From Flavobacteriaceae bacterium (GTDB lineage Bacteria; Bacteroidota; Bacteroidia; Flavobacteriales; Flavobacteriaceae), in assembly GCA_013373635.1 (NCBI GenBank), contig JABXHN010000010.1:124001-188000 (forward strand): a stretch of DNA of 64,000 nucleotides, written 5' to 3'. Both the position numbers and the translations under genes were made by a program. Position 1 is the stretch's first letter, and each line of letters starts with the position of its first letter. Shown piece by piece: positions 1 to 64,000 of the stretch. The notes beneath the pieces were generated by a model. The model did no database searches, was not told the origin of the DNA, and saw only the letters and a list, made by a program, of their open reading frames with translations.

Positions 1-1074
1 TTGGTTTTTAAATACAAAAATGATTCAATAGTTCGAGTTGATCGTTCTTTTACGCATCGAATGCAAATAGGCTCCAATGTATTTAGTCATAACAATACCA
101 TCTATCGATTTGGCGGTTATGGATTTTGGTCTTTTAGAAACTTTTTTACCTTTTTTTCTGAAGAATTTCACGAATGGGAGGCGTTGTCACCCGTTAATAC
201 AACGGTATCTCCTCCAGGTATAGCAAATGGATTGTTTGCACATTCAAATGATTCCTTTGTAACCTTCAATGGAAGAATAAGAAACCCCCACGATTTAACC
301 AATACTTCGGATTCAAGTAATGAAGTATGGAGTTATGATTTTAAGTTAAATCGATGGGAGAATCTTGGAAGATTAGAGTACGATCTTTCAAATATGAAAG
401 GCGTAGCACAATTGGAGGACGAGTTATTAGTAAGTTCTTCAGGAAGTTTTTTAACTAGAATAGAACCCTTTAAAAATCGTGTTCGAAATTACAAACTAAC
501 TTCCTTACAGTATAAATTGTTCAGTTCTAATGGTCTATTAGGCATTTATAAAAACAGAAATAAGTATTACTCATTTGTAAAGTTTGACAATGTCAATACG
601 GTTGAACTCATTGAACGAAATGACGATGAATTTTTTGGTGAACTCATAGAAGAAACAAAACTTTACCAGGATTTAAGTCCTTGGAGGTATATGCTTTTGA
701 TATTAGTCTTACCGATCCTCTATTATGTTCGCAAATTCTACCTTTTAAGCAAGGAACGCAATTCAAAAGTTATTATCAAAAGCGAAGGACTTATTTATCA
801 CAAGGTCTTTTTTGAATTTGAACCCAAGGAACTCGAGGTGATCAATTTACTTTTAGATTTTGACACGGTGCATTCATCTGATATACTGGTGTTGGTAGAA
901 AACCCCAATCACAATTATTCTCATAACATGAGAACGAAGAATCAATTAATCGACAAGATTAATTACAAGTTCAAAACAATGTTAAAGATTGATTACGATT
1001 TGATTACTTCCGAAAAATCAGCAGAAGACAAACGCATCATAGACTATAAAATTGACAAATCATTCTTTAATTAA
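1..1074 (+). CDS. Kelch-like propeller membrane protein, 5' truncated
   Basis: The reading frame is open from the first base of the window and begins with TTG, without a signal peptide, so the true start is probably outside. The visible 357 residues contain kelch-like stretches (about 33-62 and 82-123, with FGG and W-S-Y-D...W-E-N-L-G patterns), one hydrophobic segment at about 230-248, and a charged C-terminal region of about 105 residues. A beta-propeller followed by one membrane helix and a cytoplasmic tail recalls one-component sensors of Bacteroidota. The tail is not a recognisable kinase or AraC domain but could be a small winged-helix or helical output domain. The specific function is unknown. 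The stop codon is 5 bp before the YciI gene, so the two are probably cotranscribed. Confidence 0.7.
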   Translation: MVFKYKNDSIVRVDRSFTHRMQIGSNVFSHNNTIYRFGGYGFWSFRNFFTFFSEEFHEWEALSPVNTTVSPPGIANGLFAHSNDSFVTFNGRIRNPHDLTNTSDSSNEVWSYDFKLNRWENLGRLEYDLSNMKGVAQLEDELLVSSSGSFLTRIEPFKNRVRNYKLTSLQYKLFSSNGLLGIYKNRNKYYSFVKFDNVNTVELIERNDDEFFGELIEETKLYQDLSPWRYMLLILVLPILYYVRKFYLLSKERNSKVIIKSEGLIYHKVFFEFEPKELEVINLLLDFDTVHSSDILVLVENPNHNYSHNMRTKNQLIDKINYKFKTMLKIDYDLITSEKSAEDKRIIDYKIDKSFFN

Positions 1075-1079
1075 CTTTT

Positions 1080-1352
1080 ATGCATTACGTCTTGTTTTAC
1101 AAGTTTGTTGAGAACTATTTAGAAGCTCGAATTCCTTTCAGATCGGAACATCTAGAACTTGCATCCAAAGCAAAAGAGTCCGGTGAATTGATCCTAGCAG
1201 GCGCTTTAGAGGATCCCCAAGACGAAGGAATGCTTATTTTTAAAACAGATCTTCCTTCTAAAGTAAGTGACTTTGCTCATAGTGATCCTTATGTAAAAAA
1301 CGGTGTTGTAAAGCATTGGGTTATATCAAAATGGAATGTCGCAATTGACTAA
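1080..1352 (+). CDS. YciI family protein
   Basis: This 90-residue protein fits the YCII family (small ferredoxin-like alpha/beta fold). The N-terminal strand MHYVLFYKF, the H-L-E-L-A-x-x-A-K-E-x-G-E-L-I-L-A-G-A-L segment (about residues 24-42) and the D-P-Y-V-K-N-G-V-V motif near residues 69-77 are typical. The biochemical role of most YciI proteins is unknown; some relatives are dehalogenase-like or are attached to other enzymes. It follows the upstream propeller gene by 5 bp and is followed by a weak terminator-like hairpin. Confidence 0.85.
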   Translation: MHYVLFYKFVENYLEARIPFRSEHLELASKAKESGELILAGALEDPQDEGMLIFKTDLPSKVSDFAHSDPYVKNGVVKHWVISKWNVAID

Positions 1353-1366
1353 TGTCAATTTTTTTT
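1343..1366 (+). terminator. Weak intrinsic terminator after YciI gene
   Basis: A 7-bp stem (AATTGAC at 1343-1349, GTCAATT at 1354-1360) with loop TAAT is followed by a run of eight T. The stop codon of the YciI gene lies in the loop. The stem is AT-rich, so efficiency may be low. Confidence 0.5.
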
Positions 1367-1403
1367 CATATCTTAATATTGTTAAACCAATAAATATTTA
1401 GGT

Positions 1404-2000
1404 ATGAGAACAATAAAAAGATTAAGCTTGCTATTTTTTGTACTAATTAGTTTTGCTGCTTTTGCTCAAAAAACTGCTTCAGTAGGAATTAAAGCAGGGT
1501 TCCCAAATGTTGCAGGAGCCAATGCTGAATTAATTCTTCCATTACTCGACAACCGACTTTCTGTCTATGTAGATTACAGCAAGTTTGAAATTGAACCAGA
1601 AGATGATGCTTCAGTAGATTTTAAATACAAAGAGTATGGAGCTAACTTCTACATTGGACCAAGAGCTGGCAGAGGTTTGTATCTCAGTGCTGGTAGAGGA
1701 GATTTTGATTCTAAAATATTATTGACAAATATTGAGCTCGATGGAGGAAGAACCGGAGAGGGGGATACTCGACTTCGATTTGAATCTACCAATTTTAAAA
1801 TTGGTCTTAGAACAGGAGGAATGGTTTACTTTAGAATCGAAGCCGGATATGGCTTTGGAGAGATCCCTGAAGAAATTGTTTTTGAAGCGCGATCTAGCGA
1901 CGGTTATAAGGAAACAGTAACAGAACCAATACCTGACATACCAGGAATAAGCGGCTCAGGCGTTGCAATCCTAAATATTGGTTTTGGAATAGCATTCTAG
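1404..2000 (+). CDS. Predicted outer-membrane beta-barrel protein
   Basis: This 198-residue protein starts with a clear signal peptide (R-T-I-K-R, hydrophobic core, cleavage near A-F-A-Q at 19-22). The mature part alternates hydrophobic and polar residues, is rich in Gly and aromatic residues (YIGPRAGRGLYLSAGRGDF), and ends with N-I-G-F-G-I-A-F. A terminal aromatic residue is typical of barrels inserted by BamA. The size would suit a barrel of roughly eight strands. I recognise no specific family. It is followed after 48 bp by a lipoprotein gene and may form an envelope pair with it. Confidence 0.75.
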   Translation: MRTIKRLSLLFFVLISFAAFAQKTASVGIKAGFPNVAGANAELILPLLDNRLSVYVDYSKFEIEPEDDASVDFKYKEYGANFYIGPRAGRGLYLSAGRGDFDSKILLTNIELDGGRTGEGDTRLRFESTNFKIGLRTGGMVYFRIEAGYGFGEIPEEIVFEARSSDGYKETVTEPIPDIPGISGSGVAILNIGFGIAF

Positions 2001-2048
2001 TGTAACAAAATCGGTTTTTAATCGTCTTTAAGATAAAAACCATACGCC

Positions 2049-2360
2049 ATGTTAAAAAAAGTCTTTTTAATTGCAGCTGTTTTAGGCTTGACCAGCAGTT
2101 GTGTATCAGTTCGTTTTCCGAATGAACTCAATATTCGAATGACATTTCCTGAGCCAATTTCAAATGTTGAATGGGATCATTTTATGGATCGTATCCCTTC
2201 AAGGATTGAACATCCAAAAGGTTCGATGAAGATCCATGTTTTTAAAGACAAAGATTCTATTAAATTCGGAGCTAAAGAGTTTTTGTTCATCTCTGATGAT
2301 GGAAAAGTGATCAAAAAAAATGACAGCACCAAAGTTGTTGTGATTAAAGAAAATAATTAA
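2049..2360 (+). CDS. Small hypothetical lipoprotein
   Basis: This 103-residue protein has a lipoprotein signal (MLKKVFLIAAVLGLTSSC) with a lipobox ending at Cys18. The mature domain of about 85 residues is charged and has no motif I recognise. Its location is presumably the periplasmic face of a membrane or the outer membrane. It is the last gene of a plus-strand group and is followed by a good intrinsic terminator. Confidence 0.7.
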   Translation: MLKKVFLIAAVLGLTSSCVSVRFPNELNIRMTFPEPISNVEWDHFMDRIPSRIEHPKGSMKIHVFKDKDSIKFGAKEFLFISDDGKVIKKNDSTKVVVIKENN

Positions 2361-2382
2361 GCAGATCGCTATTAAAACAAAA

Positions 2383-2406
2383 ACAGCCCAAAAGGGCTGT
2401 TTTTTT
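2383..2406 (+). terminator. Intrinsic terminator
   Basis: A perfect 7-bp stem, ACAGCCC (2383-2389) with GGGCTGT (2394-2400), AAAA loop, followed by TTTTTTA. An A-rich stretch on the other side could let it act in both directions and also terminate the minus-strand oxidoreductase gene that ends at 2439. Confidence 0.85.
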
Positions 2407-2438
2407 ATTGTATTAATTCAAATTGTATTCGATCGCTA

Positions 2439-3866
2439 CTAAAGATTAGCAAGTTGCCATCCATCTCTATAGGGTTTCGTCACAAATTGATTGGCTTCTT
2501 TTAAGTTGGTGATTTCCATATTTTCACCATCCCAAGTAAGCTTCTTTCTTCCGTAATAATCGAAACCTCTTCCTTGTTTCTTTCTCAATTGATGAGCTCG
2601 TATTGCGAGGTTACCCATGAGTACTGTTTCAGTGAATGGTCCAGCATAATCAAACGAAGAAGTCAACGCTTTGTGCTCCGCAGAGTTAAATCCAGCCTTC
2701 ACCGCTTCGGTCCACGCTGAATTGTGGATAAGATCTAAGTTTCCTTGTTTGCTGGTGTCAAACGCTACTGGATCTTCACCGTTTACAAATAGCTTAGGAT
2801 TGGCTCCGTAAACATCACAGGTGATGTATCCTTTACTTCCTCTCATGATGATTCCATTTGCAGGAGGATTGTATTTTCCTAAAAGTTCTGGTGGAGTTGC
2901 GGGGCGTATACCTCCATCGGTCCACTCAAAAACAACTCCTTTTGGATTGTTTGCATCTGCAGGGAAATCAATAGTCACTCTTGAAGACAAAGGACATGCT
3001 TCAGGAGTGTATTCTGGAGTCCACATTTGTTTGAACACATCAGCAACTGATGCTTCTACAGCTGAAGGATAGCCAAGCTTTAATGCTTTATAAGGGGCGT
3101 CAAAGATGTGACAACCCATATCTCCTAATGCTCCAGTACCGTATTCCCAGAATCCTCTCCAGTTAAACGGATGTAGATTCGGTGTAAACGGTCTATTGCT
3201 AGCAGTTCCAATCCAGTTATCCCAGTCGAGGTCTGCTGGTTTTTGAGCAGCATCAGCCTCTGGCATCCCAACTCCTTGAGGCCAGACAGGTCTATTGGTC
3301 CATACATTTACAAAGTCAATGGTTCCGATCTTGCCAGCCGCAACCCACTCTTCTACTTTTATAACGCCAATATTGGAACCACCTTGATTCCCCATTTGTG
3401 TAACAACGCGATTTTCTCTAGCTGTAATCGTGAGCAAACGAGCTTCTGCAATAGTATGAGTAAGTGGTTTTTGAACGTAAACACCTTTGCCTCTTTGCAT
3501 CGCATCATAAGCGATAATTGCGTGGTTGTGATCCGGAGTTGAAATCGTTGCTGCGTCGAACTTAAGTTCGTCGAACATCTTTCTAAAATCTGAATAAACC
3601 TTGGCTTTAGGGTGATTTTTAATGGCTTCACCAGCTCTTTCAAAGTCAATATCACAAATTCCTACAATACGGTTTTTTCCACCGTTATAGGCATTGTTTA
3701 AGTCGCTCCCACCTTTTCCACCTGATCCAACAGACACGATGGCTAATTGGTCAGATGGAGCAATAAATCCAGTTCCTCCTAAAACATTTCTAGGAACAAT
3801 ATAGAATCCCGCTCCAGCGACAGCCGTTTTTTTGATAAAATCTCTTCTTGAGTTCTTCTTTTTCAT
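2439..3866 (-). CDS. Gfo/Idh/MocA family oxidoreductase, Tat-exported
   Basis: This 475-residue protein begins with a Tat-type signal (S-R-R-D-F-I-K-K at about 6-13, then a hydrophobic stretch), which predicts export in folded form. The Rossmann nucleotide-binding strand is AIVSVGSGGKGG (about 42-53), and the family Lys lies in V-Q-K-P-L-T-H (about 131-137), where the usual EKP is QKP. The conserved C-terminal alpha/beta domain follows, with G-D-M-G-C-H in it. Such proteins oxidise or epimerise sugars or cyclitols with bound NAD(P). The two genes transcribed before it on the same strand (PqqB-like hydrolase, TIM-barrel isomerase) suggest a sugar-degradation function; the substrate cannot be told. 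Confidence 0.92.
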   Translation of the reverse strand: MKKKNSRRDFIKKTAVAGAGFYIVPRNVLGGTGFIAPSDQLAIVSVGSGGKGGSDLNNAYNGGKNRIVGICDIDFERAGEAIKNHPKAKVYSDFRKMFDELKFDAATISTPDHNHAIIAYDAMQRGKGVYVQKPLTHTIAEARLLTITARENRVVTQMGNQGGSNIGVIKVEEWVAAGKIGTIDFVNVWTNRPVWPQGVGMPEADAAQKPADLDWDNWIGTASNRPFTPNLHPFNWRGFWEYGTGALGDMGCHIFDAPYKALKLGYPSAVEASVADVFKQMWTPEYTPEACPLSSRVTIDFPADANNPKGVVFEWTDGGIRPATPPELLGKYNPPANGIIMRGSKGYITCDVYGANPKLFVNGEDPVAFDTSKQGNLDLIHNSAWTEAVKAGFNSAEHKALTSSFDYAGPFTETVLMGNLAIRAHQLRKKQGRGFDYYGRKKLTWDGENMEITNLKEANQFVTKPYRDGWQLANL

Positions 3867-3954
3867 AGTTAAGGGATAGTTTGAGTATTAGTTTGTCTAA
3901 GCTTCTAATTTAAGAAAAAGAGCTTTATCTTCTTGATAAATGTCATAAAAAATT

Positions 3955-4878
3955 CTAAAGCTCCAACTGCATTCCCACTCTTGCAATCTGAAAACCAGCT
4001 GATTTTACTTTTTTTGAAGGGAGGGATTGCAAGTCAACAAGAGGATTGGTGTGATTAAAGTGAATAAAGTAGATTTTTTCTTTATCTGATTTAGATAAGT
4101 TGTTTAATAAGTCCATACTTTCAATGACAAAAGGATGAGGAATTTGCGAGAGATCTCGATAACCGACTTCTGAATTATCGAAAAAGGTAGCGTCGATAAA
4201 AGCGTAATCGACCGCTTTAATTTGCGTTAGAATATCCTTATCCCACAGCGACCATTTATTGATATCTGGAATAAACAGGACTGTTTTATTTGGGCCTACA
4301 ATTTTATAACCCACCGTCTCAGAAAGTTCATCTCTATGAGGGACGAGAACTGGAATGACATTTATGTTAGGAGTAAGCTGTTTAGGAGTTTCGTTTTCAA
4401 GAGATTCGACTTGGATGTTTTTTTGGTCGATCAACATGCTCCAAGGCTGATTACTTTCGAGAAAGCTTTTCATTTTTGGCATCGCAAAAACTGTTTCACT
4501 TTTGGCATCTAAAGCCTCTTTACCAAGTTGAAGCAAGCCCGTATAATGACCCATATGCGCATGAGTTAAAAAAATACCATTTGGTATTTTGTCTTTTTGA
4601 AAAGGAGAATACTCTTTTAACAAACTCAGCTGTGAACTGATGTCTGGAGTCGCTTCAAAGAGGTAGTTTTTTTGATAATCGTGATCGATAAGCCCTAAAG
4701 ACACCACCTTCTTTGCAGGGTCTGGATGCTGAATCAATTCTCGACATACTTTTTGCTCACATCCAATATGAGGCATTCCTCCATCTTGAAGTGTTCCAAG
4801 AACAATGAGCTCAACTTTTTGAGCTGATACTGATTGAACCAGGAACATCATCAGAGCAAAAACTAAATGGTTTTTCAT
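3955..4878 (-). CDS. PqqB-like MBL-fold metallo-hydrolase, secreted
   Basis: A 307-residue protein with a signal peptide (cleavage near S-V-S-A-Q, residue 20). Features of the PqqB-like branch of the metallo-beta-lactamase fold are V-L-G-T-L-Q-D-G-G-M-P-H-I-G-C (about 26-40) and the metal motif T-H-A-H-M-G-H-Y-T-G (105-114). The motif reads HxHxGH instead of HxHxDH, so the Asp ligand of the second metal site is missing. No pqqA, pqqC, pqqD or pqqE gene is nearby, so a role in PQQ synthesis is unlikely. It lies 10 bp downstream of the isomerase gene in the same operon. It is probably a periplasmic hydrolase of unknown substrate. Confidence 0.85.
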   Translation of the reverse strand: MKNHLVFALMMFLVQSVSAQKVELIVLGTLQDGGMPHIGCEQKVCRELIQHPDPAKKVVSLGLIDHDYQKNYLFEATPDISSQLSLLKEYSPFQKDKIPNGIFLTHAHMGHYTGLLQLGKEALDAKSETVFAMPKMKSFLESNQPWSMLIDQKNIQVESLENETPKQLTPNINVIPVLVPHRDELSETVGYKIVGPNKTVLFIPDINKWSLWDKDILTQIKAVDYAFIDATFFDNSEVGYRDLSQIPHPFVIESMDLLNNLSKSDKEKIYFIHFNHTNPLVDLQSLPSKKVKSAGFQIARVGMQLEL

Positions 4879-4888
4879 GAGGGGTTTA

Positions 4889-5857
4889 TTAAAATCTTAA
4901 ACCACTTAGAAAATCGTAAGCCGATCCAATATTTTCGAAAGGATTGGCTGCTAAATCGTGTTCTATAAAATAGTGTTCAACTCCAGAGTGGTACGCGACC
5001 TTGAGGATTTCATCTATGGGAATTTCACCAGAACCAGCCGGAACGAGTAAGGGAAATAATTCCATCCACTCATCAGCGGTTGATCCTTTCCCTTCGAAAT
5101 AAGTAATGGTTTTCATGTCTTTGAGGTGTAACATCGTATAGCGGCCTTGGTGTTTTTTTAGAAGCTCTATTGGATCAGATTTTCCCGCTACAGTCCAGAA
5201 TAAATCCATTTCAAAAAAGACTTTATCAGGATCCGTTTCATTGAGGATCATATCAAGAGGAATCACCCCGTTGTCTTCTGGAATGAGTCCGTAACCGTGA
5301 TTGTGGTATGCGAACTTTATTCCCTCTTCTCTGGCTTGTCTTCCTATTTCATTAAAGCGTTCAGCCATTCTTTTATAAGCGTCTAGATCTGGTCGTTCTT
5401 CTTCTGGAATGGAAGGCAATACAACATAGGAGGCTCCCATAGTGTTCGCCGCTTTTCCAAGAGCTGCTATATTGGACTCTAAGGTGTAAAGATCGGTATG
5501 CATAGAGGGGACACTGATGTCGTAATGACTGAGAACTGATTTAAATTTCTCAGGAGTATGTCCATAAAAGCCACTAGCACTAAATCCTAAATCTTTACTA
5601 ACAGCTGCCCAAAAGGCTTTGTTTCGATCATCACTAAAGGTATAGGGGCCATAGGTTTCAAACTCTCGAATCCCAATTTCAGCCATTTTTTTGACAGTTC
5701 CTTCCAAATCATTTTCTAGAATCTTTGGTATAGAAAATAGTCCGAGTCCAATTTTGTTTAATTTGTTCTCAGAAATTGATTTACAAGCTGTATTTGGTAG
5801 TAATCCAATAGCAGAGGTCAATAAAGCTGAAGTTTTAATAAAGTCTGATCGTTTCAT
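4889..5857 (-). CDS. Sugar phosphate isomerase/epimerase family protein (xylose isomerase-like TIM barrel)
   Basis: This 322-residue protein has an N-terminal export signal (M-K-R-S-D-F-I-K-T-S-A-L-L-T-S-A-I-G-L-L-style) ending near Cys25, which may make it a lipoprotein, although the lipobox is imperfect. The rest follows the AP_endonuc_2/xylose isomerase-like TIM barrel, with Y-H-N-H-G-Y (about 186-191), E-M-D-L-F-W (about 215-220) and L-H-L-K-D-M (about 242-247) supplying the usual metal ligands. Exported members often act with Gfo/Idh/MocA oxidoreductases on sugars. It is the first gene of the three-gene minus-strand group. Confidence 0.9.
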   Translation of the reverse strand: MKRSDFIKTSALLTSAIGLLPNTACKSISENKLNKIGLGLFSIPKILENDLEGTVKKMAEIGIREFETYGPYTFSDDRNKAFWAAVSKDLGFSASGFYGHTPEKFKSVLSHYDISVPSMHTDLYTLESNIAALGKAANTMGASYVVLPSIPEEERPDLDAYKRMAERFNEIGRQAREEGIKFAYHNHGYGLIPEDNGVIPLDMILNETDPDKVFFEMDLFWTVAGKSDPIELLKKHQGRYTMLHLKDMKTITYFEGKGSTADEWMELFPLLVPAGSGEIPIDEILKVAYHSGVEHYFIEHDLAANPFENIGSAYDFLSGLRF

Positions 5858-5974
5858 TTGGTATACATTTTGATATCACTAAATATAACGAAACTCTTTG
5901 AAATTAAAAGTTACAGTTTATCGAAAACCTTTTTTTTAGTAAGGAGTTGTCTTAATTTTACAAAAAACAGAATC

Positions 5975-6523
5975 ATGAAAAAGCTAATTTTCTTAGCCGT
6001 AGTTTTGCTATCGCTATTAAGTTGTGAGTCAGAAGAAATTAATTTGTCGGAATTAGAAGGACAGTGGATTTTAAAAGACGTGAGTTGTTTTTGCTTTTTT
6101 GGAGACACTCCAAATTTTGAAGGACACTATATCTGGTTTTTCCCCAAGGAAGGATTAATGGTTGCTAATGGAACTAAATCTGTTGTTAGCTTCAAGGAGC
6201 CTGGAAAAGTATATCGATTCAATCTAAAAAATAACACCTTAGGATTCTCAGATAGCGATCGAAGGTATACCTATGAGCTTTCTGAAAACACCTTGATTTT
6301 GAACTATGTTGACAACCCTCAAATAGCTGATGATGAAATCTCGTATACTTTTACAAAAGGAGCTGCCGACAATTCTTGCTTGGATGCTGCTATGGTAGAA
6401 ATGGGTCCTTGTACCAAAGAATACATGCCTGTTTGTGGTTGCGATGGTCTTAGCTATGGCAATGCATGTGAGGCTACCAATGCAGGGATACAATCCTATG
6501 TAGAGGGCATTTGTGACAAATAA
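5975..6523 (+). CDS. Lipoprotein with C-terminal Kazal-type domain
   Basis: I take the ATG at 5975, because the protein then starts with a lipoprotein signal (MKKLIFLAVVLLSLLSC, lipobox Cys17); the frame is open further upstream but without a signal. The 182-residue product has a lipocalin-like beta-rich middle part (E-G-Q-W-I-L-K-D and later strands). The C-terminal segment of about 45 residues has the Kazal pattern C-x7-P-V-C-G-C-D-G-x-S-Y-G-N-A-C-x-A-x-x-A-G. Kazal domains inhibit serine proteases. A surface-anchored inhibitor could protect against secreted proteases of the cell itself, of competitors or of hosts. It ends 1 bp before the convergent TonB receptor gene. Confidence 0.85.
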   Translation: MKKLIFLAVVLLSLLSCESEEINLSELEGQWILKDVSCFCFFGDTPNFEGHYIWFFPKEGLMVANGTKSVVSFKEPGKVYRFNLKNNTLGFSDSDRRYTYELSENTLILNYVDNPQIADDEISYTFTKGAADNSCLDAAMVEMGPCTKEYMPVCGCDGLSYGNACEATNAGIQSYVEGICDK

Positions 6524-6524
6524 T

Positions 6525-8498
6525 TTAATAGAGTTTCCAGCTGAATCCTAGATACAAATTTCTTTTTGGAGCTGGCTCATAATAGCGTCCTCCAAAAGCA
6601 TTAACTCTAATATTATCGTAATAGTCGTTGTTCAGCACATTGTTGACACCCATCTTTATGTCAATTCGATCAAAACTTTTACTCATGCTCAGATGTGAGT
6701 AAAATTGGCTTTTAATTTCTACAGAGTTAGAGCTATTGGCAAAAAGAGTTCCCCAATAAACGGAACTCAAAGCTAGTTGAATTCCATTTGAAAAATCTTG
6801 AGTGATGCGATTGTAAAAATTGTGTCTTGGAATTCCAGGAAGGTATTGATGATTGTCAGTAGTGTCAAATCTAAAATCACTGTAGGAATAACTCTGTTGA
6901 AGCCTAAAGTTTTTCCAGCTTTTTAAATAACTGAATTCTATTCCTGTTCTTTTGGTGTTTCCCGCATTGTTATAAAAGGTTCTTCCTGGATAATTTTCGA
7001 TACTATAAGCCACAAGATCACCTTTTGACCGAATCGAAAAGAGAGCAATTTCAAATTGACTGTTTTGACTTTTGTGCTTGAATCCAAGCTCTATATTTTT
7101 CGCCTTTGTGGGTTCTAATTCGGTATTGAATCCAAGTGATCCATTGGGATCGTTGGAGAGCTCACTCAATGTTGGAGTTTGAAAGCTCTCACTGTAACGC
7201 GTATAAAGTCCTGATTCAGAATCCAGTTTAAAATGTAAGCCAAGACTTGGGCTTAGGGCACTATAAGATTGTTTCTCCTTTTTTGTGAATGAGAGGGCTA
7301 TATGATCAGCTCGAATTCCTGATTGAATCGACCAATTCCCTCTATTGGTTTGGGAACTCATATAAAGAGCCGTATTGGAATAATGCTCGTCCTGCTGTTC
7401 TTGTAAGTCCCCCTTCGAACCGTTTAGATTATCATAGCGTTTGCGGTGATCCACTTGCCTATCATGACTCCATCCCATTTGATACGCTCCTTTTTTTTTA
7501 GACCTATTGATCGAAGATCCTAACCCCCAATAGAATCTCTTGAACGCGGAAACGCCTCCTGATTTAAAAGGCAAATAACCGATAAAATTTCTATGGGCAG
7601 CATAGAAGTGATTGGACATAATTGCACTTTTGAGCTTTGAGCTTAGCTGTAGCCCAGTCTTGATATGATCGATGGCTTCTCTAGAGTCATAGTTTATATT
7701 AGCCTCTCTTGCAGCCATTGGGTTTTCGATAACTTGGTCTGGGGTTAACCCGCCTGAATCATCGGCATTAGGGCTGTGGGTATAGTTGATTTGCCAAAGT
7801 AGTTTGTGACTGTCACTGATGGTTTTAATGCTTTTGTAATTGGTTTGAAACTGATTAAAACTCGAATGAACCCTATAACCATTAGATTGACTGTGATTGA
7901 TGGCCAGTAGGGATTTGCTGTTGTTTTTTGACAAATTGACAAGCGCTTGCGACAGCGTTAATCCATAGCTGCCTGAGGTAAAATTAATTCGAACTTTTTC
8001 CGCGATCTCATCCAAAGTATTGATGTGAATAACTCCACCAGAAGCATTTCCATAAAGCGATGCCGAAGGACCTCTTAAAACTTCAATTCGATCGATGAGG
8101 CCGACCAGTATGTTGTCAATTTGTCCTTGTCCATCTGGGGTGGTTTCTGGGATTCCATCTACAATGAGTTTGACGCCTCGAATTCCAAAGGCAGATCTCG
8201 CTCCAAAGCCTCTGATCGAAACTCTTAAATCTTGATTGTAATTAAAGGCATTTTGAGCAAAAAGTCCCGGAACACTGATCAGCGATTCATTGATGGATAG
8301 CTGAGGTTCTAAAAGAGCATTTTTTGAGCTCAAGACCAAACTAGCCGCTAGAGGAGCTCTGAGGTTTTTGGTCGGTATTTTAGTCACCTTTAAAACAACT
8401 TCATCGAGTTGTTGTAAGGGAACAATACTGTCTTGTTTTTGCTGAGCAAAAAGACAAAGGTTAAAAAAAAGAGGGAGTATTTTTAAAAAATGATGCAT
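6525..8498 (-). CDS. TonB-dependent receptor
   Basis: The product is an outer-membrane TonB-dependent receptor of about 657 residues, counted from the ATG at 8498, which gives a signal peptide (M-H-H-F-L-K-I-L-P-L-F-F, cleavage after L-F-A). A frame extension to 8543 would overlap the upstream permease gene and lacks a signal. It has a plug domain (L-D-E-V-V-L-K-V-T-K-I, then R-G-F-G-A-R-S-A-F-G-I-R-G and L-Y-G-N-A-S-G-G-V-I-H-I) and a beta-barrel ending in L-Y-L-G-F-S-W-K-L-Y. It lacks a carboxypeptidase-like N-terminal extension. The class suggests siderophore, vitamin or metal uptake. The neighbouring TauE/SafE gene is transcribed before it on the same strand, so a shared substrate is possible but unproven. 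Confidence 0.93.
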   Translation of the reverse strand: MHHFLKILPLFFNLCLFAQQKQDSIVPLQQLDEVVLKVTKIPTKNLRAPLAASLVLSSKNALLEPQLSINESLISVPGLFAQNAFNYNQDLRVSIRGFGARSAFGIRGVKLIVDGIPETTPDGQGQIDNILVGLIDRIEVLRGPSASLYGNASGGVIHINTLDEIAEKVRINFTSGSYGLTLSQALVNLSKNNSKSLLAINHSQSNGYRVHSSFNQFQTNYKSIKTISDSHKLLWQINYTHSPNADDSGGLTPDQVIENPMAAREANINYDSREAIDHIKTGLQLSSKLKSAIMSNHFYAAHRNFIGYLPFKSGGVSAFKRFYWGLGSSINRSKKKGAYQMGWSHDRQVDHRKRYDNLNGSKGDLQEQQDEHYSNTALYMSSQTNRGNWSIQSGIRADHIALSFTKKEKQSYSALSPSLGLHFKLDSESGLYTRYSESFQTPTLSELSNDPNGSLGFNTELEPTKAKNIELGFKHKSQNSQFEIALFSIRSKGDLVAYSIENYPGRTFYNNAGNTKRTGIEFSYLKSWKNFRLQQSYSYSDFRFDTTDNHQYLPGIPRHNFYNRITQDFSNGIQLALSSVYWGTLFANSSNSVEIKSQFYSHLSMSKSFDRIDIKMGVNNVLNNDYYDNIRVNAFGGRYYEPAPKRNLYLGFSWKLY

Positions 8499-8514
8499 AG
8501 AGGGATATGGAGAT

Positions 8515-9267
8515 TTATTTAAAGAATAAGAGTACCGCTCCAATCGCAGTAAGAATTAAGATCATCTTTCTAAAGAAATCATCGGTAAATTTTTTAACTA
8601 GAAAAATTCCACTGAGTAGACCGGCAATAACTGCAGGTAACAAATAGAGGTAGACTTCAAAAGTTTCAACAGTAACGGTTTTCCACACAAAAACGTGAAA
8701 AGGAAGTTTAAACAAATTGATAAAGAAAAACAACCAGGCGGCAGTTCCAATAAATTCATTCTTTGGAAGCCTCATGGCTAAAAAGAAAATGTTCGAAAAA
8801 GCACCTGCTAAGTTTCCGATCATGGTGGTAACTCCTGCCATAGTTCCTGTAAAACCCGCAAAGGACCAATGTGTTGGAACCTTTCGATCTTTTTTGCCCC
8901 ACCACCACAACATCAACACTGTGAGAAGAATAATTATAGCCATGGTGATTTGAAAGATGCGTTCTGGTAGATCTTTTCCAACGAAGACACCTATGAGAAC
9001 TCCGAGCATCATCCATGGGAGAAATCTTCTTAGGTATACCCATTTGGTGTGTCGGTGATAGTAAAAGATTGCAAAGATGTCTCCAGTGATCAGTAAGGGC
9101 ATCAGTGCTCCAGTCGAAGATTTTGCTCCGAATGCGAAGGCCATCAAGGTGACGATAAGTACTGCAATTCCTTTCACACCTGCCTTAGAGACACCGAGAA
9201 TGTACGCTCCTAGAAAAGCAGCGACAAATTGCTCTAAGTTGAGATTGACGTAGTTTAGAAAGTCCAT
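8515..9267 (-). CDS. Sulfite exporter TauE/SafE family permease
   Basis: A 250-residue integral membrane protein with about eight hydrophobic segments arranged as two similar halves. It has the family pattern G-A-Y-I-L-G-V-S-K-A-G-V-K-G near the N-terminus (about 20-33) and a second related segment, T-M-A-G-V-T-T-M-I-G-N-L-A-G-A (about 141-155). Members export sulfite, sulfoacetate or other organic anions, and some have been linked to metal or thiosulfate traffic. A -7 box sits 4 bp before the ATG, which suggests a leaderless transcript that continues into the TonB receptor gene 16 bp downstream. Confidence 0.92.
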   Translation of the reverse strand: MDFLNYVNLNLEQFVAAFLGAYILGVSKAGVKGIAVLIVTLMAFAFGAKSSTGALMPLLITGDIFAIFYYHRHTKWVYLRRFLPWMMLGVLIGVFVGKDLPERIFQITMAIIILLTVLMLWWWGKKDRKVPTHWSFAGFTGTMAGVTTMIGNLAGAFSNIFFLAMRLPKNEFIGTAAWLFFFINLFKLPFHVFVWKTVTVETFEVYLYLLPAVIAGLLSGIFLVKKFTDDFFRKMILILTAIGAVLLFFK

Positions 9268-9271
9268 TTTT

Positions 9272-9279
9272 CAAAGGTA
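9272..9279 (-). promoter_or_regulatory. -7 box of TauE/SafE gene promoter
   Basis: On the minus strand the sequence is TACCTTTG, a full match to the Bacteroidota -7 element TAnnTTTG. It ends 4 bp before the ATG at 9267. No clear TTG was found at the usual -33 distance. Confidence 0.5.
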
Positions 9280-9344
9280 CATAAAGCAATTCATTAGAAA
9301 TAAAATAATATATTTAAGACTTAAAACCAACAAACCCTCTCTCT

Positions 9345-11135
9345 ATGCAATTAGCAACAATTGATTATCTCATTATTTTTGGCTTTTTTGCCATCGTTCT
9401 CGGAGTTGGACTTTACGTTTCAAAATCATCCGGAAAGGACACTTCTGAATTCTTTTTATCGGGAAGGAGTATGCCCTGGTGGCTACTCGGATTCTCAATG
9501 GTAGCAACCACATTTTCTACCGACACCCCTAACCTTGTAACGGATATTGTAAGAACCAATGGCGTTTCAGGAAACTGGGTATGGTGGGCCTTTTTAATCA
9601 CAGGTCTTTTGACCGTATTTGTCTATGCAAAACTCTGGAGAAGATCCGATGTGAATACAGACATGGAATTTTACGAACTTCGATACGGAGGGAAGGCAGC
9701 GCGTTTTTTAAGATGGTTTAGAGCCTTCTATTTAGGAGTGCTTTTTAACATCATGGCTATGTCAGCTGTTACACTAGCAGCTATAAAAATTGGTCAAGTG
9801 ATGTTGGGACTAAGCCCTGTAGAAACTGTTGTTATTGCAGGATCTATCACGATGATTTTTAGTGCCGTTGGCGGGTTTAAAGGAGTGGTTTACACCGACT
9901 TTATACTCTTCTTTGTGGCTATGGGAGGCGCTATAGGAGCAGCCTATTATTTAGTGAATATTCCTGAAGTTGGAGGTTTATCTAATTTAATGGCTCAGTC
10001 AAATGTGACGGATAAGCTTTCTATTTTACCTGATATGAACGACACAGAAAGCCTAATCATGCTTTTGATTATTCCTCTTGCTGTACAGTGGTGGTCTGCT
10101 TGGTACCCAGGTGCTGAACCAGGAGGTGGAGGTTATATCGCTCAGCGTATGTTGGCTGCAAAAGATGAAAATCACGCGATTGGAGCCACCTTCTTCTTCA
10201 ATATTATGCATTACGCATTAAGACCTTGGCCATGGATTTTAGTGGCTTTGGCATCCTTAGTAGTGTATCCAGATATAGCTAGTATTCAAGCGGCCTTTCC
10301 AAATGTAGAAGCCGGAAAATTAGGACACGATTTAGCTTATTCTGCAATGCTCACCAAATTGCCAGCTGGATTACTAGGATTGGTATTGGCATCTCTAGGA
10401 GCGGCCTATATGTCTACACTTTCTACCCATTTAAACTGGGGAGCTTCATATATTGTCAACGACGTATACAGACTCAACTTTGGAAAAAATTCTTCTGAAA
10501 AACACTTGGTTTTAGTAGGTAGAATTGCAACAGTATTACTGATGGTTTTTTCTGCTTTATTTGCCCTAGTGTTACAAAATGCTTTACAACTTTTTGACAT
10601 CATTTTAATGTTTGGAGCAGGAACAGGACTGATCTTTATCCTGCGTTGGTTTTGGTGGAGAATTAATGCCTGGAGTGAGTTGTCTGCGATGGTTTCCTCT
10701 GGAATTATTTCCATTCTTCTCAATTTCACCTCCCTAGGGACATTGCTTTTTGCTGCAGAAGGTGGAGTCTTCCCTTCTTGGTTTAAATTTCCATTTGTTG
10801 TTTTGATTACCACAATTGTTTGGATAGCGGTTACCTATGCTACTCCAAAAGAAACAGATGTAACTCTTCAGAAATTCTACGATAAAATCAAACCAGGAGG
10901 TCCAGGTTGGAAAAAACAAGCAGCTGCGAGTAGTTCTTCAGATAAAAAATGGACTGTTCCATCAGGTATCTTAGCGGCATTACTCAGCGCTGTTCTCATC
11001 TATTCTGTGATGTTTTCTGTAGGTAATTTAATCTATGGAAACACGACAAAAGCCTTTAGTCTATTTGCTCTAGCCTTAGCAATGCTTATCTGGTTATTGC
11101 GTGTGTGGAAAAAACTGAAGAAGGACGTTTTTTAA
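9345..11135 (+). CDS. Sodium:solute symporter family protein
   Basis: A 596-residue polytopic protein of the SSS (SLC5-like) family. The N-terminus I-D-Y-L-I-I-F-G-F-F and the segment S-S-G-K-D-T-S-E-F-F-L-S-G-R-S-M-P-W-W (about 28-46) are characteristic. About thirteen or more hydrophobic helices follow, with the sodium-site-like region A-S-L-G-A-A-Y-M-S-T-L-S-T-H-L-N-W-G around 350-367. It resembles Bacteroidota transporters often called sodium:sugar or sodium:proline symporters; the substrate cannot be inferred. It ends 6 bp from the convergent DUF2007 gene. Confidence 0.95.
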   Translation: MQLATIDYLIIFGFFAIVLGVGLYVSKSSGKDTSEFFLSGRSMPWWLLGFSMVATTFSTDTPNLVTDIVRTNGVSGNWVWWAFLITGLLTVFVYAKLWRRSDVNTDMEFYELRYGGKAARFLRWFRAFYLGVLFNIMAMSAVTLAAIKIGQVMLGLSPVETVVIAGSITMIFSAVGGFKGVVYTDFILFFVAMGGAIGAAYYLVNIPEVGGLSNLMAQSNVTDKLSILPDMNDTESLIMLLIIPLAVQWWSAWYPGAEPGGGGYIAQRMLAAKDENHAIGATFFFNIMHYALRPWPWILVALASLVVYPDIASIQAAFPNVEAGKLGHDLAYSAMLTKLPAGLLGLVLASLGAAYMSTLSTHLNWGASYIVNDVYRLNFGKNSSEKHLVLVGRIATVLLMVFSALFALVLQNALQLFDIILMFGAGTGLIFILRWFWWRINAWSELSAMVSSGIISILLNFTSLGTLLFAAEGGVFPSWFKFPFVVLITTIVWIAVTYATPKETDVTLQKFYDKIKPGGPGWKKQAAASSSSDKKWTVPSGILAALLSAVLIYSVMFSVGNLIYGNTTKAFSLFALALAMLIWLLRVWKKLKKDVF

Positions 11136-11141
11136 AAGAAT

Positions 11142-11363
11142 TTAAGCTTCTTTATTACTCTGAAATTCCTTGAGAATTTCTTTTGCTCTCTCGAGATCAT
11201 CTTCTTTGACCATTAGTTGAACGATATCGCCTCCGTAGAATCCTGCAAGGACTCCGGAGGTGGCTCGGTCTTTATCTAAAGGGAAAATACCTTCTTCTTG
11301 AAGCAAGCCTTTTAAAAGCATAACTTCGATGGAAGACCCTGAAAAAAGCAATTGGTAACTCAT
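11142..11363 (-). CDS. DUF2007 family protein
   Basis: A 73-residue protein with the DUF2007 layout: a beta strand (Y-Q-L-L-F-S-G), a helix (I-E-V-M-L-L-K-G-L-L-Q-E-E-G-I), and a C-terminal V-Q-L-M-V-K-E-D-D-L-E-R-A-K-E-I-L. The fold resembles small ACT- or PII-like domains, and the family is labelled putative signal transducing proteins, but no function is established. It is 1 bp downstream of the riboflavin synthase gene and probably cotranscribed with it. Confidence 0.88.
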   Translation of the reverse strand: MSYQLLFSGSSIEVMLLKGLLQEEGIFPLDKDRATSGVLAGFYGGDIVQLMVKEDDLERAKEILKEFQSNKEA

Positions 11364-11364
11364 C

Positions 11365-11958
11365 TTATTTTTTTAAAAGGTTCATATAACGAGCGACGTA
11401 TTTTCCGAGAACGTCAAACTCAAGGTTGACTCTTGTGCCCACCTGGTATTGGTTAAAACGGGTATTCTCAAAAGTATAAGGGATGATGGCTACTGAAAAA
11501 CCGTTGTCGGTTGCGTCTACAACTGTTAAACTCGTTCCATCAACAGTGATGGATCCTTTTTCGATCGTGGTATTTCCAGTTGAGGCATCATAACTAAAAC
11601 TAAAGCGCCATGAGCCGTCTTCCTCTACTATTTTTTCACAAACTCCAACTTGATCGACGTGTCCTTGAACAATGTGTCCATCCAAACGGCTCCCCATAAT
11701 CATGGCGCGTTCTAAGTTGATCTGGTCACCGACTTTCAAATCTCCGAGATTTGTTTTGTTAAGCGTTTCAGCGATTGCTGTTACTTTATAAGTATTTTGA
11801 TCGCATTCCACTACAGTAAGACAGACGCCATTGTGAGCAACACTTTGATCAACTTGAAGTTCAGCGGCTAAAGGACTTGTAATAGTAAAGTGGATATTCC
11901 CAGCGTCTTGCTCTATTTTAGAGAGGCTTCCAAAAGTTTCAATGATCCCTGTAAACAT
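11365..11958 (-). CDS. ribE: Riboflavin synthase, alpha chain
   Basis: Riboflavin synthase converts two 6,7-dimethyl-8-ribityllumazine molecules to riboflavin in the cytoplasm. The 197-residue length, the N-terminal M-F-T-G-I-I-E and two tandem lumazine-binding repeats are diagnostic. The repeats show H-N-G-V-C-L-T-V (about 42-49) and V-D-G-T-S-L-T-V (about 138-145), and S-R-L-D-G-H-I-V-Q-G-H-V-D follows the first domain. No other rib gene is in the window. Its promoter region is shared, divergently, with pdxA. Confidence 0.97.
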   Translation of the reverse strand: MFTGIIETFGSLSKIEQDAGNIHFTITSPLAAELQVDQSVAHNGVCLTVVECDQNTYKVTAIAETLNKTNLGDLKVGDQINLERAMIMGSRLDGHIVQGHVDQVGVCEKIVEEDGSWRFSFSYDASTGNTTIEKGSITVDGTSLTVVDATDNGFSVAIIPYTFENTRFNQYQVGTRVNLEFDVLGKYVARYMNLLKK

Positions 11959-11988
11959 GTGTCGTTTTTATTAGCTAATTTTACAGCT

Positions 11989-11996
11989 CAAAGTTA
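11989..11996 (-). promoter_or_regulatory. -7 box upstream of ribE
   Basis: On the minus strand the sequence is TAACTTTG, a full match to TAnnTTTG, about 30 bp before the ribE start. A possible -33 TTG lies 23 bp further upstream. It lies in the 58-bp divergent region shared with pdxA. Confidence 0.4.
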
Positions 11997-12016
11997 CTTA
12001 ATAAGCAGCAAACTGT

Positions 12017-13078
12017 ATGCAAGAAGCAAAAAAAATAAAAGTAGGGATCTCCATAGGGGATCTCAATGGTATTGGATGTGAACTGGTTCTAAAGACCTTT
12101 TTAGACCCCAGAATGTTGGAGTTGTGTACACCTGTAGTTTTTGCTTCCAACAAGTCCATTAGCACTTGGTTAAAACTTCTCAACTATCAAATAAATTTTA
12201 ATGGTGTTGGTACTTCAGAGGAGTCACTTGACGGGAAATTTAATGTGGTTAACGTTTGGAAAGATCAACCAGAAATCACCCCTGGAGTATCAAACCAAAC
12301 CGGAGGCACCTATGCTTTAAAATCACTTCAAGCGGCTGTTAAGGCTCTAAAAAATAACAGTGTCGATGTTCTGGTAACAGCTCCAATAGACAAGAGCAAC
12401 ATACAGTCAGAATCATTTAAATTTCCAGGACATACGGATTATTTAGCTCAAGAATTGGAAGGGAAAAGTTTGATGTTTATGATCTCCTCTAAATTAAGAG
12501 TTGGACTTTTAACGGATCACATTCCCATTAAATCGATTAGCGATCACATTACCCCTGAGCTCATCGTCGAAAAAGTAACCACCGTTGTAAAAACCCTACA
12601 AAGGGATTTTGGGATATCAAAGCCTAAAATCGCCTTATTGGGAATCAATCCGCATAGTGGCGATCAAGGAGTTATTGGTAGTGAAGACGATCAAACCTTA
12701 AAGCCTACCATAGTAAAATTACAAGAAGAAGGGAATATGGTCTTTGGACCCTATGCTGCTGATGGATTTTTTGGTTCTGAAAACTACAAGAATTTTGATG
12801 CGATATTGGCAGCTTATCACGACCAGGGATTGATTCCTTTTAAAACGCTTTCGTTTGGTCAAGGGGTTAACTACACAGCTGGCTTGTCTAAGATTCGAAC
12901 TTCTCCCGATCACGGGACTGCATTTGATATAGCCGGTAAAGGAATTGCGAACGAACACTCTTTTAAAGAAGCTATTTTTTTGGCCATCCAATTGTACAAA
13001 GACCGTAGTCAGTACGATGAATTGACTTCAAACCCTTTAGAAAAGGTCAATTTGAAGAATATGAAAAGAAAGAATTAA
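12017..13078 (+). CDS. pdxA: 4-hydroxythreonine-4-phosphate dehydrogenase
   Basis: PdxA oxidises 4-phosphohydroxy-L-threonine, a step in the deoxyxylulose 5-phosphate-independent part of pyridoxal phosphate synthesis. The 353-residue protein has G-I-S-I-G-D-L-N-G-I-G near the N-terminus and T-A-P-I-D-K (121-126). The metal-binding histidines fall at His168 (L-T-D-H), His213 (N-P-H-S-G-D) and His268 (A-Y-H-D-Q-G), almost the same spacing as His166/211/266 of the E. coli enzyme. The motif S-P-D-H-G-T-A-F-D is also present. Start is the ATG at 12017; the gene is divergent from ribE. Confidence 0.97.
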   Translation: MQEAKKIKVGISIGDLNGIGCELVLKTFLDPRMLELCTPVVFASNKSISTWLKLLNYQINFNGVGTSEESLDGKFNVVNVWKDQPEITPGVSNQTGGTYALKSLQAAVKALKNNSVDVLVTAPIDKSNIQSESFKFPGHTDYLAQELEGKSLMFMISSKLRVGLLTDHIPIKSISDHITPELIVEKVTTVVKTLQRDFGISKPKIALLGINPHSGDQGVIGSEDDQTLKPTIVKLQEEGNMVFGPYAADGFFGSENYKNFDAILAAYHDQGLIPFKTLSFGQGVNYTAGLSKIRTSPDHGTAFDIAGKGIANEHSFKEAIFLAIQLYKDRSQYDELTSNPLEKVNLKNMKRKN

Positions 13079-13126
13079 AACCGCTTTTTAAAGGAGGATT
13101 ATTCTGCTAATATTTTTGTTAATAAA

Positions 13127-13156
13127 TTGTTTATTAATATAATAATAGTATCTTTG
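13127..13156 (+). promoter_or_regulatory. Consensus promoter for YceD-rpmF operon
   Basis: TTG at 13127-13129, a 19-bp spacer and TATCTTTG at 13149-13156 match the Bacteroidota vegetative promoter exactly. Predicted transcription starts about 13162, leaving a leader of about 40 nt before the ATG at 13202. Confidence 0.8.
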
Positions 13157-13201
13157 CACCCGCCTTTTAGGTAAATTGTGAACGTTTCAATCACTCGCAA
13201 A

Positions 13202-13744
13202 ATGAAAAATAAGGAGTTTGACATTCCTTTTACAGGATTAAAGCAGGGGAAACACGAGTTTGAATACGCGATCGATAATTCGTTCTTTGAGGACTTTAAC
13301 TATGATGAGTTTAACAGTGCCAATCTTAAGGTTGAGCTGATTTTAAACAAACTGAGCAGCTTTATGGAAGCTGAGATTAAAACTAGCGGAAGTGTCAATG
13401 TCAATTGTGACTTAACGGACATCCCTTTTGATCTTCAAATCCAAGCTGAATTAGATTTAGTGATTAAATTTGGAGATGAGTACGATGACGAAAATGAATC
13501 GTTATTAATTATTCCACATCACGATCACAAAATTAATCTCTCACAGTATTTCTATGAGATGTCAGTTTTAGCAGTTCCACTCAAGAGGGTTCATCCAGGA
13601 GTAGAAGACGGTAGTCTATCGTCACCAGCTTTGGAATTGTTGGAAGAGTTATCGGTTAAAGAACTAAAAGAAGAATCAAAAGAAGATCATACGGATCCTA
13701 GATGGGATGCATTAAAAAAGTTAAAAACGGATAAAAATAAGTAA
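13202..13744 (+). CDS. YceD/DUF177 family protein
   Basis: The 180-residue protein belongs to the YceD (DUF177) family, which is almost always encoded just before rpmF and is linked to ribosomal RNA or large-subunit metabolism. I choose the ATG at 13202 ([16 protein letters not shown]) rather than the GTG at 13178, because family members in Flavobacteriaceae begin at this point. Acidic residues dominate, and the usual central strand V-N-V-N-C-D-L-T is present. It lies 2 bp before rpmF and shares its promoter. Confidence 0.9.
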
Positions 13745-13746
13745 CA

Positions 13747-13944
13747 ATGGCACATCCAAAGAGAAAAATATCAAAAACGAGAAGAGACAAGAGAAGAACT
13801 CATTACAAAGCGACTGCGCCAACAATTGCTAAGGATCCAACTACTGGAGAATTACACCTTTACCACAGAGCGCACTGGCACGAAGGAAAACTTTATTACA
13901 GAGGTCAAGTATTGATTGATCAAACTGAAGAAGTTTCAGCATAA
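13747..13944 (+). CDS. rpmF: 50S ribosomal protein L32
   Basis: The 65-residue basic protein begins [17 protein letters not shown], the signature of L32, and is a component of the large ribosomal subunit. The zinc-binding cysteines found in some bacteria are absent (H-L-Y-H-R-A-H-W-H instead), as is common in Bacteroidota. It follows the YceD gene by 2 bp and ends before a strong terminator. Confidence 0.97.
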
Positions 13945-13972
13945 GTCGTTATATCGCATTTAACTATAGATT

Positions 13973-14000
13973 ACTCTCACCTTCAAGTGAGAGTTTTTTT
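13973..14000 (+). terminator. Intrinsic terminator after rpmF
   Basis: A perfect 8-bp stem, ACTCTCAC (13973-13980) with GTGAGAGT (13987-13994), loop CTTCAA, followed by a run of T to 14000. Confidence 0.9.
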
Positions 14001-14105
14001 GTTAAAAAAGTCAATAAAAACCGGTATTTTGACTAAAAGTGATCATTTTTTACTAATTTTCACTTTAAATTGGAATTTTTCTCCAAATTTTATCAAATTC
14101 AGACT

Positions 14106-15104
14106 ATGACCAAAACAACAGCTGCTATAACCGCTGTGGGATCTTATATTCCTGATTTTGTGCTTTCCAATGCTTTGTTGGAAACCATGGTTGATACCAA
14201 TGATGAGTGGATTACGACTCGAACTGGTATCAAAGAAAGACGTTTGTTAAAAGACAAAGACAAAGGAACTTCTTATTTGGCAATTCAAGCCGCTAAGGAT
14301 TTAATTGAAAAGAAACAGTTAGATCCTTCTGAAATTGACCTGGTTTTAATAGCAACAGCTACTCCTGACTTAGCTGTGGCCTCTACAGCTGCCTATGTAG
14401 CTTCTAATATTGGAGCAACCAATGCTTTTTCTTATGACCTTCAAGCTGCTTGTTCGAGCTTCCTTTATGGGATGTCTACTGCTTCAGCATATATTGAAAG
14501 TGGTCGCTATAAAAAAGTTTTGCTTATAGGGGCTGATAAGATGTCTTCGATTATTGATTATACCGATAGAGCAACCTGTATTATTTTTGGTGATGGTGCT
14601 GGAGCAGTGCTTTTCGAACCCAATACAGAGGGTTATGGCTATCAGGATGAATATTTGAGAACTGATGGAGTTGGAAGAGATTTTCTAAGGATTGAAGCTG
14701 GAGGATCCCTCTTACCAGCCAGCGAAGAAACCGTAAAAAACAAACAGCATTACGTCTATCAAGATGGAAAAACCGTATTTAAGTTTGCGGTATCCAATAT
14801 GGCTGATGCTGCCGCTAAAATAATGGAGCGCAATAAGCTCACTCATGACGATGTCAATTGGTTAGTGCCACATCAAGCCAATAAGCGAATCATCGATGCA
14901 ACTGCTAATCGAATGGATTTAGCTCCTGAAAAGGTGATGATGAATATTGAGCACTATGGAAATACTACATCGGCTACTTTACCGTTATTATTAGCAGACT
15001 ATGAACAACAATTAAAAAAGGGAGATTCTCTAGTTTTTGCCGCCTTTGGTGGTGGATTTACTTGGGGAGCATCCTATTTAACCTGGGCTTATGACCCCTC
15101 ATAA
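14106..15104 (+). CDS. fabH: Beta-ketoacyl-ACP synthase III
   Basis: FabH condenses an acyl-CoA primer with malonyl-ACP to start fatty acid synthesis. From the ATG at 14106 (an upstream TTG at 14070 adds a 12-residue extension unlike the family) the product has 332 residues. The catalytic triad is visible as Cys116 (Q-A-A-C-S-S), His256 (V-P-H-Q-A-N) and Asn286 (Y-G-N-T-T-S). The C-terminal F-G-G-G-F-T-W-G-A is also typical. The gene is followed by accB and accC, so initiation and malonyl-CoA supply are encoded together, as in many Bacteroidota. Confidence 0.97.
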   Translation: MTKTTAAITAVGSYIPDFVLSNALLETMVDTNDEWITTRTGIKERRLLKDKDKGTSYLAIQAAKDLIEKKQLDPSEIDLVLIATATPDLAVASTAAYVASNIGATNAFSYDLQAACSSFLYGMSTASAYIESGRYKKVLLIGADKMSSIIDYTDRATCIIFGDGAGAVLFEPNTEGYGYQDEYLRTDGVGRDFLRIEAGGSLLPASEETVKNKQHYVYQDGKTVFKFAVSNMADAAAKIMERNKLTHDDVNWLVPHQANKRIIDATANRMDLAPEKVMMNIEHYGNTTSATLPLLLADYEQQLKKGDSLVFAAFGGGFTWGASYLTWAYDPS

Positions 15105-15130
15105 ATTAAAAACAACTAAATCACAATACT

Positions 15131-15610
15131 ATGGATGTTAAAGAAATTCAACAACTGATTAAATTCGTAGCAAAATCTGGAGCAAGTGAAGTAAAACTTG
15201 AGATGGAAGATTGGAAGATTACCATTAAAACGGGATCTGCTCAAAGACCTTCTGATGTTACTTATATACAGCAAGCTCCTGTTGCTGCAGCTCCTGCTGT
15301 AATGCAAGCTGCCGCGCCTGAAGCAGCACCAGCTGCTGCTCCCGAAACTGCTGCGGATGACAACAGCAAATACATCACCGTAAAATCTCCAATTATTGGA
15401 ACTTTTTACAGAAAACCATCTCCAGACAAACCTAATTTTGTTGAGGTTGGATCTTCAATAGCTGAGGGAGACCCACTTTGTGTGATCGAAGCGATGAAGT
15501 TATTCAATGAAATTGAGAGTGAAGTTTCTGGAAAAATTGTCAAAGTATTAGTTGACGATGCTTCACCAGTTGAATTTGATCAACCTTTATTCTTAGTAGA
15601 CCCATCATAG
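15131..15610 (+). CDS. accB: Biotin carboxyl carrier protein of acetyl-CoA carboxylase
   Basis: The 159-residue BCCP carries biotin for acetyl-CoA carboxylase. The N-terminal helical region (1-40) is followed by an Ala/Pro-rich flexible linker (about 49-75) and a C-terminal biotinyl domain with E-A-M-K-L at 120-124, so the biotinylated lysine is Lys123. The domain starts with [10 protein letters not shown]. It lies 26 bp downstream of fabH and 40 bp before accC. Confidence 0.97.
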
Positions 15611-15650
15611 GGATTTCTAGTAACCAATCTATCAACTAATTAAACGTCTT

Positions 15651-16997
15651 ATGTTTAAAAAAATATTAATTGCCAATAGAGGAGAAATCGCATTGAGGGT
15701 TATTAGAACCTGTCGAGAAATGGGGATTAAGACCGTGGCGGTTTACTCAAAAGCTGACGAAGAGAGTTTGCATGTTCGCTTTGCGGATGAGGCGGTATGT
15801 ATCGGACCAGCACAGAGTAGTGAATCCTACTTAAAGATTCCTAATATCATTGCTGCTGCTGAGATCACCAATGCTGATGCCATTCATCCTGGGTATGGAT
15901 TCTTATCTGAAAACGCCAATTTTTCAAAGATCTGTGCGGAACACAAGATTAAGTTTATCGGAGCTTCTGCCGAGATGATCAATAAAATGGGAGATAAGGC
16001 GACTGCTAAAGAAACCATGAAGAATGCAGGAGTTCCTACGATTCCTGGTTCTGACGGACTTCTTAAAGATGTCAAAGAGGCTAAGAAATTAGCAAAAGAA
16101 ATAGGCTATCCAGTCATGATTAAAGCGACTGCTGGTGGTGGAGGAAAAGGGATGCGTGCCGTTTGGTCTGAAGACAAAATGGAAGCCTTATTTGAATCTG
16201 CAGTACAAGAAGCAACAGCCGCTTTTGGAAATGGAGGTATGTATATGGAAAAACTCATCGAAGAGCCGCGTCATATCGAAATTCAAATTGTAGGTGATCA
16301 AAATGGAAAAGCCTGTCATCTTTCAGAACGCGACTGTTCGATTCAACGTAGACACCAAAAACTGACTGAAGAAACGCCTTCTCCATTTATGACTGATGAG
16401 CTTCGTCAGAAAATGGGAGATGCGGCTGTTCTGGCAGCTGAGTCTATTCAATATGAAGGAGCGGGAACCATTGAATTTTTAGTGGACAAACACCGAAATT
16501 TCTACTTTATGGAGATGAATACGCGTATTCAAGTAGAACATCCTATCACCGAACAAGTGATCGATTACGATTTGATTCGCGAGCAGATTTTAGTAGCTGC
16601 TGGTGTTCCAATTTCAGGAAAAAATTACGTTCCAAAGCTTCACTCTATCGAGTGTAGAATCAACGCGGAAGATCCCTATAACGACTTTAGACCAAGTCCT
16701 GGTAAAATTACCACCCTTCACACTCCTGGAGGGCATGGAATACGCCTAGACACTCACGTCTATAGCGGTTATGTGATTCCTCCACATTACGATTCGATGA
16801 TCGCTAAGTTAATCACTACTGCTCAGACAAGAGAAGAGGCGATTAACAAGATGAAAAGAGCATTGGATGAGTTTGTAATTGAAGGAATAAAAACGACCAT
16901 ACCATTTCATCGACAGCTGATGGATCACCCTGATTATATCGCTGGAAATTACACTACAAAATTCATGGAGAGTTGGGAAATGGAGCCTCAGGCTTAA
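15651..16997 (+). CDS. accC: Biotin carboxylase subunit of acetyl-CoA carboxylase
   Basis: This 448-residue ATP-grasp enzyme carboxylates biotin on AccB using bicarbonate and ATP. The N-terminal [13 protein letters not shown] and the Gly-rich ATP loop A-G-G-G-G-K-G-M (about 160-167) are diagnostic. So are [12 protein letters not shown] and [11 protein letters not shown], which carry metal and bicarbonate-site residues. Length equals the single-subunit bacterial AccC, without fused carrier domain. A terminator follows. Confidence 0.98.
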
Positions 16998-17018
16998 ACT
17001 CTTTCAATCATCAATTAA

Positions 17019-17053
17019 ACCCCCGTTCTGATCTAGTTCGGGGGTCTTTTTTT
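17019..17053 (+). terminator. Intrinsic terminator after fabH-accB-accC
   Basis: A 7-bp GC-rich stem, ACCCCCG (17019-17025) with CGGGGGT (17039-17045), loop of 13 nt, followed by CTTTTTTT. Confidence 0.9.
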
Positions 17054-17066
17054 GTATATTTAATAC

Positions 17067-18179
17067 ATGAAAGGATTTAGTTATTGGGAGCTTCAAAGCT
17101 GGTTTACAAATGTTGACTTCTGTATTATCGGTAGTGGAATTGTTGGACTTAATTGCGCACTGAGTCTTAGAGAACAATATCCCAAAGCTAAAATTATGGT
17201 ATTGGATAAGGGGATTCTACCCAAAGGAGCGAGTACTAAAAATGCTGGCTTTTCTTGTTTTGGGTCTATTTCAGAAATCGTAGCAGATTTAAAATCTCAC
17301 TCCCAGCAAGAGGTGATTGATTTGGTTCGAACGCGATGGGAGGGTGTTCAACTTCTCAAAGCGAGATTAGGAGAAAAAGCGATTGGCTACCAAAATAATG
17401 GAGGCTATGAAGTCTTTTTTAATCAAGAGGATTTTCAAAATTCTCTGGATCATTTAGACCCTGTAAACAGGATGCTTGAGGAGGTGTTTCCATCAACTCC
17501 ATTTCATGTATATCCAAATAGGTTTCAATTTGAAAACTGTGTCAACGCTTATATAGGATCTCCTTTTGAAGGCCAGATCAATACGGGTGAAATGATGAAA
17601 CGACTCATCTATATCGCACAGTCCGAAGAGATTCAACTACTTTATGGGATGGAGGTTCAATCGTTTACGCAACTTTCTAACAAAGTCCAGATTCACACTA
17701 GTGAAGGTGATTTTGACACTTCTAAATTGCTAATAGCTACAAATGGCTTTGCTTCTCAGATGTTTAAAGAAGACATTAAACCCGCTCGTGCTCAAGTGAT
17801 GATCACAAAGCCAATAGACAACTTAAAGATCAAGGGTGTTTTTCATATGGATGAAGGCTATTATTACTTTAGAAATGTAGATAATCGCATCCTAATTGGT
17901 GGCGCTCGAAATCTCGATTTTAAGGCTGAAGAATCAACTGTTTTTGAAACAACTGATAAAATCATCAATCAACTTCACAAAGTGCTGAGTGAAGTTGTTT
18001 TACCACATACTTCTTATGAAATCGATCACCAATGGTCCGGCATCATGGGTGTAGGAATACAAAAAGGACCTATTGTAAAGGCCCTTTCTGATGATGTGTA
18101 TTGTGGTGTTCGTCTTGGTGGTATGGGCGTAGCAATTGGCTCAGCAGTTGGAGCGCAACTCGCTAATCTTGCCCATTAG
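17067..18179 (+). CDS. FAD-dependent oxidoreductase (DAO family)
   Basis: The 370-residue protein has the FAD-binding motif C-I-I-G-S-G-I-V-G-L-N (about 19-29) and the DAO-family features K-G-A-S-T-K-N-A-G-F-S (about 53-63) and G-V-R-L-G-G-M-G-V-A-I-G near the C-terminus. DAO enzymes oxidise amine groups of glycine, sarcosine or D-amino acids; its substrate is not apparent. A TATATTTA box ends 4 bp before the ATG, so the mRNA may be leaderless. Its stop codon overlaps the stop of the convergent gene by 4 bp. Confidence 0.93.
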   Translation: MKGFSYWELQSWFTNVDFCIIGSGIVGLNCALSLREQYPKAKIMVLDKGILPKGASTKNAGFSCFGSISEIVADLKSHSQQEVIDLVRTRWEGVQLLKARLGEKAIGYQNNGGYEVFFNQEDFQNSLDHLDPVNRMLEEVFPSTPFHVYPNRFQFENCVNAYIGSPFEGQINTGEMMKRLIYIAQSEEIQLLYGMEVQSFTQLSNKVQIHTSEGDFDTSKLLIATNGFASQMFKEDIKPARAQVMITKPIDNLKIKGVFHMDEGYYYFRNVDNRILIGGARNLDFKAEESTVFETTDKIINQLHKVLSEVVLPHTSYEIDHQWSGIMGVGIQKGPIVKALSDDVYCGVRLGGMGVAIGSAVGAQLANLAH

Positions 18180-18619
18180 AACCATTGACTCCAAGGAATT
18201 CTGCTCAATAATAAAATCAATCCAATAGCGTAAAAGACACCAATGGTCTTAAATTTTTTGACAGCTTCCATTTGCTTTTTGTGTTTAGACCATCCAATGG
18301 TGATAAAGACGATTGCAAGGATGTTTACAAAGGGATGTTCTACTGCGAGAAGTCTAGCAACAGAATCCAAACCTCCCATGCCTTGCTTTTGAATTGCATT
18401 AAGACCGTTAGGGGATACAAAATACAATGCTAATCCAATAACTAATTGCAAGTGTGAAAGAATAAGGGCAAAAAGACTCAATCGAAGGTCTTTTCCCATG
18501 TCGAAAAACGCCTTATTGGTTTTCCAACCTTTTAGTGCGTTAAAAACAGCATAGATAAGTACTAATAGAACAATGTATGCAAAATAAGAGTGTAGTGTTA
18601 AAATATAAGTGTAGGCCAT
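18176..18619 (-). CDS. Conserved four-helix membrane protein
   Basis: I start at the ATG at 18619 (M-A-Y-T-Y-I-L-T-L-H-S-Y), giving 147 residues; a longer frame adds nine residues of unlikely sequence. Four hydrophobic helices are at about 12-30, 46-66, 94-110 and 124-142. Histidines at 10, 56 and 94 lie at helix ends and could bind heme, in the manner of small cytochrome b-like proteins, but that is inference. I recognise it only as a conserved Bacteroidota membrane protein. A terminator separates it from the TonB receptor gene upstream. Confidence 0.8.
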   Translation of the reverse strand: MAYTYILTLHSYFAYIVLLVLIYAVFNALKGWKTNKAFFDMGKDLRLSLFALILSHLQLVIGLALYFVSPNGLNAIQKQGMGGLDSVARLLAVEHPFVNILAIVFITIGWSKHKKQMEAVKKFKTIGVFYAIGLILLLSRIPWSQWF

Positions 18620-18643
18620 GATGAATAATTTTTCGTAAATGTA

Positions 18644-18673
18644 CATAAAAAAACCCCGTCATAGACGAGGTTT
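18644..18673 (-). terminator. Intrinsic terminator after TonB receptor gene
   Basis: On the minus strand, AAACCTCGTC pairs with GACGGGGTTT (plus coordinates 18664-18673 and 18651-18660, with one G-U pair), with a 3-nt loop, and is followed by a T run. The plus-strand version has a C-A mismatch instead, so the minus orientation is favoured. Confidence 0.8.
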
Positions 18674-18695
18674 TTAGTTCTTGTAAAGAAGGTTC

Positions 18696-21206
18696 TTAGA
18701 AACGGTATTTTAATGAAGCGTTCCAAGTTTGACCAAATCCAAACCATACCGAGTTGCGAACATCTACACCATTCCAAGTAGTAGAGTTGGCATCTGCATG
18801 AATGTTGGTATTGGATTCAGCAATGTATACTGTATCAAATAAGTTATTGATGTTGACACGTAAGCTTAAGTTGCTGCTTAAATAAGCAGTTGCTCCTAAG
18901 TCAGCAATACCATAAGATGGTAATTTAAGGGCTCCAGCATTGTTTGCTTGAGTAAACGCTGAATCGGTGATTGAGTAATCAGCATAAAGTCCATCAACGA
19001 ATCGGTAACCAAAATCAAGGCTAACCCCTTCCATACGATAAACTGCTTCGATATACGATGTAAACTGAGCAGCATCTCCTACTTTAGCACCGTTAGTGTA
19101 AAGTTTTCCAGTACCGATGGATTGTTGGTTCTCATCAAATAGTTCAGCTTCAAAATCTTTGGTATACCTCCAATCTCCTAAAGAAAGCATTCCGCGAAGT
19201 TTGAATCGGTACGTAGGATTGTATTCTGCTTCTAATTCAATTCCTTGGTGTAATACATCAATGTTTTTGAATTGTGCAAATCCGTCCACTCCAAGTTGGT
19301 TGGTTAAGGAACGGCTCACAAAACGATTTCCCCAAGTAGTTGAGTAAGCATTGATGTTTAGGTTGAATGACTTTGAAGTGTATCCGTATCCGAATTCAAT
19401 CGATTTGATTTCTTCGTTTTGAAGATCTTGATTTACAATATTCGCATAGTTAGGGAATACGGCATCAAAGTTTGGTTGTCTTGAAATGTAACCAGCGTTA
19501 AAGAAGATATTAGACTTCTCATTGATGTTGATATTCGATCCACCTTTGATGTAACCACCACCAACATTTTCCTTGTTTGAAACAGGATTGTTTGGTTGAT
19601 CAAAATAATCCAATCTTTGGAATGATTGGTTCGATAAACCAGCTTGTAATACAGCTGTTAATTTGTTGTCGTTGTTGTATTCAACCATGGTGTTCACACC
19701 TTGCCAACCCACTTTACCGATGTTGTAGTAATCCATTTTAGGACCGCGAATACCAGTGTTTTTAAATGGAGAGGCTTCAACTAAAGTCTCGATGATTTGA
19801 CCAGCTGAGTTTTTGTTCCCAGTTGAATAGTAACCGTCTAAACCTAATAAATCGTTTAAGACACGGTAGTGATATCCAGTGTAGTCTCTTAAATCAACTC
19901 CTACAGAATATCTGAATTTACCACTTTTAATATCCAATGAAGAGATCGCTCCAACCCAGTCATGAGAGTTCATAGAAGCTCTACGTACGAGAACAGAACG
20001 GTTTACATTGTCATCTCTAAATCCATTTGATCCAATACGAGATCCAACAAAATTGCTAATAGATCCAGAATAAGGATTTGTTGTTTGAATGTTGTTAGCA
20101 ACTACGGCATCGTAATCGATGAATCCATTTGCTAAACGAGAACCTCTACCGTTTTCTAAGTAGTGTTCGGTTAAGTCTTTGTTGAATGGAAGTAAATCCG
20201 CTACAGAAGATCGGTAGTTATTACCTCTTGGTCCAGTTCCTCCTCCACGTCCTGCAGATCCGTATAATGAAGTAGCAAGTGTTACGTTTTTAGAGATTTG
20301 GTAATCCCAGTTTAAGGTAGCAAGTGGCTTGTTATAGAAGTTTCTTCTCAAGTTATACTCTTCACCTCTAAGGATACCACCATTGGTGTTCCAGCGCTGA
20401 TCGATTCCAGCTTTACCAAAGTTTTGGTAATCTCTTATCGAAACCCAAGCATCACGTTGGTGGTGCCATTGACCTGCTCCTAAGAATGAAAAGTTCACAG
20501 AGTGTTTAGAGTCTTCTGGAGCGTATCCAACTGCAAAGAAATAGGTTAATCCCTCTCCGCTAGTGTTGTAAACATATCCATCTCCTTGCCATTTAGACAA
20601 TAAAATTGACGACGCCCATCCGTTGTCGTTTTTACCAGTGTTGTAAACAAATGAAGTTTTGCGGTATCCGTCGTTCCCCATAACTTGAGTCAAGGATCCC
20701 CCTTCAGCTACAGCAGCAGTTTTTGTAAAAATAGAAACAGTTCCTCCTACAGATGGTACTGCAAGACGGGATGCTCCTAAACCTCTTTGGATTTGAATTC
20801 CTGAAGCAACATCAGTTAGACCTTGCCAGTTAGACCAATACACCCATCCATTTTCCATATCGTTCACCGGCTGACCGTTGATCAAAAATGAAGTGTTGCG
20901 TTGATCAAATCCTCTTAAAGAGATTCTAGAGTCTCCATAACCACCACCTTGTTTGGTAGCGTACACACCTGGAGTGGTGTTCATAATCTCTGGGAATTCT
21001 AAGTTCCCTACTTTTAAAGCGATTTCACTTGCTTTAATTGATGTTACTGCAACTGGAGTAACACGTTCTTGAGCAACATCAATCACTTTGGATTGAAGTA
21101 CTACTACTTCTTCTAATTCAACCGTAGACGATGACGTTTCGGTTTCTTGAGCAAAGGTGATTGTAGCTGCTAAGCAACATACAATCGAAGTGAGCATTTT
21201 TTTCAT
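18696..21206 (-). CDS. TonB-dependent receptor
   Basis: An 836-residue outer-membrane receptor with a signal peptide (M-K-K-M-L-T-S-I-V-C-C-L-A-A-T-I-T-F-A-Q). The TonB-box-like region V-E-L-E-E-V-V-V-L (about 28-36) precedes the plug domain (P-E-I-M-N-T-T-P-G-V-Y and S-L-R-G-F-D-Q-R-N-T). The barrel ends in W-N-A-S-L-K-Y-R-F. There is no carboxypeptidase-like N-terminal domain and no SusD partner, so it is more like a FecA-type receptor than a polysaccharide SusC. The gene stands alone with its own promoter and terminator. Confidence 0.95.
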   Translation of the reverse strand: MKKMLTSIVCCLAATITFAQETETSSSTVELEEVVVLQSKVIDVAQERVTPVAVTSIKASEIALKVGNLEFPEIMNTTPGVYATKQGGGYGDSRISLRGFDQRNTSFLINGQPVNDMENGWVYWSNWQGLTDVASGIQIQRGLGASRLAVPSVGGTVSIFTKTAAVAEGGSLTQVMGNDGYRKTSFVYNTGKNDNGWASSILLSKWQGDGYVYNTSGEGLTYFFAVGYAPEDSKHSVNFSFLGAGQWHHQRDAWVSIRDYQNFGKAGIDQRWNTNGGILRGEEYNLRRNFYNKPLATLNWDYQISKNVTLATSLYGSAGRGGGTGPRGNNYRSSVADLLPFNKDLTEHYLENGRGSRLANGFIDYDAVVANNIQTTNPYSGSISNFVGSRIGSNGFRDDNVNRSVLVRRASMNSHDWVGAISSLDIKSGKFRYSVGVDLRDYTGYHYRVLNDLLGLDGYYSTGNKNSAGQIIETLVEASPFKNTGIRGPKMDYYNIGKVGWQGVNTMVEYNNDNKLTAVLQAGLSNQSFQRLDYFDQPNNPVSNKENVGGGYIKGGSNININEKSNIFFNAGYISRQPNFDAVFPNYANIVNQDLQNEEIKSIEFGYGYTSKSFNLNINAYSTTWGNRFVSRSLTNQLGVDGFAQFKNIDVLHQGIELEAEYNPTYRFKLRGMLSLGDWRYTKDFEAELFDENQQSIGTGKLYTNGAKVGDAAQFTSYIEAVYRMEGVSLDFGYRFVDGLYADYSITDSAFTQANNAGALKLPSYGIADLGATAYLSSNLSLRVNINNLFDTVYIAESNTNIHADANSTTWNGVDVRNSVWFGFGQTWNASLKYRF

Positions 21207-21235
21207 GTAATGAATTAAAGTTTAATTTTATCCTG

Positions 21236-21243
21236 CAAAACTA
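21236..21243 (-). promoter_or_regulatory. -7 box of TonB receptor promoter
   Basis: Minus-strand TAGTTTTG matches TAnnTTTG; predicted start is about 21230, giving a leader of about 25 nt. A second match, TAAATTTG, lies at 21291-21298. Which is used cannot be decided from sequence. Confidence 0.45.
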
Positions 21244-21375
21244 CAGAAGATCTATCATTGAATGTTAGGGAACTGTTAATTTTAGCACTACAAATTTAGT
21301 AAAATTTAACATATTATATGAAAATAGTACTTTTTTTGTAGAAAATAAGACATAAAAAGCTCAACAAAACCGTGT

Positions 21376-23013
21376 TTAGCTCAAATAACGTTTCAGAAGA
21401 TGGGTTGTTGAAGGATCGTGATCTCCTTGAGCAGTCCCTTCCATGTCTTTTAAAATGGTATTGGCTAATTGCTTTCCGAGCTCTACTCCCCATTGGTCAT
21501 AAGAATAGATGTTCCAAATCACTCCTTGAACAAATATTTTGTGTTCGTAAGCAGAAATGAGAGCTCCAAGCGATTTAGGAGTTAACTGATCAATCAAGAA
21601 GGTATTGGTCGGTTTATTCCCTTCAAAAACTTTAAAAGGAATAATATGTTCAACACTTTTTAAATCAGTTCCTTTAGCTTCAAACTCAGCGATGACTTCT
21701 TCTTTGGTTTTACCCTTACAAAGAGCCTCTGTTTGTGCGAAGAAATTGGACATCAATTTATCGTGATGATCTTGTTTTTGGTGGAGCGATTTTTTGTAAC
21801 CGATAAAATCCGTTGGAATCATTTTGGTTCCTTGGTGAATTAGTTGGAAGAAGGCGTGTTGTGAGTTGGTTCCTGGCTCTCCCCAGATAATGGTACCTGT
21901 TTGATAGTTTACCTTTGCACCTGAACGGTCGACATACTTCCCATTACTTTCCATAATTCCTTGTTGCAAATAAGCAGCAAAACGACTAAGGTATTGTGTG
22001 TATGGAATAATAGCCTCTGATTCAGCACCGTGGAAATTAGCATACCACACACTGATAAGCGCCATCATCACTGGAATATTATCTTGAAAATCTGCCGATT
22101 TAAAATGATCGTCCATTGCTCTTGCTCCTTCTAAAAGGCCTTCAAAATGATCATAACCTACCGAAAGGGCAATCGATAATCCAACTGCACTCCAAAGAGA
22201 GAAACGACCTCCGACCCAATCCCACATAGGGAATACGTTTTCAAGGTCAATTCCAAAGTTCTCAATCGCCTCTAAATTGGTCGATACTGCAGCAAAGTGT
22301 TTTGCAACATCTGCTTCAGAAGCAGTTTCTAAAAACCAATTTTTAATAGTGGTTGCATTGCTAAGTGTTTCTTGAGTAGTAAATGTTTTTGAAACCACTA
22401 CAAAAAGGGTTGTTTCAGGGTTAAGACCCTTGATCACTTCTGATACGTGATCGCCATCCACATTGCTTACAAAGTGCATCTTGAGATGGTTTTGATAATA
22501 AGCAAGTGCTTCGACAACCATGGCTGGTCCTAAGTCAGAACCGCCAATTCCAATATTAACCACATCGGTAAAAGCCTTGCCGGTATATCCTTTTTTAGAT
22601 CCAGAAATCACCGCATTTGAAAAAGCTTTAATTTTTGCTTTTACAGAAGCAACTTCAGCCATCACATTCTCACCATTAACTCTGATATCTGCAGAAGGAT
22701 TTGCTCTTAGAGCTGTGTGCAATACCGCTCTGTTTTCTGTTTCGTTGATTAAATCTCCAGAGAAGTACTTATCGATTGCATCTTTTAAATTTACTTCATT
22801 TGCGAGCTCCAATAAAAGGGCTCTAGTTTTATCCGAAATACAGTTTTTAGAGTAATCAAAAGCAAAATCGTTCCACTGGATAAAGAAATCTTCAGCTCTG
22901 TTGGATTCTGCTTTAAAAAGTTCTAAAATCTGATCTTTTTTAGCTGTTGTAAAATGAGACGCAAGTTCGTTCCACGCCTTGGTTTGTGTAGGGTTTGTTT
23001 TTCCTAATGCCAT
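21376..23013 (-). CDS. pgi: Glucose-6-phosphate isomerase
   Basis: Pgi interconverts glucose 6-phosphate and fructose 6-phosphate in glycolysis and gluconeogenesis. The 545-residue length is that of the long bacterial/eukaryotic type. Signatures are [24 protein letters not shown] and [10 protein letters not shown]. Catalytic residues are visible as Glu near 354 (M-E-S-N-G), His near 386 (N-S-Q-H-A-F) and Lys near 513 (E-L-G-K). It starts 2 bp after the stop of the M23 peptidase gene and is probably cotranscribed with it. Confidence 0.98.
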
Positions 23014-23015
23014 AA

Positions 23016-24341
23016 TTATTCTGATTGTGCAAAGGATTCATTGAAAAATCCAATGCAATCCAATTGAGATTTAACCGGGTTAATGGTATTGATATATGTA
23101 AGTCTAGATGGTTCAGGGAGCGGTTTAGCCTTGGGAAGCTTTTCCTTAAGAGGATCCACTTGTCTGCCGTTTTTCCAAAAGCGATAGCACACATGTGGCC
23201 CAGAGGTGTTTCCTGTCATACCTACCCATCCAATCACATCGCCTTGTTTGACGTAATCGCCATTTTTAACCTTGCGTTTACTCATGTGAAGGTATTGAGT
23301 TGAATAGGTATTGTTATGTCTAATTTTAACGTAGTTACCATTGGCTCTTGTATATGAAGCAGCAATAACCCTTCCGTTTGCTGTCGCCATGATTGGGGTT
23401 CCTACCTTTGCCGCATAATCGGTTCCTTTATGTGGCTTCACCTTGTTTCCGTAGTAGGAAATTCTCCTTTTGAGATTGTAACGAGAAGAAATACGACTAA
23501 AATTTACAGGAGCTCTTAAAAAGGCTCTTCTGAGATTTTCTCCCTGATCGTCAAAGTATTCAATGATGTTTTCGTTCTCTGGAGATGGATGTCTAAAGGC
23601 GTAAAAGGCTTTACCGTTGTGTTCAAAATAAGCCGCTTTAATAGGTCCCATTCCTACATAAGTGTTGTCATTGATATAGTGCTCGTCGTAGATCACTTTG
23701 AACTTGTCTCCTTTTGAGAGTCTCCAAAAGTCAATAGTCCAAGCGTAGATAGCCGCTAAATTATGAGTAACATCATAATCGATTCCCTGATCTAAAATTG
23801 CTTCAGACAAAGAAGTGGTAATCACTCCAGAAGCCTCGCGTTCTACTGATTTGATTTCTCTTTCTTTTCGCTCTAAGCTTACCTTATCTCTCAGATCGAC
23901 AATAGCGTAATTAACCTTGTCAATTTCATAGATAAAAAGCTCTGCTTTATTGATAGAGTCCTTAGATTTTAAGATGGTATAAGGTCTTCCAACTCGAATC
24001 TTTCTCAAGTCAAAAATAGCTCTGTTCTTTTTAGTAGTTAACGAGTGAATTTCAGGATAACCAACGCGGTGTTTAAGAAGCAATTCACCAAAACTATCTC
24101 CCGACTTAACAGTATCTCTAACAACTTCGAACAGATTGAGATTAAAGCCATAGTACATACTGTCTTTAGCTTTCTTTTCTTTAACAGTAGTTGTTTCTTC
24201 AAGTTCTGGGAGCTCCAATGATTCTTTATCGGAAGAGGAAGCGAATATAATAGAGCTGATCACTACAATTGAAAATGCTGCCAAGAGTAGTTTAAATTTT
24301 TTGCTTTTTAGTAAATGAGCTAAGAGTTCCCTTGCTTCCAT
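23016..24341 (-). CDS. M23 family metallopeptidase (LytM-like), membrane-anchored
   Basis: The 441-residue protein has one N-terminal membrane helix (about 17-35), a long middle region with a LysM/OapA-like N-terminal part, and a C-terminal M23 domain (about 300-410). Zinc and catalytic residues are visible as His304 and Asp308 (H-K-G-T-D), His352 (Y-L-H-M-S) and His383 (G-P-H). The usual HxH reads H-V-C, so a zinc ligand is Cys385 instead of His. Such enzymes cut peptidoglycan cross-links, or act as activators when inactive. A TAATTTTG box sits 4 bp before the ATG. The gene probably heads the operon with pgi. Confidence 0.93.
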
Positions 24342-24345
24342 GCTG

Positions 24346-24353
24346 CAAAATTA
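24346..24353 (-). promoter_or_regulatory. -7 box of M23 peptidase-pgi operon
   Basis: Minus-strand TAATTTTG, full match to TAnnTTTG, ends exactly 4 bp before the ATG at 24341, predicting a leaderless transcript. No good -33 TTG at 17-21 bp. Confidence 0.45.
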
Positions 24354-24378
24354 ATAAATCCCTTCAATTATCGGGATT

Positions 24379-24417
24379 AAAAAAAGAAAAAGCCCGAATT
24401 CATGACTCGAGCTTTTT
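24379..24417 (-). terminator. Intrinsic terminator of the candidate small RNA
   Basis: Minus-strand stem AAAAAGCTCGA with TCGGGCTTTTT (11 bp, one G-U), 9-nt loop, then C and seven T. It could also stop read-through from uvrC. Confidence 0.85.
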
Positions 24418-24483
24418 CATTAACCAACCAAACTTTATAAATTATGAAAAACTTATTTTAAGTACAGGGAACCACCCCTGCAC
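24379..24483 (-). ncRNA. Candidate small RNA of about 105 nt
   Basis: On the minus strand, a promoter (TTG-N17-TAAATTTG, plus coordinates 24487-24514) is followed by a predicted RNA beginning at about 24483. The RNA starts with a hairpin, GUGCAGGG pairing with CCCUGUAC (24476-24483 and 24462-24469). An AU-rich middle and the box GTTTGGTTGGTT (24422-24433) follow. It ends with an 11-bp terminator stem (24407-24417 with 24387-24397) and a T run. G-U pairs in both stems become A-C mismatches on the plus strand, which supports the minus orientation. No coding capacity of note. A similar element exists near 43.05 kb. Confidence 0.6.
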
Positions 24484-24486
24484 TGA

Positions 24487-24514
24487 CAAATTTATAAAGA
24501 GCGTTGATCTCCAA
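24487..24514 (-). promoter_or_regulatory. Promoter of the candidate small RNA
   Basis: Minus-strand TTG (plus 24512-24514), 17-bp spacer and TAAATTTG (plus 24487-24494) fit the Bacteroidota promoter. The predicted first base coincides with the first base of the 5' hairpin. Confidence 0.6.
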
Positions 24515-24578
24515 GGGTGTTTTTAACGATTTTTAACGCAAAGTTTAACAGATCTCAATAAAATTTTAAGAATTAGAT

Positions 24579-26366
24579 CTAATGTAGGGCGTTAAAAATT
24601 AGCGTCGCCTTGGCTGGTCCCACCTCTTGTATGAGATCTTCAACCGAAAGTTCTTTTATTTTTGAAAGTGATTTGTATTTGGAAAGAAGTTGTTCAACGG
24701 TCTTTGGGCCAATCCCTTCAATGGACTCTAACTCTGAATTAAAAGCTGATTTGCTTCTCAGGTTTCTGTGAAAGCTAATACCAAATCGATGGGCTTCATT
24801 TCGAAGGCGTTGTACAATTTTTAAACTCTCTGATTTTTTATCCAGATATAGCGGAATTGAATCTCCAGGAAAATAGATTTCTTCCAATCGTTTAGCGATT
24901 CCAATAATAGCTATTTTACCTCTTAGACCCAGTTGTTCAAGCGCTTTTAAAGCAGAGGACAACTGTCCTTTACCACCGTCGATGACAATGAGTTGGGGTA
25001 GGGGCTCCCCTTCTCTTTGAAGGCGTTTATAACGCCTGAGCACTACTTCCTCCATGGATGCAAAATCATCTGGTCCTTCAACGGTTTTAATCTTAAAATG
25101 TCTGTAATCCTTTTTAGAAGGTTTTCCGTCTTTAAACACCACACAGGCTGCCACTGGGTTGGTCCCTTGAATATTGGAATTGTCAAAACACTCGATATGT
25201 CGAGGTTCCTCACTTAACCTAAGGTCTTTCTTCATCTGAGCCATGATGCGATCGACGTGTTTATCTGGATTGACTAATTGAAGCTGCGTAAGGACGTCTT
25301 TTCGGTAAAAGAGGGCATTTCTATGAGAGAGCTCTATGAGTCTTTTTTTGTCACCTGTTTTAGGAATGGTGATTTTTAATCCTTTAGGTACCAACACTTC
25401 AAAGGGCAGATAGATTTCTTTTGAAATACTGGGGTATTTTTCTTTGATAGCCAAGATTGCATACTCTAAAAGCTGCTCTTGTGTTTCGTTTAGTTTCTTT
25501 TTGATCTCGAGGGTATGAGAGCGAATAATGGCTCCTTGAACTACTTCTAAATAATTGACATAGGCATGGGTTTGATCGGCGATGATGCTGAAGACATCGA
25601 CATTGTCAATCTTAGGATTTACTACAGTTCGTTTGGATTGATATTTTGAGAGTAACTCTAATTTTTCCTTGTACAGTTGAGCTTCTTCAAATTCCATACG
25701 ATCTGATTTTTCGAGCATCTTTTGTTTAAAAAGCTTTAAGGCCTTATTGAGTTTTCCCTTTAAAATCGATTGAACTGCTTTGATGTCTTCACTGTATTGA
25801 GCTTCTGTCTGCAGGCCTTCACAGGGGGCTTTACAGTTCCCCATATGATATTCCAAGCATCGCTTGTAGTTCTTGGCCTCTATTTTGGAAGCAGAGAGAT
25901 CATAGTTACAAGATCGAAGTGGATAGAGTTCGTGAATTAATTCAAGAAGCGCTCTTATGGTTTTAGGATTGGTATAGGGCCCGTAATAGGTTCCATTCTT
26001 AGGAAGGAGTTTTCTAGTGGAGAACACTCTTGGATAAGGTTCTTTTGCAATACAAATCCAAGGATAGGTTTTGTCATCCTTGAGCAGTATATTATAGCGA
26101 GGCTTGTTTTTCTTTATGAGATTGTTTTCCAACAAAAGGGCATCAGTTTCTGTGGGAACCACAATGTGTTTGATGGATTGAATCTTGGAGACTAAGATTC
26201 TAGTTTTAGCATCATCGTGTTTTTTAGCAAAGTAAGAACTCACTCGCTTTTTGAGGTTTTTGGCTTTTCCAATATAGATAATGGTCCCTTTTGAGTCGTA
26301 AAATTGATAGACTCCTGGGCTCGAAGGAAGCGAGGTTAATTGTATGTCAATTGAAGCACTTTCCAC
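24579..26366 (-). CDS. uvrC: Excinuclease ABC subunit C
   Basis: UvrC makes the dual incisions in nucleotide excision repair with UvrB. The 595-residue protein has an N-terminal GIY-YIG nuclease domain (S-S-P-G-V-Y-Q-F-Y and I-I-Y-I-G-K-A-K-N-L, about 14-39), a UVR/UvrB-binding segment in the middle, and the RNase H-like second nuclease domain (H-I-E-C-F-D-N-S-N-I-Q-G, with a conserved Asp). A helix-hairpin-helix end (I-E-G-I-G-P-K-T-V-E-Q-L-L) closes it. The start is GTG at 26366. A TACCTTCG box 6 bp before it differs from consensus by one base. Confidence 0.98.
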   Translation of the reverse strand: MESASIDIQLTSLPSSPGVYQFYDSKGTIIYIGKAKNLKKRVSSYFAKKHDDAKTRILVSKIQSIKHIVVPTETDALLLENNLIKKNKPRYNILLKDDKTYPWICIAKEPYPRVFSTRKLLPKNGTYYGPYTNPKTIRALLELIHELYPLRSCNYDLSASKIEAKNYKRCLEYHMGNCKAPCEGLQTEAQYSEDIKAVQSILKGKLNKALKLFKQKMLEKSDRMEFEEAQLYKEKLELLSKYQSKRTVVNPKIDNVDVFSIIADQTHAYVNYLEVVQGAIIRSHTLEIKKKLNETQEQLLEYAILAIKEKYPSISKEIYLPFEVLVPKGLKITIPKTGDKKRLIELSHRNALFYRKDVLTQLQLVNPDKHVDRIMAQMKKDLRLSEEPRHIECFDNSNIQGTNPVAACVVFKDGKPSKKDYRHFKIKTVEGPDDFASMEEVVLRRYKRLQREGEPLPQLIVIDGGKGQLSSALKALEQLGLRGKIAIIGIAKRLEEIYFPGDSIPLYLDKKSESLKIVQRLRNEAHRFGISFHRNLRSKSAFNSELESIEGIGPKTVEQLLSKYKSLSKIKELSVEDLIQEVGPAKATLIFNALH

Positions 26367-26391
26367 TTGTGACGAAGGTAGTAATTAATTG

Positions 26392-26399
26392 TATCTTTG
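26392..26399 (+). promoter_or_regulatory. -7 box of 5-FCL gene promoter
   Basis: TATCTTTG is a full TAnnTTTG match, with a possible TTG 22 bp upstream. It supports a start codon downstream at 26421 rather than the TTG at 26397, which lies inside the box. Confidence 0.5.
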
Positions 26400-26420
26400 T
26401 TTTGGTATAAATCACAAAAG

Positions 26421-26978
26421 GTGGATAAAAAAACACTGAGAAAACACTACAGCGATTTAAGGGCTAAATTGAGCTCTCAAGAGATGGATTCGATGAGTTT
26501 AGCTATTGCGAATCGACTCATAGAGCTTCCTATTTGGAAGGCTCAGTACTATCATTTGTTTTTGCCAATCGAGCAAAAAAACGAGATTAACACCGAGTAC
26601 ATTCTCTCTATTATTCAAGGAAAAGACAAAGAGGTATTAGTACCCAAGGTTGTTGGAGCGGAACTCAAACACTATTTGTTACTCGATTCTACTTCTCTTG
26701 TTGTCAATAAATGGGGAATCCCTGAGCCGGTAGACGGTATCGAAATCGATCCCAAGAAAATGGATGTGGTATTTGTTCCCTTATTGGCATTTGACCAGCA
26801 GGGACATCGTATTGGATATGGAAAAGGAATGTACGATGGATTTTTAGCCCAGTGTAGAGATGATGTCTTAAAAATTGGCCTTAGTTTTTTTGATGCTGAA
26901 GAAAAATTTGCAGAAGTCTTTTCTAGCGATATTCCACTAAACTACTGTATTACCCCCGATAGAATTTATAAATTTTAA
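26421..26978 (+). CDS. 5-formyltetrahydrofolate cyclo-ligase
   Basis: This enzyme uses ATP to convert 5-formyl-THF to 5,10-methenyl-THF (YgfA/MTHFS family). I choose the GTG at 26421 (V-D-K-K-T-L-R-K-H-Y), because the family starts at this basic helix and the promoter box lies just upstream; the product is then 185 residues. The signature is the C-terminal R-I-G-Y-G-K-G-M-Y-D-G-F-L. The N-terminal K-x-x-L-R-K and the V-F-V-P-L-L-A-F-D strand also match. Confidence 0.94.
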   Translation: MDKKTLRKHYSDLRAKLSSQEMDSMSLAIANRLIELPIWKAQYYHLFLPIEQKNEINTEYILSIIQGKDKEVLVPKVVGAELKHYLLLDSTSLVVNKWGIPEPVDGIEIDPKKMDVVFVPLLAFDQQGHRIGYGKGMYDGFLAQCRDDVLKIGLSFFDAEEKFAEVFSSDIPLNYCITPDRIYKF

Positions 26979-27018
26979 TAGGCTTTAATGCTTATGAAAA
27001 ATAGTTTTTGATGTTAAA

Positions 27019-27078
27019 TGTCAAAAATATTTTACATTAAGTAAGTTGTTTTTATATATTTGTAAAAAATATTTTACA
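27019..27078. promoter_or_regulatory. Twin 18-bp inverted-repeat operators around a promoter
   Basis: Two copies of TGTMAAAAATATTTTACA lie at 27019-27036 and 27061-27078, 42 bp apart. The second is a perfect inverted repeat (TGTAAAA-N4-TTTTACA), and the first differs by one base. A TATATTTG box at 27055-27062 lies between, so the first operator covers the -33 region and the second the start site. The most likely binder is the XRE protein encoded two genes downstream. Confidence 0.65.
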
Positions 27079-27080
27079 TT

Positions 27081-27566
27081 ATGAAAACAATACTATTTCC
27101 TCATTCCTATAAAAAATGGTCGAGTATTATTTTTTATACCACCTTGATTTTTGGATCCTATATCTGGTTTTCGGAAACAACTTTTGAATTCTTTAATATG
27201 AAAGTGTTCTCTGTTTTAGGTGATGATACGATCTTACGAACAGAAACTACTGAGAACATCATTGGAAATCACGCCCTTCAATGGATCGACAATAACGTAT
27301 TAGACGAGCTATTGACATTGATTATCGTGATCAGTGGGCTTATGGCATCCTTTAGCCGAGAACCAATAGAAGATGAACTCATCGCTAAACTACGAATGGA
27401 TAGCTTGACTACATCGCTCTATATCAATTATGGAATATTGTTATTAGCAACGCTTTTTGTTTATGAATTAACTTATTTTCACGTAATGGTTGTTCAGTTG
27501 TTTTTAATCATATTGGTGTTCAATTTGATTTTCAAATACAAACTTCACCAACACTACAAAGACTAA
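27081..27566 (+). CDS. Four-helix membrane protein paired with XRE regulator
   Basis: A 161-residue protein with hydrophobic helices at about 15-30, 75-91, 112-129 and 135-152. An acidic periplasmic or cytoplasmic loop (about 31-72) and the segment E-P-I-E-D-E-L-I-A-K-L-R-M-D-S-L (about 94-109) are between them. The arrangement (small polytopic membrane protein followed at once by a short Cro/C1-type regulator) is common in many bacteria, and the function of such membrane proteins is mostly unknown. It starts 2 bp after an operator and is followed after 3 bp by the regulator gene. Confidence 0.8.
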   Translation: MKTILFPHSYKKWSSIIFYTTLIFGSYIWFSETTFEFFNMKVFSVLGDDTILRTETTENIIGNHALQWIDNNVLDELLTLIIVISGLMASFSREPIEDELIAKLRMDSLTTSLYINYGILLLATLFVYELTYFHVMVVQLFLIILVFNLIFKYKLHQHYKD

Positions 27567-27569
27567 GAG

Positions 27570-27761
27570 ATGAAGAACAATATCAAGATGTATAGAGCAA
27601 AGTATGATGTCACCCAAGAGGATCTCTCTAAGAAGTTAGGAGTGTCCAGGCAAACCATCAATTCTATTGAGAACAACAAGTATTTCCCTTCTTTAGAATT
27701 AGGACTTCAAATGGCACAAATATTTGAGTGTAAGGTAGATGATCTGTTTAGTCTCGACTAA
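27570..27761 (+). CDS. Short XRE-family transcriptional regulator
   Basis: A 63-residue protein consisting of a single helix-turn-helix XRE (Cro/C1) domain: D-V-T-Q-E-D-L-S-K-K-L-G-V-S-R-Q-T-I-N-S (about 13-32), then I-E-N-N-K-Y-F-P-S-L. It ends V-D-D-L-F. This small YozG/YgzD-like type binds DNA as a dimer. Twin inverted repeats around the promoter of the preceding gene are the probable target, giving negative autoregulation (inference). Its stop codon overlaps the lspA stop by 4 bp. Confidence 0.93.
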   Translation: MKNNIKMYRAKYDVTQEDLSKKLGVSRQTINSIENNKYFPSLELGLQMAQIFECKVDDLFSLD

Positions 27762-28393
27762 GCAGATTTTGGAAAGACTTTCTTACTAAAGACTAAGAGA
27801 ATTCCAACTCCAGTACTGATTGCGGTATCTGCAATATTAAAGACCGGTTGAAAAAATTGTAATTGATTTCCTCCTATAAAAGGCATCCAGTTTGGCCATG
27901 TCGTATCAATGAGCGGAAAGTAGAGCATATCGACTACTTTTCCATGAAACAGTTTACTGTATGGAACTTCTGCCATCCACGAAGCAATTTGACCGTTGGA
28001 ATGATTGAATATTAGTCCATAGAAAACGGAATCAATGATGTTGCCAAGTGCTCCAGCAAAGATGAGAATCTGAGCAATAATCAAGAGTTTTGGACCCTTG
28101 TTTTTAACTGTGTGCACCACCCAATAACCAATTGCGGTAATGGCTACTAATCGAAAAAGGGTTAAAAATAGTTTAGCCGAGGATTCTGCAATTGGGAGAA
28201 TATCGCTGAGTTTGGTCCCCCAGGCTGCTCCTTCATTTTCAATAAATAAAATCTTAAACCACGAAAAGACCTCAATGGATTCCCCTAAGTAAAAATGTGT
28301 TTTTACATAGATCTTGGACCACTGATCTACAATCAGCAGCAATAAGACAAACAGAGATACTTTTTTTAAATTCATAGGTTTTCGTTCGCTCAA
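27758..28393 (-). CDS. lspA: Lipoprotein signal peptidase II
   Basis: LspA removes signal peptides from diacylglyceryl prolipoproteins in the inner membrane. The two catalytic aspartates are visible as Asp121 (A-L-G-N-I-I-D-S) and Asp189 (F-N-I-A-D-T-A-I-S), with D-Q-W-S-K at 23-27 and N-E-G-A-A-W-G at 53-59. At 211 residues it is longer than the usual 160-170. The extra part lies in the periplasmic loop (about 125-185), a feature shared by Bacteroidota. It is the last gene of the ileS-DksA-like-hypothetical-lspA group. Confidence 0.97.
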   Translation of the reverse strand: MSERKPMNLKKVSLFVLLLLIVDQWSKIYVKTHFYLGESIEVFSWFKILFIENEGAAWGTKLSDILPIAESSAKLFLTLFRLVAITAIGYWVVHTVKNKGPKLLIIAQILIFAGALGNIIDSVFYGLIFNHSNGQIASWMAEVPYSKLFHGKVVDMLYFPLIDTTWPNWMPFIGGNQLQFFQPVFNIADTAISTGVGILLVFSKKVFPKSA

Positions 28394-28401
28394 AAATACA
28401 A

Positions 28402-29043
28402 TTATTTATTTGCTTTTATAAGTTGAATGTGTCCAATTTGACTCTTTAGATTTAATTGAGATATACCCAGTGGAATCGAATCAGAATCAAGAGTTCCATA
28501 GGTACTGTGAGCATCGATGGTCGCCTTGTCGACATAAGCTTTGATCGAACCTTTTATGGTGTGCACAGTGGCTTTTGATTCTACTTGGTAGAGGGTGCAA
28601 TTTCCATCGTTGAGTTCAATTCTCAAATCTTTGTAATCCCCGTGAATTTCAGTATTGGTAGAATTGCCGACTAGTTTTACTTTAAACTGCTGTGGAATCT
28701 CAATAAAGAGGGAGACGGACAATACCTTATGAGCACTTAGTTTGTCATTTGGCATCACAAAGCCTGCATTGAAGCTTGGTTCTATAGTCAGTAGATTGCG
28801 ATCTGTAAAAACGTTGACTAATTGATTGGGACTGTATTCTCCTTCGATTTCAGCTTTTATGGTTAGACTATTGGTGTCTGTTGTCTGAAGAACCACTTCA
28901 AAACTGTCCTTGGCATCGATAAAAATCTGATCAACTCCTTCTTCAATAAATGATTTATGAATGGTTTTTTGTCCAAAGGAATAACTAAAAGCGAGACCTA
29001 TTAGACAAAAAATGCCTTGTTTGATGAAAGTGGAACAAGGCAT
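28402..29043 (-). CDS. Hypothetical exported beta-rich protein
   Basis: A 213-residue protein with an N-terminal signal (hydrophobic at about 9-24, cleavage near F-S-Y-S-F-G-Q). The mature part resembles DUF2807/DUF4097-like repeats: short beta strands with polar turns (E-I-H-G-D-Y-K-D-L-R-I-E-L-N, K-A-Y-V-D-K-A-T-I-D-A-H-S) that would stack as a beta helix. Function unknown. It lies between the DksA-like gene (6 bp) and lspA (8 bp), so it is expressed with them. Confidence 0.8.
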   Translation of the reverse strand: MPCSTFIKQGIFCLIGLAFSYSFGQKTIHKSFIEEGVDQIFIDAKDSFEVVLQTTDTNSLTIKAEIEGEYSPNQLVNVFTDRNLLTIEPSFNAGFVMPNDKLSAHKVLSVSLFIEIPQQFKVKLVGNSTNTEIHGDYKDLRIELNDGNCTLYQVESKATVHTIKGSIKAYVDKATIDAHSTYGTLDSDSIPLGISQLNLKSQIGHIQLIKANK

Positions 29044-29049
29044 TGAAGT

Positions 29050-29433
29050 TTATTTTTGCATATTCTTCGCTTCGATGCTCAGAGTTGCGTGAGGAACTAA
29101 TTTTAAACGCTCCTTAGAGATTAACTTTCCAGTAACTCTACAAACCCCATAGGTCTTGTTTTCTATTCGAAGTAAAGCGTTTTTAAGGTCTCTGATAAAT
29201 TTTTCTTGGCGAATTGCGAGTTGTGTATTCGCTTCCTTACTCATGGTTTCAGAGCCTTCTTCAAATGCTTTAAAGGTTGGAGAAGTATCATCAGTACCGT
29301 TGTTATGATCATTCATATAGGCACTTCTTAGCAACTCTAAGTGTTCTTTAGCTACTTTGATTTTATCTTCGATGATTACTCTGAATTCCTCCAAGTCTTT
29401 GTCGGAATATCTGTGATTCGATTCTGCTGACAT
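29050..29433 (-). CDS. TraR/DksA-family protein with degenerate zinc finger
   Basis: A 127-residue protein of the DksA/TraR type: an N-terminal coiled coil (about 10-45), an acidic linker with D-D-T-S-P-T-F-K-A-F-E, and the finger region Y-G-V-C-R-V-T-G-K-L-I-S-K-E-R-L-K-L-V-P-H-A (about 94-115). Of the four finger cysteines, only the first is present. DksA proteins reach into the RNA polymerase secondary channel and modulate promoters with ppGpp. This cysteine-poor form is usual in Flavobacteria. It lies 2 bp after the ileS stop codon, an order kept in many Bacteroidota. Confidence 0.92.
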   Translation of the reverse strand: MSAESNHRYSDKDLEEFRVIIEDKIKVAKEHLELLRSAYMNDHNNGTDDTSPTFKAFEEGSETMSKEANTQLAIRQEKFIRDLKNALLRIENKTYGVCRVTGKLISKERLKLVPHATLSIEAKNMQK

Positions 29434-29435
29434 AA

Positions 29436-32400
29436 TTATTCCTTTTTTTTGATAAACAATCGTGTGCGAGTATCGTCAAATTCGATCTCCACACCCTCAC
29501 TTAATTCATCGACACAGTGAATTTCTTCACTAAGTGTTTCCGTCTTAATGTAGTCTAAGTTAACATTTATTGCCTTTTCTACAATACCATCTTTTAAAAT
29601 AGTTACAATAATTTTATCAGTAACCTCAAAACCAGAATCTTTTCTAAGATTTTGAATTCGATTGACCATCTCTCTAGCGATTCCTTCGCTTTTAAGTTCT
29701 GGTGTGATATGAATGTCTAAGGCAACCGTAATAGACCCTTCAGAGGCAACTAAACAACCTTCGATGTCTTGAGAAGAGATCAATACATCATCGATGGTTA
29801 GATCGATCGTTGTATCTGCAAGCTCAATTAGTTTATGACCTTCTTGTTCCATGATAGAGATATCCTCTGCATTAAATCCTGCAACAACTGCAGCGATTTG
29901 TTTCATATGCTTCCCGTGTTTTGGACCAAGGGTTTTAAAATTGGGTTTGATTTGTTTTACGATGATACCGTCTTCGTCTGTAATCAATTGAAGTTCTTTG
30001 ATATTGACCTCTGCTTTTACGAGATTTTCAACAGCAAGAATGGCCTGTTTTTCTTCTTCAGAGTGGTAGGGAACCATAATCTTTTGAAGCGGTTGTCTCA
30101 CCTTGATTTTTTCTTTTTGACGAAGCGAAAGCACAAGAGATGACATGCGTTGTGCCAACTCCATTTTTTGCTCTAAAGAACTGTCGATAAGGCTTGTATC
30201 TGCTTTAGGGAATTCAGCTAAGTGAACAGATTCTGCAGCATTAGGTCTACAAACAGAACTCAAATCTCTAAAGAGTCGATCCATAAAGAAGGGAGCTACA
30301 GGAGCCGATAAAAGGGCCACTGTTTCCAAGCAAGTATAGAGTGTTTGATAGGCTGCGATCTTATCGGTTTCATAGGCTCCTTTCCAGAAGCGTCTTCTAC
30401 AGAGTCTTACATACCAGTTAGAGAGATTTTCTTGAACGAAGTCTGAAATGAGTCGTGTCGCTCTCGTTGGCTCATATTCTTCATAGGCTTTGTCAACCTT
30501 TTGAATCAGTGTATTGAGTTCCGATAAAATCCAACGATCGATTTCAGGTCGATCATTCATTGGAACTTCTTCTTCTTGATATGAGAATTTGTCTAAGTTA
30601 GCGTATAAGCTAAAGAAGGAATAAGTGTTGTAAAGCGTTCCAAAGAATTTACGTTTGACCTCTGCAACACCTTCGAGATCAAATTTTAAGTTGTCCCAAG
30701 GATTGGCATTGGAGATCATATACCAACGGGTAGGATCTGCTCCATGCTCTTTTAAAGTTTCAAAAGGGTCGATGGCATTTCCTAGTCGTTTGGACATTTT
30801 CTTTCCGTCCTTGTCAAGAACCATTCCATTCGATACGACGTTTTTATAGGCTACCGAATCAAATACCATTGAGGCAATCGCGTGAAGGGTATAAAACCAC
30901 CCTCTAGTTTGATCGACTCCTTCTGCGATAAAATCAGCAGGGAAGGAGGTATTGTTATCTATTTTTTCTTTGTTTTCAAAAGGATAGTGCCACTGTGCAT
31001 AAGGCATGGATCCAGAATCAAACCAAACATCGATCAGATCAGACTCTCTTCTCATCGGTTTTCCAGATTCAGAAAGGAGTACGATTTGATCTACGATGTT
31101 TTTGTGAAGGTCAATTTTTTGATAGTTTTCTTCGCTGTTGTCTCCAGGGATGAAATCTTCAAAGATGTCTTTGTCCATTAGACCTGCCTTTACAGACTCT
31201 TGCATTGCTGACTTGAGTTCTTCGACAGATCCGATGATGCGCTCTTCTTTTCCGTCTTCAGTTCTCCAAATTGGAAGTGGAATTCCCCAATATCGAGAAC
31301 GAGAAAGGTTCCAATCATTGGCATTGGAAAGCCAGTTTCCAAATCTTCCTTCTCCTGTTGCTTTTGGCTTCCAATTGATGCTTTGGTTGAGCTCAAACAT
31401 GCGATCTTTGACATCGGTTACTTTGATAAACCAAGAATCTAATGGGTAATAAAGAACAGGTTTGTCAGTTCTCCAACAGTTCGGATAGGAGTGAACGTAT
31501 TTTTCAACCTTAAAGGCTTTGTTTTCTATTTTGAGTTGGATGGCAATTTCAACGTCTACTGATTTTTCAGGAGCCTGTCCTTCATCGTAGTATTCGTTCT
31601 TGACGTATTTACCACCTAGTTCTCCTAGTTCTGGACGAAATTTACCCTGAAGGTCAACTAGAGGAACAGGGTTGCCGTTTTCATCGAGCACAAGCATAGG
31701 TGGCACCTCTGGATCTGCTTCTTTAGCAGCCTGGGCATCATCAGCACCAAAGGTTGGAGCCGTGTGAACAATACCGGTACCATCTTCAGTGGTCACAAAA
31801 TCTCCAAGAATAACTCTAAAGGCATTTTCTGGATTTTGATAGGGTTTTGCAGCGTCTATTAATTGCTCGTAACGGATGTTTTTAAGTTCTTTTCCAAGAA
31901 CACTATCTCCGATGAAATAAGGGATTTTCTTATCCCCTTCATTAAAGCTTTTCAGCTCTTCTTCGCTTTCAACTAGGTTGTATTTTCCAGAGAATTGTTT
32001 GCCGACTAATGACTTTGCCAAGATGACGGTGATCGGTTCAAAAGTATATTGATTGAATGATTTCACCCAAACATACTCGATCTTTGGACCCACTGTTAAT
32101 GCGGTATTGCTCGGAAGTGTCCAAGGAGTAGTCGTCCATGCTAGGAAATAAAGGGTGTCGCTAATGCCTTTTAATTTCTCAGGCAGGCTGTCGTTGATTG
32201 CCTTGAACTGTGCCGTTACAGTTGTATCGGTTACATCTTGATAGCAACCTGGCTGATTGAGCTCGTGTGAACTCAGACCAGTCCCTGCTTTAGGAGAATA
32301 CGGTTGAATGGTATAGCCTTTATAGATAAGACCCTTGTCATAGATCTGTTTTAAAAGCCACCAAACGGTCTCCATATACTTTGGCTCGTAGGTGATATAA

Positions 32401-32840
32401 GGGTCTTTCATATCGACCCAATAACCGATTTTCTCAGTCATATCATTCCATACGTCTGTATAGCGCATCACTGCTTTTCTACAAGCGTCGTTGTATTCAG
32501 ATATGGTAATTTTAGTCCCAATGTCTTCTTTGGTAATCCCAAGTTCTTTTTCGACCCCTAATTCTACAGGAAGTCCATGAGTATCCCATCCAGCCTTACG
32601 CTTTACTTGGAACCCCTTCATGGTTTTGTATCTCGGAAAAATATCCTTGATGGTCCTTGCCATCACGTGGTGAATACCAGGCATTCCATTCGCTGAAGGA
32701 GGTCCTTCAAAAAAAACATAGCTAGGTTTCCCCTCTTGTTGAGTGATACTTTTAGTAAAGATATCGGCGTCTTTCCAGAACTGTTGAACAGAGTTCGATA
32801 CTTCTGCTAAATCGAGGCCTTTATATTCTGCAAACTTCAT
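29436..32840 (-). CDS. ileS: Isoleucyl-tRNA synthetase
   Basis: IleS charges tRNA-Ile. The 1134-residue length and the N-terminal E-G-P-P-S-A-N-G-M-P-G-I-H-H (about 45-58, HIGH region) are those of the long, eukaryote-like class, in contrast to the roughly 940-residue type of E. coli. The KMSKR signature is at 681-685 (D-G-K-K-M-S-K-R-L-G-N). An editing domain lies between the two, and the C-terminus lacks the zinc finger of the short class. Members of the long class are often less sensitive to mupirocin (family knowledge, not tested here). It is the first gene of an operon ending with lspA. Confidence 0.98.
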   Translation of the reverse strand: MKFAEYKGLDLAEVSNSVQQFWKDADIFTKSITQQEGKPSYVFFEGPPSANGMPGIHHVMARTIKDIFPRYKTMKGFQVKRKAGWDTHGLPVELGVEKELGITKEDIGTKITISEYNDACRKAVMRYTDVWNDMTEKIGYWVDMKDPYITYEPKYMETVWWLLKQIYDKGLIYKGYTIQPYSPKAGTGLSSHELNQPGCYQDVTDTTVTAQFKAINDSLPEKLKGISDTLYFLAWTTTPWTLPSNTALTVGPKIEYVWVKSFNQYTFEPITVILAKSLVGKQFSGKYNLVESEEELKSFNEGDKKIPYFIGDSVLGKELKNIRYEQLIDAAKPYQNPENAFRVILGDFVTTEDGTGIVHTAPTFGADDAQAAKEADPEVPPMLVLDENGNPVPLVDLQGKFRPELGELGGKYVKNEYYDEGQAPEKSVDVEIAIQLKIENKAFKVEKYVHSYPNCWRTDKPVLYYPLDSWFIKVTDVKDRMFELNQSINWKPKATGEGRFGNWLSNANDWNLSRSRYWGIPLPIWRTEDGKEERIIGSVEELKSAMQESVKAGLMDKDIFEDFIPGDNSEENYQKIDLHKNIVDQIVLLSESGKPMRRESDLIDVWFDSGSMPYAQWHYPFENKEKIDNNTSFPADFIAEGVDQTRGWFYTLHAIASMVFDSVAYKNVVSNGMVLDKDGKKMSKRLGNAIDPFETLKEHGADPTRWYMISNANPWDNLKFDLEGVAEVKRKFFGTLYNTYSFFSLYANLDKFSYQEEEVPMNDRPEIDRWILSELNTLIQKVDKAYEEYEPTRATRLISDFVQENLSNWYVRLCRRRFWKGAYETDKIAAYQTLYTCLETVALLSAPVAPFFMDRLFRDLSSVCRPNAAESVHLAEFPKADTSLIDSSLEQKMELAQRMSSLVLSLRQKEKIKVRQPLQKIMVPYHSEEEKQAILAVENLVKAEVNIKELQLITDEDGIIVKQIKPNFKTLGPKHGKHMKQIAAVVAGFNAEDISIMEQEGHKLIELADTTIDLTIDDVLISSQDIEGCLVASEGSITVALDIHITPELKSEGIAREMVNRIQNLRKDSGFEVTDKIIVTILKDGIVEKAINVNLDYIKTETLSEEIHCVDELSEGVEIEFDDTRTRLFIKKKE

Positions 32841-32872
32841 AATACTAAGCTATTGAGCTAAAATTAAAGATG

Positions 32873-32880
32873 CAAAATTA
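32873..32880 (-). promoter_or_regulatory. -7 box upstream of ileS
   Basis: Minus-strand TAATTTTG, full match to TAnnTTTG; predicted leader of about 27 nt. No clear -33 TTG at the best spacing. Confidence 0.45.
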
Positions 32881-32919
32881 CACAATTATTAACAAAAAGA
32901 GGAGCTTCAGGACCCGATT

Positions 32920-35373
32920 TTAAAATTGGTGAGATAAACTGCTGATCAGATTGATGCCTGGGGCACTGATTCCCGATGAATAGGGTCGGTAACGAAGATT
33001 TGTTATATTTTCAATCGCAAAACTAAACTTGGTTTCATGGGTTAGCTGAACTTGAGATTTGAAATTAAGGGTTTGCCATGAGGGAGCATAGGGATTTCCT
33101 TCGAGGTCTTTAGCGTAGAGATAGGTTTTAGAGCGTTCACTCAGGGCTAATTTTTCAAAGGGGATTTCAGAGTTAAAGAGACTGTAGAAATTGAGTACAA
33201 AAGGACCTTTTTCATAAACCAATTGCAGTTGTCCAAAGTTAGGAGACACGTGTCTTACAGCAGAACTAACACCGTTTTCATCTAAATATTCTCCCTTGGA
33301 TAAGGAGTAATTTCCAATGATTTTAAATTCAGGACTGACAAGACATCTCAACGCAAATTCAATACCCTTAATTTTGGCGTGAGCTAAATTTTGAACCGCT
33401 TGAACTCTTGAAAGCTCCCCTTGATATTCGAGGTATTCTTGAGCCTGAGTTTGGTCTTTTGGAACAAAAGCATTGTAGTCTTTTCGAACCATCACTTGAT
33501 CCATAAAGGTGTAGTAGGTAGAAATGCGAATATCGGTATGATCTTCTATTCGAGTTCTAAAACCGATGTCAATTCCTCTAGCGTGTTCTGGTTTAAGATC
33601 GGGATTAGGGACTACTACTGCTCCAGGTTCTGAATCGAATACCTTGGCTAGGTCATCGATATTTGGAGCTCTAAATCCAGAAGAAATATTCAATCTCAAT
33701 TGAGAGTTTTTCAAGGTCCAATTCATTCCTAAATTAGCCGTTAATGCTCCAGTATTTAAGTCGATTTCATCAAATGGAAATTGGTATTCCATTCGATCGA
33801 GCTTTGCAAAGGCTTTGATTTTATTGTAGCGAAACCCACTCATTAAACTCAAGTGATCAGAAGCTCTAAAAGTACTGTTAAGGTAGAGTGCAGAAGAGTT
33901 CCAATTGGCATTGTCAGGATAACGAGATGGGGCACTTGTTCTTAGATTGTTGTCGATGTTTTCACTACTCCCTTTAGAATCTACGACATTGTCGATGAAT
34001 TCATATCCGTAAAAAAGATCTATGGATTCCCCAATACTCTTCTCGTAATCTAAATTCAATGTCCAACTATCGACTAGTTCTTCGGTGTGTTCTAACAGAG
34101 GACTGTTAAAATCTCTATTGTGTCTACTCTCTCCAAAACGTTGATGTGCGATACTTAAAAGGGCGTTGCTATAGAATGAATTCGATCTCAAATGATGTAG
34201 TTGATAATGTTTCATATTCCAAAGCTGAGGTCCGTAATACCACTGTGCAGATCGAAGTGGGTCAGCTCCCTTACCTGGTCTGATGAGTCGGTCGTATCTA
34301 GGAATATCAGACGTTTTAGAATAGACCCAAGAAAATTCGTGTTTCCAATGGCTAGAGGGTTGATAGACGCTTTTGTGAAAAGCGCTGAGCATGGAGTATC
34401 CAGAATTGATTTGTCTTAGGGGTTGATCGTTTTGAACCACTTGGTCAACACCGTCGATACGCTCTATATAAAGTGGGTTTAAATAGTCATCAGGGCCTCT
34501 TGTTCCCATCATTAAATCAGAAAAATCACTTTGAGTGATGCTACTAAAATGAGACCATTTGGAAGATGAAATAGAAAAATCAGCGTGATTGGTCCACTCT
34601 TTATTTGCTGAAGAAAAGCGACTGTGAGCATTGGCTTTAAAGGATCTTTTACTACTAAACCCATTTGATTTTGTGTAAAAGTTGATGACTCCTCCCATGG
34701 CGTCTGATCCGTAAATCACAGAACCAGTTCCAAAAAGCACCTCAGTCTTATCTACTGTAAAGGGGTCTATAGAGATCACATTTTGCAGGTTCCCTCCTCT
34801 AAAAATGGCGTTATTCATACGCACACCATCGACAACTAAAAGCAATCGATTGGCAGCAAATCCTCTAATCATCGGACTTCCCCCACCTAACTGACTTTTT
34901 TGAACATAGACATTTCCAGATTGTTGGAGTAAATCTGCTGAGGTCTGAGGTTGTTGAAGTTCAATGGCTTTTTGATCGATTACTTGAATCTTTTGAGGCA
35001 CCTGACTTTTGTATTGTTTCCATTTGGAGACCGACATGATGACCTCGTCCAAGTGCATACTTTGAGGATATAGGTAAATAGCGTAATCATTCTTAGCCCA
35101 GCTGCGTTTGCTGATTCTCAGTTTTTCATAACCGAATTTGTAAACCTCTAAAATTTCATCTTCCTCGAAGATAGAGAGATCTACCTGTCCATCACTGTTG
35201 GAGCTGATGCTTTCTTTAAGGTCAGTAGTATAGACAATCACCTGGTCTATGGGGGTATTGGTGTTCGCATCATATACCAAAAAGTCCTGTGCTTTCACAC
35301 TGAAACTCAACAATAGGATCAACAAGCTTAATGCTGTTTTATAGTGAGGAAAAGACGACATTGAGGACTTCAA
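32920..35373 (-). CDS. TonB-dependent receptor with N-terminal CarboxypepD_reg-like domain
   Basis: An 817-residue outer-membrane receptor. The signal peptide (hydrophobic at about 12-26, S-V-K-A-Q) is followed by a carboxypeptidase-regulatory-like domain (about 30-105, V-Y-D-A-N-T-N-T-P-I-D-Q-V) and a plug with N-V-Y-V-Q-K-S-Q-L-G-G-G-S-P-M-I-R-G-F and V-I-Y-G-S-D-A-M-G-G-V-I. It ends in a C-terminal barrel. The plug resembles those of vitamin B12, heme and colicin-type receptors. The start overlaps recO by 35 bp; ATG codons at 35373 or 35361 are both possible. It is probably transcribed with recO. Confidence 0.94.
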   Translation of the reverse strand: MKSSMSSFPHYKTALSLLILLLSFSVKAQDFLVYDANTNTPIDQVIVYTTDLKESISSNSDGQVDLSIFEEDEILEVYKFGYEKLRISKRSWAKNDYAIYLYPQSMHLDEVIMSVSKWKQYKSQVPQKIQVIDQKAIELQQPQTSADLLQQSGNVYVQKSQLGGGSPMIRGFAANRLLLVVDGVRMNNAIFRGGNLQNVISIDPFTVDKTEVLFGTGSVIYGSDAMGGVINFYTKSNGFSSKRSFKANAHSRFSSANKEWTNHADFSISSSKWSHFSSITQSDFSDLMMGTRGPDDYLNPLYIERIDGVDQVVQNDQPLRQINSGYSMLSAFHKSVYQPSSHWKHEFSWVYSKTSDIPRYDRLIRPGKGADPLRSAQWYYGPQLWNMKHYQLHHLRSNSFYSNALLSIAHQRFGESRHNRDFNSPLLEHTEELVDSWTLNLDYEKSIGESIDLFYGYEFIDNVVDSKGSSENIDNNLRTSAPSRYPDNANWNSSALYLNSTFRASDHLSLMSGFRYNKIKAFAKLDRMEYQFPFDEIDLNTGALTANLGMNWTLKNSQLRLNISSGFRAPNIDDLAKVFDSEPGAVVVPNPDLKPEHARGIDIGFRTRIEDHTDIRISTYYTFMDQVMVRKDYNAFVPKDQTQAQEYLEYQGELSRVQAVQNLAHAKIKGIEFALRCLVSPEFKIIGNYSLSKGEYLDENGVSSAVRHVSPNFGQLQLVYEKGPFVLNFYSLFNSEIPFEKLALSERSKTYLYAKDLEGNPYAPSWQTLNFKSQVQLTHETKFSFAIENITNLRYRPYSSGISAPGINLISSLSHQF

Positions 35374-36064
35374 GGGATTTGGGTGACTTAAATGAATTTA
35401 AATGCAATCGATAATAGTTCATAATCGATTTTATAAGTTCAATTTTCAGGTTTTTATCGAGTTTAATTGTTTTTGAATTATCAAAATTCGTGCCTAAAAA
35501 CAGCTTTAAGGCATCTGAAAGTGAATTATTTAATGAGCTTTCATTGGAAAAATAAGAACTAAATGCTCCTTCGACAAGATTAAAATAAGGAGCATCAACC
35601 GTTGAGTGATCGGGATAAAATCCTAAATAACGACTCAGATCAATTAGAAATTGTATATGAAAATTCCCGACCTGATCGTTTTGATCCATCCACATCAAAG
35701 ACTCTGATAAGAACAGAAACAGTTCTTTGTTTTCTTCTTCTTCTACAATAGCTGAAGAAAGAACTTCTGAAAGAAATAAGACTAGTGAGTTTTTGACTAG
35801 ATTAGAGTGAGCACTTTGGTAGTGGTAATGCGTTTTTACTTCAGAAATTCGATCCAATGTTGCATTGTTTTTATGAGTAGCAACTAGTTCCAATTGAGAT
35901 AAAGGCAGAAAATAGGCCGCTTTGACTTTCCCCTTTTTAGTAGCTAAAACCCCTCGTAATATATAGGATTTTAATCCGTCCGATTCTGTAAAAGCCTTTA
36001 CGATTAAACTGCTGTCTGCGTATTTAATCGAAGACAGAACGATGGCTTTTGTGTGGACTCTCAT
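35339..36064 (-). CDS. recO: DNA repair protein RecO
   Basis: RecO loads RecA on SSB-coated DNA with RecF and RecR. From the ATG at 36064 (M-R-V-H-T-K-A-I-V-L-S) the product has 241 residues; a TTG three codons upstream is less likely. The N-terminal OB-fold begins V-L-S-S-I-K-Y-A-D-S-S-L-I-V-K-A-F-T, and a helical C-terminal domain without zinc cysteines follows. A TTATTTTG box (one mismatch) sits 6 bp before the ATG, just after the gdhA terminator. Confidence 0.93.
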   Translation of the reverse strand: MRVHTKAIVLSSIKYADSSLIVKAFTESDGLKSYILRGVLATKKGKVKAAYFLPLSQLELVATHKNNATLDRISEVKTHYHYQSAHSNLVKNSLVLFLSEVLSSAIVEEEENKELFLFLSESLMWMDQNDQVGNFHIQFLIDLSRYLGFYPDHSTVDAPYFNLVEGAFSSYFSNESSLNNSLSDALKLFLGTNFDNSKTIKLDKNLKIELIKSIMNYYRLHLNSFKSPKSLEVLNVVFSSL

Positions 36065-36078
36065 AGAGAGCAAAATAA

Positions 36079-36109
36079 CAAAAAAAGCCTTTGAATGACT
36101 CCAAAGGCT
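36079..36109 (-). terminator. Intrinsic terminator after gdhA
   Basis: An 8-bp stem (AGCCTTTG at 36086-36093, CAAAGGCT at 36102-36109) is followed, in the minus direction, by a T run. It lies between gdhA and recO. Confidence 0.85.
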
Positions 36110-36130
36110 CTTAAATAATTAACAGAAATC

Positions 36131-37492
36131 TTAGATGACTCCCTGAGCGAGCATGGCATCAGCTACTTTAACGAATCCGGCGATATTCGCACCTTTAACG
36201 TAGTTGCAATAACCGTTCTCTTCCATTCCGTAATCTAAACAGTTGTTGTGAATATTGGCCATAATGTCTTTAAGACGCTCATCTACCTCTTCTCTTGTCC
36301 AACTAATTCTGAGGGAATTTTGAGACATTTCTAATCCAGAAGTAGCTACCCCACCAGCATTGGATGCTTTTCCAGGAGCAAAGAGAATTTTTTGATCGTG
36401 GAAGTAGTGAACGGCATCAGGAGTAGTAGGCATATTGGCTCCTTCGGCAACACAGGTACATCCATTTTTGACAAGCATTTTAGCTTCATCTAAATTCAAT
36501 TCGTTTTGTGTTGCACATGGGAATGCTACATCACAAGGTACTGACCAAGGACGTTCACCCTCGTGATAGGTTGCCTCGGGATATTGTTTGACGTATTCGC
36601 TAATACGACCTCTTTTGTTGTTTTTAAGATCAATTACAAAATTGATCTTTTCTTGATCGATTCCCTGTGGATCGTGAATATATCCTTTAGAGTCTGAAAA
36701 GGTTAAAACCTTAGCCCCTAATTGAACGCATTTTTCAGCGGCGTACTGAGCGACATTTCCAGAACCAGAGATACAGACCGTTTTTCCTTCCATAGAATCT
36801 CCTGTTCGTTGAAGCATGGATTGAGCGAAGTAAACGGTGCCGTAACCAGTTGCCTCTGGGCGAATCAAAGATCCTCCCCATGAACGTCCTTTCCCAGTAA
36901 GTACTCCTGTAAACTCATTTCGTATTTTCTTGTACATTCCAAAGAGGTATCCAATTTCACGGGAACCTACTCCGATATCCCCTGCTGGAACATCTGTATT
37001 AGCCCCGATATGCTTGGAAAGTTCTAACATGAACGCATGGCAAAAACGCATGATTTCATCATCTGATTTTCCTTTTGGATCAAAATCAGAACCTCCTTTT
37101 CCACCACCCATAGGAAGGGTTGTTAATGCATTTTTAAAGACCTGCTCAAAAGCCAAGAATTTTAAGATACTGGCGTTAACTGTCGGATGAAAACGCAGAC
37201 CTCCTTTGTAAGGACCAATTGCTGAATTCATCTGAATACGATAACCTCTATTGACGTGGATTTCTCCTTTGTCATCGACCCAAGCAACCCTGAAAGAAAT
37301 CAAGCGCTCAGGCTCGACCATTCTCAAAAGCACGTGTTTGCCATTATAGATTTCGTTATTGGCGATGTAAGGGATTACTGTATCGGCCACTTCTTGGACT
37401 GCTTGAATAAACTCAGGCTCATGCCCATTGCGACTGATGACCTCTTGCATAAAGCGATCAATCTTGTCTTGAATTAACTTGTCAGAATGCAT
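36131..37492 (-). CDS. gdhA: Glutamate dehydrogenase
   Basis: GdhA aminates 2-oxoglutarate to glutamate, or the reverse. The 453-residue length and sequence match the hexameric, usually NADPH-dependent type. The catalytic Lys region is P-M-G-G-G-K-G-G-S-D (about 125-134). P-A-G-D-I-G-V-G-S-R-E-I-G-Y-L-F-G and the Rossmann motif I-S-G-S-G-N-V-A-Q-Y are also present. It has its own promoter and terminator. Confidence 0.98.
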   Translation of the reverse strand: MHSDKLIQDKIDRFMQEVISRNGHEPEFIQAVQEVADTVIPYIANNEIYNGKHVLLRMVEPERLISFRVAWVDDKGEIHVNRGYRIQMNSAIGPYKGGLRFHPTVNASILKFLAFEQVFKNALTTLPMGGGKGGSDFDPKGKSDDEIMRFCHAFMLELSKHIGANTDVPAGDIGVGSREIGYLFGMYKKIRNEFTGVLTGKGRSWGGSLIRPEATGYGTVYFAQSMLQRTGDSMEGKTVCISGSGNVAQYAAEKCVQLGAKVLTFSDSKGYIHDPQGIDQEKINFVIDLKNNKRGRISEYVKQYPEATYHEGERPWSVPCDVAFPCATQNELNLDEAKMLVKNGCTCVAEGANMPTTPDAVHYFHDQKILFAPGKASNAGGVATSGLEMSQNSLRISWTREEVDERLKDIMANIHNNCLDYGMEENGYCNYVKGANIAGFVKVADAMLAQGVI

Positions 37493-37519
37493 ATAATTAT
37501 CAAATTAATATTTTGAAGA

Positions 37520-37547
37520 CAAAAATATGTTATTTTAACAATTTCAA
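37520..37547 (-). promoter_or_regulatory. Promoter of gdhA
   Basis: Minus-strand TTG (plus 37545-37547), 17-bp spacer, TATTTTTG (plus 37520-37527). Predicted leader of about 20 nt. Confidence 0.6.
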
Positions 37548-37578
37548 AGCTAAAATGTTATCTTTTTTTACAAGATTC

Positions 37579-38721
37579 TCAAAGCGCTCCATTTAAGTCC
37601 GCTATAAGATCTTCTACAGCTTCTACCCCTACAGATAATCTAATTAATCCATCTACAATCCCTAAGGCTTCACGTTCCTCTTTGGGAACGGATGCGTGTG
37701 TCATTGTAACAGGATGACCTACTAGGGATTCTACTCCTCCTAAGGAGACTCCTAAGCAGAATATTTTGAGTTTTTTAATAAGAATTTTTGTGGATTCTAA
37801 ATCTGATGATTTAGTAACAAAAGAGATCATGCTGCCAAAAGAAGTCATTTGTTTTTTGGCAATCTGGTGATTATAATGATCTTTAAATCCGGGGTAATAC
37901 ACTTTTTCTACTTTTGGGTGCGCTCTTAAAAATTCAGCAATTTGAGCTGCGTTTTCACAATGTCTCTGCATGCGAAGGTGCAGGGTTTTGATTCCTCTCA
38001 GCACTAAAAAGCAATCCATCGGTGAAGGAATTGCTCCTGCTGCATTTTGGATGAAGTGCAATTTTTTGCCCAATTCAACATCCTTAACGACAAGGGCACC
38101 GAGGATGACATCAGAATGACCCGATAGGAATTTAGTAGCGGAGTGCATTGAAATATCCGCTCCTAAATCAAGAGGTTGCTGTAAATAAGGAGAAGCAAAG
38201 GTGTTGTCTACACCAACAAGAATGGAAGGATCTATAGATTTGGTGATTTTGACAATCTCGGAGATATCGACTATTTTGACTAGAGGATTGGTGGGCGATT
38301 CCACCCAAACCATTCTGGTATTGGCTTGAAAATGATCTTTCAAACCCGCTAAATCTTGAAGGTCAACAAAGGAAAATTGCAAGCCAAGCTGCTCTAATAA
38401 TTGAGTAAAAAGACGATAGCTTCCTCCGTAAATATCTTTGGTAGCGATAATATGATCTCCAGATTTCAACAATCTTAGGGCGGCATCTACAGCGGCGATC
38501 CCCGAACTAAAAGCAATGGCATCCCTGCCATTTTCAATGCTGGCTAATGATTTTTCAAGAGCAGTTCTAGTGGGGTTTTCTGTTCTCGAATAGGCGTATT
38601 GACCGTAATTCCCTAGTTCTTCTTGACCATAAGAACTACTCATATAGATTGGGGTCATCAAAGCATTGTAGGGAGGTTCTAAATGCTGCCCGCCGTGAAT
38701 CATTTTAGTTTCTTTCTTCAT
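37579..38721 (-). CDS. Cys/Met metabolism PLP-dependent enzyme (cystathionine gamma-synthase type)
   Basis: The 380-residue protein is of the trans-sulfuration family (fold type I PLP). Signatures are Y-S-R-T-E-N-P-T-R-T-A-L-E near the N-terminus, F-S-S-G-I-A-A-V-D-A-A, and the PLP lysine in H-S-A-T-K-F-L-S-G-H-S (about Lys197). The C-terminal G-G-V-E-S-L-V-G-H-P-V-T-M-T-H is typical. The family includes MetB, MetC and gamma-lyases, which cannot be separated with certainty from sequence alone. Its ATG overlaps the stop of the DinB-like gene by 1 bp (TAATG), so the two are translationally coupled. Confidence 0.92.
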   Translation of the reverse strand: MKKETKMIHGGQHLEPPYNALMTPIYMSSSYGQEELGNYGQYAYSRTENPTRTALEKSLASIENGRDAIAFSSGIAAVDAALRLLKSGDHIIATKDIYGGSYRLFTQLLEQLGLQFSFVDLQDLAGLKDHFQANTRMVWVESPTNPLVKIVDISEIVKITKSIDPSILVGVDNTFASPYLQQPLDLGADISMHSATKFLSGHSDVILGALVVKDVELGKKLHFIQNAAGAIPSPMDCFLVLRGIKTLHLRMQRHCENAAQIAEFLRAHPKVEKVYYPGFKDHYNHQIAKKQMTSFGSMISFVTKSSDLESTKILIKKLKIFCLGVSLGGVESLVGHPVTMTHASVPKEEREALGIVDGLIRLSVGVEAVEDLIADLNGAL

Positions 38722-39194
38722 TACGATGCTATTCCTAAGGCTCTTCTAAGCGCAAGGATGGATCCTATATGAATGCCTTCGTGAAAATTATTAAATGTGA
38801 TCGCATCTTCAACTGACTCTAGGGTTACATTGGCTGAAGTGGTATAAGGATTGTAGTTTTTAAAGATTCCTTTGTTATAATCTTCTTCCGTTTTAACAAC
38901 TAGATCTACTAGAGCTTTCTTGATTGAATTAAATTCTTCCTCTGAAGGCTCCTCTGATGGAAGAGATCCTTTAGCGTATTTTGCAATGATGTCATCAGGC
39001 AAATTAAGAGCTAAGCCGCTTAATTTATAGACTAATAATTGTTGGGTTACGGCCACATGTGCAATATTCCACCAAATATTATTGTTAAAGTGCTCTGGTA
39101 TTGCCAAAAGATCCTCTCTTGAAATCGTCTCTAAAAAATTGACCAGAATTTTTCTGGTTTCCCTGCAGTTATAGAATTGAAACTTCATACTCAT
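38721..39194 (-). CDS. DinB-like family protein
   Basis: A 157-residue protein of the DinB/YfiT four-helix metalloenzyme fold. Three histidines in metal-ligand positions are visible: His46 (W-W-N-I-A-H-V), His138 and His142 (N-N-F-H-E-G-I-H-I-G). Members include thiol-dependent S-transferases (bacillithiol, mycothiol) and many unassigned proteins. It is translationally coupled to the PLP enzyme downstream. Confidence 0.9.
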   Translation of the reverse strand: MSMKFQFYNCRETRKILVNFLETISREDLLAIPEHFNNNIWWNIAHVAVTQQLLVYKLSGLALNLPDDIIAKYAKGSLPSEEPSEEEFNSIKKALVDLVVKTEEDYNKGIFKNYNPYTTSANVTLESVEDAITFNNFHEGIHIGSILALRRALGIAS

Positions 39195-39238
39195 GATGTC
39201 ATTTATAAATTGTAATTTTAAATCACTAAAGTAATCAA

Positions 39239-39598
39239 TTGATGAACATTATATATCATTTGAGCAGTTGTTCTACTAATAAAAGGATTTTAGCAGAACT
39301 GCCACTCGAACAATTTAAACTAATCGATATTAAAGATCACCCCCTAAGCGATGAGGAATTAGAGGGGTTTTACAAACACACTTCTTCTTATGAGGCCTTG
39401 ATTAATAAAAGAGCTCAACTCTTTAAAGCAGAAGGAATAGCTCCTAATGGCCAGAGTGAAGACAGGTATAGGGAGTTGCTTAAAAGTCATTACACCTACT
39501 TAAAAAGACCTGTTATTCAATATCAGGACAAGCTCTATATTGGCAATGCTAAATCGACTGTTGAATCCTTAAAGTCGCACCTTGAAAGCACTCATTAA
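39239..39598 (+). CDS. ArsC/Spx-like thioredoxin-fold protein
   Basis: A 119-residue protein with a thioredoxin-like N-terminus (I-I-Y-H-L-S-S-C-S-T-N-K-R-I-L). It has a single Cys near residue 10 in CSTNK, where ArsC has C-S-T-C-R or C-x5 variants. The C-terminal Y-L-K-R-P-V-I-Q-Y-Q-D-K-L-Y-I-G-N matches the arsenate reductase/Spx family. It could be an arsenate reductase-like or redox regulatory protein. The EamA gene overlaps its end by 17 bp. Confidence 0.85.
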   Translation: MMNIIYHLSSCSTNKRILAELPLEQFKLIDIKDHPLSDEELEGFYKHTSSYEALINKRAQLFKAEGIAPNGQSEDRYRELLKSHYTYLKRPVIQYQDKLYIGNAKSTVESLKSHLESTH

Positions 39599-40478
39599 TA
39601 TTAGAGTAGTTGCTTTTTTAGCAGCCTTGGGAGCGACGACCATTTACGGCATCAATCACACGGTTGCCAAGGGAGTTATGCCCGATTACGTCGGAGCATT
39701 TGGTTTTATTTTCCTAAGAACAGGAGGTGCAGCACTGCTGTTTTGGATTAGTTCCATATTTGTAAAATCAGAGAAAATAGCCAAGCAAGATTGGAAGCCT
39801 CTGATTACAGCAGCCATACTAGGAGCGAGTATTAATATGCTTTCCTTCTTCAAAGGCTTAGAGCTCTCGACACCGATTAATTCTTCAATTTTAGTGACCA
39901 TCACTCCTATCATCGTCGTTATTTTTTCAAGTATCCTTTTAAAAGAGAAAATCTATTTTACCAAGGTTCTCGGTATCGCTATGGGATTGGTAGGAGCTAT
40001 TGGACTGGTGATTTACGGTAAGGAAGTCCGTATGGACGCCCCTAATATTCCATTGGGGAATACCTTGTTTATCGTCAATGCTACGGCTTATGGATTGTAT
40101 TTAATTGTGATTAAAAAAGTCATGGAAAAGTATCAGCCCATCACTGTTTTAAAATGGGTGTTTACGATTGCATTTATTGTCAATCTACCGATTACCTATT
40201 CGTCTTTTAATCAGATCAATTGGGAGATGCCTCCATCGATCATCGCATCGGTAGTATTTGTAATTTTGGGAACCACTTACATGACTTATTTGTTCAATGG
40301 ATTTGCGCTGACTAAACTCAAGGCTTCTACAGTGAGTTCTTTCGTATATGTGCAACCCCTCATTGGAATTATAGTAGCAATTTTAAGCGGACAAGATCAG
40401 CTCAATTTCACTAAGGTAGCAGCCGGAATACTGGTATTGTCAGGGGTTTATTTTGCCTCTAAAAAACAAACAATTTAA
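39582..40478 (+). CDS. EamA family (DMT) transporter
   Basis: A 298-residue drug/metabolite transporter superfamily member with ten hydrophobic helices in two EamA repeats (about 8-135 and 155-295). I-Y-G-I-N-H-T-V-A-K follows the first helix and P-L-I-G-I-I-V-A-I-L lies near the end. No ATG precedes the first helix, so the start is probably TTG at 39582 within the end of the preceding gene (an ATT is another option). Substrates are unknown; family members export metabolites or amino acids. Confidence 0.9.
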   Translation: MKALINIRVVAFLAALGATTIYGINHTVAKGVMPDYVGAFGFIFLRTGGAALLFWISSIFVKSEKIAKQDWKPLITAAILGASINMLSFFKGLELSTPINSSILVTITPIIVVIFSSILLKEKIYFTKVLGIAMGLVGAIGLVIYGKEVRMDAPNIPLGNTLFIVNATAYGLYLIVIKKVMEKYQPITVLKWVFTIAFIVNLPITYSSFNQINWEMPPSIIASVVFVILGTTYMTYLFNGFALTKLKASTVSSFVYVQPLIGIIVAILSGQDQLNFTKVAAGILVLSGVYFASKKQTI

Positions 40479-40480
40479 TT

Positions 40481-41452
40481 ATGGAAAAAGCAGCATTTAT
40501 CAAAGATTTATCAATGCCCATTGTAGCGGCCCCCATGTTTTTAATCTCAGGACCAGAACTGGTTATCGCCTGTTGTAAAAACGGCATAGTAGGGAGTTTT
40601 CCCGCTCTGAACCAACGAACGACAGAGGGCTTTGAACAATGGGTTGTTCAGATTAAAGAGGCGCTTGCTGCTTTTGAAGAAGAGACAGGAAAGAAGGCAG
40701 CACCTTTTGCAGTGAACCTCATTGTACATCCGACCAATCCGAGACTCGAAGCGGATCTAAAAATTTGTATGAAACACAAAGTTCCATTGGTGATCACCTC
40801 ACTAGGAGCTGTGAGTCAGGTCGTTGATGCTGTGCATTCCTACGGGGGGCTTGTCTTTCACGATATCATCAAAAAACGACATGCAGAAAAGGCCATTGAA
40901 GCTGGAGTCGATGGATTAATACTGGTTTCTGCAGGAGCTGGAGGACACGGAGGAACCCTCAATCCGATGAGCTTGTTGTCAGAAGTACGTTCGATTTTCG
41001 ATGGAACGATGTTGCTTTCAGGTTGTATTTCAACAGGAATAGATGTTGCTTCAGCACTTCAGATGGGAGCAGATTTAGCCTATATGGGAACCCGTTTTAT
41101 CAACACAGAAGAGAGTCAAGCTACCGATGAATACCGTCAGATGATCATCGATTCTGGAGCAAGTGATATTGTTTATACCGCTTCCATATCTGGTGTTCCA
41201 GCTAATTTTCTAGCCAAGAGTTTGGCAAAAGCAGGAATCTCAGAAGAAGATTTAAAGGCGGAACAAAAGATTGATTTTGGTAAAGAATTAGACACTGAAG
41301 CTAAAGCTTGGAAAACAATCTGGTCAGCCGGTCAGGGAGTGACAAGCATTCACGAAAACACAAGTGTCAAAGACTTAGTGAGCCGTTTAAAATCTGAATT
41401 TAAAACAGCGCTTTTAGATCAAGAAAAGCGTATAAAACAATGGTTTTCTTAA
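40481..41452 (+). CDS. Nitronate monooxygenase family protein
   Basis: A 323-residue FMN-dependent TIM-barrel protein of the 2-nitropropane dioxygenase/NMO family. Visible motifs are P-I-V-A-A-P-M-F-L-I-S-G (about 13-24), G-S-F-P-A-L-N-Q-R and the FMN-phosphate loop L-V-S-A-G-A-G-G-H-G-G (about 148-158). G-A-D-L-A-Y-M-G-T-R-F is also present. The family oxidises nitronates such as propionate 3-nitronate. It starts 2 bp after the EamA gene and ends 3 bp from the convergent SulP gene. Confidence 0.93.
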   Translation: MEKAAFIKDLSMPIVAAPMFLISGPELVIACCKNGIVGSFPALNQRTTEGFEQWVVQIKEALAAFEEETGKKAAPFAVNLIVHPTNPRLEADLKICMKHKVPLVITSLGAVSQVVDAVHSYGGLVFHDIIKKRHAEKAIEAGVDGLILVSAGAGGHGGTLNPMSLLSEVRSIFDGTMLLSGCISTGIDVASALQMGADLAYMGTRFINTEESQATDEYRQMIIDSGASDIVYTASISGVPANFLAKSLAKAGISEEDLKAEQKIDFGKELDTEAKAWKTIWSAGQGVTSIHENTSVKDLVSRLKSEFKTALLDQEKRIKQWFS

Positions 41453-41455
41453 AGA

Positions 41456-42982
41456 CTATTGATCGACTGCTACTTTGTAAGTAGGGTCCTCCATGACGTT
41501 GACATCGATAATCTCATCAGCGTTTTTCAATAGAATTCTACAGTCAGCACTGAGGTGTTTGAGGTGTACTTCTTTGCCAACCTTAAGATATCTAGAAGTA
41601 AGCTTATTTACAGCTTCGATGGCGGACATATCTACAATTCGAGATTCAGCAAAATCGATGATAACTACATCGGGATCATTTAACACATCAAACTTTTCGT
41701 TAAAAACAGTGATGGAACCAAAGAATAAAGGCCCGTATATTTCATAGTGTTTAACCCCCTCTTCATCTATAAATTTTCGAGCTCTAATTCTCTTGGCATT
41801 ATCCCAAGCAAATACAAGTGCGGCTATGATAACCCCTACTACAACGGCAAGCGCTAGATTGTGTAAGAATACGGTAACAAGGGTCACGAGCACCATTACA
41901 AATACATCGGATTTAGGCATACGTCTAAATGTTTTTAAACTCGCCCATTCAAATGTTCCAATGGAGACCATGATCATTAGTCCAGTAAGGGCTGCCATTG
42001 GCATTTTTTCAATTATTGAGGAACCAAACATGATGAAGACGAGTAGCATTACAGAGGCCACAATCCCGGAGAGACGTGCACGAGCACCATTGGAGGTGTT
42101 GATCAAACTCTGACCAATCATCGCACAACCACCCATTCCTGAAAATAAGCCTGAGAGAATATTAGCCCCTCCTTGAGCGATGGCTTCTCTATTGCCACTC
42201 CCTCTAGTTTCAGTGATTTCATCGACGATATTAAGAGTCAAAAGACTCTCGATAAGACCTACACCTGCCACAATAGAAGCATAGGGGAAAATAATTTTTA
42301 AGGTCTCTAATTCAAGAGGAACTTCTGGTAAATGAAAGGGAGGAAATCCTCCTTTGATGGAGGCGATATCTCCAATGGTTTTGGTGTCAATTCCGAAGAA
42401 AACAACGATTCCAAATACCGCTAGAATGGCAATCAATGCCGCTGGAAGTTGTTTGTTGATCTTTGGAATTCCCCAAATACTCAACATTGTAAAAAGCACT
42501 AATCCCAATAAGGTAACAAGAGGCATTCCTGTAAGCCAGTTACCGGATTCATCTTGGAATTGAACTAATTGAGAACTAAAAATGATGATCGCCAATCCGT
42601 TAACAAATCCAAAAATAACAGGATGAGGAACCAGACGCATCAGTTTTCCTAATTTTAAAAAACCAACAACAGTTTGAAGAAGACCGGCTAGGATGACGGT
42701 CGCAAAGATATATTCAACTCCATGTGATTTTACAAGGGCAACTAAAACAACAGCAACGGCGCCAGTGGCACCAGAAATCATTCCAGGTCTACCACCAAAA
42801 ATGGAAGTGACTAGACCCATCATAAAGGCAGCGTATAATCCAGTTAAGGGTGAGAGGCCTGCAATTAGCGCAAAGGCAATGGCTTCGGGGACTAACGCTA
42901 AAGCAACAGTTAAACCAGAGAGTATTTCAGTTTTGTAATTTACTTCCTGAGAGAAGTCAAATAGGTTGATTATTTTCTTCAA
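41456..42982 (-). CDS. SulP family inorganic anion transporter
   Basis: A 508-residue SLC26/SulP protein. The N-terminal E-I-L-S-G-L-T-V-A-L-A-L-V-P-E-A-I-A-F-A and A-A-F-M-M-G-L-V-T-S-I-F-G-G-R-P-G-M-I-S-G-A-T are typical. About 12-14 helices are followed by a STAS domain (about 395-500; I-I-D-F-A-E-S-R-I-V-D-M-S-A-I-E-A). Substrates may be sulfate, bicarbonate or chloride, and no sulfate-assimilation gene is nearby to decide. A second SulP protein is encoded at 60.6 kb. It starts divergently from gpsA with a small RNA-like element between. Confidence 0.94.
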   Translation of the reverse strand: MKKIINLFDFSQEVNYKTEILSGLTVALALVPEAIAFALIAGLSPLTGLYAAFMMGLVTSIFGGRPGMISGATGAVAVVLVALVKSHGVEYIFATVILAGLLQTVVGFLKLGKLMRLVPHPVIFGFVNGLAIIIFSSQLVQFQDESGNWLTGMPLVTLLGLVLFTMLSIWGIPKINKQLPAALIAILAVFGIVVFFGIDTKTIGDIASIKGGFPPFHLPEVPLELETLKIIFPYASIVAGVGLIESLLTLNIVDEITETRGSGNREAIAQGGANILSGLFSGMGGCAMIGQSLINTSNGARARLSGIVASVMLLVFIMFGSSIIEKMPMAALTGLMIMVSIGTFEWASLKTFRRMPKSDVFVMVLVTLVTVFLHNLALAVVVGVIIAALVFAWDNAKRIRARKFIDEEGVKHYEIYGPLFFGSITVFNEKFDVLNDPDVVIIDFAESRIVDMSAIEAVNKLTSRYLKVGKEVHLKHLSADCRILLKNADEIIDVNVMEDPTYKVAVDQ

Positions 42983-43001
42983 AACGAACTATTTAGGTTT
43001 G

Positions 43002-43033
43002 CAAAAATACACTTTCATATCGATACATGCCAA
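43002..43033 (-). promoter_or_regulatory. Promoter of SulP gene
   Basis: Minus-strand TTG (plus 43031-43033), 21-bp spacer, TATTTTTG (plus 43002-43009); predicted leader about 14 nt. Confidence 0.5.
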
Positions 43034-43120
43034 AAATAATAAACCCCTGAACGAAATATCATCCAAGGGCTTAAACCAAATCAACCAAACAAAAACTAAT
43101 TTTTGTATAATATGATTAAC
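43034..43120 (-). ncRNA. Possible small RNA or 3' element related to the 24.4-kb element
   Basis: On the minus strand, GTTTGGTTGATTTGG (plus 43076-43090) is followed by a 12-bp stem (plus 43061-43072 with 43041-43052, four G-U pairs that become mismatches on the plus strand) and a T-rich tract. A second stem (plus 43089-43095 with 43100-43106) lies upstream. No minus-strand gene lies directly upstream, since gpsA at 43197 is on the plus strand, so the transcript would have to begin within this gap. No good promoter was found. Confidence 0.4.
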
Positions 43121-43196
43121 AAATAGCGTGCCAAAAATTAATTAACAGTAAAAATATTTTTTAGTTAATCTTAAAATATTTCTTCAACTTTGTTTC

Positions 43197-44198
43197 ATGA
43201 ATAACCCTCATCAAATAGCAGTCTTAGGAGGAGGTTCCTGGGCAACAGCCTTGGTTAAAATTCTGACAGATAACCAATTAAAAGTAAATTGGTATATCAG
43301 AAACCAGAACGATATCGACTATTTACTCCAACATAGACACAATCCAAAATACTTGACATCGGTTCACTTTAATTTAGAGATGCTCGAATTGAGTTCGGAT
43401 ATCAATGCGGTTGTACAGGCGAATAAGCGAATGATCGTAGCGATTCCTTCAGCTTTTGTTGCAAATGAGTTAAAAAAAGTAACCATTCCTTTAAGTGGAA
43501 AGACTATTTTTTCTGCTGTCAAAGGGATTGAGCCTGAATCTGAACTCATCATTGGAGAATACTTACACCAAAAATTTGGTGTTCCTATGAATCAAATAGG
43601 AGTGATTACTGGCCCTTGTCACGCTGAAGAGGTCGCTTTGGAGCGATTGTCTTATTTGACCATTGCTTGTATGAACAAGAGAAGAGCTCAGTATTTAGCA
43701 GATATGCTTTCGGCTAATTATATCATTACCCACACTTCTAGAGATGTCATCGGTACTGAATACGCTGCAGTCTTTAAGAACATTTACGCTTTAGCAGCAG
43801 GTATTGCACATGGGATAGGATACGGAGACAATTTTCAGGCCGTATTAATCGCCAACTCCATAGCTGAAATGAAAACCATCATTAGAGCCATTAAACGCAA
43901 GAGAAGAGTTATTTATCACTCGGCCTATTTAGGAGATTTATTAGTAACTGCCTATTCCACATTTTCTCGAAATCGAATGTTCGGAACCATGATTGGGAAA
44001 GGTTATAGTGTGAAGAGTGCCATGATGGAAATGAAGATGGTTGCAGAAGGATACTACGCTTCTAAAAGTGCGCATCATTTTTTAAAGCAAAAAGAACTTT
44101 TTAATAAGGCGCCGATTGCTACTTCGGTTTATCGAATCCTCTACCAGGAAGAACGTCCTAGAGAAGTTTTTAAAGAATTACAGAATCATTTGATCTGA
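43197..44198 (+). CDS. gpsA: Glycerol-3-phosphate dehydrogenase [NAD(P)+]
   Basis: GpsA makes glycerol 3-phosphate for phospholipids from dihydroxyacetone phosphate. The 333-residue protein has the nucleotide motif V-L-G-G-G-S-W-A-T-A (about 9-18), S-A-V-K-G-I-E-P-E, T-G-P-C-H-A-E-E-V and the catalytic F-K-N-I-Y-A-L-A-A-G-I (Lys near 199). A C-terminal R-N-R-M-F-G-T-M-I-G-K-G follows. A CAACTTTG box (one mismatch to TAnnTTTG) ends 4 bp before the ATG. It ends directly against the convergent ABM gene. Confidence 0.97.
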   Translation: MNNPHQIAVLGGGSWATALVKILTDNQLKVNWYIRNQNDIDYLLQHRHNPKYLTSVHFNLEMLELSSDINAVVQANKRMIVAIPSAFVANELKKVTIPLSGKTIFSAVKGIEPESELIIGEYLHQKFGVPMNQIGVITGPCHAEEVALERLSYLTIACMNKRRAQYLADMLSANYIITHTSRDVIGTEYAAVFKNIYALAAGIAHGIGYGDNFQAVLIANSIAEMKTIIRAIKRKRRVIYHSAYLGDLLVTAYSTFSRNRMFGTMIGKGYSVKSAMMEMKMVAEGYYASKSAHHFLKQKELFNKAPIATSVYRILYQEERPREVFKELQNHLI

Positions 44199-44498
44199 TT
44201 AAAACTCGTACTCACGCTCTACTTTACAGACTCTAAGGCTGTAATGGTCGTACCATTTTTCTTTTCCCAATTGCATTGCAATTCCGTGCTCTGGATGATT
44301 TCTCCATGCCTTAATCGATTCCAGATCGCTCCAATAACTCACCGTAATCCCGATCGCTTCACGAGCTGAATCATATCCTAAAAAACCCTTTTGTTTTTTG
44401 ACGAGTTGTTCCATGGCTTGTGCCATCTGCGCATAACCTTCGTCATTTTTGATAGCTGAAGTAAAAATAACGGCGTAATAAGGAACTTGATACATCAT
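44199..44498 (-). CDS. Antibiotic biosynthesis monooxygenase domain protein
   Basis: A 99-residue protein with the dimeric alpha/beta ABM fold: Y-Y-A-V-I-F-T-S, a helix with A-Q-A-M-E-Q-L-V-K-K-Q-K-G-F-L-G-Y-D-S-A-R, G-I-T-V-S-Y-W-S-D-L-E-S-I-K-A-W and N-H-P-E-H. Small ABM proteins oxidise quinones or degrade heme, but many have no known role. It overlaps the upstream gene by 4 bp and is coupled to it. Confidence 0.9.
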   Translation of the reverse strand: MMYQVPYYAVIFTSAIKNDEGYAQMAQAMEQLVKKQKGFLGYDSAREAIGITVSYWSDLESIKAWRNHPEHGIAMQLGKEKWYDHYSLRVCKVEREYEF

Positions 44499-44848
44499 AT
44501 AAATTCTTTTTCTGTAAAATAGGTAACAATGGCCTCTTTGATAAGTACGCTTTGTTCACCTGCTTTTAAAGGGGGTAGGTTCTCTACTATAGTGTAATGA
44601 GGCCATCCATCTTCATCGGTATAATCAAAACGATAATATCCATAAGGTTCAAGAAGTCTACAAATAGCGATATGCATTAAATGAATCTTTTCATCTTTTT
44701 TAAAAGCGCGATGATATTGCCCTAATTCTTGTACACCGATTAAATAAATGATGGAATCGATATCCATTTCTTCATCTGAAGAAAACTGTTCGGATAGGGT
44801 GCGGGTTAATTGTTCCCACTTTTCTTTTAACAAAGGATCTCTAGACAT
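44495..44848 (-). CDS. Conserved hypothetical protein
   Basis: A 117-residue soluble protein without signal or membrane segment. Notable stretches are I-D-S-I-I-Y-L-I-G-V-Q-E-L-G-Q-Y-H and C-R-L-L-E-P-Y-G-Y-Y-R-F-D-Y-T-D-E-D-G-W-P-style sequence, which I know only as a small family in Flavobacteriaceae. It is translationally coupled to the ABM gene (4-bp overlap). Function unknown. Confidence 0.8.
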   Translation of the reverse strand: MSRDPLLKEKWEQLTRTLSEQFSSDEEMDIDSIIYLIGVQELGQYHRAFKKDEKIHLMHIAICRLLEPYGYYRFDYTDEDGWPHYTIVENLPPLKAGEQSVLIKEAIVTYFTEKEFI

Positions 44849-44907
44849 TGGTTCTTTTATGAGGAATAAAGCTTAAGTTTCCCTAACTTTAAATCGAATT
44901 AGATAAA

Positions 44908-44915
44908 CAAAGTTA
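44908..44915 (-). promoter_or_regulatory. Possible -7 box of hypothetical-ABM pair
   Basis: Minus-strand TAACTTTG, full TAnnTTTG match, about 60 bp before the ATG at 44848, in the divergent gap with the CvpA gene. Confidence 0.35.
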
Positions 44916-44929
44916 ATCCTTTCTTTTAT

Positions 44930-45442
44930 ATGAATGTCATCGATATTGTATTAGCGCTGATTATGGCCCTTGGATTTTACAAAGGCTTTAAAAACGGACT
45001 TTTGGTTGAAGTTGCTTCCATCATTGCACTGATTGCTGGCTTGTATTGCGCTTTTCATTTTTCAGATTTTGCCGCCATCTATCTTGCCGATTTACTCGAT
45101 TGGAATGAAAACAATCTTAATATAGCCGCCTTTGTAGTTACCTTTTTAGCAGTCCTAGTGGGGGTCAATTTACTTGGAAAGTTGTTGACTAAAATTGTTC
45201 AAGTGCTCTTACTTGGAATGGTGAATAAACTTTTAGGAGGAGCCTTTGGCCTGTTAAAAAGCCTGATCATTTTAGGAGTGCTTTTAGTTTTTTTAGACCA
45301 AAAGGTGGGTTTGAGTGGATGGATTTCAGAGGAGACCAAAGAGAGTTCGTTGATCTACGGAGTTTTCTATGAAATTGGCGCTTTTGTTTACCATCAACTT
45401 TTTGAAAACCAACTCTTCGATCAAATTCGCTCTTGGTTTTAA
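44930..45442 (+). CDS. CvpA family membrane protein
   Basis: A 170-residue inner-membrane protein with four helices (about 2-20, 24-44, 62-85, 98-117). It starts N-V-I-D-I-V-L-A-L-I-M-A-L-G-F-Y-K-G-F-K-N-G-L, the pattern of the CvpA (colicin V production) family. CvpA proteins are implicated in envelope homeostasis and colicin sensitivity; the mechanism is not known. The gene is a single unit upstream of the ALDH gene. Confidence 0.93.
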   Translation: MNVIDIVLALIMALGFYKGFKNGLLVEVASIIALIAGLYCAFHFSDFAAIYLADLLDWNENNLNIAAFVVTFLAVLVGVNLLGKLLTKIVQVLLLGMVNKLLGGAFGLLKSLIILGVLLVFLDQKVGLSGWISEETKESSLIYGVFYEIGAFVYHQLFENQLFDQIRSWF

Positions 45443-45474
45443 AGGATTAGCTGCTTAAATCCACGAATATTTTT

Positions 45475-45482
45475 TACATTTG
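45475..45482 (+). promoter_or_regulatory. -7 box of ALDH gene promoter
   Basis: TACATTTG, full TAnnTTTG match; predicted leader about 22 nt. No TTG at the ideal -33 distance. Confidence 0.45.
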
Positions 45483-45511
45483 AAACATTATTAAGATAAA
45501 AAGTTATAAAA

Positions 45512-47053
45512 ATGCAAAATACATCCATTTCATCGACCTTAGAACAATTGGGAATTAAGCCTTCGAATTCAGGAAGTTCTACTGGATCCATTTCTTTTAA
45601 ATACGATCAGACCATTAGTTCATACAGTCCTGTAAATGGAGAAAAAATTGCTGAAGTAGGAATCACTTCAAAGGAGGATTTTAATCGTATCGTAGAAACT
45701 GCCTCAGAAGCCTTCCTTCAGTGGCGTGCTATTCCAGCTCCTCAAAGAGGAGAAATCGTTCGACAATTTGGAGATCGATTAAGAGCGCTTAAAGAACCTC
45801 TTGGTATGTTGGTGTCTTATGAAATGGGAAAATCACTTCAAGAAGGACTTGGAGAAGTTCAGGAGATGATCGATATCTGTGATTTTGCTGTGGGACTCTC
45901 AAGACAATTACACGGACTCACCATGCACTCAGAACGACCTGGTCACCGTATGTACGAGCAGTACCACCCACTTGGAATTGTAGGCATTATCTCTGCCTTT
46001 AATTTCCCAGTAGCGGTATGGTCTTGGAATACAGCACTAGCATGGGTGAGTGGAGATGTGTGCATTTGGAAACCCTCTGAAAAAGCACCTCTTTGTGGTG
46101 TCGCATGTCAACATATCATTGCTCAGGTGCTCAAAGAAAATAATATGCCTGAAGGAATTTCTTGCTTGGTCAATGGGGATTATAAGGTAGGAGAATATAT
46201 GACACAGCATCACAACATCCCATTAATCTCAGCAACAGGATCCATCCGAATGGGGAAAATTGTCGCTCAAACTGTTGCCGCTCGTCTTGGAAAATCACTT
46301 TTAGAGCTCGGAGGAAATAACGCCATTATCGTCACTCCTGATGCCGATCTTAAAATGACGATCATCGGAGCGGTCTTTGGTGCAGTAGGTACTGCTGGTC
46401 AACGCTGTACTTCTACTAGAAGACTCATCATTCACGAATCGGTCTACGATCAAGTAGTGGAGTCACTTCAAAAGGCCTACGGACAATTAAAAATAGGCGA
46501 CCCGCTTAATTCTGAAAATCATATGGGTCCTCTTATTGACAAGGATGCTGTAAGTATGTATCAAAAAGCCTTAGAGGCCGTAGAAAAAGAAGGTGGAAAA
46601 TTACTAATTCCTGGAGGAGTTCTATCGGGAGACCAATACCAGTCAGGATGCTATGTAAAACCAGCGATTGTTGAGGCTGAGAATCACTTTAAAATGGTAC
46701 AGGAAGAAACCTTTGCACCCATCCTTTATTTGATCAAATACAAGGGAGCTATAGAAAATGCCATTGAACTACAAAACGCTGTTCCTCAAGGTTTGTCTTC
46801 AGCCATCATGACAACCAATCTCAGAGAAGCTGAAGCCTTTTTAGCTGCCTGGGGATCCGATTGTGGTATAGCCAATGTCAATATAGGGACCTCTGGTGCT
46901 GAAATCGGTGGAGCCTTTGGAGGTGAGAAAGAAACAGGTGGAGGTAGAGAATCTGGTTCGGATGCTTGGAAAGTCTATATGAGAAGACAGACCAATACAA
47001 TTAATTATTCGACAGAGTTACCTCTAGCACAGGGAATCAAATTCGAATTTTAA
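45512..47053 (+). CDS. ALDH7-type aldehyde dehydrogenase (aminoadipate-semialdehyde dehydrogenase-like)
   Basis: The 513-residue NAD-dependent dehydrogenase has catalytic Cys299 (G-Q-R-C-T-S-T) and Glu265 (L-E-L-G-G-N-N-A). The C-terminal G-A-E-I-G-G-A-F-G-G-E-K-E-T-G-G-G-R-E-S is the signature of the ALDH7/antiquitin group, which oxidises aminoadipate 6-semialdehyde in lysine breakdown. No other lysine-catabolic gene is adjacent, so the substrate is inferred from family only. Its stop overlaps that of the convergent phosphatase gene by 4 bp. Confidence 0.94.
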   Translation: MQNTSISSTLEQLGIKPSNSGSSTGSISFKYDQTISSYSPVNGEKIAEVGITSKEDFNRIVETASEAFLQWRAIPAPQRGEIVRQFGDRLRALKEPLGMLVSYEMGKSLQEGLGEVQEMIDICDFAVGLSRQLHGLTMHSERPGHRMYEQYHPLGIVGIISAFNFPVAVWSWNTALAWVSGDVCIWKPSEKAPLCGVACQHIIAQVLKENNMPEGISCLVNGDYKVGEYMTQHHNIPLISATGSIRMGKIVAQTVAARLGKSLLELGGNNAIIVTPDADLKMTIIGAVFGAVGTAGQRCTSTRRLIIHESVYDQVVESLQKAYGQLKIGDPLNSENHMGPLIDKDAVSMYQKALEAVEKEGGKLLIPGGVLSGDQYQSGCYVKPAIVEAENHFKMVQEETFAPILYLIKYKGAIENAIELQNAVPQGLSSAIMTTNLREAEAFLAAWGSDCGIANVNIGTSGAEIGGAFGGEKETGGGRESGSDAWKVYMRRQTNTINYSTELPLAQGIKFEF

Positions 47054-47778
47054 TTCCTTCCTTTTTCATCCGGATAGAAGGTATAGACAGGAGCACTTTG
47101 CCAAAGCTCTTTGCTCTCAACGTCAAGAGCAGATAGGGGGCCTTTAAAAGCAGCTCCCGTATCCATATTCCAAAGATTTTCTGCTTGAACAGGGGTGAAT
47201 TTGCCAATTCTACTCACAGGTGTATGACCGATATAGATTTCAAAATAGCACTTGAGGCGCTCGGGGTAAAACGGATCTTCTCGATTCATTTTGCCATCGA
47301 TGGCCAGTGCTAATTCCCAAAGCGTTCGATCCCAATAACACATCCCTGGAAAGTTTTCAAAGGATACACCTTTGACATTAGTAAATCCAGCGTGTACAAA
47401 CAATCTGTTTTGATCATCGATATAATAATCCACTAAATTTTCTAAGAAATCGATATGTAGATTTAAAAGAGTTTTGTCTTCAATTTTACTATAGCTATCA
47501 ACAGTTGCTTGACCTCCATGAACTAACCACTGTTCTCTTTTGTGAACTCCCTTGAGCCAATCTAAGGTGAGTTGATCGTGATTTCCACGAATAAAAATAC
47601 AGTTGTGAGAATCTGATAATTCAATTAGAAAATTGATTGTAGGAACAGCCTCAGACCATCCGTCTACATAATCTCCTAAAAAAACGATTCGATCCTCCTT
47701 AGAAGGATTTACTTTTATTAGAAGTTCTTTTAAGGCTTTGAGCCCTGAATGGATATCTCCAATGACTATTGTTCTCAT
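47050..47778 (-). CDS. Metallophosphoesterase (serine/threonine phosphatase-like)
   Basis: A 242-residue calcineurin-like phosphoesterase with G-D-I-H-S-G (Asp8, His10), L-G-D-Y-V-D-G-W (Asp36) and R-G-N-H-D-Q (Asn66, His67). Later metal ligands are in V-H-A-G-F and Y-I-G-H-T-P. It most resembles PrpA/ApaH-type protein phosphatases or diadenosine hydrolases; substrate unknown. A TATTTTTG box ends exactly 4 bp before the ATG. Confidence 0.93.
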   Translation of the reverse strand: MRTIVIGDIHSGLKALKELLIKVNPSKEDRIVFLGDYVDGWSEAVPTINFLIELSDSHNCIFIRGNHDQLTLDWLKGVHKREQWLVHGGQATVDSYSKIEDKTLLNLHIDFLENLVDYYIDDQNRLFVHAGFTNVKGVSFENFPGMCYWDRTLWELALAIDGKMNREDPFYPERLKCYFEIYIGHTPVSRIGKFTPVQAENLWNMDTGAAFKGPLSALDVESKELWQSAPVYTFYPDEKGRN

Positions 47779-47782
47779 AAGT

Positions 47783-47790
47783 CAAAAATA
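47783..47790 (-). promoter_or_regulatory. -7 box of metallophosphoesterase gene
   Basis: Minus-strand TATTTTTG, full match to TAnnTTTG, separated by 4 bp (ACTT) from the ATG at 47778, predicting a leaderless mRNA. Confidence 0.5.
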
Positions 47791-47842
47791 AAACAACAAA
47801 ACAGACATATTTAATTTTTTTGTGAATTTTATGACAACAATT

Positions 47843-47872
47843 TTGAAAAGCATTTGTATTAAGATTATTTTG
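47843..47872 (+). promoter_or_regulatory. Promoter of PfkB kinase gene
   Basis: TTG at 47843-47845, 19-bp spacer and TTATTTTG at 47865-47872 (one mismatch to TAnnTTTG). Predicted leader about 12 nt. Confidence 0.55.
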
Positions 47873-47889
47873 CAGTCTTAATTAAACAG

Positions 47890-48831
47890 ATGAAGAAGGT
47901 ATATTGTATTGGAGAAGCACTGATTGATTTTGTGGCTGAAAATCAAGGGAGTGATCTTAGAAAGGCAGTAACATTTACAAAGAAAGCCGGTGGAGCACCT
48001 GCAAATGTCGCTTGCGCTATTAATAAACTCAATGGAAACGCTGCCTTTGTCGGAGCCATTGGAAAGGATGCTTTTGGAGCCTACTTAAAACAAACGCTCT
48101 TAGATCACAAAGTAGATCTTAGTGAATTACAGGAATCAGAAGAATTTACAACACTCGCTTTTGTTTCGATTGCCGAAGATGGAGAGCGCGACTTTGTGTT
48201 TAGTAGAGGTGCCGATAAGAGTTTACAGTACAACTCTAAATTAAAACATCAGTTTAACAATCAAATTCTTCACTTTGGAGCTGCAACTGCATTTTTAGGG
48301 GGAAGTTTAGAAGAAGCTTATGGACATTACTTATTTGACGCCCTCACTCAAGAGGCCTTTATCTGTTTTGATCCGAACTATCGAGCTGATCTTTGGGCCG
48401 GTTGTGATGAAAAGTTTATTAAAAAATGCATTCCTTTTGTAGAGAAGTCTCACTTGTGTAAGTTTTCTTTAGAAGAGGCGCTTCTAATATCAGGATGTGC
48501 TACTAAGGAAGAAGCCTGTGACTATTTACACCAGGTTGGAGTGCCCATTATTTGTATAACTCTTGGCTCAGAAGGGACCCTTTTGAGTTGTAAGGGGCAA
48601 CGAACAACTGTGCCTTCGACAAAAGTTACCCCTGTTGATACGACTGGAGCTGGGGATACGTTTATCGGCTGTCTTCTTAGACAATTGTCAGAATTAGAAA
48701 GCCCAATTGCTATTTCTGAGGATTTTGAAAAGCTCAAGGAAATGATTAGTATCGCGAATAAAGCTGGAGCTATAACTACCACTAAATTTGGAGCGATCGC
48801 TGCACTTCCTTCGGCAAGCGAAGTATTTTAA
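47890..48831 (+). CDS. PfkB family carbohydrate kinase (fructokinase-like)
   Basis: A 313-residue ribokinase-fold kinase with the N-terminal pattern Y-C-I-G-E-A-L-I-D-F (about 4-13), G-G-A-P-A-N-V-A-C-A (about 34-43) and the anion-hole/catalytic D-T-T-G-A-G-D-T-F-I-G with Asp256. The sequence is closest in general form to fructokinases. No sucrose or fructose uptake gene is adjacent. It ends directly against the convergent SDR gene. Confidence 0.93.
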   Translation: MKKVYCIGEALIDFVAENQGSDLRKAVTFTKKAGGAPANVACAINKLNGNAAFVGAIGKDAFGAYLKQTLLDHKVDLSELQESEEFTTLAFVSIAEDGERDFVFSRGADKSLQYNSKLKHQFNNQILHFGAATAFLGGSLEEAYGHYLFDALTQEAFICFDPNYRADLWAGCDEKFIKKCIPFVEKSHLCKFSLEEALLISGCATKEEACDYLHQVGVPIICITLGSEGTLLSCKGQRTTVPSTKVTPVDTTGAGDTFIGCLLRQLSELESPIAISEDFEKLKEMISIANKAGAITTTKFGAIAALPSASEVF

Positions 48832-49590
48832 TCAGAGTTTTTTATTTACAGTAACTGAATTTGCCTGTGCAGTCGGCATCACGACTAGATCAGCAATATT
48901 TACGTGAAATGGTCTGGTGACGACAAAAGCGATGATGTCTGCGATATCCTCTGCTTGAAGGGCTTTAAATCCTTTGTAAACCTGATCCGCTCTTTGTTGA
49001 TCTCCTTTAAATCGAACTTCGCTAAAGTTGGTTTGAACTAGACCTGGATGAATGGCGCCAACTTTTATATCGGTCTTGTTTAAGTCCAATTGCATTCCTT
49101 TGGTAATCGCATCAACGCCAGCTTTTGAGGCGCAGTATACAGAACCATTGGGATAAACTTCTTTTGCTGCTGTTGACCCAATATTGATAATATGTCCGTT
49201 GTTGCGATCTAACATGGTCGGTAACACAGCTTTTGAAACATAGAGCAAGCCTTTGATGTTGATGTCAATCATGGCGTTAAAATCATCTAAGGGAGCCTCT
49301 TGAAAGGGGTCCAAACCGTGTGCATTACCAGCGTTATTGATCAGTAAATCAACAGATTTAAAATTATGGGGAAGGGATTCAATTGCTTTAAAAACTTCGG
49401 CTTGATCGCGAACATCAAAAAGGAGTTGATGCGATTGACAATCAGAAGGAAGTTCTTTTTGAAGTTGATCGAGTTGTTCTTTTCTTCTTCCACAAATGAC
49501 GAGGTTGAATCCCTCTTCGGCTAATCGAAGAGCAGTCGCACGTCCGATTCCCGAACTTGCTCCTGTGACTAAGGCAATTTTTCTATTCAT
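48832..49590 (-). CDS. Short-chain dehydrogenase (YdfG-like)
   Basis: The 252-residue SDR has the NAD(P) motif T-G-A-S-S-G-I-G (9-16), N-N-A-G (85-88), and the catalytic Ser139, Tyr152 and Lys156 (Y-C-A-S-K). An Arg-rich C-G-R-R after strand two favours NADP. It resembles YdfG-type 3-hydroxy acid dehydrogenases. It follows the aldo/keto reductase gene by 1 bp, so the two are in one operon. Confidence 0.95.
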   Translation of the reverse strand: MNRKIALVTGASSGIGRATALRLAEEGFNLVICGRRKEQLDQLQKELPSDCQSHQLLFDVRDQAEVFKAIESLPHNFKSVDLLINNAGNAHGLDPFQEAPLDDFNAMIDINIKGLLYVSKAVLPTMLDRNNGHIINIGSTAAKEVYPNGSVYCASKAGVDAITKGMQLDLNKTDIKVGAIHPGLVQTNFSEVRFKGDQQRADQVYKGFKALQAEDIADIIAFVVTRPFHVNIADLVVMPTAQANSVTVNKKL

Positions 49591-49591
49591 C

Positions 49592-50458
49592 TTATTCGAT
49601 TTGATGTCCTCTAGTTGCTTCCAATAAGTCGAACCAATCTTCGAGTTCTAAATCTACTTTAGAAGCCTCGAGTGCTTGTGATATGCGATCCTTTTGAGTG
49701 GTACCTACCACTGGAATAATACCAGCAGGATGTTTTACTAGCCATGCGATGAGAATTTGAGAGACCTCTAGGCTGTATTTTTTGGCGAGTCGTTCGAGCG
49801 TCATCGTCAGCTTTGGATTTTCTTTATTCATGGCAGTTCCAAGAGGACTCCACGACATAGGTAGTATTTTTTTCTCAATACATTGATCCAATTGACCGTT
49901 GTACATAGAGTCGTACTTTGTCAATGAAATTTCAATTTGATTGATTTCAACCTTGAGTTGCTTATCGATCATTGAGAGTTGAGAGGGTGTAAAATTAGAC
50001 ACTCCAAAAGAGCGTATCATTTCCTTGTTTTTGAGATAGGTAATCGCTTCAGAAATTTCATAGGGATTCATTAGGGGACTCGGTCTGTGTAATAGGAGCA
50101 CATCCAAATAATCCGTCTGTAAATTTTGAAGTGACTGCTTTACAGAATTTATAATATACTCTTTGGTATAATTGTAGTGATGAACCATATAATTTCTTCG
50201 ATCACATACCCTTGAAATACCGCATTTACTGATGAGTTCAATGGATTCTCTTTCGATTCCACTTTCTTTAAAAGCGGCACCAAACTCAGCTTCATTGGAG
50301 TAATCTCCATAAATATCTGCATGATCAAAGGTGCTTACTCCAATAGAGACACAGTGTTCGATTAACGAGGCCATTTCCTTTGTAGAATAATTTTTGCCCC
50401 ATTCTCCCCAGGTCATGGTTCCTGAGATGATAGATGAAAAGTTTACTTTTTTAGACAT
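49592..50458 (-). CDS. Aldo/keto reductase (YdhF-like)
   Basis: The 288-residue TIM-barrel NADPH oxidoreductase shows the AKR tetrad: Asp45 (F-D-H-A-D-I-Y-G), Tyr50, Lys78 (L-I-S-K-C) and His124 (L-L-L-H-R-P). V-G-T-T-Q-K-D-R-I near the C-terminus is typical of the cofactor site. Substrate unknown. It heads a two-gene minus-strand unit divergent from moxR. Confidence 0.94.
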   Translation of the reverse strand: MSKKVNFSSIISGTMTWGEWGKNYSTKEMASLIEHCVSIGVSTFDHADIYGDYSNEAEFGAAFKESGIERESIELISKCGISRVCDRRNYMVHHYNYTKEYIINSVKQSLQNLQTDYLDVLLLHRPSPLMNPYEISEAITYLKNKEMIRSFGVSNFTPSQLSMIDKQLKVEINQIEISLTKYDSMYNGQLDQCIEKKILPMSWSPLGTAMNKENPKLTMTLERLAKKYSLEVSQILIAWLVKHPAGIIPVVGTTQKDRISQALEASKVDLELEDWFDLLEATRGHQIE

Positions 50459-50517
50459 GCTTAGAGGTTTTGAATCCTTAAAATCATCTTAAAAATTAAG
50501 GTGTTAGGCTTATTTTA

Positions 50518-50537
50518 ACCTATCGTTAACAATAGGT
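50518..50537. promoter_or_regulatory. 20-bp inverted repeat upstream of moxR-bat operon
   Basis: ACCTATCGTTAACAATAGGT is symmetrical at 18 of 20 positions (arms ACCTAT/ATAGGT, GTTAAC centre). It lies 52 bp before the moxR start in the 130-bp divergent gap with the aldo/keto reductase gene. It could be a regulator site; no binder is indicated. Confidence 0.4.
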
Positions 50538-50588
50538 GTAAGATATAATTTTTTAATTGCAAGCACAATTTATAAAGCTTCGATTTTT

Positions 50589-51590
50589 ATGGAAGAAAAC
50601 AAAACGATTGATATCGCACAAATCAATGAAAAGATAGCTCAAGAAAGTGCGTTTATTGACTTGCTTATCCAAGAAATGGATAAGGTAATAGTAGGGCAAC
50701 GACAAATGGTGGAACGATTGCTCATCGGTCTTTTAGGTCAAGGACATATTCTTTTAGAAGGTGTTCCTGGTCTCGCAAAGACGCTTGCGATTAACACTCT
50801 TGCCAAGGCGGTGAAAGGTAGTTTTAGCAGAATTCAATTTACTCCTGATCTCCTACCAGCTGATGTCATTGGAACCTTGATTTACAACATGAAAGAGAAT
50901 GATTTCTCCATTAAAAAAGGACCTATTTTTGCAAATTTTGTACTTGCAGATGAGATTAACAGAGCTCCAGCTAAAGTGCAATCAGCACTCTTAGAAGCGA
51001 TGCAAGAAAAGCAAGTAACCATTGGGGACGAAACTTTTATACTCGACAAACCCTTCTTGGTATTGGCAACCCAAAACCCAGTAGAACAAGAGGGGACCTA
51101 TCCATTACCTGAGGCACAGGTCGACCGTTTTATGCTTAAAACAGTGATCACCTATCCCAAGATGAATGAAGAACAGATAGTGATGCGACAAAATTTAACG
51201 GGGGATTATCAACAAGTTAAACCGGTAGTAAGTGTCAAGCAAATTCTCTCAGCCCAGGAAGCGGTTCGAGAAGTCTATATGGATGAGAAGATTGAAAAGT
51301 ATATCTTGGATTTAATCTTTGCAACTCGTTTTCCAGAGAAGTTCAACTTAGAACACTTAAAACCACTGATCAGTTTTGGAGCTTCTCCTAGAGGTTCCAT
51401 CAATCTTGCAATTGCTGCCAAGTGTTACGCCTTTATTAAAAGAAGAGGTTATGTAGTTCCTGAAGATGTCAGAGCAGTAGTTCACGATGTACTCAGACAC
51501 CGTATAGGAATTACCTATGAGGCTGAGGCAGAAAATGTCAGTACCGAAGATATCATCAACAGCATCGTCAATGAAGTAGAAGTACCATAG
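50589..51590 (+). CDS. MoxR-type AAA+ ATPase
   Basis: The 333-residue MoxR AAA+ ATPase is thought to act as a chaperone for VWA proteins. Walker A is G-V-P-G-L-A-K-T (58-65), Walker B V-L-A-D-E-I-N (118-124) and sensor 1 T-Q-N-P (161-164). The C-terminal lid has S-P-R-G-S-I-N-L. It is the first gene of the bat operon, and the VWA proteins BatA and BatB and the DUF58 protein downstream are its probable clients. Confidence 0.97.
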   Translation: MEENKTIDIAQINEKIAQESAFIDLLIQEMDKVIVGQRQMVERLLIGLLGQGHILLEGVPGLAKTLAINTLAKAVKGSFSRIQFTPDLLPADVIGTLIYNMKENDFSIKKGPIFANFVLADEINRAPAKVQSALLEAMQEKQVTIGDETFILDKPFLVLATQNPVEQEGTYPLPEAQVDRFMLKTVITYPKMNEEQIVMRQNLTGDYQQVKPVVSVKQILSAQEAVREVYMDEKIEKYILDLIFATRFPEKFNLEHLKPLISFGASPRGSINLAIAAKCYAFIKRRGYVVPEDVRAVVHDVLRHRIGITYEAEAENVSTEDIINSIVNEVEVP

Positions 51591-51616
51591 GATTCAATAG
51601 GGGGATAAAGCAGAGG

Positions 51617-52483
51617 ATGGATACTAAAACGCTTTTAAAGAAAGTTCGAAAGATAGAGATTAAAACTCGTAGACTTTCCGATCATATTTTCGGAGGGGAG
51701 TATCACTCTACCTTTAAGGGGAGAGGGATGACCTTTAGCGAAGTGAGGCAGTATCAGTTTGGAGATGATGTAAGAGCTATCGATTGGAATGTGACGGCAC
51801 GATACAACGAACCCTATGTAAAGGTATTTGAAGAAGAGCGAGAACTTACCATGATGCTTGTCGTCGATGTATCGGCTTCAGGCCAGTTTGGGACGCTAAA
51901 CAGCAGTAAGAAAGAATTCATTACTGAGATATCGGCTACTCTTGCGTTTTCTGCGATGCAGAACAATGACAAGGTAGGTTTATTGTTGTTTACCGATCAA
52001 ATAGAACTGTTCATACCTCCCAAAAAAGGAAAGAGTCACATACTCAGAATTATTCGAGAACTTTTAGAGTTTGAACCCAAACACACAGCCACAGATATCA
52101 ATATTCCATTGGAATACTTAGGAAATGTGCTCAAGAAAAAAGCCATTGTTTTCTTGTTATCCGATTTTGTTTCAAAGGACTATATGTCTGCACTTCGAGT
52201 TGTGGCCAAAAAACACGATCTCACAGGAGTTCGCATTTACGATCCCAGAGACGAACAATTGGAAAACATCGGTTTGGTTCCTATGATTGACTTGGAGACT
52301 AAAAAAACAACCTATGTAGCGACGAGTTCAAAAAAAGTGCGATTGGAGTACGACAACTACTACAAAAAAATACAAGGGCAATTCAAAGATTCTTTCACCA
52401 AATCTGGAGCGGGAGCTTTGGATTGCAGTGTTCGAGATAGTTATGTCAAAAAACTAATGGGTTATTTTAAACAAAGAGGCTAA
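51617..52483 (+). CDS. DUF58 domain protein of bat operon
   Basis: The 288-residue protein has the DUF58 signature F-G-D-D-V-R-A-I-D-W-N-V-T-A-R (about 48-62), then a VWA-like MIDAS D-V-S-A-S (84-88). These proteins accompany MoxR ATPases throughout bacteria. No signal or membrane helix is visible, so it is probably cytoplasmic. It starts 26 bp after the moxR gene and its stop codon abuts the next start. Confidence 0.95.
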   Translation: MDTKTLLKKVRKIEIKTRRLSDHIFGGEYHSTFKGRGMTFSEVRQYQFGDDVRAIDWNVTARYNEPYVKVFEEERELTMMLVVDVSASGQFGTLNSSKKEFITEISATLAFSAMQNNDKVGLLLFTDQIELFIPPKKGKSHILRIIRELLEFEPKHTATDINIPLEYLGNVLKKKAIVFLLSDFVSKDYMSALRVVAKKHDLTGVRIYDPRDEQLENIGLVPMIDLETKKTTYVATSSKKVRLEYDNYYKKIQGQFKDSFTKSGAGALDCSVRDSYVKKLMGYFKQRG

Positions 52484-54091
52484 ATGATTCAAAAGAGCAC
52501 TACTAAAATCATTAAATCGCTACTTTTTACAGTGGTGGTTTTTACCGTCTTGACTTCTAAGGCTCAGGTGGTCAGTTCTATCGATAAAAATGAAATTAAA
52601 ATAGGAGAACAAATCACCTACAGTATCCAAGCTACTTTAGACAGTACTTCTCAGGTTGTTTTTCCAAAAGCTTTGGTTTTTCCATTAGAAGTGGTCAAGG
52701 CTCCAAAAGCGGATACGCTCCTTATGGATGGTAAATGGAAAATCCTCCAAAAATATCAATTGACTCAATTTGATTCAGGACATTTTCAGCTGCCAAAACT
52801 AAAGGTCTATATCGACTCGCTTTCCTATGAAACGGACAGCTATGATATTGTAGTCAATGATGTAGCGGTGGATACCACCCAACAGAAGATGTATGATATC
52901 AAACCGATTATCCAAGTTGAGAAATCATTTCAAATGCCTTGGAATTGGATTGTTTTAGCGCTAATTCTCTGTGGGATAGCTTATGGATTTTACCTCTATT
53001 ACAAAAAGGGTATTGAAAAATTTGAAAAGAAAGAAGAGGCTTTAATCCCAGCATTTGACAAGGCCCTAAGCGCCCTGGAAGAACTTGAAAAATCACAATA
53101 CCTCATCAAAGAAGAATACAAGGAATATTATTCTCAGCTCACTAATATTGTTCGATCGTATTTAGAAGAGGAGATTCACATCTCAGCTTTGGAGAGTACG
53201 ACTGAGCAGTTAATCGATCACTTAGAACTTTTAAAAGATTCAGGGGCATTGGATTTGGATAAACAGACCATCGATCGCTTTGATCAAATTCTCAAGACGG
53301 CAGATCTTGTAAAGTTTGCCCGATCGAAACCAGAACTCTCAAAGGCAGAATCGGATCGAGAACAGCTCAAAGAAGTGGTTGTTAAAACCAAGGAAGCAAT
53401 TCCAGAGCCTACCGAGGAAGAACTCATGCAGCAGGAAGAATATAAACAAGCTCTTTTAGAAGCTGAGAAAAAAAGAAAAATGAGGCATATTAAATGGGCA
53501 GTTGCAACACTGGTAGTTGCTCTAATAAGTACAGGAGTATTCTATGCAGGACCTAAAAAAGTATGGGACACCTTGACTTTTAATTCTTCAAAGCAGCTAT
53601 TAGAATCCAATTGGGTCAACTCTTCTTACGGAGCTCCACCGATACAATTGAGTACGCCCAAGGTGTTGATTAGAGATTTAAAAGCAGTTCCTGCAAGTGG
53701 AGAAGCACAACGCCAACTGTTTAGTTTAGAGCAAGAGGAGTTTTCAATTTATTTGACCACCTTAAAACTTCAAAGCGAAGAGGAACCTAATTTTGATCAA
53801 ATAGCAGAGAGTAGTATTGCCTACTTAGAAACCCTCGGAGGGAAAAACATCATCACTAGACAAGAAGCCTATACTACAGTAGATGGTGTGCAGGGTGTTA
53901 AAGTATTTGGTCGTTTTACAATTGACCAAGAATCAAATGAAGAAAAAATGGTGTACGAACTCTACATCTTTGGAGGTAAAGGTTTTGCTCAACAACTATT
54001 GTTAGTACACCAAGAAAACCAGTACAACGATCAAATCAAACAACAGCTTTTGGGATCGATACGACTAAAAGAAATAGACACAGATGAATAA
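52484..54091 (+). CDS. Two-helix membrane protein of bat operon
   Basis: A 535-residue protein. It has a signal peptide (about 1-28), a periplasmic beta domain (about 29-145) like the N-terminus of BatD proteins, a membrane helix (about 150-168) and a cytoplasmic helical region (about 170-330; A-L-E-S-T-T-E-Q-L-I-D-H-L), similar to DUF4381/BatD C-termini. A second helix follows (about 336-354), then a C-terminal periplasmic domain of about 175 residues. That last domain has I-T-R-Q-E-A-Y-T-T-V-D-G-V-Q-G-V-K-V and resembles the Mog1/PsbP/DcrB fold in strand order, which is a guess. It lies between DUF58 and batA, overlapping batA by 8 bp. Confidence 0.88.
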   Translation: MIQKSTTKIIKSLLFTVVVFTVLTSKAQVVSSIDKNEIKIGEQITYSIQATLDSTSQVVFPKALVFPLEVVKAPKADTLLMDGKWKILQKYQLTQFDSGHFQLPKLKVYIDSLSYETDSYDIVVNDVAVDTTQQKMYDIKPIIQVEKSFQMPWNWIVLALILCGIAYGFYLYYKKGIEKFEKKEEALIPAFDKALSALEELEKSQYLIKEEYKEYYSQLTNIVRSYLEEEIHISALESTTEQLIDHLELLKDSGALDLDKQTIDRFDQILKTADLVKFARSKPELSKAESDREQLKEVVVKTKEAIPEPTEEELMQQEEYKQALLEAEKKRKMRHIKWAVATLVVALISTGVFYAGPKKVWDTLTFNSSKQLLESNWVNSSYGAPPIQLSTPKVLIRDLKAVPASGEAQRQLFSLEQEEFSIYLTTLKLQSEEEPNFDQIAESSIAYLETLGGKNIITRQEAYTTVDGVQGVKVFGRFTIDQESNEEKMVYELYIFGGKGFAQQLLLVHQENQYNDQIKQQLLGSIRLKEIDTDE

Positions 54092-55079
54092 TGTAACCTT
54101 TGCAAACCCTGAGTTTTTCTGGCTGCTTTTGTTACTGCCACTCATTCTTCTGTGGTACTACTTCAAAAGGTATTCTCAAAAGGCGCGTTTGAGTATGTCG
54201 ACTCTTGAAGGGATTCGATCAAAAACCTATCATCATTGGATATTGATTGGTTCTAAAGGATTAAAAGTTGCGGCCTTTGCTGCGCTCATTGTCGCACTTG
54301 CTCGACCTCAAATTGTCTCTGTGGATGCGAAGACTCAAACGACTAAGGGGATTGATATTGTCATGGCAATCGATGTTTCATCGAGTATGTTGGCAAAGGA
54401 TTTAAAACCCAATCGATTGATCGCCCTTAAAGATGTAGCCTCAGAATTTATAAAAGATCGCTCCTCTGATCGAATCGGACTGGTAGTCTATGCAGGAGAG
54501 AGTTATACCAAAACACCGATTACCTCTGATAAAAACATCGTATTGCAATCGCTAAGAGAAATCGACAACGGAATTCTTGAAGATGGAACAGCCATTGGTA
54601 TGGGATTGGCCACCTCTGTGAATCGATTAAAAGATTCAAAGGCACTTTCAAAAGTGATCATCCTTCTAACTGATGGGATCAACAACGCTGGTTTTATCGA
54701 ACCTAAAACAGCTTCAGATCTGGCATTGGAATACAATATTAAGGTGTATACGATTGGTCTTGGGACCAATGGAAATGCGATATCTCCAATAGGATATAAT
54801 CCCGACGGCTCCTATCGATACGGAATGCGTCAAGTTGAAATTGACGAAGAACTTTTAAAAGAAATCGCAGCCTTGACAGGAGGAAAGTATTTTAGAGCGA
54901 CGGATAATCAAAAACTAGAATCTATTTATCAGGAAATTAACAAACTAGAAAAAACAGAAATCGAAGAGTTTAAATTTTATTCTTACGAAGAAAAATACCG
55001 TTTGTGGGCACTTATAGCATTTGCTTTATTGAGCCTCGAATTTTTGTTGAACAAAACACTATTGAGAAGCTTTATTTAG
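54084..55079 (+). CDS. batA: BatA-type VWA protein
   Basis: The 331-residue protein has two N-terminal helices (about 11-27, 58-74), a VWA domain with complete MIDAS (Asp97, Ser99, Ser101; later D-G-T-A-I and L-L-T-D-G-I-N) and a C-terminal helix (about 307-325). In Bacteroides the bat genes support aerotolerance. The VWA domain would face the periplasm. The gene follows the two-helix protein with 8-bp overlap and abuts batB. Confidence 0.96.
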   Translation: MNNVTFANPEFFWLLLLLPLILLWYYFKRYSQKARLSMSTLEGIRSKTYHHWILIGSKGLKVAAFAALIVALARPQIVSVDAKTQTTKGIDIVMAIDVSSSMLAKDLKPNRLIALKDVASEFIKDRSSDRIGLVVYAGESYTKTPITSDKNIVLQSLREIDNGILEDGTAIGMGLATSVNRLKDSKALSKVIILLTDGINNAGFIEPKTASDLALEYNIKVYTIGLGTNGNAISPIGYNPDGSYRYGMRQVEIDEELLKEIAALTGGKYFRATDNQKLESIYQEINKLEKTEIEEFKFYSYEEKYRLWALIAFALLSLEFLLNKTLLRSFI

Positions 55080-56129
55080 ATGATACAATTAGACGAGCAC
55101 ATATACTTATACCTCTTGGGAATTCTTCCCTTGTTTGTGCTATTGCAATTGGCACTTTCGATATGGAAGAAAAAAGCTCAAAAGCGATTTGCTTCAGCTA
55201 CTAGACTCAAATTGTTAGCCCCAGAAGTGTCTCCTTCTAAATCGAATCTGAAGCTGATTATTCAACTTTTAGGATTTACAGCATTGATTTTTGCCCTAGT
55301 CAATCCCAAGGCTGGAACTCGAATGGAAACCATCAAACGCGAAGGAGTGGATATCGTTTTTGCTGTGGATGTTTCAAAGAGTATGCTCGTAGAAGATATG
55401 GCTCCAAACCGATTGGAGAAGGCTAAACGTATCGTCTCTGAAATCATCAATCAATTAGCGAGTGATCGAATCGGAATCATTGCTTATGCTGCAGGGGCCT
55501 ATCCTCAGCTGCCGATCACAACAGATTTTGGAGCAGCTAAAATGTTCCTTCAATCGCTCAATACTGATATGCTTTCATCCCAGGGAACCAACTTGGGAGA
55601 GGCCATCAAATTAGCGACTACCTATTACAATAACGAGGCGCAGACCAACAGAATACTGTTTATTATTTCTGATGGAGAAGATCACTCTGAAAGCGGAATA
55701 GAATCCGTTATCGAAGAGGCTCTCGACCAGGGAATAAAGATATTTACAATAGGGGTTGGAACCTCTAAAGGAGGACCAATTCCCATCAAGGAAAAAGGAA
55801 TCGTTCAGGAGCTTAAAAAGGATGAAAACGGAGAGGTGGTGATATCTAAACTCAGAGCGGAACTCTTAGAACAAATTGCCGACTTAGGAAAAGGAACCTA
55901 TCTTTACGGACAACAGACTGAAGCGACCGTTAATTCGATCAAAGAAGAATTGGATCAACTAGACAAGACAGAGTTTGAAACCCAGCAGTTTTCTGATTAC
56001 AAGGATCAGTTTCAGTGGTTTATCGCTTTTGCTTTGCTGTTGTTTGTTATCGATATCGTTATATTGGATCGCAAGACCCATTGGTTTACGCGTTTAAACT
56101 TATTTAAAGAGCATCAAGATGAAAATTAA
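55080..56129 (+). CDS. batB: BatB-type VWA protein
   Basis: The 349-residue paralogue of BatA has helices at about 10-28 and 58-74, MIDAS residues at the same positions (Asp97, Ser99, Ser101; I-I-S-D-G-E-D-H-S later) and a C-terminal helix (about 315-332). The two proteins probably work together, perhaps as partners for MoxR. It overlaps batC by 11 bp. Confidence 0.96.
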   Translation: MIQLDEHIYLYLLGILPLFVLLQLALSIWKKKAQKRFASATRLKLLAPEVSPSKSNLKLIIQLLGFTALIFALVNPKAGTRMETIKREGVDIVFAVDVSKSMLVEDMAPNRLEKAKRIVSEIINQLASDRIGIIAYAAGAYPQLPITTDFGAAKMFLQSLNTDMLSSQGTNLGEAIKLATTYYNNEAQTNRILFIISDGEDHSESGIESVIEEALDQGIKIFTIGVGTSKGGPIPIKEKGIVQELKKDENGEVVISKLRAELLEQIADLGKGTYLYGQQTEATVNSIKEELDQLDKTEFETQQFSDYKDQFQWFIAFALLLFVIDIVILDRKTHWFTRLNLFKEHQDEN

Positions 56130-56988
56130 GGGAAGACATATCAGTGTGATGATTGGGCTTTGCTTTTTTATGGGGGTCAGCGCTCAAGAAGAAGAGCCGA
56201 TTAGCAAAAAGCAACAAAAAGAGGCCAACAATCTTACTTATGAAGGAAATGAGCGCATAGCTGAGAATGATTTCGTGAGCGCAGAAGCGAAGTATCGAGA
56301 ATCAATTTCAATGAATCCCAAAGCCTTGAGTTCTAAATTTAACTTGGGGAATGCTTACTACAATCAGCAAGCTTTGGACGAAGCGGCATTGACCTTTGTA
56401 AAATCTGGGAAAACTGCAGAGACTGAATCAGAACGTCATCAATCCCTTCACAATTTAGGTAATACCATGATGCTCAAAAAGGATTATGCCAAGGCTGTTG
56501 AAGCCTATAAAGACGCCCTTCGAAACAATCCTACTGACGATGAGACACGATACAATCTAGCACTTGCCAAGAAGCTTTTAGAAAATCAAAAAGAGCAAGA
56601 AAAGCAAGATAAAAACAAGGATAAAGAACAAGACAAGCAGGATCAGAACGATCAAAATCAAGATAAAAAGGAGAACGAGGATAAGGGGGATCAACAGAAA
56701 GACGATCAAGGTCAGCAGCAAAAGGGGGACGACAAGGAAGATGAAAACGGAGATCCAAAGGAAGACCAGGGCGGTGAAAAAGAAGAACAAAAAAAGGGCG
56801 ATGGAGATCAGAAAAAAGAACAGCCTCAGCAACCTCAAAACCAACAACCTCCTAGAAAGAGTCAACTGTCACCACAGCAGATTAAAAATTTGTTAGAGGC
56901 CGTTCAAAATGAAGAGAAGAAGTCCAAAGAGAAAATGGACGCTCAAAAAGTTAAAAAAGTACCTGTAAAAAAGAAAAAGGATTGGTAA
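56119..56988 (+). CDS. batC: BatC-type TPR protein
   Basis: The 289-residue protein has a signal peptide (cleavage near V-S-A-Q, 22), then TPR-like repeats (about 40-68, 72-100 and 108-150). A very hydrophilic tract rich in Lys, Glu, Asp and Gln follows (about 155-245). The C-terminus begins S-Q-L-S-P-Q-Q-I-K-N-L-L-E-A-V and is conserved in BatC. The polar tract is low complexity and varies between relatives. The stop overlaps the batD start (TAATG). Confidence 0.95.
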   Translation: MKIKGRHISVMIGLCFFMGVSAQEEEPISKKQQKEANNLTYEGNERIAENDFVSAEAKYRESISMNPKALSSKFNLGNAYYNQQALDEAALTFVKSGKTAETESERHQSLHNLGNTMMLKKDYAKAVEAYKDALRNNPTDDETRYNLALAKKLLENQKEQEKQDKNKDKEQDKQDQNDQNQDKKENEDKGDQQKDDQGQQQKGDDKEDENGDPKEDQGGEKEEQKKGDGDQKKEQPQQPQNQQPPRKSQLSPQQIKNLLEAVQNEEKKSKEKMDAQKVKKVPVKKKKDW

Positions 56989-58757
56989 TGAAAACAATGA
57001 AGTTCTATCATTTCTTAGTACTGTTCGGTCTTTTGATCAGCCTTCAGGGGTTCGCTCAAGAGACGGTTGAGTTTGCGGTAAATTTATCCAAGAGCAAATT
57101 GGGAATTAATGAGCGAATTCGTGTAGACTTTAGTATGAATCAAGATGGCGATCAGTTTACTCCTCCAGATTTCAAAGGATTCAGGGTAGTGATGGGACCT
57201 TCTCAGTCTACTAGTTCCTCTTGGATTAACGGAGTGAGGAGTTTTAAAAGAACCTTTTCCTATACCATTGCACCTATTCAAAAGGGAACTTTTACAATCA
57301 GTCAAGCTTCGGTAGTGATTGACGGTAAAACCTATAAGACCCAATCTAAAGAGGTGATTGTAACCGATGCGGTAAAAAAGCCAAGTGATCAATTAACGGC
57401 TTATGATATTGCCGAAGAAAAGCTTCATTTGGTGGCTGAGGTATCGAAGAACAGTCCTTATTTAAATGAACCCATCACCGTGGTTTATAAACTCTATGTG
57501 GGGGGAAATATTAACGTTTCCAATTTTAGACCATTAGAAAATCCAACTTATGAAAATTTTTGGTCTTCTGAAATTCCAATCAACAAATACAGTTTTAGCA
57601 GCGGGACCTACAAAGGGGAACCCTATAATGTAGTCGATCTAAAAAGAGTCGTCCTCTATCCTCAAATGACAGGAGAATTAGTTTTAGAACCACTTTCATT
57701 AGAGATTACTGCTGATGTTCCAACGAACAGAAGAGACTTCTTTGGAGGAGTTATCTATTCTTCGACTAATAAAGTTGTAACCGCTGGAAAGAGAACAATC
57801 GATGTAAAATCCCTTCCTGAAGAAGGGAAACCTGCAAACTTTAGCGGTGCCGTAGGGGATTATAATTTCTTTGTAGAAGCTTCAAAAAACATACTTAATG
57901 CAGGAGAGTCTCTACAACTTAAGGTTAGAGTAAAAGGAACGGGGAATCTCAAACTTTTCCAAATACCAGAAGTAAAGGTCCCTGCTTCGATTGAACGCTA
58001 TGACCCTGAATTTTCTGAAGATATTAAAACGACATTTGGAGGAATGCAAGGAGAAGTTTCCAACTCCTACACCTTGGTGCCAGGATATAAGGGAAAGTAT
58101 CCAATTCCATCCATCAGCTTTTCTTATTTCAACCCTAAAACCAAACGCTATCACAGTATTGATTCAGAGGAGGTTTTACTTCAAATTCTAGAAGGACCAG
58201 AACTGGGACAAGAGGATCAACCTAATCAAGTACAGAAATTAGAGGTCGTTGCAGATGATCAATTTAAGTTTATCGAATTACAGACCAAATTGAGTCCCAT
58301 TGAGAAGAAAAATTTCTTTGGAACTTTAAATTATTATTTAAGCTGGCTACTTCCTTTACTACTTATTCCACTGGCCATTATTTACGGCAAGAATAGACAA
58401 AAGCGCAGGGGGGATGTCGAAGGAAACAGATCTAGAAGAGCCAATCAACTTGCCAAAAAATACCTCTCTGCAGCCAAAAAAGCAATTGCAGACAAGGAGG
58501 AATTCTATGTGGCACTTGAGAGAGCGTTACACCATTTCTTAAAGGCAAAACTCAAAATTGAAACCTCAGAACTCAATAAGGATAAAATTGCTGAAATTCT
58601 TCTTGAAAGAGGAATTGAAAAAGATGATATCAAAGAATTGATTCAGCTTTTAGAGCACTGTGATATGGCTCGTTATAGTCCTATATCTGCAGGTGAAATA
58701 CAAACGGATTACCAGCAGTCAATAGCTACGATTTCCAAACTCGATAAAAAGATATAA
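56988..58757 (+). CDS. batD: BatD protein
   Basis: From the ATG at 56988 (a TTG two codons earlier is unlikely) the product has 589 residues. It has a signal peptide (cleavage near Q-G-F-A-Q), beta-rich periplasmic repeats (Oxygen tolerance/BatD family; about 25-440), one membrane helix (about 445-463) and a cytoplasmic helical tail with A-L-E-R-A-L-H-H-F-L-K-A-K-L. Role: membrane part of the aerotolerance system. Coupled to batC upstream, 2 bp from batE downstream. Confidence 0.95.
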   Translation: MKTMKFYHFLVLFGLLISLQGFAQETVEFAVNLSKSKLGINERIRVDFSMNQDGDQFTPPDFKGFRVVMGPSQSTSSSWINGVRSFKRTFSYTIAPIQKGTFTISQASVVIDGKTYKTQSKEVIVTDAVKKPSDQLTAYDIAEEKLHLVAEVSKNSPYLNEPITVVYKLYVGGNINVSNFRPLENPTYENFWSSEIPINKYSFSSGTYKGEPYNVVDLKRVVLYPQMTGELVLEPLSLEITADVPTNRRDFFGGVIYSSTNKVVTAGKRTIDVKSLPEEGKPANFSGAVGDYNFFVEASKNILNAGESLQLKVRVKGTGNLKLFQIPEVKVPASIERYDPEFSEDIKTTFGGMQGEVSNSYTLVPGYKGKYPIPSISFSYFNPKTKRYHSIDSEEVLLQILEGPELGQEDQPNQVQKLEVVADDQFKFIELQTKLSPIEKKNFFGTLNYYLSWLLPLLLIPLAIIYGKNRQKRRGDVEGNRSRRANQLAKKYLSAAKKAIADKEEFYVALERALHHFLKAKLKIETSELNKDKIAEILLERGIEKDDIKELIQLLEHCDMARYSPISAGEIQTDYQQSIATISKLDKKI

Positions 58758-58759
58758 TT

Positions 58760-59521
58760 ATGGAATGGAGAAAAAGATTTATGATCTCACTGCTGTTTTT
58801 ATGTTCTTTTAGCCTTGCCTTAGCACAGGGGATGAATTCTTTTGAGGCGGCAAACAAGGCTTATAACCAAGGAGATTATTCGCAGGCTGTCAATGAATAT
58901 CAAAATATTATTGAAGCTGGCGAGGAGTCCTTTGAGGTCTATTTTAATTTAGGGAACTCCTATTATAAATTAAACGATGTTGCTAACAGTATCTACTATT
59001 ACGAAAAGGCCGCATTAATTGATGAAAATCACCCTGCACTTCAAGTTAATTTATCTTATGCCAGAGGGATGACCATTGACTCTATAAATCAAAAGAGCGA
59101 AAGTGGAATATCTAAGGTGTTCAATGAATTTATTCTCTCGGTAGAACTCAGTATCTGGACTTATTTAAGTATCGTTTTGATGCTTTTATTTGTAACCTTC
59201 TATCTCATTTTTCTGTTGTGGAATTCAACTAACATAAAACGTTTGGCGTTTATCTTAAGTATCATTTCGCTTCTATTTAGTTTGAGTAGCTATGGATTGG
59301 CTAGTAGACATCAATCTTTAGAGGCAAAGGACCGTCCTGCAATTATTTTTTCAAATACGGTTGTGAAAGCTGAACCTAATGATCGAGGAGCTGTTTTATT
59401 TGAACTTCATTTAGGAACCAAGGTTCAAATTGTAGATCAAATGGGGAATTGGGCTCAGGTACAATTAGCCGATGGACAAGAAGGTTGGCTTCTTGAAGAC
59501 AGTATCAAGCCTTTAAAGTAG
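58760..59521 (+). CDS. batE: BatE protein (TPR and SH3-like domains)
   Basis: The 253-residue protein has a signal peptide (A-L-A-Q near 20-23), a TPR region (about 27-95; Y-N-Q-G-D-Y-S-Q-A-V-N-E-Y), two helices (about 133-154 and 158-177) and a C-terminal bacterial SH3 domain (about 193-253). The SH3 domain shows V-K-A-E-P-N-D-R-G and G-N-W-A-Q-V-Q-L-A-D-G-Q-E-G-W-L. TPR, membrane and SH3 parts are the BatE arrangement. It is the last gene of the bat operon. Confidence 0.95.
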   Translation: MEWRKRFMISLLFLCSFSLALAQGMNSFEAANKAYNQGDYSQAVNEYQNIIEAGEESFEVYFNLGNSYYKLNDVANSIYYYEKAALIDENHPALQVNLSYARGMTIDSINQKSESGISKVFNEFILSVELSIWTYLSIVLMLLFVTFYLIFLLWNSTNIKRLAFILSIISLLFSLSSYGLASRHQSLEAKDRPAIIFSNTVVKAEPNDRGAVLFELHLGTKVQIVDQMGNWAQVQLADGQEGWLLEDSIKPLK

Positions 59522-59560
59522 TTTTAAGAGGAGCTTAACAACTCTTCTGATAAAACCCCT

Positions 59561-59568
59561 TATATTTG
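59561..59568 (+). promoter_or_regulatory. -7 box before small secreted protein gene
   Basis: TATATTTG, full TAnnTTTG match, ends 6 bp before the ATG at 59575. It supports that start and an almost leaderless transcript. Confidence 0.45.
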
Positions 59569-59574
59569 CCCAAG

Positions 59575-59862
59575 ATGGGTACAAAACACTATATAGGGCT
59601 TTTCTTTTTGTTGTTGATGATGGCGTCTGCTATTCAGCCATTACACAATTTTGTAATGGACACTGATATTGAATTCAGTGACTCAATGAGCAAAGATTCT
59701 AAAGACGGCCTAGATAAAGATCTCAAATCAGACCTTTTTTTAGTTGTTTTACCTTCTCAGATCTACGTACAAAACTACAATTTAGCAGAGTTCAAATACA
59801 ATTGTCAAATGGATCTCAACAAAGGATTTCACGACATTGTAATCCCACCTCCAGAGTGCTAA
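59575..59862 (+). CDS. Small predicted secreted protein
   Basis: From the ATG at 59575 the product has 95 residues: a signal or anchor (about 5-20), an acidic Asp/Ser/Lys-rich linker, then a short hydrophobic segment, L-F-L-V-V-L-P-S-Q-I-Y-V. It ends I-V-I-P-P-P-E-C. I recognise no domain. It lies between batE and the carbonic anhydrase gene with its own promoter box. Function unknown. Confidence 0.7.
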   Translation: MGTKHYIGLFFLLLMMASAIQPLHNFVMDTDIEFSDSMSKDSKDGLDKDLKSDLFLVVLPSQIYVQNYNLAEFKYNCQMDLNKGFHDIVIPPPEC

Positions 59863-59923
59863 GTCATTTTTTAGACCTTTATAATTATAACTAACAGTTT
59901 CTATCTCGCATAGAGGCAGCGAC

Positions 59924-59931
59924 TATTTTTG
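59924..59931 (+). promoter_or_regulatory. -7 box of carbonic anhydrase-SulP operon
   Basis: TATTTTTG, full match to TAnnTTTG; the -33 position has TTTC/TAT rather than TTG. Predicted leader about 47 nt. Confidence 0.5.
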
Positions 59932-59984
59932 TATCTTCATATCTGAGAAGTTACTTATGGTCGTCAAACTAAAAAGACAACACA

Positions 59985-60611
59985 ATGGAAATAGATAAAA
60001 TTTTTGAAAACAATAAAAATTGGATATCTAATAAATTAGAGACCGATCCAGATTACTTCAATCAGCTTGGAGAAGGCCAAAGTCCAGAACTTTTATACAT
60101 CGGATGTTCTGATTCAAGAGTAACTGCAGAAGAATTAATGGGAGCAAAACCCGGAGAGATATTCGTTCATAGAAATATCGCAAATATGGTGGTAAGTATT
60201 GATCTCAATTCGATGTCAGTAATTAATTACGCAGTAGAACACCTCAAGGTAAAACACGTCGTAGTATGTGGTCATACCGCCTGTGGGGGTGTCAAAGCAG
60301 CAATGGATTCAAAAGATTTGGGGATCCTTAATCCATGGCTCAGAAATATTAGAGATGTGTATAGAACACATGCAAAAGAACTCAATTCTATTGAAGATGA
60401 GGAACAAAAATACGATCGTTTGGTTGAGCTCAACACTCAAGAACAATGTGTGAACCTCATTAAAACCGCAGTAGTACAAAAAGCGATTCGTAAACGCGGA
60501 TTAAAGATTCACGGATGGGTATTTGATGTACATACTGGAGAACTCAAGGATTTGGGTATCGACTATGACACAATCTTGGAAGGCATTCGTGAAATCTATC
60601 ATTTAGATTAA
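59985..60611 (+). CDS. Beta-class carbonic anhydrase
   Basis: The 208-residue enzyme interconverts CO2 and bicarbonate. Zinc ligands are visible as Cys41 (I-G-C-S-D-S-R), His97 and Cys100 (C-G-H-T-A-C), with the Asp43-Arg45 dyad. H-R-N-I-A-N is also conserved. There is no signal peptide, so it is cytoplasmic. The SulP transporter gene follows after 26 bp, suggesting linked bicarbonate import and hydration. Confidence 0.97.
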   Translation: MEIDKIFENNKNWISNKLETDPDYFNQLGEGQSPELLYIGCSDSRVTAEELMGAKPGEIFVHRNIANMVVSIDLNSMSVINYAVEHLKVKHVVVCGHTACGGVKAAMDSKDLGILNPWLRNIRDVYRTHAKELNSIEDEEQKYDRLVELNTQEQCVNLIKTAVVQKAIRKRGLKIHGWVFDVHTGELKDLGIDYDTILEGIREIYHLD

Positions 60612-60637
60612 TACTAACATTTAAATTTTAATAAGTT

Positions 60638-62461
60638 ATGAAAGGTTTATTTAAGCATTTCAAAGGAGATTTTTTTGGAGGTATTACAGCTGGAATAGTT
60701 GCCTTACCTCTAGCTTTAGCCTTTGGGGTTTCTTCGGGACTAGGACCAGACGCTGGTTTGTACGGAGCGATCTTTATTGGAATTTTTGCAGCGATGTTTG
60801 GAGGAACTCCCTCTCAGATTTCAGGGCCAACAGCTCCGATGACCGCAGTGAGTTTACTCATTGTATCAGGAATTGTAGGAGCTTATGACGGAGATATATC
60901 AAGAGCACTTCCAGCGATACTTACAGTTTTTATCCTCTCGGGGATTATTCAAATCGTCTTGGGATCACTTCAATTAGGGAAATATATCAAGTATATCCCT
61001 TATCCCGTGGTATCTGGATTTATGACCGCGATAGGGGTCATTATTATCGCAACACAATTACTCCCTTCTATGGGCTATTATCCAAAAGATGATTTGGTCT
61101 ATGTGGAGACTTTTAAGGCTCAGGCGGAAGAGGTCCTTTTAGAGAAGATTTTAAAAGACGAAGCAGGTGAGGGCTATTTAGTACTCGAAGATTTTACTGA
61201 AACAGAGCGCAGGGCAGCACTCATCTCTGAAGATGAAATCGCTCAAGAAGCAAAGTTATTGGCAAATGATCACTCCAAATCTGTATATGGAGCCTTGAGC
61301 ATACTACCTCGAGCTATTCAGAATATTAATTATTTAGAATTTGTTCTGGCGTTTATGACGATACTGATCATCTATGGATTTAAAAAGATTACTATAGCAG
61401 TCCCCTCGACACTTGTCGCATTGTTGGCGGTTTCATCAGCAGCCTATTTTTTAAACCTAAACTATATGACCATCGCTCAGATTCCTCAGGGATTTCCAAT
61501 GCCTCGATTGGAGATTTTCACTGAGTTTTCATTTGGAGCCATATCCCCTTATTTATTTACAGCCCTATCACTCGCTCTTTTAGGAGCCATCGACTCACTC
61601 TTGACCTCGGTTGTAGCAGACAATATGACTAAGACCAAACACAATCCTAATAAGGAGCTTATTGGTCAGGGAATCGGAAATGCTGTCGCAGGTCTATTTG
61701 GAGGAATACCTGGTGCTGGAGCAACGATCAGAACGGTTGTAAATATCAATGCCGGTGGAAAAACTAGACTTTCCGGAATTATTGCTGGATTGTTACTCTT
61801 AGTTGTTTTATTAGCCCTTGGACCAATTGCTTCAAAAATACCTGCAGCAGTACTCTCAGGAATTTTGATTACGGTAGGGATTGGAGTAATGGATTACAAA
61901 GGACTTAAAGCAATACCTCATATTCCCATTGGAGAAATTGCAATTATGGTAGTCGTACTCTTGCTCTCTGTATTTTGGGATTTAGTAAGTGCTGTAGGGA
62001 TTGGATTGGTTCTCGCCTCACTGATCTTCATGAAAAAGATGGGGGATGCCACCGCACAGCAAACTAAGATCACTCCTGTGAGTCATAAAGAGGATGAGGA
62101 TCATATGCTCAGTAAAGAGGTCTATGTCAAAAAATTAGAGGGCCCCTTATTCTTTGGTTCTACTTCTGATCTTCAGGAACTTGCAAAGAAAGTCCCCAAT
62201 GAAATCAAACACATTATCCTTGTAATGGATAAATCTTCTTATATCGACCAAACTGGGCTTTATGCTTTAGAAGAAATGATTATCGGATGGGAAATGAACT
62301 CAATAGAAGTGTATTTAGTAGGGATTCAATCACAGCCTCGATTGCGCTTAGAACGCATTAGTATTATTCCAAAATTGATATCAAAAGAACAGATATTCAA
62401 GAGCATAGAGGATTGTTTAGCATACATTAAGGCTTTAACTACTCAAAAGCAAGAAGCGTAA
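60638..62461 (+). CDS. SulP family transporter linked to carbonic anhydrase
   Basis: The 607-residue SLC26/SulP protein starts D-F-F-G-G-I-T-A-G-I-V-A-L-P-L-A-L-A-F-G and has about 12-14 helices with G-P-T-A-P-M-T-A-V. A C-terminal STAS domain (about 480-600; P-L-F-F-G-S-T-S-D-L) ends it. An unusual acidic loop of about 55 residues (about 150-205, many Glu) lies between helices and is absent from the SulP protein at 41.5 kb. The linkage to carbonic anhydrase suggests bicarbonate as substrate, as in BicA-like transporters; this is inferred from context. Confidence 0.95.
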   Translation: MKGLFKHFKGDFFGGITAGIVALPLALAFGVSSGLGPDAGLYGAIFIGIFAAMFGGTPSQISGPTAPMTAVSLLIVSGIVGAYDGDISRALPAILTVFILSGIIQIVLGSLQLGKYIKYIPYPVVSGFMTAIGVIIIATQLLPSMGYYPKDDLVYVETFKAQAEEVLLEKILKDEAGEGYLVLEDFTETERRAALISEDEIAQEAKLLANDHSKSVYGALSILPRAIQNINYLEFVLAFMTILIIYGFKKITIAVPSTLVALLAVSSAAYFLNLNYMTIAQIPQGFPMPRLEIFTEFSFGAISPYLFTALSLALLGAIDSLLTSVVADNMTKTKHNPNKELIGQGIGNAVAGLFGGIPGAGATIRTVVNINAGGKTRLSGIIAGLLLLVVLLALGPIASKIPAAVLSGILITVGIGVMDYKGLKAIPHIPIGEIAIMVVVLLLSVFWDLVSAVGIGLVLASLIFMKKMGDATAQQTKITPVSHKEDEDHMLSKEVYVKKLEGPLFFGSTSDLQELAKKVPNEIKHIILVMDKSSYIDQTGLYALEEMIIGWEMNSIEVYLVGIQSQPRLRLERISIIPKLISKEQIFKSIEDCLAYIKALTTQKQEA

Positions 62462-62501
62462 AAGAAACGGATTAGATTGCGTCTGTAACGCTAGTTTTTA
62501 T

Positions 62502-62509
62502 TAAATTTG
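62502..62509 (+). promoter_or_regulatory. -7 box upstream of pheS
   Basis: TAAATTTG, full match to TAnnTTTG, with a possible TTG 22 bp upstream. Predicted start is about 62514, at the beginning of the hairpin that precedes pheS. Confidence 0.5.
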
Positions 62510-62510
62510 C

Positions 62511-62550
62511 ATGCGCTACAAAGTTTCAATTGTAGCGCATCAATTTTTTT
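62511..62550 (+). terminator. Terminator-like hairpin directly upstream of pheS
   Basis: A perfect 11-bp stem (ATGCGCTACAA at 62511-62521, TTGTAGCGCAT at 62530-62540), 8-nt loop, followed after three bases by TTTTTTT (62544-62550). The pheS ATG is only 5 bp further on. It may end the carbonic anhydrase-SulP transcript, or act as an attenuator for pheS, or both. Confidence 0.75.
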
Positions 62551-62555
62551 AAGTT

Positions 62556-63575
62556 ATGCTTGACCAATTAGAAAAACATTTAGAAGAAGTTGCTTCATTC
62601 CACAGTTCTAATGCTGATGAAATTGAGGCGTTTAGAATCAAATACCTAGGTAAAAAAGGAATTTTAAACGACTTATTTGCTTCTTTTAAAAGTGTTCCAA
62701 ATGAACAAAAGAAGGAGTTTGGAAGCCAGCTCAACAACTTAAAAAATGCTGCGACTGAAAAAGTTAACAGTCTTAAGGCTGATTTAGATACTAAGAGTGA
62801 CACAAAGGGCGTATACGGTGATTTGAGTAGACCAGGGGAGCCTATTCCACTTGGAGCAAGACATCCAATATCTATTGTTAAGAATCGAATTATTGAAATC
62901 TTCTCAAACATTGGTTTTAACGTTTCTGAAGGACCAGAAATGGAAGATGATTGGCATAATTTTACGGCCTTAAATTTACCTGAACACCACCCTGCTAGAG
63001 ATATGCAGGACACCTTTTTTATTCAAACAGATCCGGATATCTTACTGAGAACTCACACCTCTTCGGTACAGGTTCGCTATATGGAAAACAACAAACCTCC
63101 TATCCGAACTATATCTCCGGGTAGAGTATACAGAAATGAAGCGATATCTGCTCGTTCACACTGTTTCTTTCATCAGGTAGAAGGATTGTATATCGATAAG
63201 GATGTTTCGTTTGCAGACTTAAAGCAAACACTTCAGTATTTTACGGAATCCCTATTCGGAAAATCAAAGATTCGATTAAGACCTTCGTATTTCCCTTTTA
63301 CGGAGCCCAGTGCTGAGGTTGATGTCTATTGGGGATTGGAAACGGAAACCGACTATAAAATGACTAAAGGAACTGGTTGGTTAGAAATTATGGGATGTGG
63401 TATGGTGGATCCAAATGTACTTCGAAACTGTGGAATTGATCCCAAAGAGTACTCAGGATTTGCTTTCGGTATGGGAATTGACCGTATTGCACTTTTACTA
63501 CATCAGATCTCAGATATTCGTCTCTTGAGTGAAAACGATATTCGCTTCTTAGAGCAGTTTAAAAGCGCTCTCTAA
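62556..63575 (+). CDS. pheS: Phenylalanyl-tRNA synthetase, alpha subunit
   Basis: PheS, with PheT, charges tRNA-Phe. The 339-residue protein has an N-terminal coiled coil (about 1-80) and class II motifs: motif 2 around R-N-E-A-I-S-A-R-S-H-C-F-F-H-Q-V-E and motif 3 in F-G-M-G-I-D-R-I-A-L-L. R-T-H-T-S-S-V-Q-V-R and G-C-G-M-V are family-specific. pheT is not directly downstream; the next gene is convergent, so PheT must be encoded elsewhere. Confidence 0.98.
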   Translation: MLDQLEKHLEEVASFHSSNADEIEAFRIKYLGKKGILNDLFASFKSVPNEQKKEFGSQLNNLKNAATEKVNSLKADLDTKSDTKGVYGDLSRPGEPIPLGARHPISIVKNRIIEIFSNIGFNVSEGPEMEDDWHNFTALNLPEHHPARDMQDTFFIQTDPDILLRTHTSSVQVRYMENNKPPIRTISPGRVYRNEAISARSHCFFHQVEGLYIDKDVSFADLKQTLQYFTESLFGKSKIRLRPSYFPFTEPSAEVDVYWGLETETDYKMTKGTGWLEIMGCGMVDPNVLRNCGIDPKEYSGFAFGMGIDRIALLLHQISDIRLLSENDIRFLEQFKSAL

Positions 63576-64000
63576 TCAGCCCCACTGATTATAGGGATTC
63601 TTACTCAAATACAAATTGTAATAACGATGATCTGAAGTCACTTCAGCACCTAGCCATTCTGGCTTTTCGAAGGATTCCTCTTCATCATCTAATTCTATTT
63701 CAGCAAGAATAAGTCCTTTGTTAGCTCCTTTAAACACATCCACTTCAAAGACTTTACCTTTAAAAGGCACTAGATAGCGATCTTTGATGATGGTCCCTTC
63801 TTCACATAGGGGGAGTAGTGCATCAACTTCTTTAGTACTTAGAGGTTTTTCCCACTCAAAACGAGACATTCCATTTTCACTTGAGGTTCCTTTTACGGTA
63901 ATAAATCCCCCCTCAGAGGTCTTTCTGATGCGTACAGAGCGATCGGGGTCTGAATTTAAATATCCCTGTGCTATTACATAAGAGGAGCTAGCCTCAGAGA
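63576..64000 (-). CDS. CYTH domain protein, 5' end outside window
   Basis: The frame runs without stop from 63576 to the right window edge, at least 141 residues. Reading inwards from the edge the translation contains Y-V-I-A-Q-G-Y-L, R-S-V-R-I-R-K and G-F-I-T-V-K-G-T, then F-E-W-E-K-P-L, E-V-D-V-F-K-G and L-I-L-A-E-I-E-L. These are the CYTH (class IV adenylate cyclase/thiamine triphosphatase) basic and acidic motifs. The Met at 63869 is internal and not the start. The family probably hydrolyses inorganic triphosphate or nucleotide substrates. It is convergent with pheS with no bases between stop codons. Confidence 0.9.
   Translation of the reverse strand, partial: SEASSSYVIAQGYLNSDPDRSVRIRKTSEGGFITVKGTSSENGMSRFEWEKPLSTKEVDALLPLCEEGTIIKDRYLVPFKGKVFEVDVFKGANKGLILAEIELDDEEESFEKPEWLGAEVTSDHRYYNLYLSKNPYNQWG

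Follow-up and report, generated by a model that had tools for sequence, protein, structure and literature searches.

In enterobacteria, the envelope-stress small RNAs (sRNAs) MicA, RybB and OmrA/B act by anti-start pairing and are made from regulated promoters. We know of no sequence relation between them and the flavobacterial sRNA described here, which may share both the anti-start pairing and the regulated promoter. GibS and FopS of Bacteroides, which like this sRNA come from Bacteroidota, combine seeds with an intrinsic terminator, and GibS binds the translation initiation regions of its mRNAs (accessible text of PMC11697453). FopS has a single-stranded 5' stretch, a terminator hairpin and 14 paralogues, whereas the RNA at this locus folds into three hairpins and is usually present as a single clear copy. 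For F. psychrophilum, the accessible text of PMC9723704 reports 85 new RNAs, four structured ones being conserved in other species. Among the RNAs it describes, Rfp11 has an alternative-sigma promoter, and Rfp18 (expressed also in F. columnare) has a third stem-loop that is used for pairing; in stationary phase, deletion of rfp18 lowers mRNA levels for two metalloproteases (PMC9723704). According to the same text, flavobacterial mRNAs have no Shine-Dalgarno sequences (PMC9723704), which raises the question of how an sRNA would block translation in flavobacteria. F. columnare also has candidate sRNAs without Rfam matches, according to the part of PMC5395568 at hand.

The locus examined here lies in a stretch of 64,000 nucleotides (the window) from a member of the Flavobacteriaceae (GenBank assembly GCA_013373635.1, contig JABXHN010000010.1, positions 124,001 to 188,000). 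An initial annotation made from the letters alone had proposed a minus-strand sRNA downstream of uvrC. No Rfam 15 family, including Flavo-1 and 6S (structured RNAs of related bacteria, to which this sRNA can be likened), scores at or above its gathering threshold anywhere in the window or in the 15 homologous loci searched. Searching the gap itself gives 26 matches with E<=10, all far below gathering scores and none of them to Flavo-1 or 6S; the FopS model (RF04319) scores 15.2 bits there, short of its gathering score of 56. A literature search, judged mostly by titles, found no title describing this RNA family. The sRNA is new to Rfam 15, and its transcript may already have been detected in one species. 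With its presence across the family, its mostly fixed locus, a covariance model and an anti-start core, it offers a case that can be tested in harmless laboratory flavobacteria, and a candidate Rfam family.

Promoter, fold and terminator of the sRNA gene

24579 to 26366, minus strand: uvrC, upstream of the gap (Pfam UvrC_RNaseH_dom and GIY-YIG)
24342 to 24578: gap between uvrC and the M23 peptidase gene, 237 bp
24521 to 24550, minus strand: upstream element TGTTAA, GTTAA, GTTAA, about -40 to -68 from the predicted transcription start
24487 to 24514, minus strand: putative promoter TTG-N17-TAAATTTG of Bacteroidetes sigma-A type (from sequence, with the box position taken from PMC9723704, seen in part)
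24379 to 24483, minus strand: small RNA of about 105 nt, a predicted transcript with its first base at about 24482-24483 (from fold, homologues and covariation)
24462 to 24483, minus strand: stem-loop 1, a variable stem around conserved GGGUGGU (fold, covariation and RNAalifold)
24437 to 24456, minus strand: stem-loop 2, AU-rich (fold and covariation)
24419 to 24433, minus strand: single-stranded linker GUUUGGUUGGUUAAU (fold)
24379 to 24418, minus strand: intrinsic terminator, a 14-pair stem (24418-24386) followed by a T-run (24385-24379) (fold and compensatory changes)
24346 to 24353, minus strand: TAATTTTG box, possibly a separate M23 promoter, with no TTG at the usual distance
23016 to 24341, minus strand: M23 peptidase gene, downstream of the gap (Pfam PF01551, 116 bits)

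Read on the minus strand, the promoter consists of TTG (24514-24512), a 17-nt spacer and TAAATTTG (24494-24487), and the relatives shown have a TAnnTTTG-like box, recognized by sequence, at the equivalent place. In F. psychrophilum the TAnnTTTG box sits at -12 to -5 (PMC9723704, accessible text), which would place +1 at about 24482 and the foot of stem 1 within one base of the predicted start. A simple sigma70-type promoter scan does not list this promoter, as expected for a box of Bacteroidetes type. RNAfold on the minus strand of 24483-24379 gives -34.4 kcal/mol (z -6.05, with none of 200 shuffles equal) vs -20.9 kcal/mol (z -4.82) for the plus strand of 24379-24483, so that the minus orientation proposed at the outset is preferred by 13.5 kcal/mol. 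The case first made for it, a G-U pair in both stems where the plus strand would have an A-C mismatch, stands.

The elements that the initial annotation had put in order within a 237-bp gap (TTG-N17-box promoter, 5' hairpin, AU-rich middle, GTTTGGTTGGTT box, terminator, T-run) all lie where it placed them, and its claim that the stem begins exactly at the predicted first base agrees to within one base. The lengths it gave for the two stems need revision: the 5' stem is present with 9 pairs in the minimum-energy fold, not 8, and the terminator, with its T-run, has 14 pairs including an A-U extension, not 11. The AU-rich middle of the minus-strand RNA does contain GTTTGGTTGGTT, and the loop region of stem-loop 2 bears UUUUUCAU (24451-24444), the complement of AUGAAAAA. 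Its expectation of no long open reading frame also stands, the longest NTG-started frame fully within the window's RNA having 13 aa; a 64-aa TTG-started ORF on the plus strand (24332-24526) crosses the RNA. A peptide on either strand is rejected, since a frame through the whole RNA is open in the sense direction in 6 of 67 homologues and on the complement in 1 of 67. As far as can be judged from sequence, the hallmarks of an intrinsically terminated bacterial sRNA gene (promoter, terminator, covarying structure, no conserved frame) are all present. We hold with high confidence that the uvrC gap contains a real, conserved and autonomous sRNA gene on the strand first predicted; its structure, conservation and autonomy we regard as established, and its transcription is predicted from these features.

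The upstream element has GTTAA starts spaced 12 and 10 bp apart in the window. The corresponding element of the Maribacter-like clade is often AGTTAAAGTNNGTTAAA, with a 10-bp period. A search of 149 genomes finds 20 matches to AGTTAAAGTNNGTTAAA, 14 of which (hand count) are just upstream of the RNA; the element thus marks the sRNA promoter. The six other matches compare with 20 for reversed-pattern controls, none above control, which gives no sign of a wider GTTAA regulon in those 149 genomes. Response-regulator boxes have such spacing, and the GTTAA repeats, to judge by theirs, may be the site for a response-regulator-like protein.

Covariation and distribution in the Flavobacteriaceae

The initial annotation had proposed a search of relatives for compensatory changes and would have counted the loss of the stems from gaps that keep uvrC against its RNA; relatives instead retain the stems through compensatory changes. 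In an alignment of 67 copies (64 distinct), fitted to a model with the same structure and thereby favouring that structure, 94.4% of cells are paired vs 79.9% in shuffles, 28 of the 37 pairs are changed on both sides vs 18.9, cells with two-sided change number 292 vs a shuffle mean of 66, and the covariation score is 0.457 vs 0.191 in shuffles and at most 0.100 with slid partners. RNAalifold, left free to choose on the same alignment, recovers these three main helices again. When just the first nine copies are used the signal is weaker, with 4 of 37 pairs changed on both sides and 16 of 500 shuffles as high; in the first small set the covariation score was at most 0.116 in every slid or shuffled control. 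Judged from this alignment, the structure of the sRNA is under selection.

Variation falls in the stems, that of the terminator showing compensatory changes, and in the terminator loop. GGGUGGU-like letters in loop 1 occur in 65 of the 67 homologues, as do the TTTTCAT of loop 2 and the linker's GGTTGGTTA; in those aligned loci that were found through a pattern in the core, its conservation is partly by choice. The linker reads GGTTAGTTA in many loci of genus g128, presumably Flavobacterium, as it has by far the most genomes sampled.

Within the window's own genus, 9 of 12 genomes (its own included) have a clear match, with E 1.8e-9 or better; the three without one are 61-82% complete. Of 397 family genomes, 223 match R1, a covariance model built from nine copies, at E<=0.01, a count that takes in matches of about 30-48 bits unsorted as real or chance, and 91 match it at >=50 bits; a few weak g128 matches of about 30-48 bits carry the core. 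The second model (R2), built from 67 copies, matches at E<=1e-4 in 245 of 250 g128 genomes, at least 149 of them having a match of >=50.6 bits (150 rows among the matches listed). Across the order, R2 reaches E<=1e-4 in 87 of 395 genomes, comprising 58 of the 76 family members and 29 of the 319 other genomes; with about 9% of those others matching, some matches at this threshold may be due to chance. All matches of >=50 bits in the order scan are within Flavobacteriaceae. Matches outside the family, where the best score is 45.3 bits, are taken as chance matches, the two best of the 29 (genomes G421 and G430) having neither the core motif nor shared neighbours at their loci (L272 and L273). A scan of named genomes finds at least 80 loci, in Maribacter, Zobellia, Arenibacter, Allomuricauda, Robiginitalea, Croceitalea, Kordia, Galbibacter, Capnocytophaga and others. 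Paralogues occur: genome G034 has three dispersed copies, and Kordia (L090, L123) and Cerina (L119) loci have two near each other. By these model matches, the sRNA is conserved across much of the Flavobacteriaceae.

Gene neighbourhood and autonomy

The association with uvrC is secondary, most relatives having an HPPD-like or patatin-like gene upstream of the RNA and DUF3108 downstream. In a count of 113 loci, some of them ending early and some possibly from a genome entered twice through different collections, the first same-strand ORF (>=90 aa) after the RNA encodes DUF3108 in 95; the closest ORF upstream is of HPPD-like type in 51 loci and of patatin-like type in 45. DUF3108 and Trp_dioxygenase are confirmed by Pfam; the HPPD-like proteins are so named for their glyoxalase-fold domains, the HPPD N-terminal model scoring 26.8 bits against a cut-off of 27, and the names patatin-like, homogentisate-dioxygenase-like and YceI-like were given from the sequences by reading. 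The composite neighbourhood is uvrC, patatin, HPPD-like, the RNA, DUF3108, Trp-dioxygenase-like, M23, pgi. Two genus-mates (L010, L015) have patatin, RNA, DUF3108 and M23, and the window and a close relative (L009) have uvrC, RNA and M23; going by gene order, these last two appear to have lost patatin and DUF3108 and kept the RNA. At 23016-26366 the window thus reads uvrC, RNA, M23, pgi; it has neither the patatin-like gene and DUF3108 present in its genus-mates nor the genes of HPPD-like and Trp-dioxygenase-like type present in other genera.

The regular position ahead of DUF3108 (95 of 113 loci), and in the window ahead of M23, could mean that the RNA is a cis-acting leader, an attenuator or riboswitch whose regulated terminator controls the downstream operon. 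Downstream of the RNA, 90 of 107 loci have a sigma54-like element vs 72 of 2000 random stretches, lying between the RNA terminator and DUF3108 with TTTGGAAYAAATTTTGTTT as a common form among the matches listed, and this argues against dependence of the downstream gene on the promoter and terminator of the RNA. For F. psychrophilum, PMC9723704 (accessible text) describes a sigma54 motif that has -24/-12 elements. No sigma54-like element is visible in the window or in its genus-mates L036 and L044, so that a separate downstream promoter is less clear in that genus. The TAATTTTG box ends 5 nt ahead of the M23 start codon, and an M23 mRNA begun from it would be leaderless. DUF3108 also exists without the RNA: of 13 family genomes chosen from those listed without an R2 match, all 13 carry the gene, a comparable TTTGG element can be read by eye ahead of it (in L343 about 340 nt from DUF3108), and R2 at these 13 loci detects no RNA, its best score being 14.9 bits; 5 of the 13 genomes have a weak R1 match somewhere (E 8e-4 to 0.01). 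Conversely, Kordia L123 has two RNAs after HPPD-TDO, facing an opposite-strand gene, and Capnocytophaga periodontitidis L136 has one RNA with no neighbour in common with other loci, so that neither lies upstream of DUF3108. The promoter-like element, the RNA-free DUF3108 loci and the copies at other places together make a leader role for DUF3108 or M23 very unlikely, and we reject it.

It is scarcely credible that uvrC and M23 are separated just by promoter-like sequence and a terminator working in both directions, the gap encoding no functional RNA. Intergenic terminators are common and the 3' hairpin could serve both strands, but conservation is higher in the linker and loops than in the terminator, and the two-sided changes at 28 of 37 pairs in practice refute this reading. 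An independent sRNA gene is the reading we retain.

In loci L037-L065 and L086-L165, a later TAGTAATTTTAC box often precedes the DUF3108-TDO-M23 gene row, which may belong to a sigma54 regulon.

Conserved core and possible modes of action

As an independent gene, the locus would produce a regulatory RNA of about 105 nt with three hairpins, from its own TTG-N17-TAnnTTTG promoter below the GTTAA-repeat element, ending at its own intrinsic terminator. A DNA-binding regulator would control this promoter at the GTTAA repeats. Loop 2 (UUUUCAU) and the unpaired linker GUUUGGUUGGUUA would form a highly conserved surface, complement-like to AACCAACCAAAC-N-AUGAAAA, and this core would base-pair at the start regions of a small number of mRNAs, blocking or altering their translation. 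The core, UUUUCAU loop plus GGUUGGUUA linker, has as its complement AACCAACCAAAC-N-ATGAAAA, which resembles a local translation start. The four non-self matches to the core that were inspected in the genus (L019, L020, L021, L023) lie antisense on ATGAAAA starts, the product at L019 and L020 being YceI-like.

A first sample of 37 family genomes has AACCAACC before ATGAAAA 67 times at non-self sites vs 33 in controls, after removal of 17 matches in the RNA itself (one, in G018, by look alone). In a larger test, AACCAACC-N0-11-ATGAAAA occurs 45 times vs 45 for controls in 36 g128 genomes, 22 vs 16 in 13 family genomes beyond g128 that match at >=50 bits, and 46 vs 24 in 27 family genomes without such a match. 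The enrichment of the first sample is therefore not tied to carriers of the RNA, and the search for targets through this motif comes out negative. Nor does a general excess of start pairing emerge in the window: the core pairs with 29 of 52 window starts, and 10 of 60 shuffled cores match that. A scan of the window's genes yields one candidate.

60603 to 60659, plus strand: weak candidate target, the start region of a SulP/STAS permease gene at 60638-62461 (from duplex prediction)

The predicted duplex at the permease start (60638) has -25.6 kcal/mol (z -6.0), stands out among the 52 window starts and is the best non-self of 8526 window stretches. No dinucleotide-shuffled core among 200 equals it, but 1 of 40 anti-start decoys derived from other starts does. 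Support from orthologues is mixed: their starts give z -3.5, -2.2, -1.5 and -3.6 in four genomes with a strong RNA match and z +1.6 to -2.9 in 13 others, in a scan where at least one start (G406) is misplaced. The permease is thus a weakly indicated target, proposed from sequence complementarity.

We lean modestly toward a trans-acting antisense RNA that pairs over mRNA start regions, with both the pairing and the targets put forward as predictions. The near-invariance of the TTTTCAT loop and the GGTTGGTTA linker and the position of the four inspected matches on ATGAAAA starts favour it, and the outcome of the target-motif test, the shuffled cores that pair as often and the decoy that equals the permease duplex weigh against it. 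Conservation of the core could also reflect protein binding. A real sRNA that acts by binding a protein (an RNA chaperone, a ribosome part or a regulator), with loop and linker as the protein site, would fit the separate conserved stretches GGGUGGU and GGUUGGUUA and the failure of the target motif; the UUUUCAU loop, however, is shaped like an anti-start seed, and the matches inspected elsewhere sit on start codons, and we consider this alternative rather improbable. The antisense reading in its fullest form, a core sRNA of the Flavobacteriaceae under a dedicated GTTAA regulator whose UUUUCAU blocks the AUGAAAA starts of exported or membrane proteins, is unlikely as a whole. A start-codon blocker, if true, would suit bacteria that initiate without Shine-Dalgarno pairing.

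Compatible with the antisense reading, though itself doubtful, is the suggestion that this sRNA is one of Rfp11, Rfp13, Rfp15 or Rfp18 of F. psychrophilum (PMC9723704, accessible text). Like those RNAs, compared here by description rather than by sequence, it is structured and genus-conserved (PMC9723704); it is near-universal in the presumed Flavobacterium genus and has three stem-loops, which recalls the third stem-loop of Rfp18 and its expression in F. columnare. Against Rfp18, pairing of that RNA goes through its third stem-loop (PMC9723704), which here is the variable terminator; against Rfp11, its alternative-sigma promoter (PMC9723704) is unlike TTG-N17-TAAATTTG. Were the sRNA Rfp18, it would be needed for normal stationary-phase mRNA levels of two metalloproteases (PMC9723704).

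For the permease gene of the window, a search at E 1e-50 finds no match in 11 other genomes of the genus, several of them incomplete. At 59985-62461 the window has a carbonic anhydrase-like gene (named by reading), with the SulP/STAS permease gene 26 nt later; the two are perhaps a bicarbonate uptake pair.
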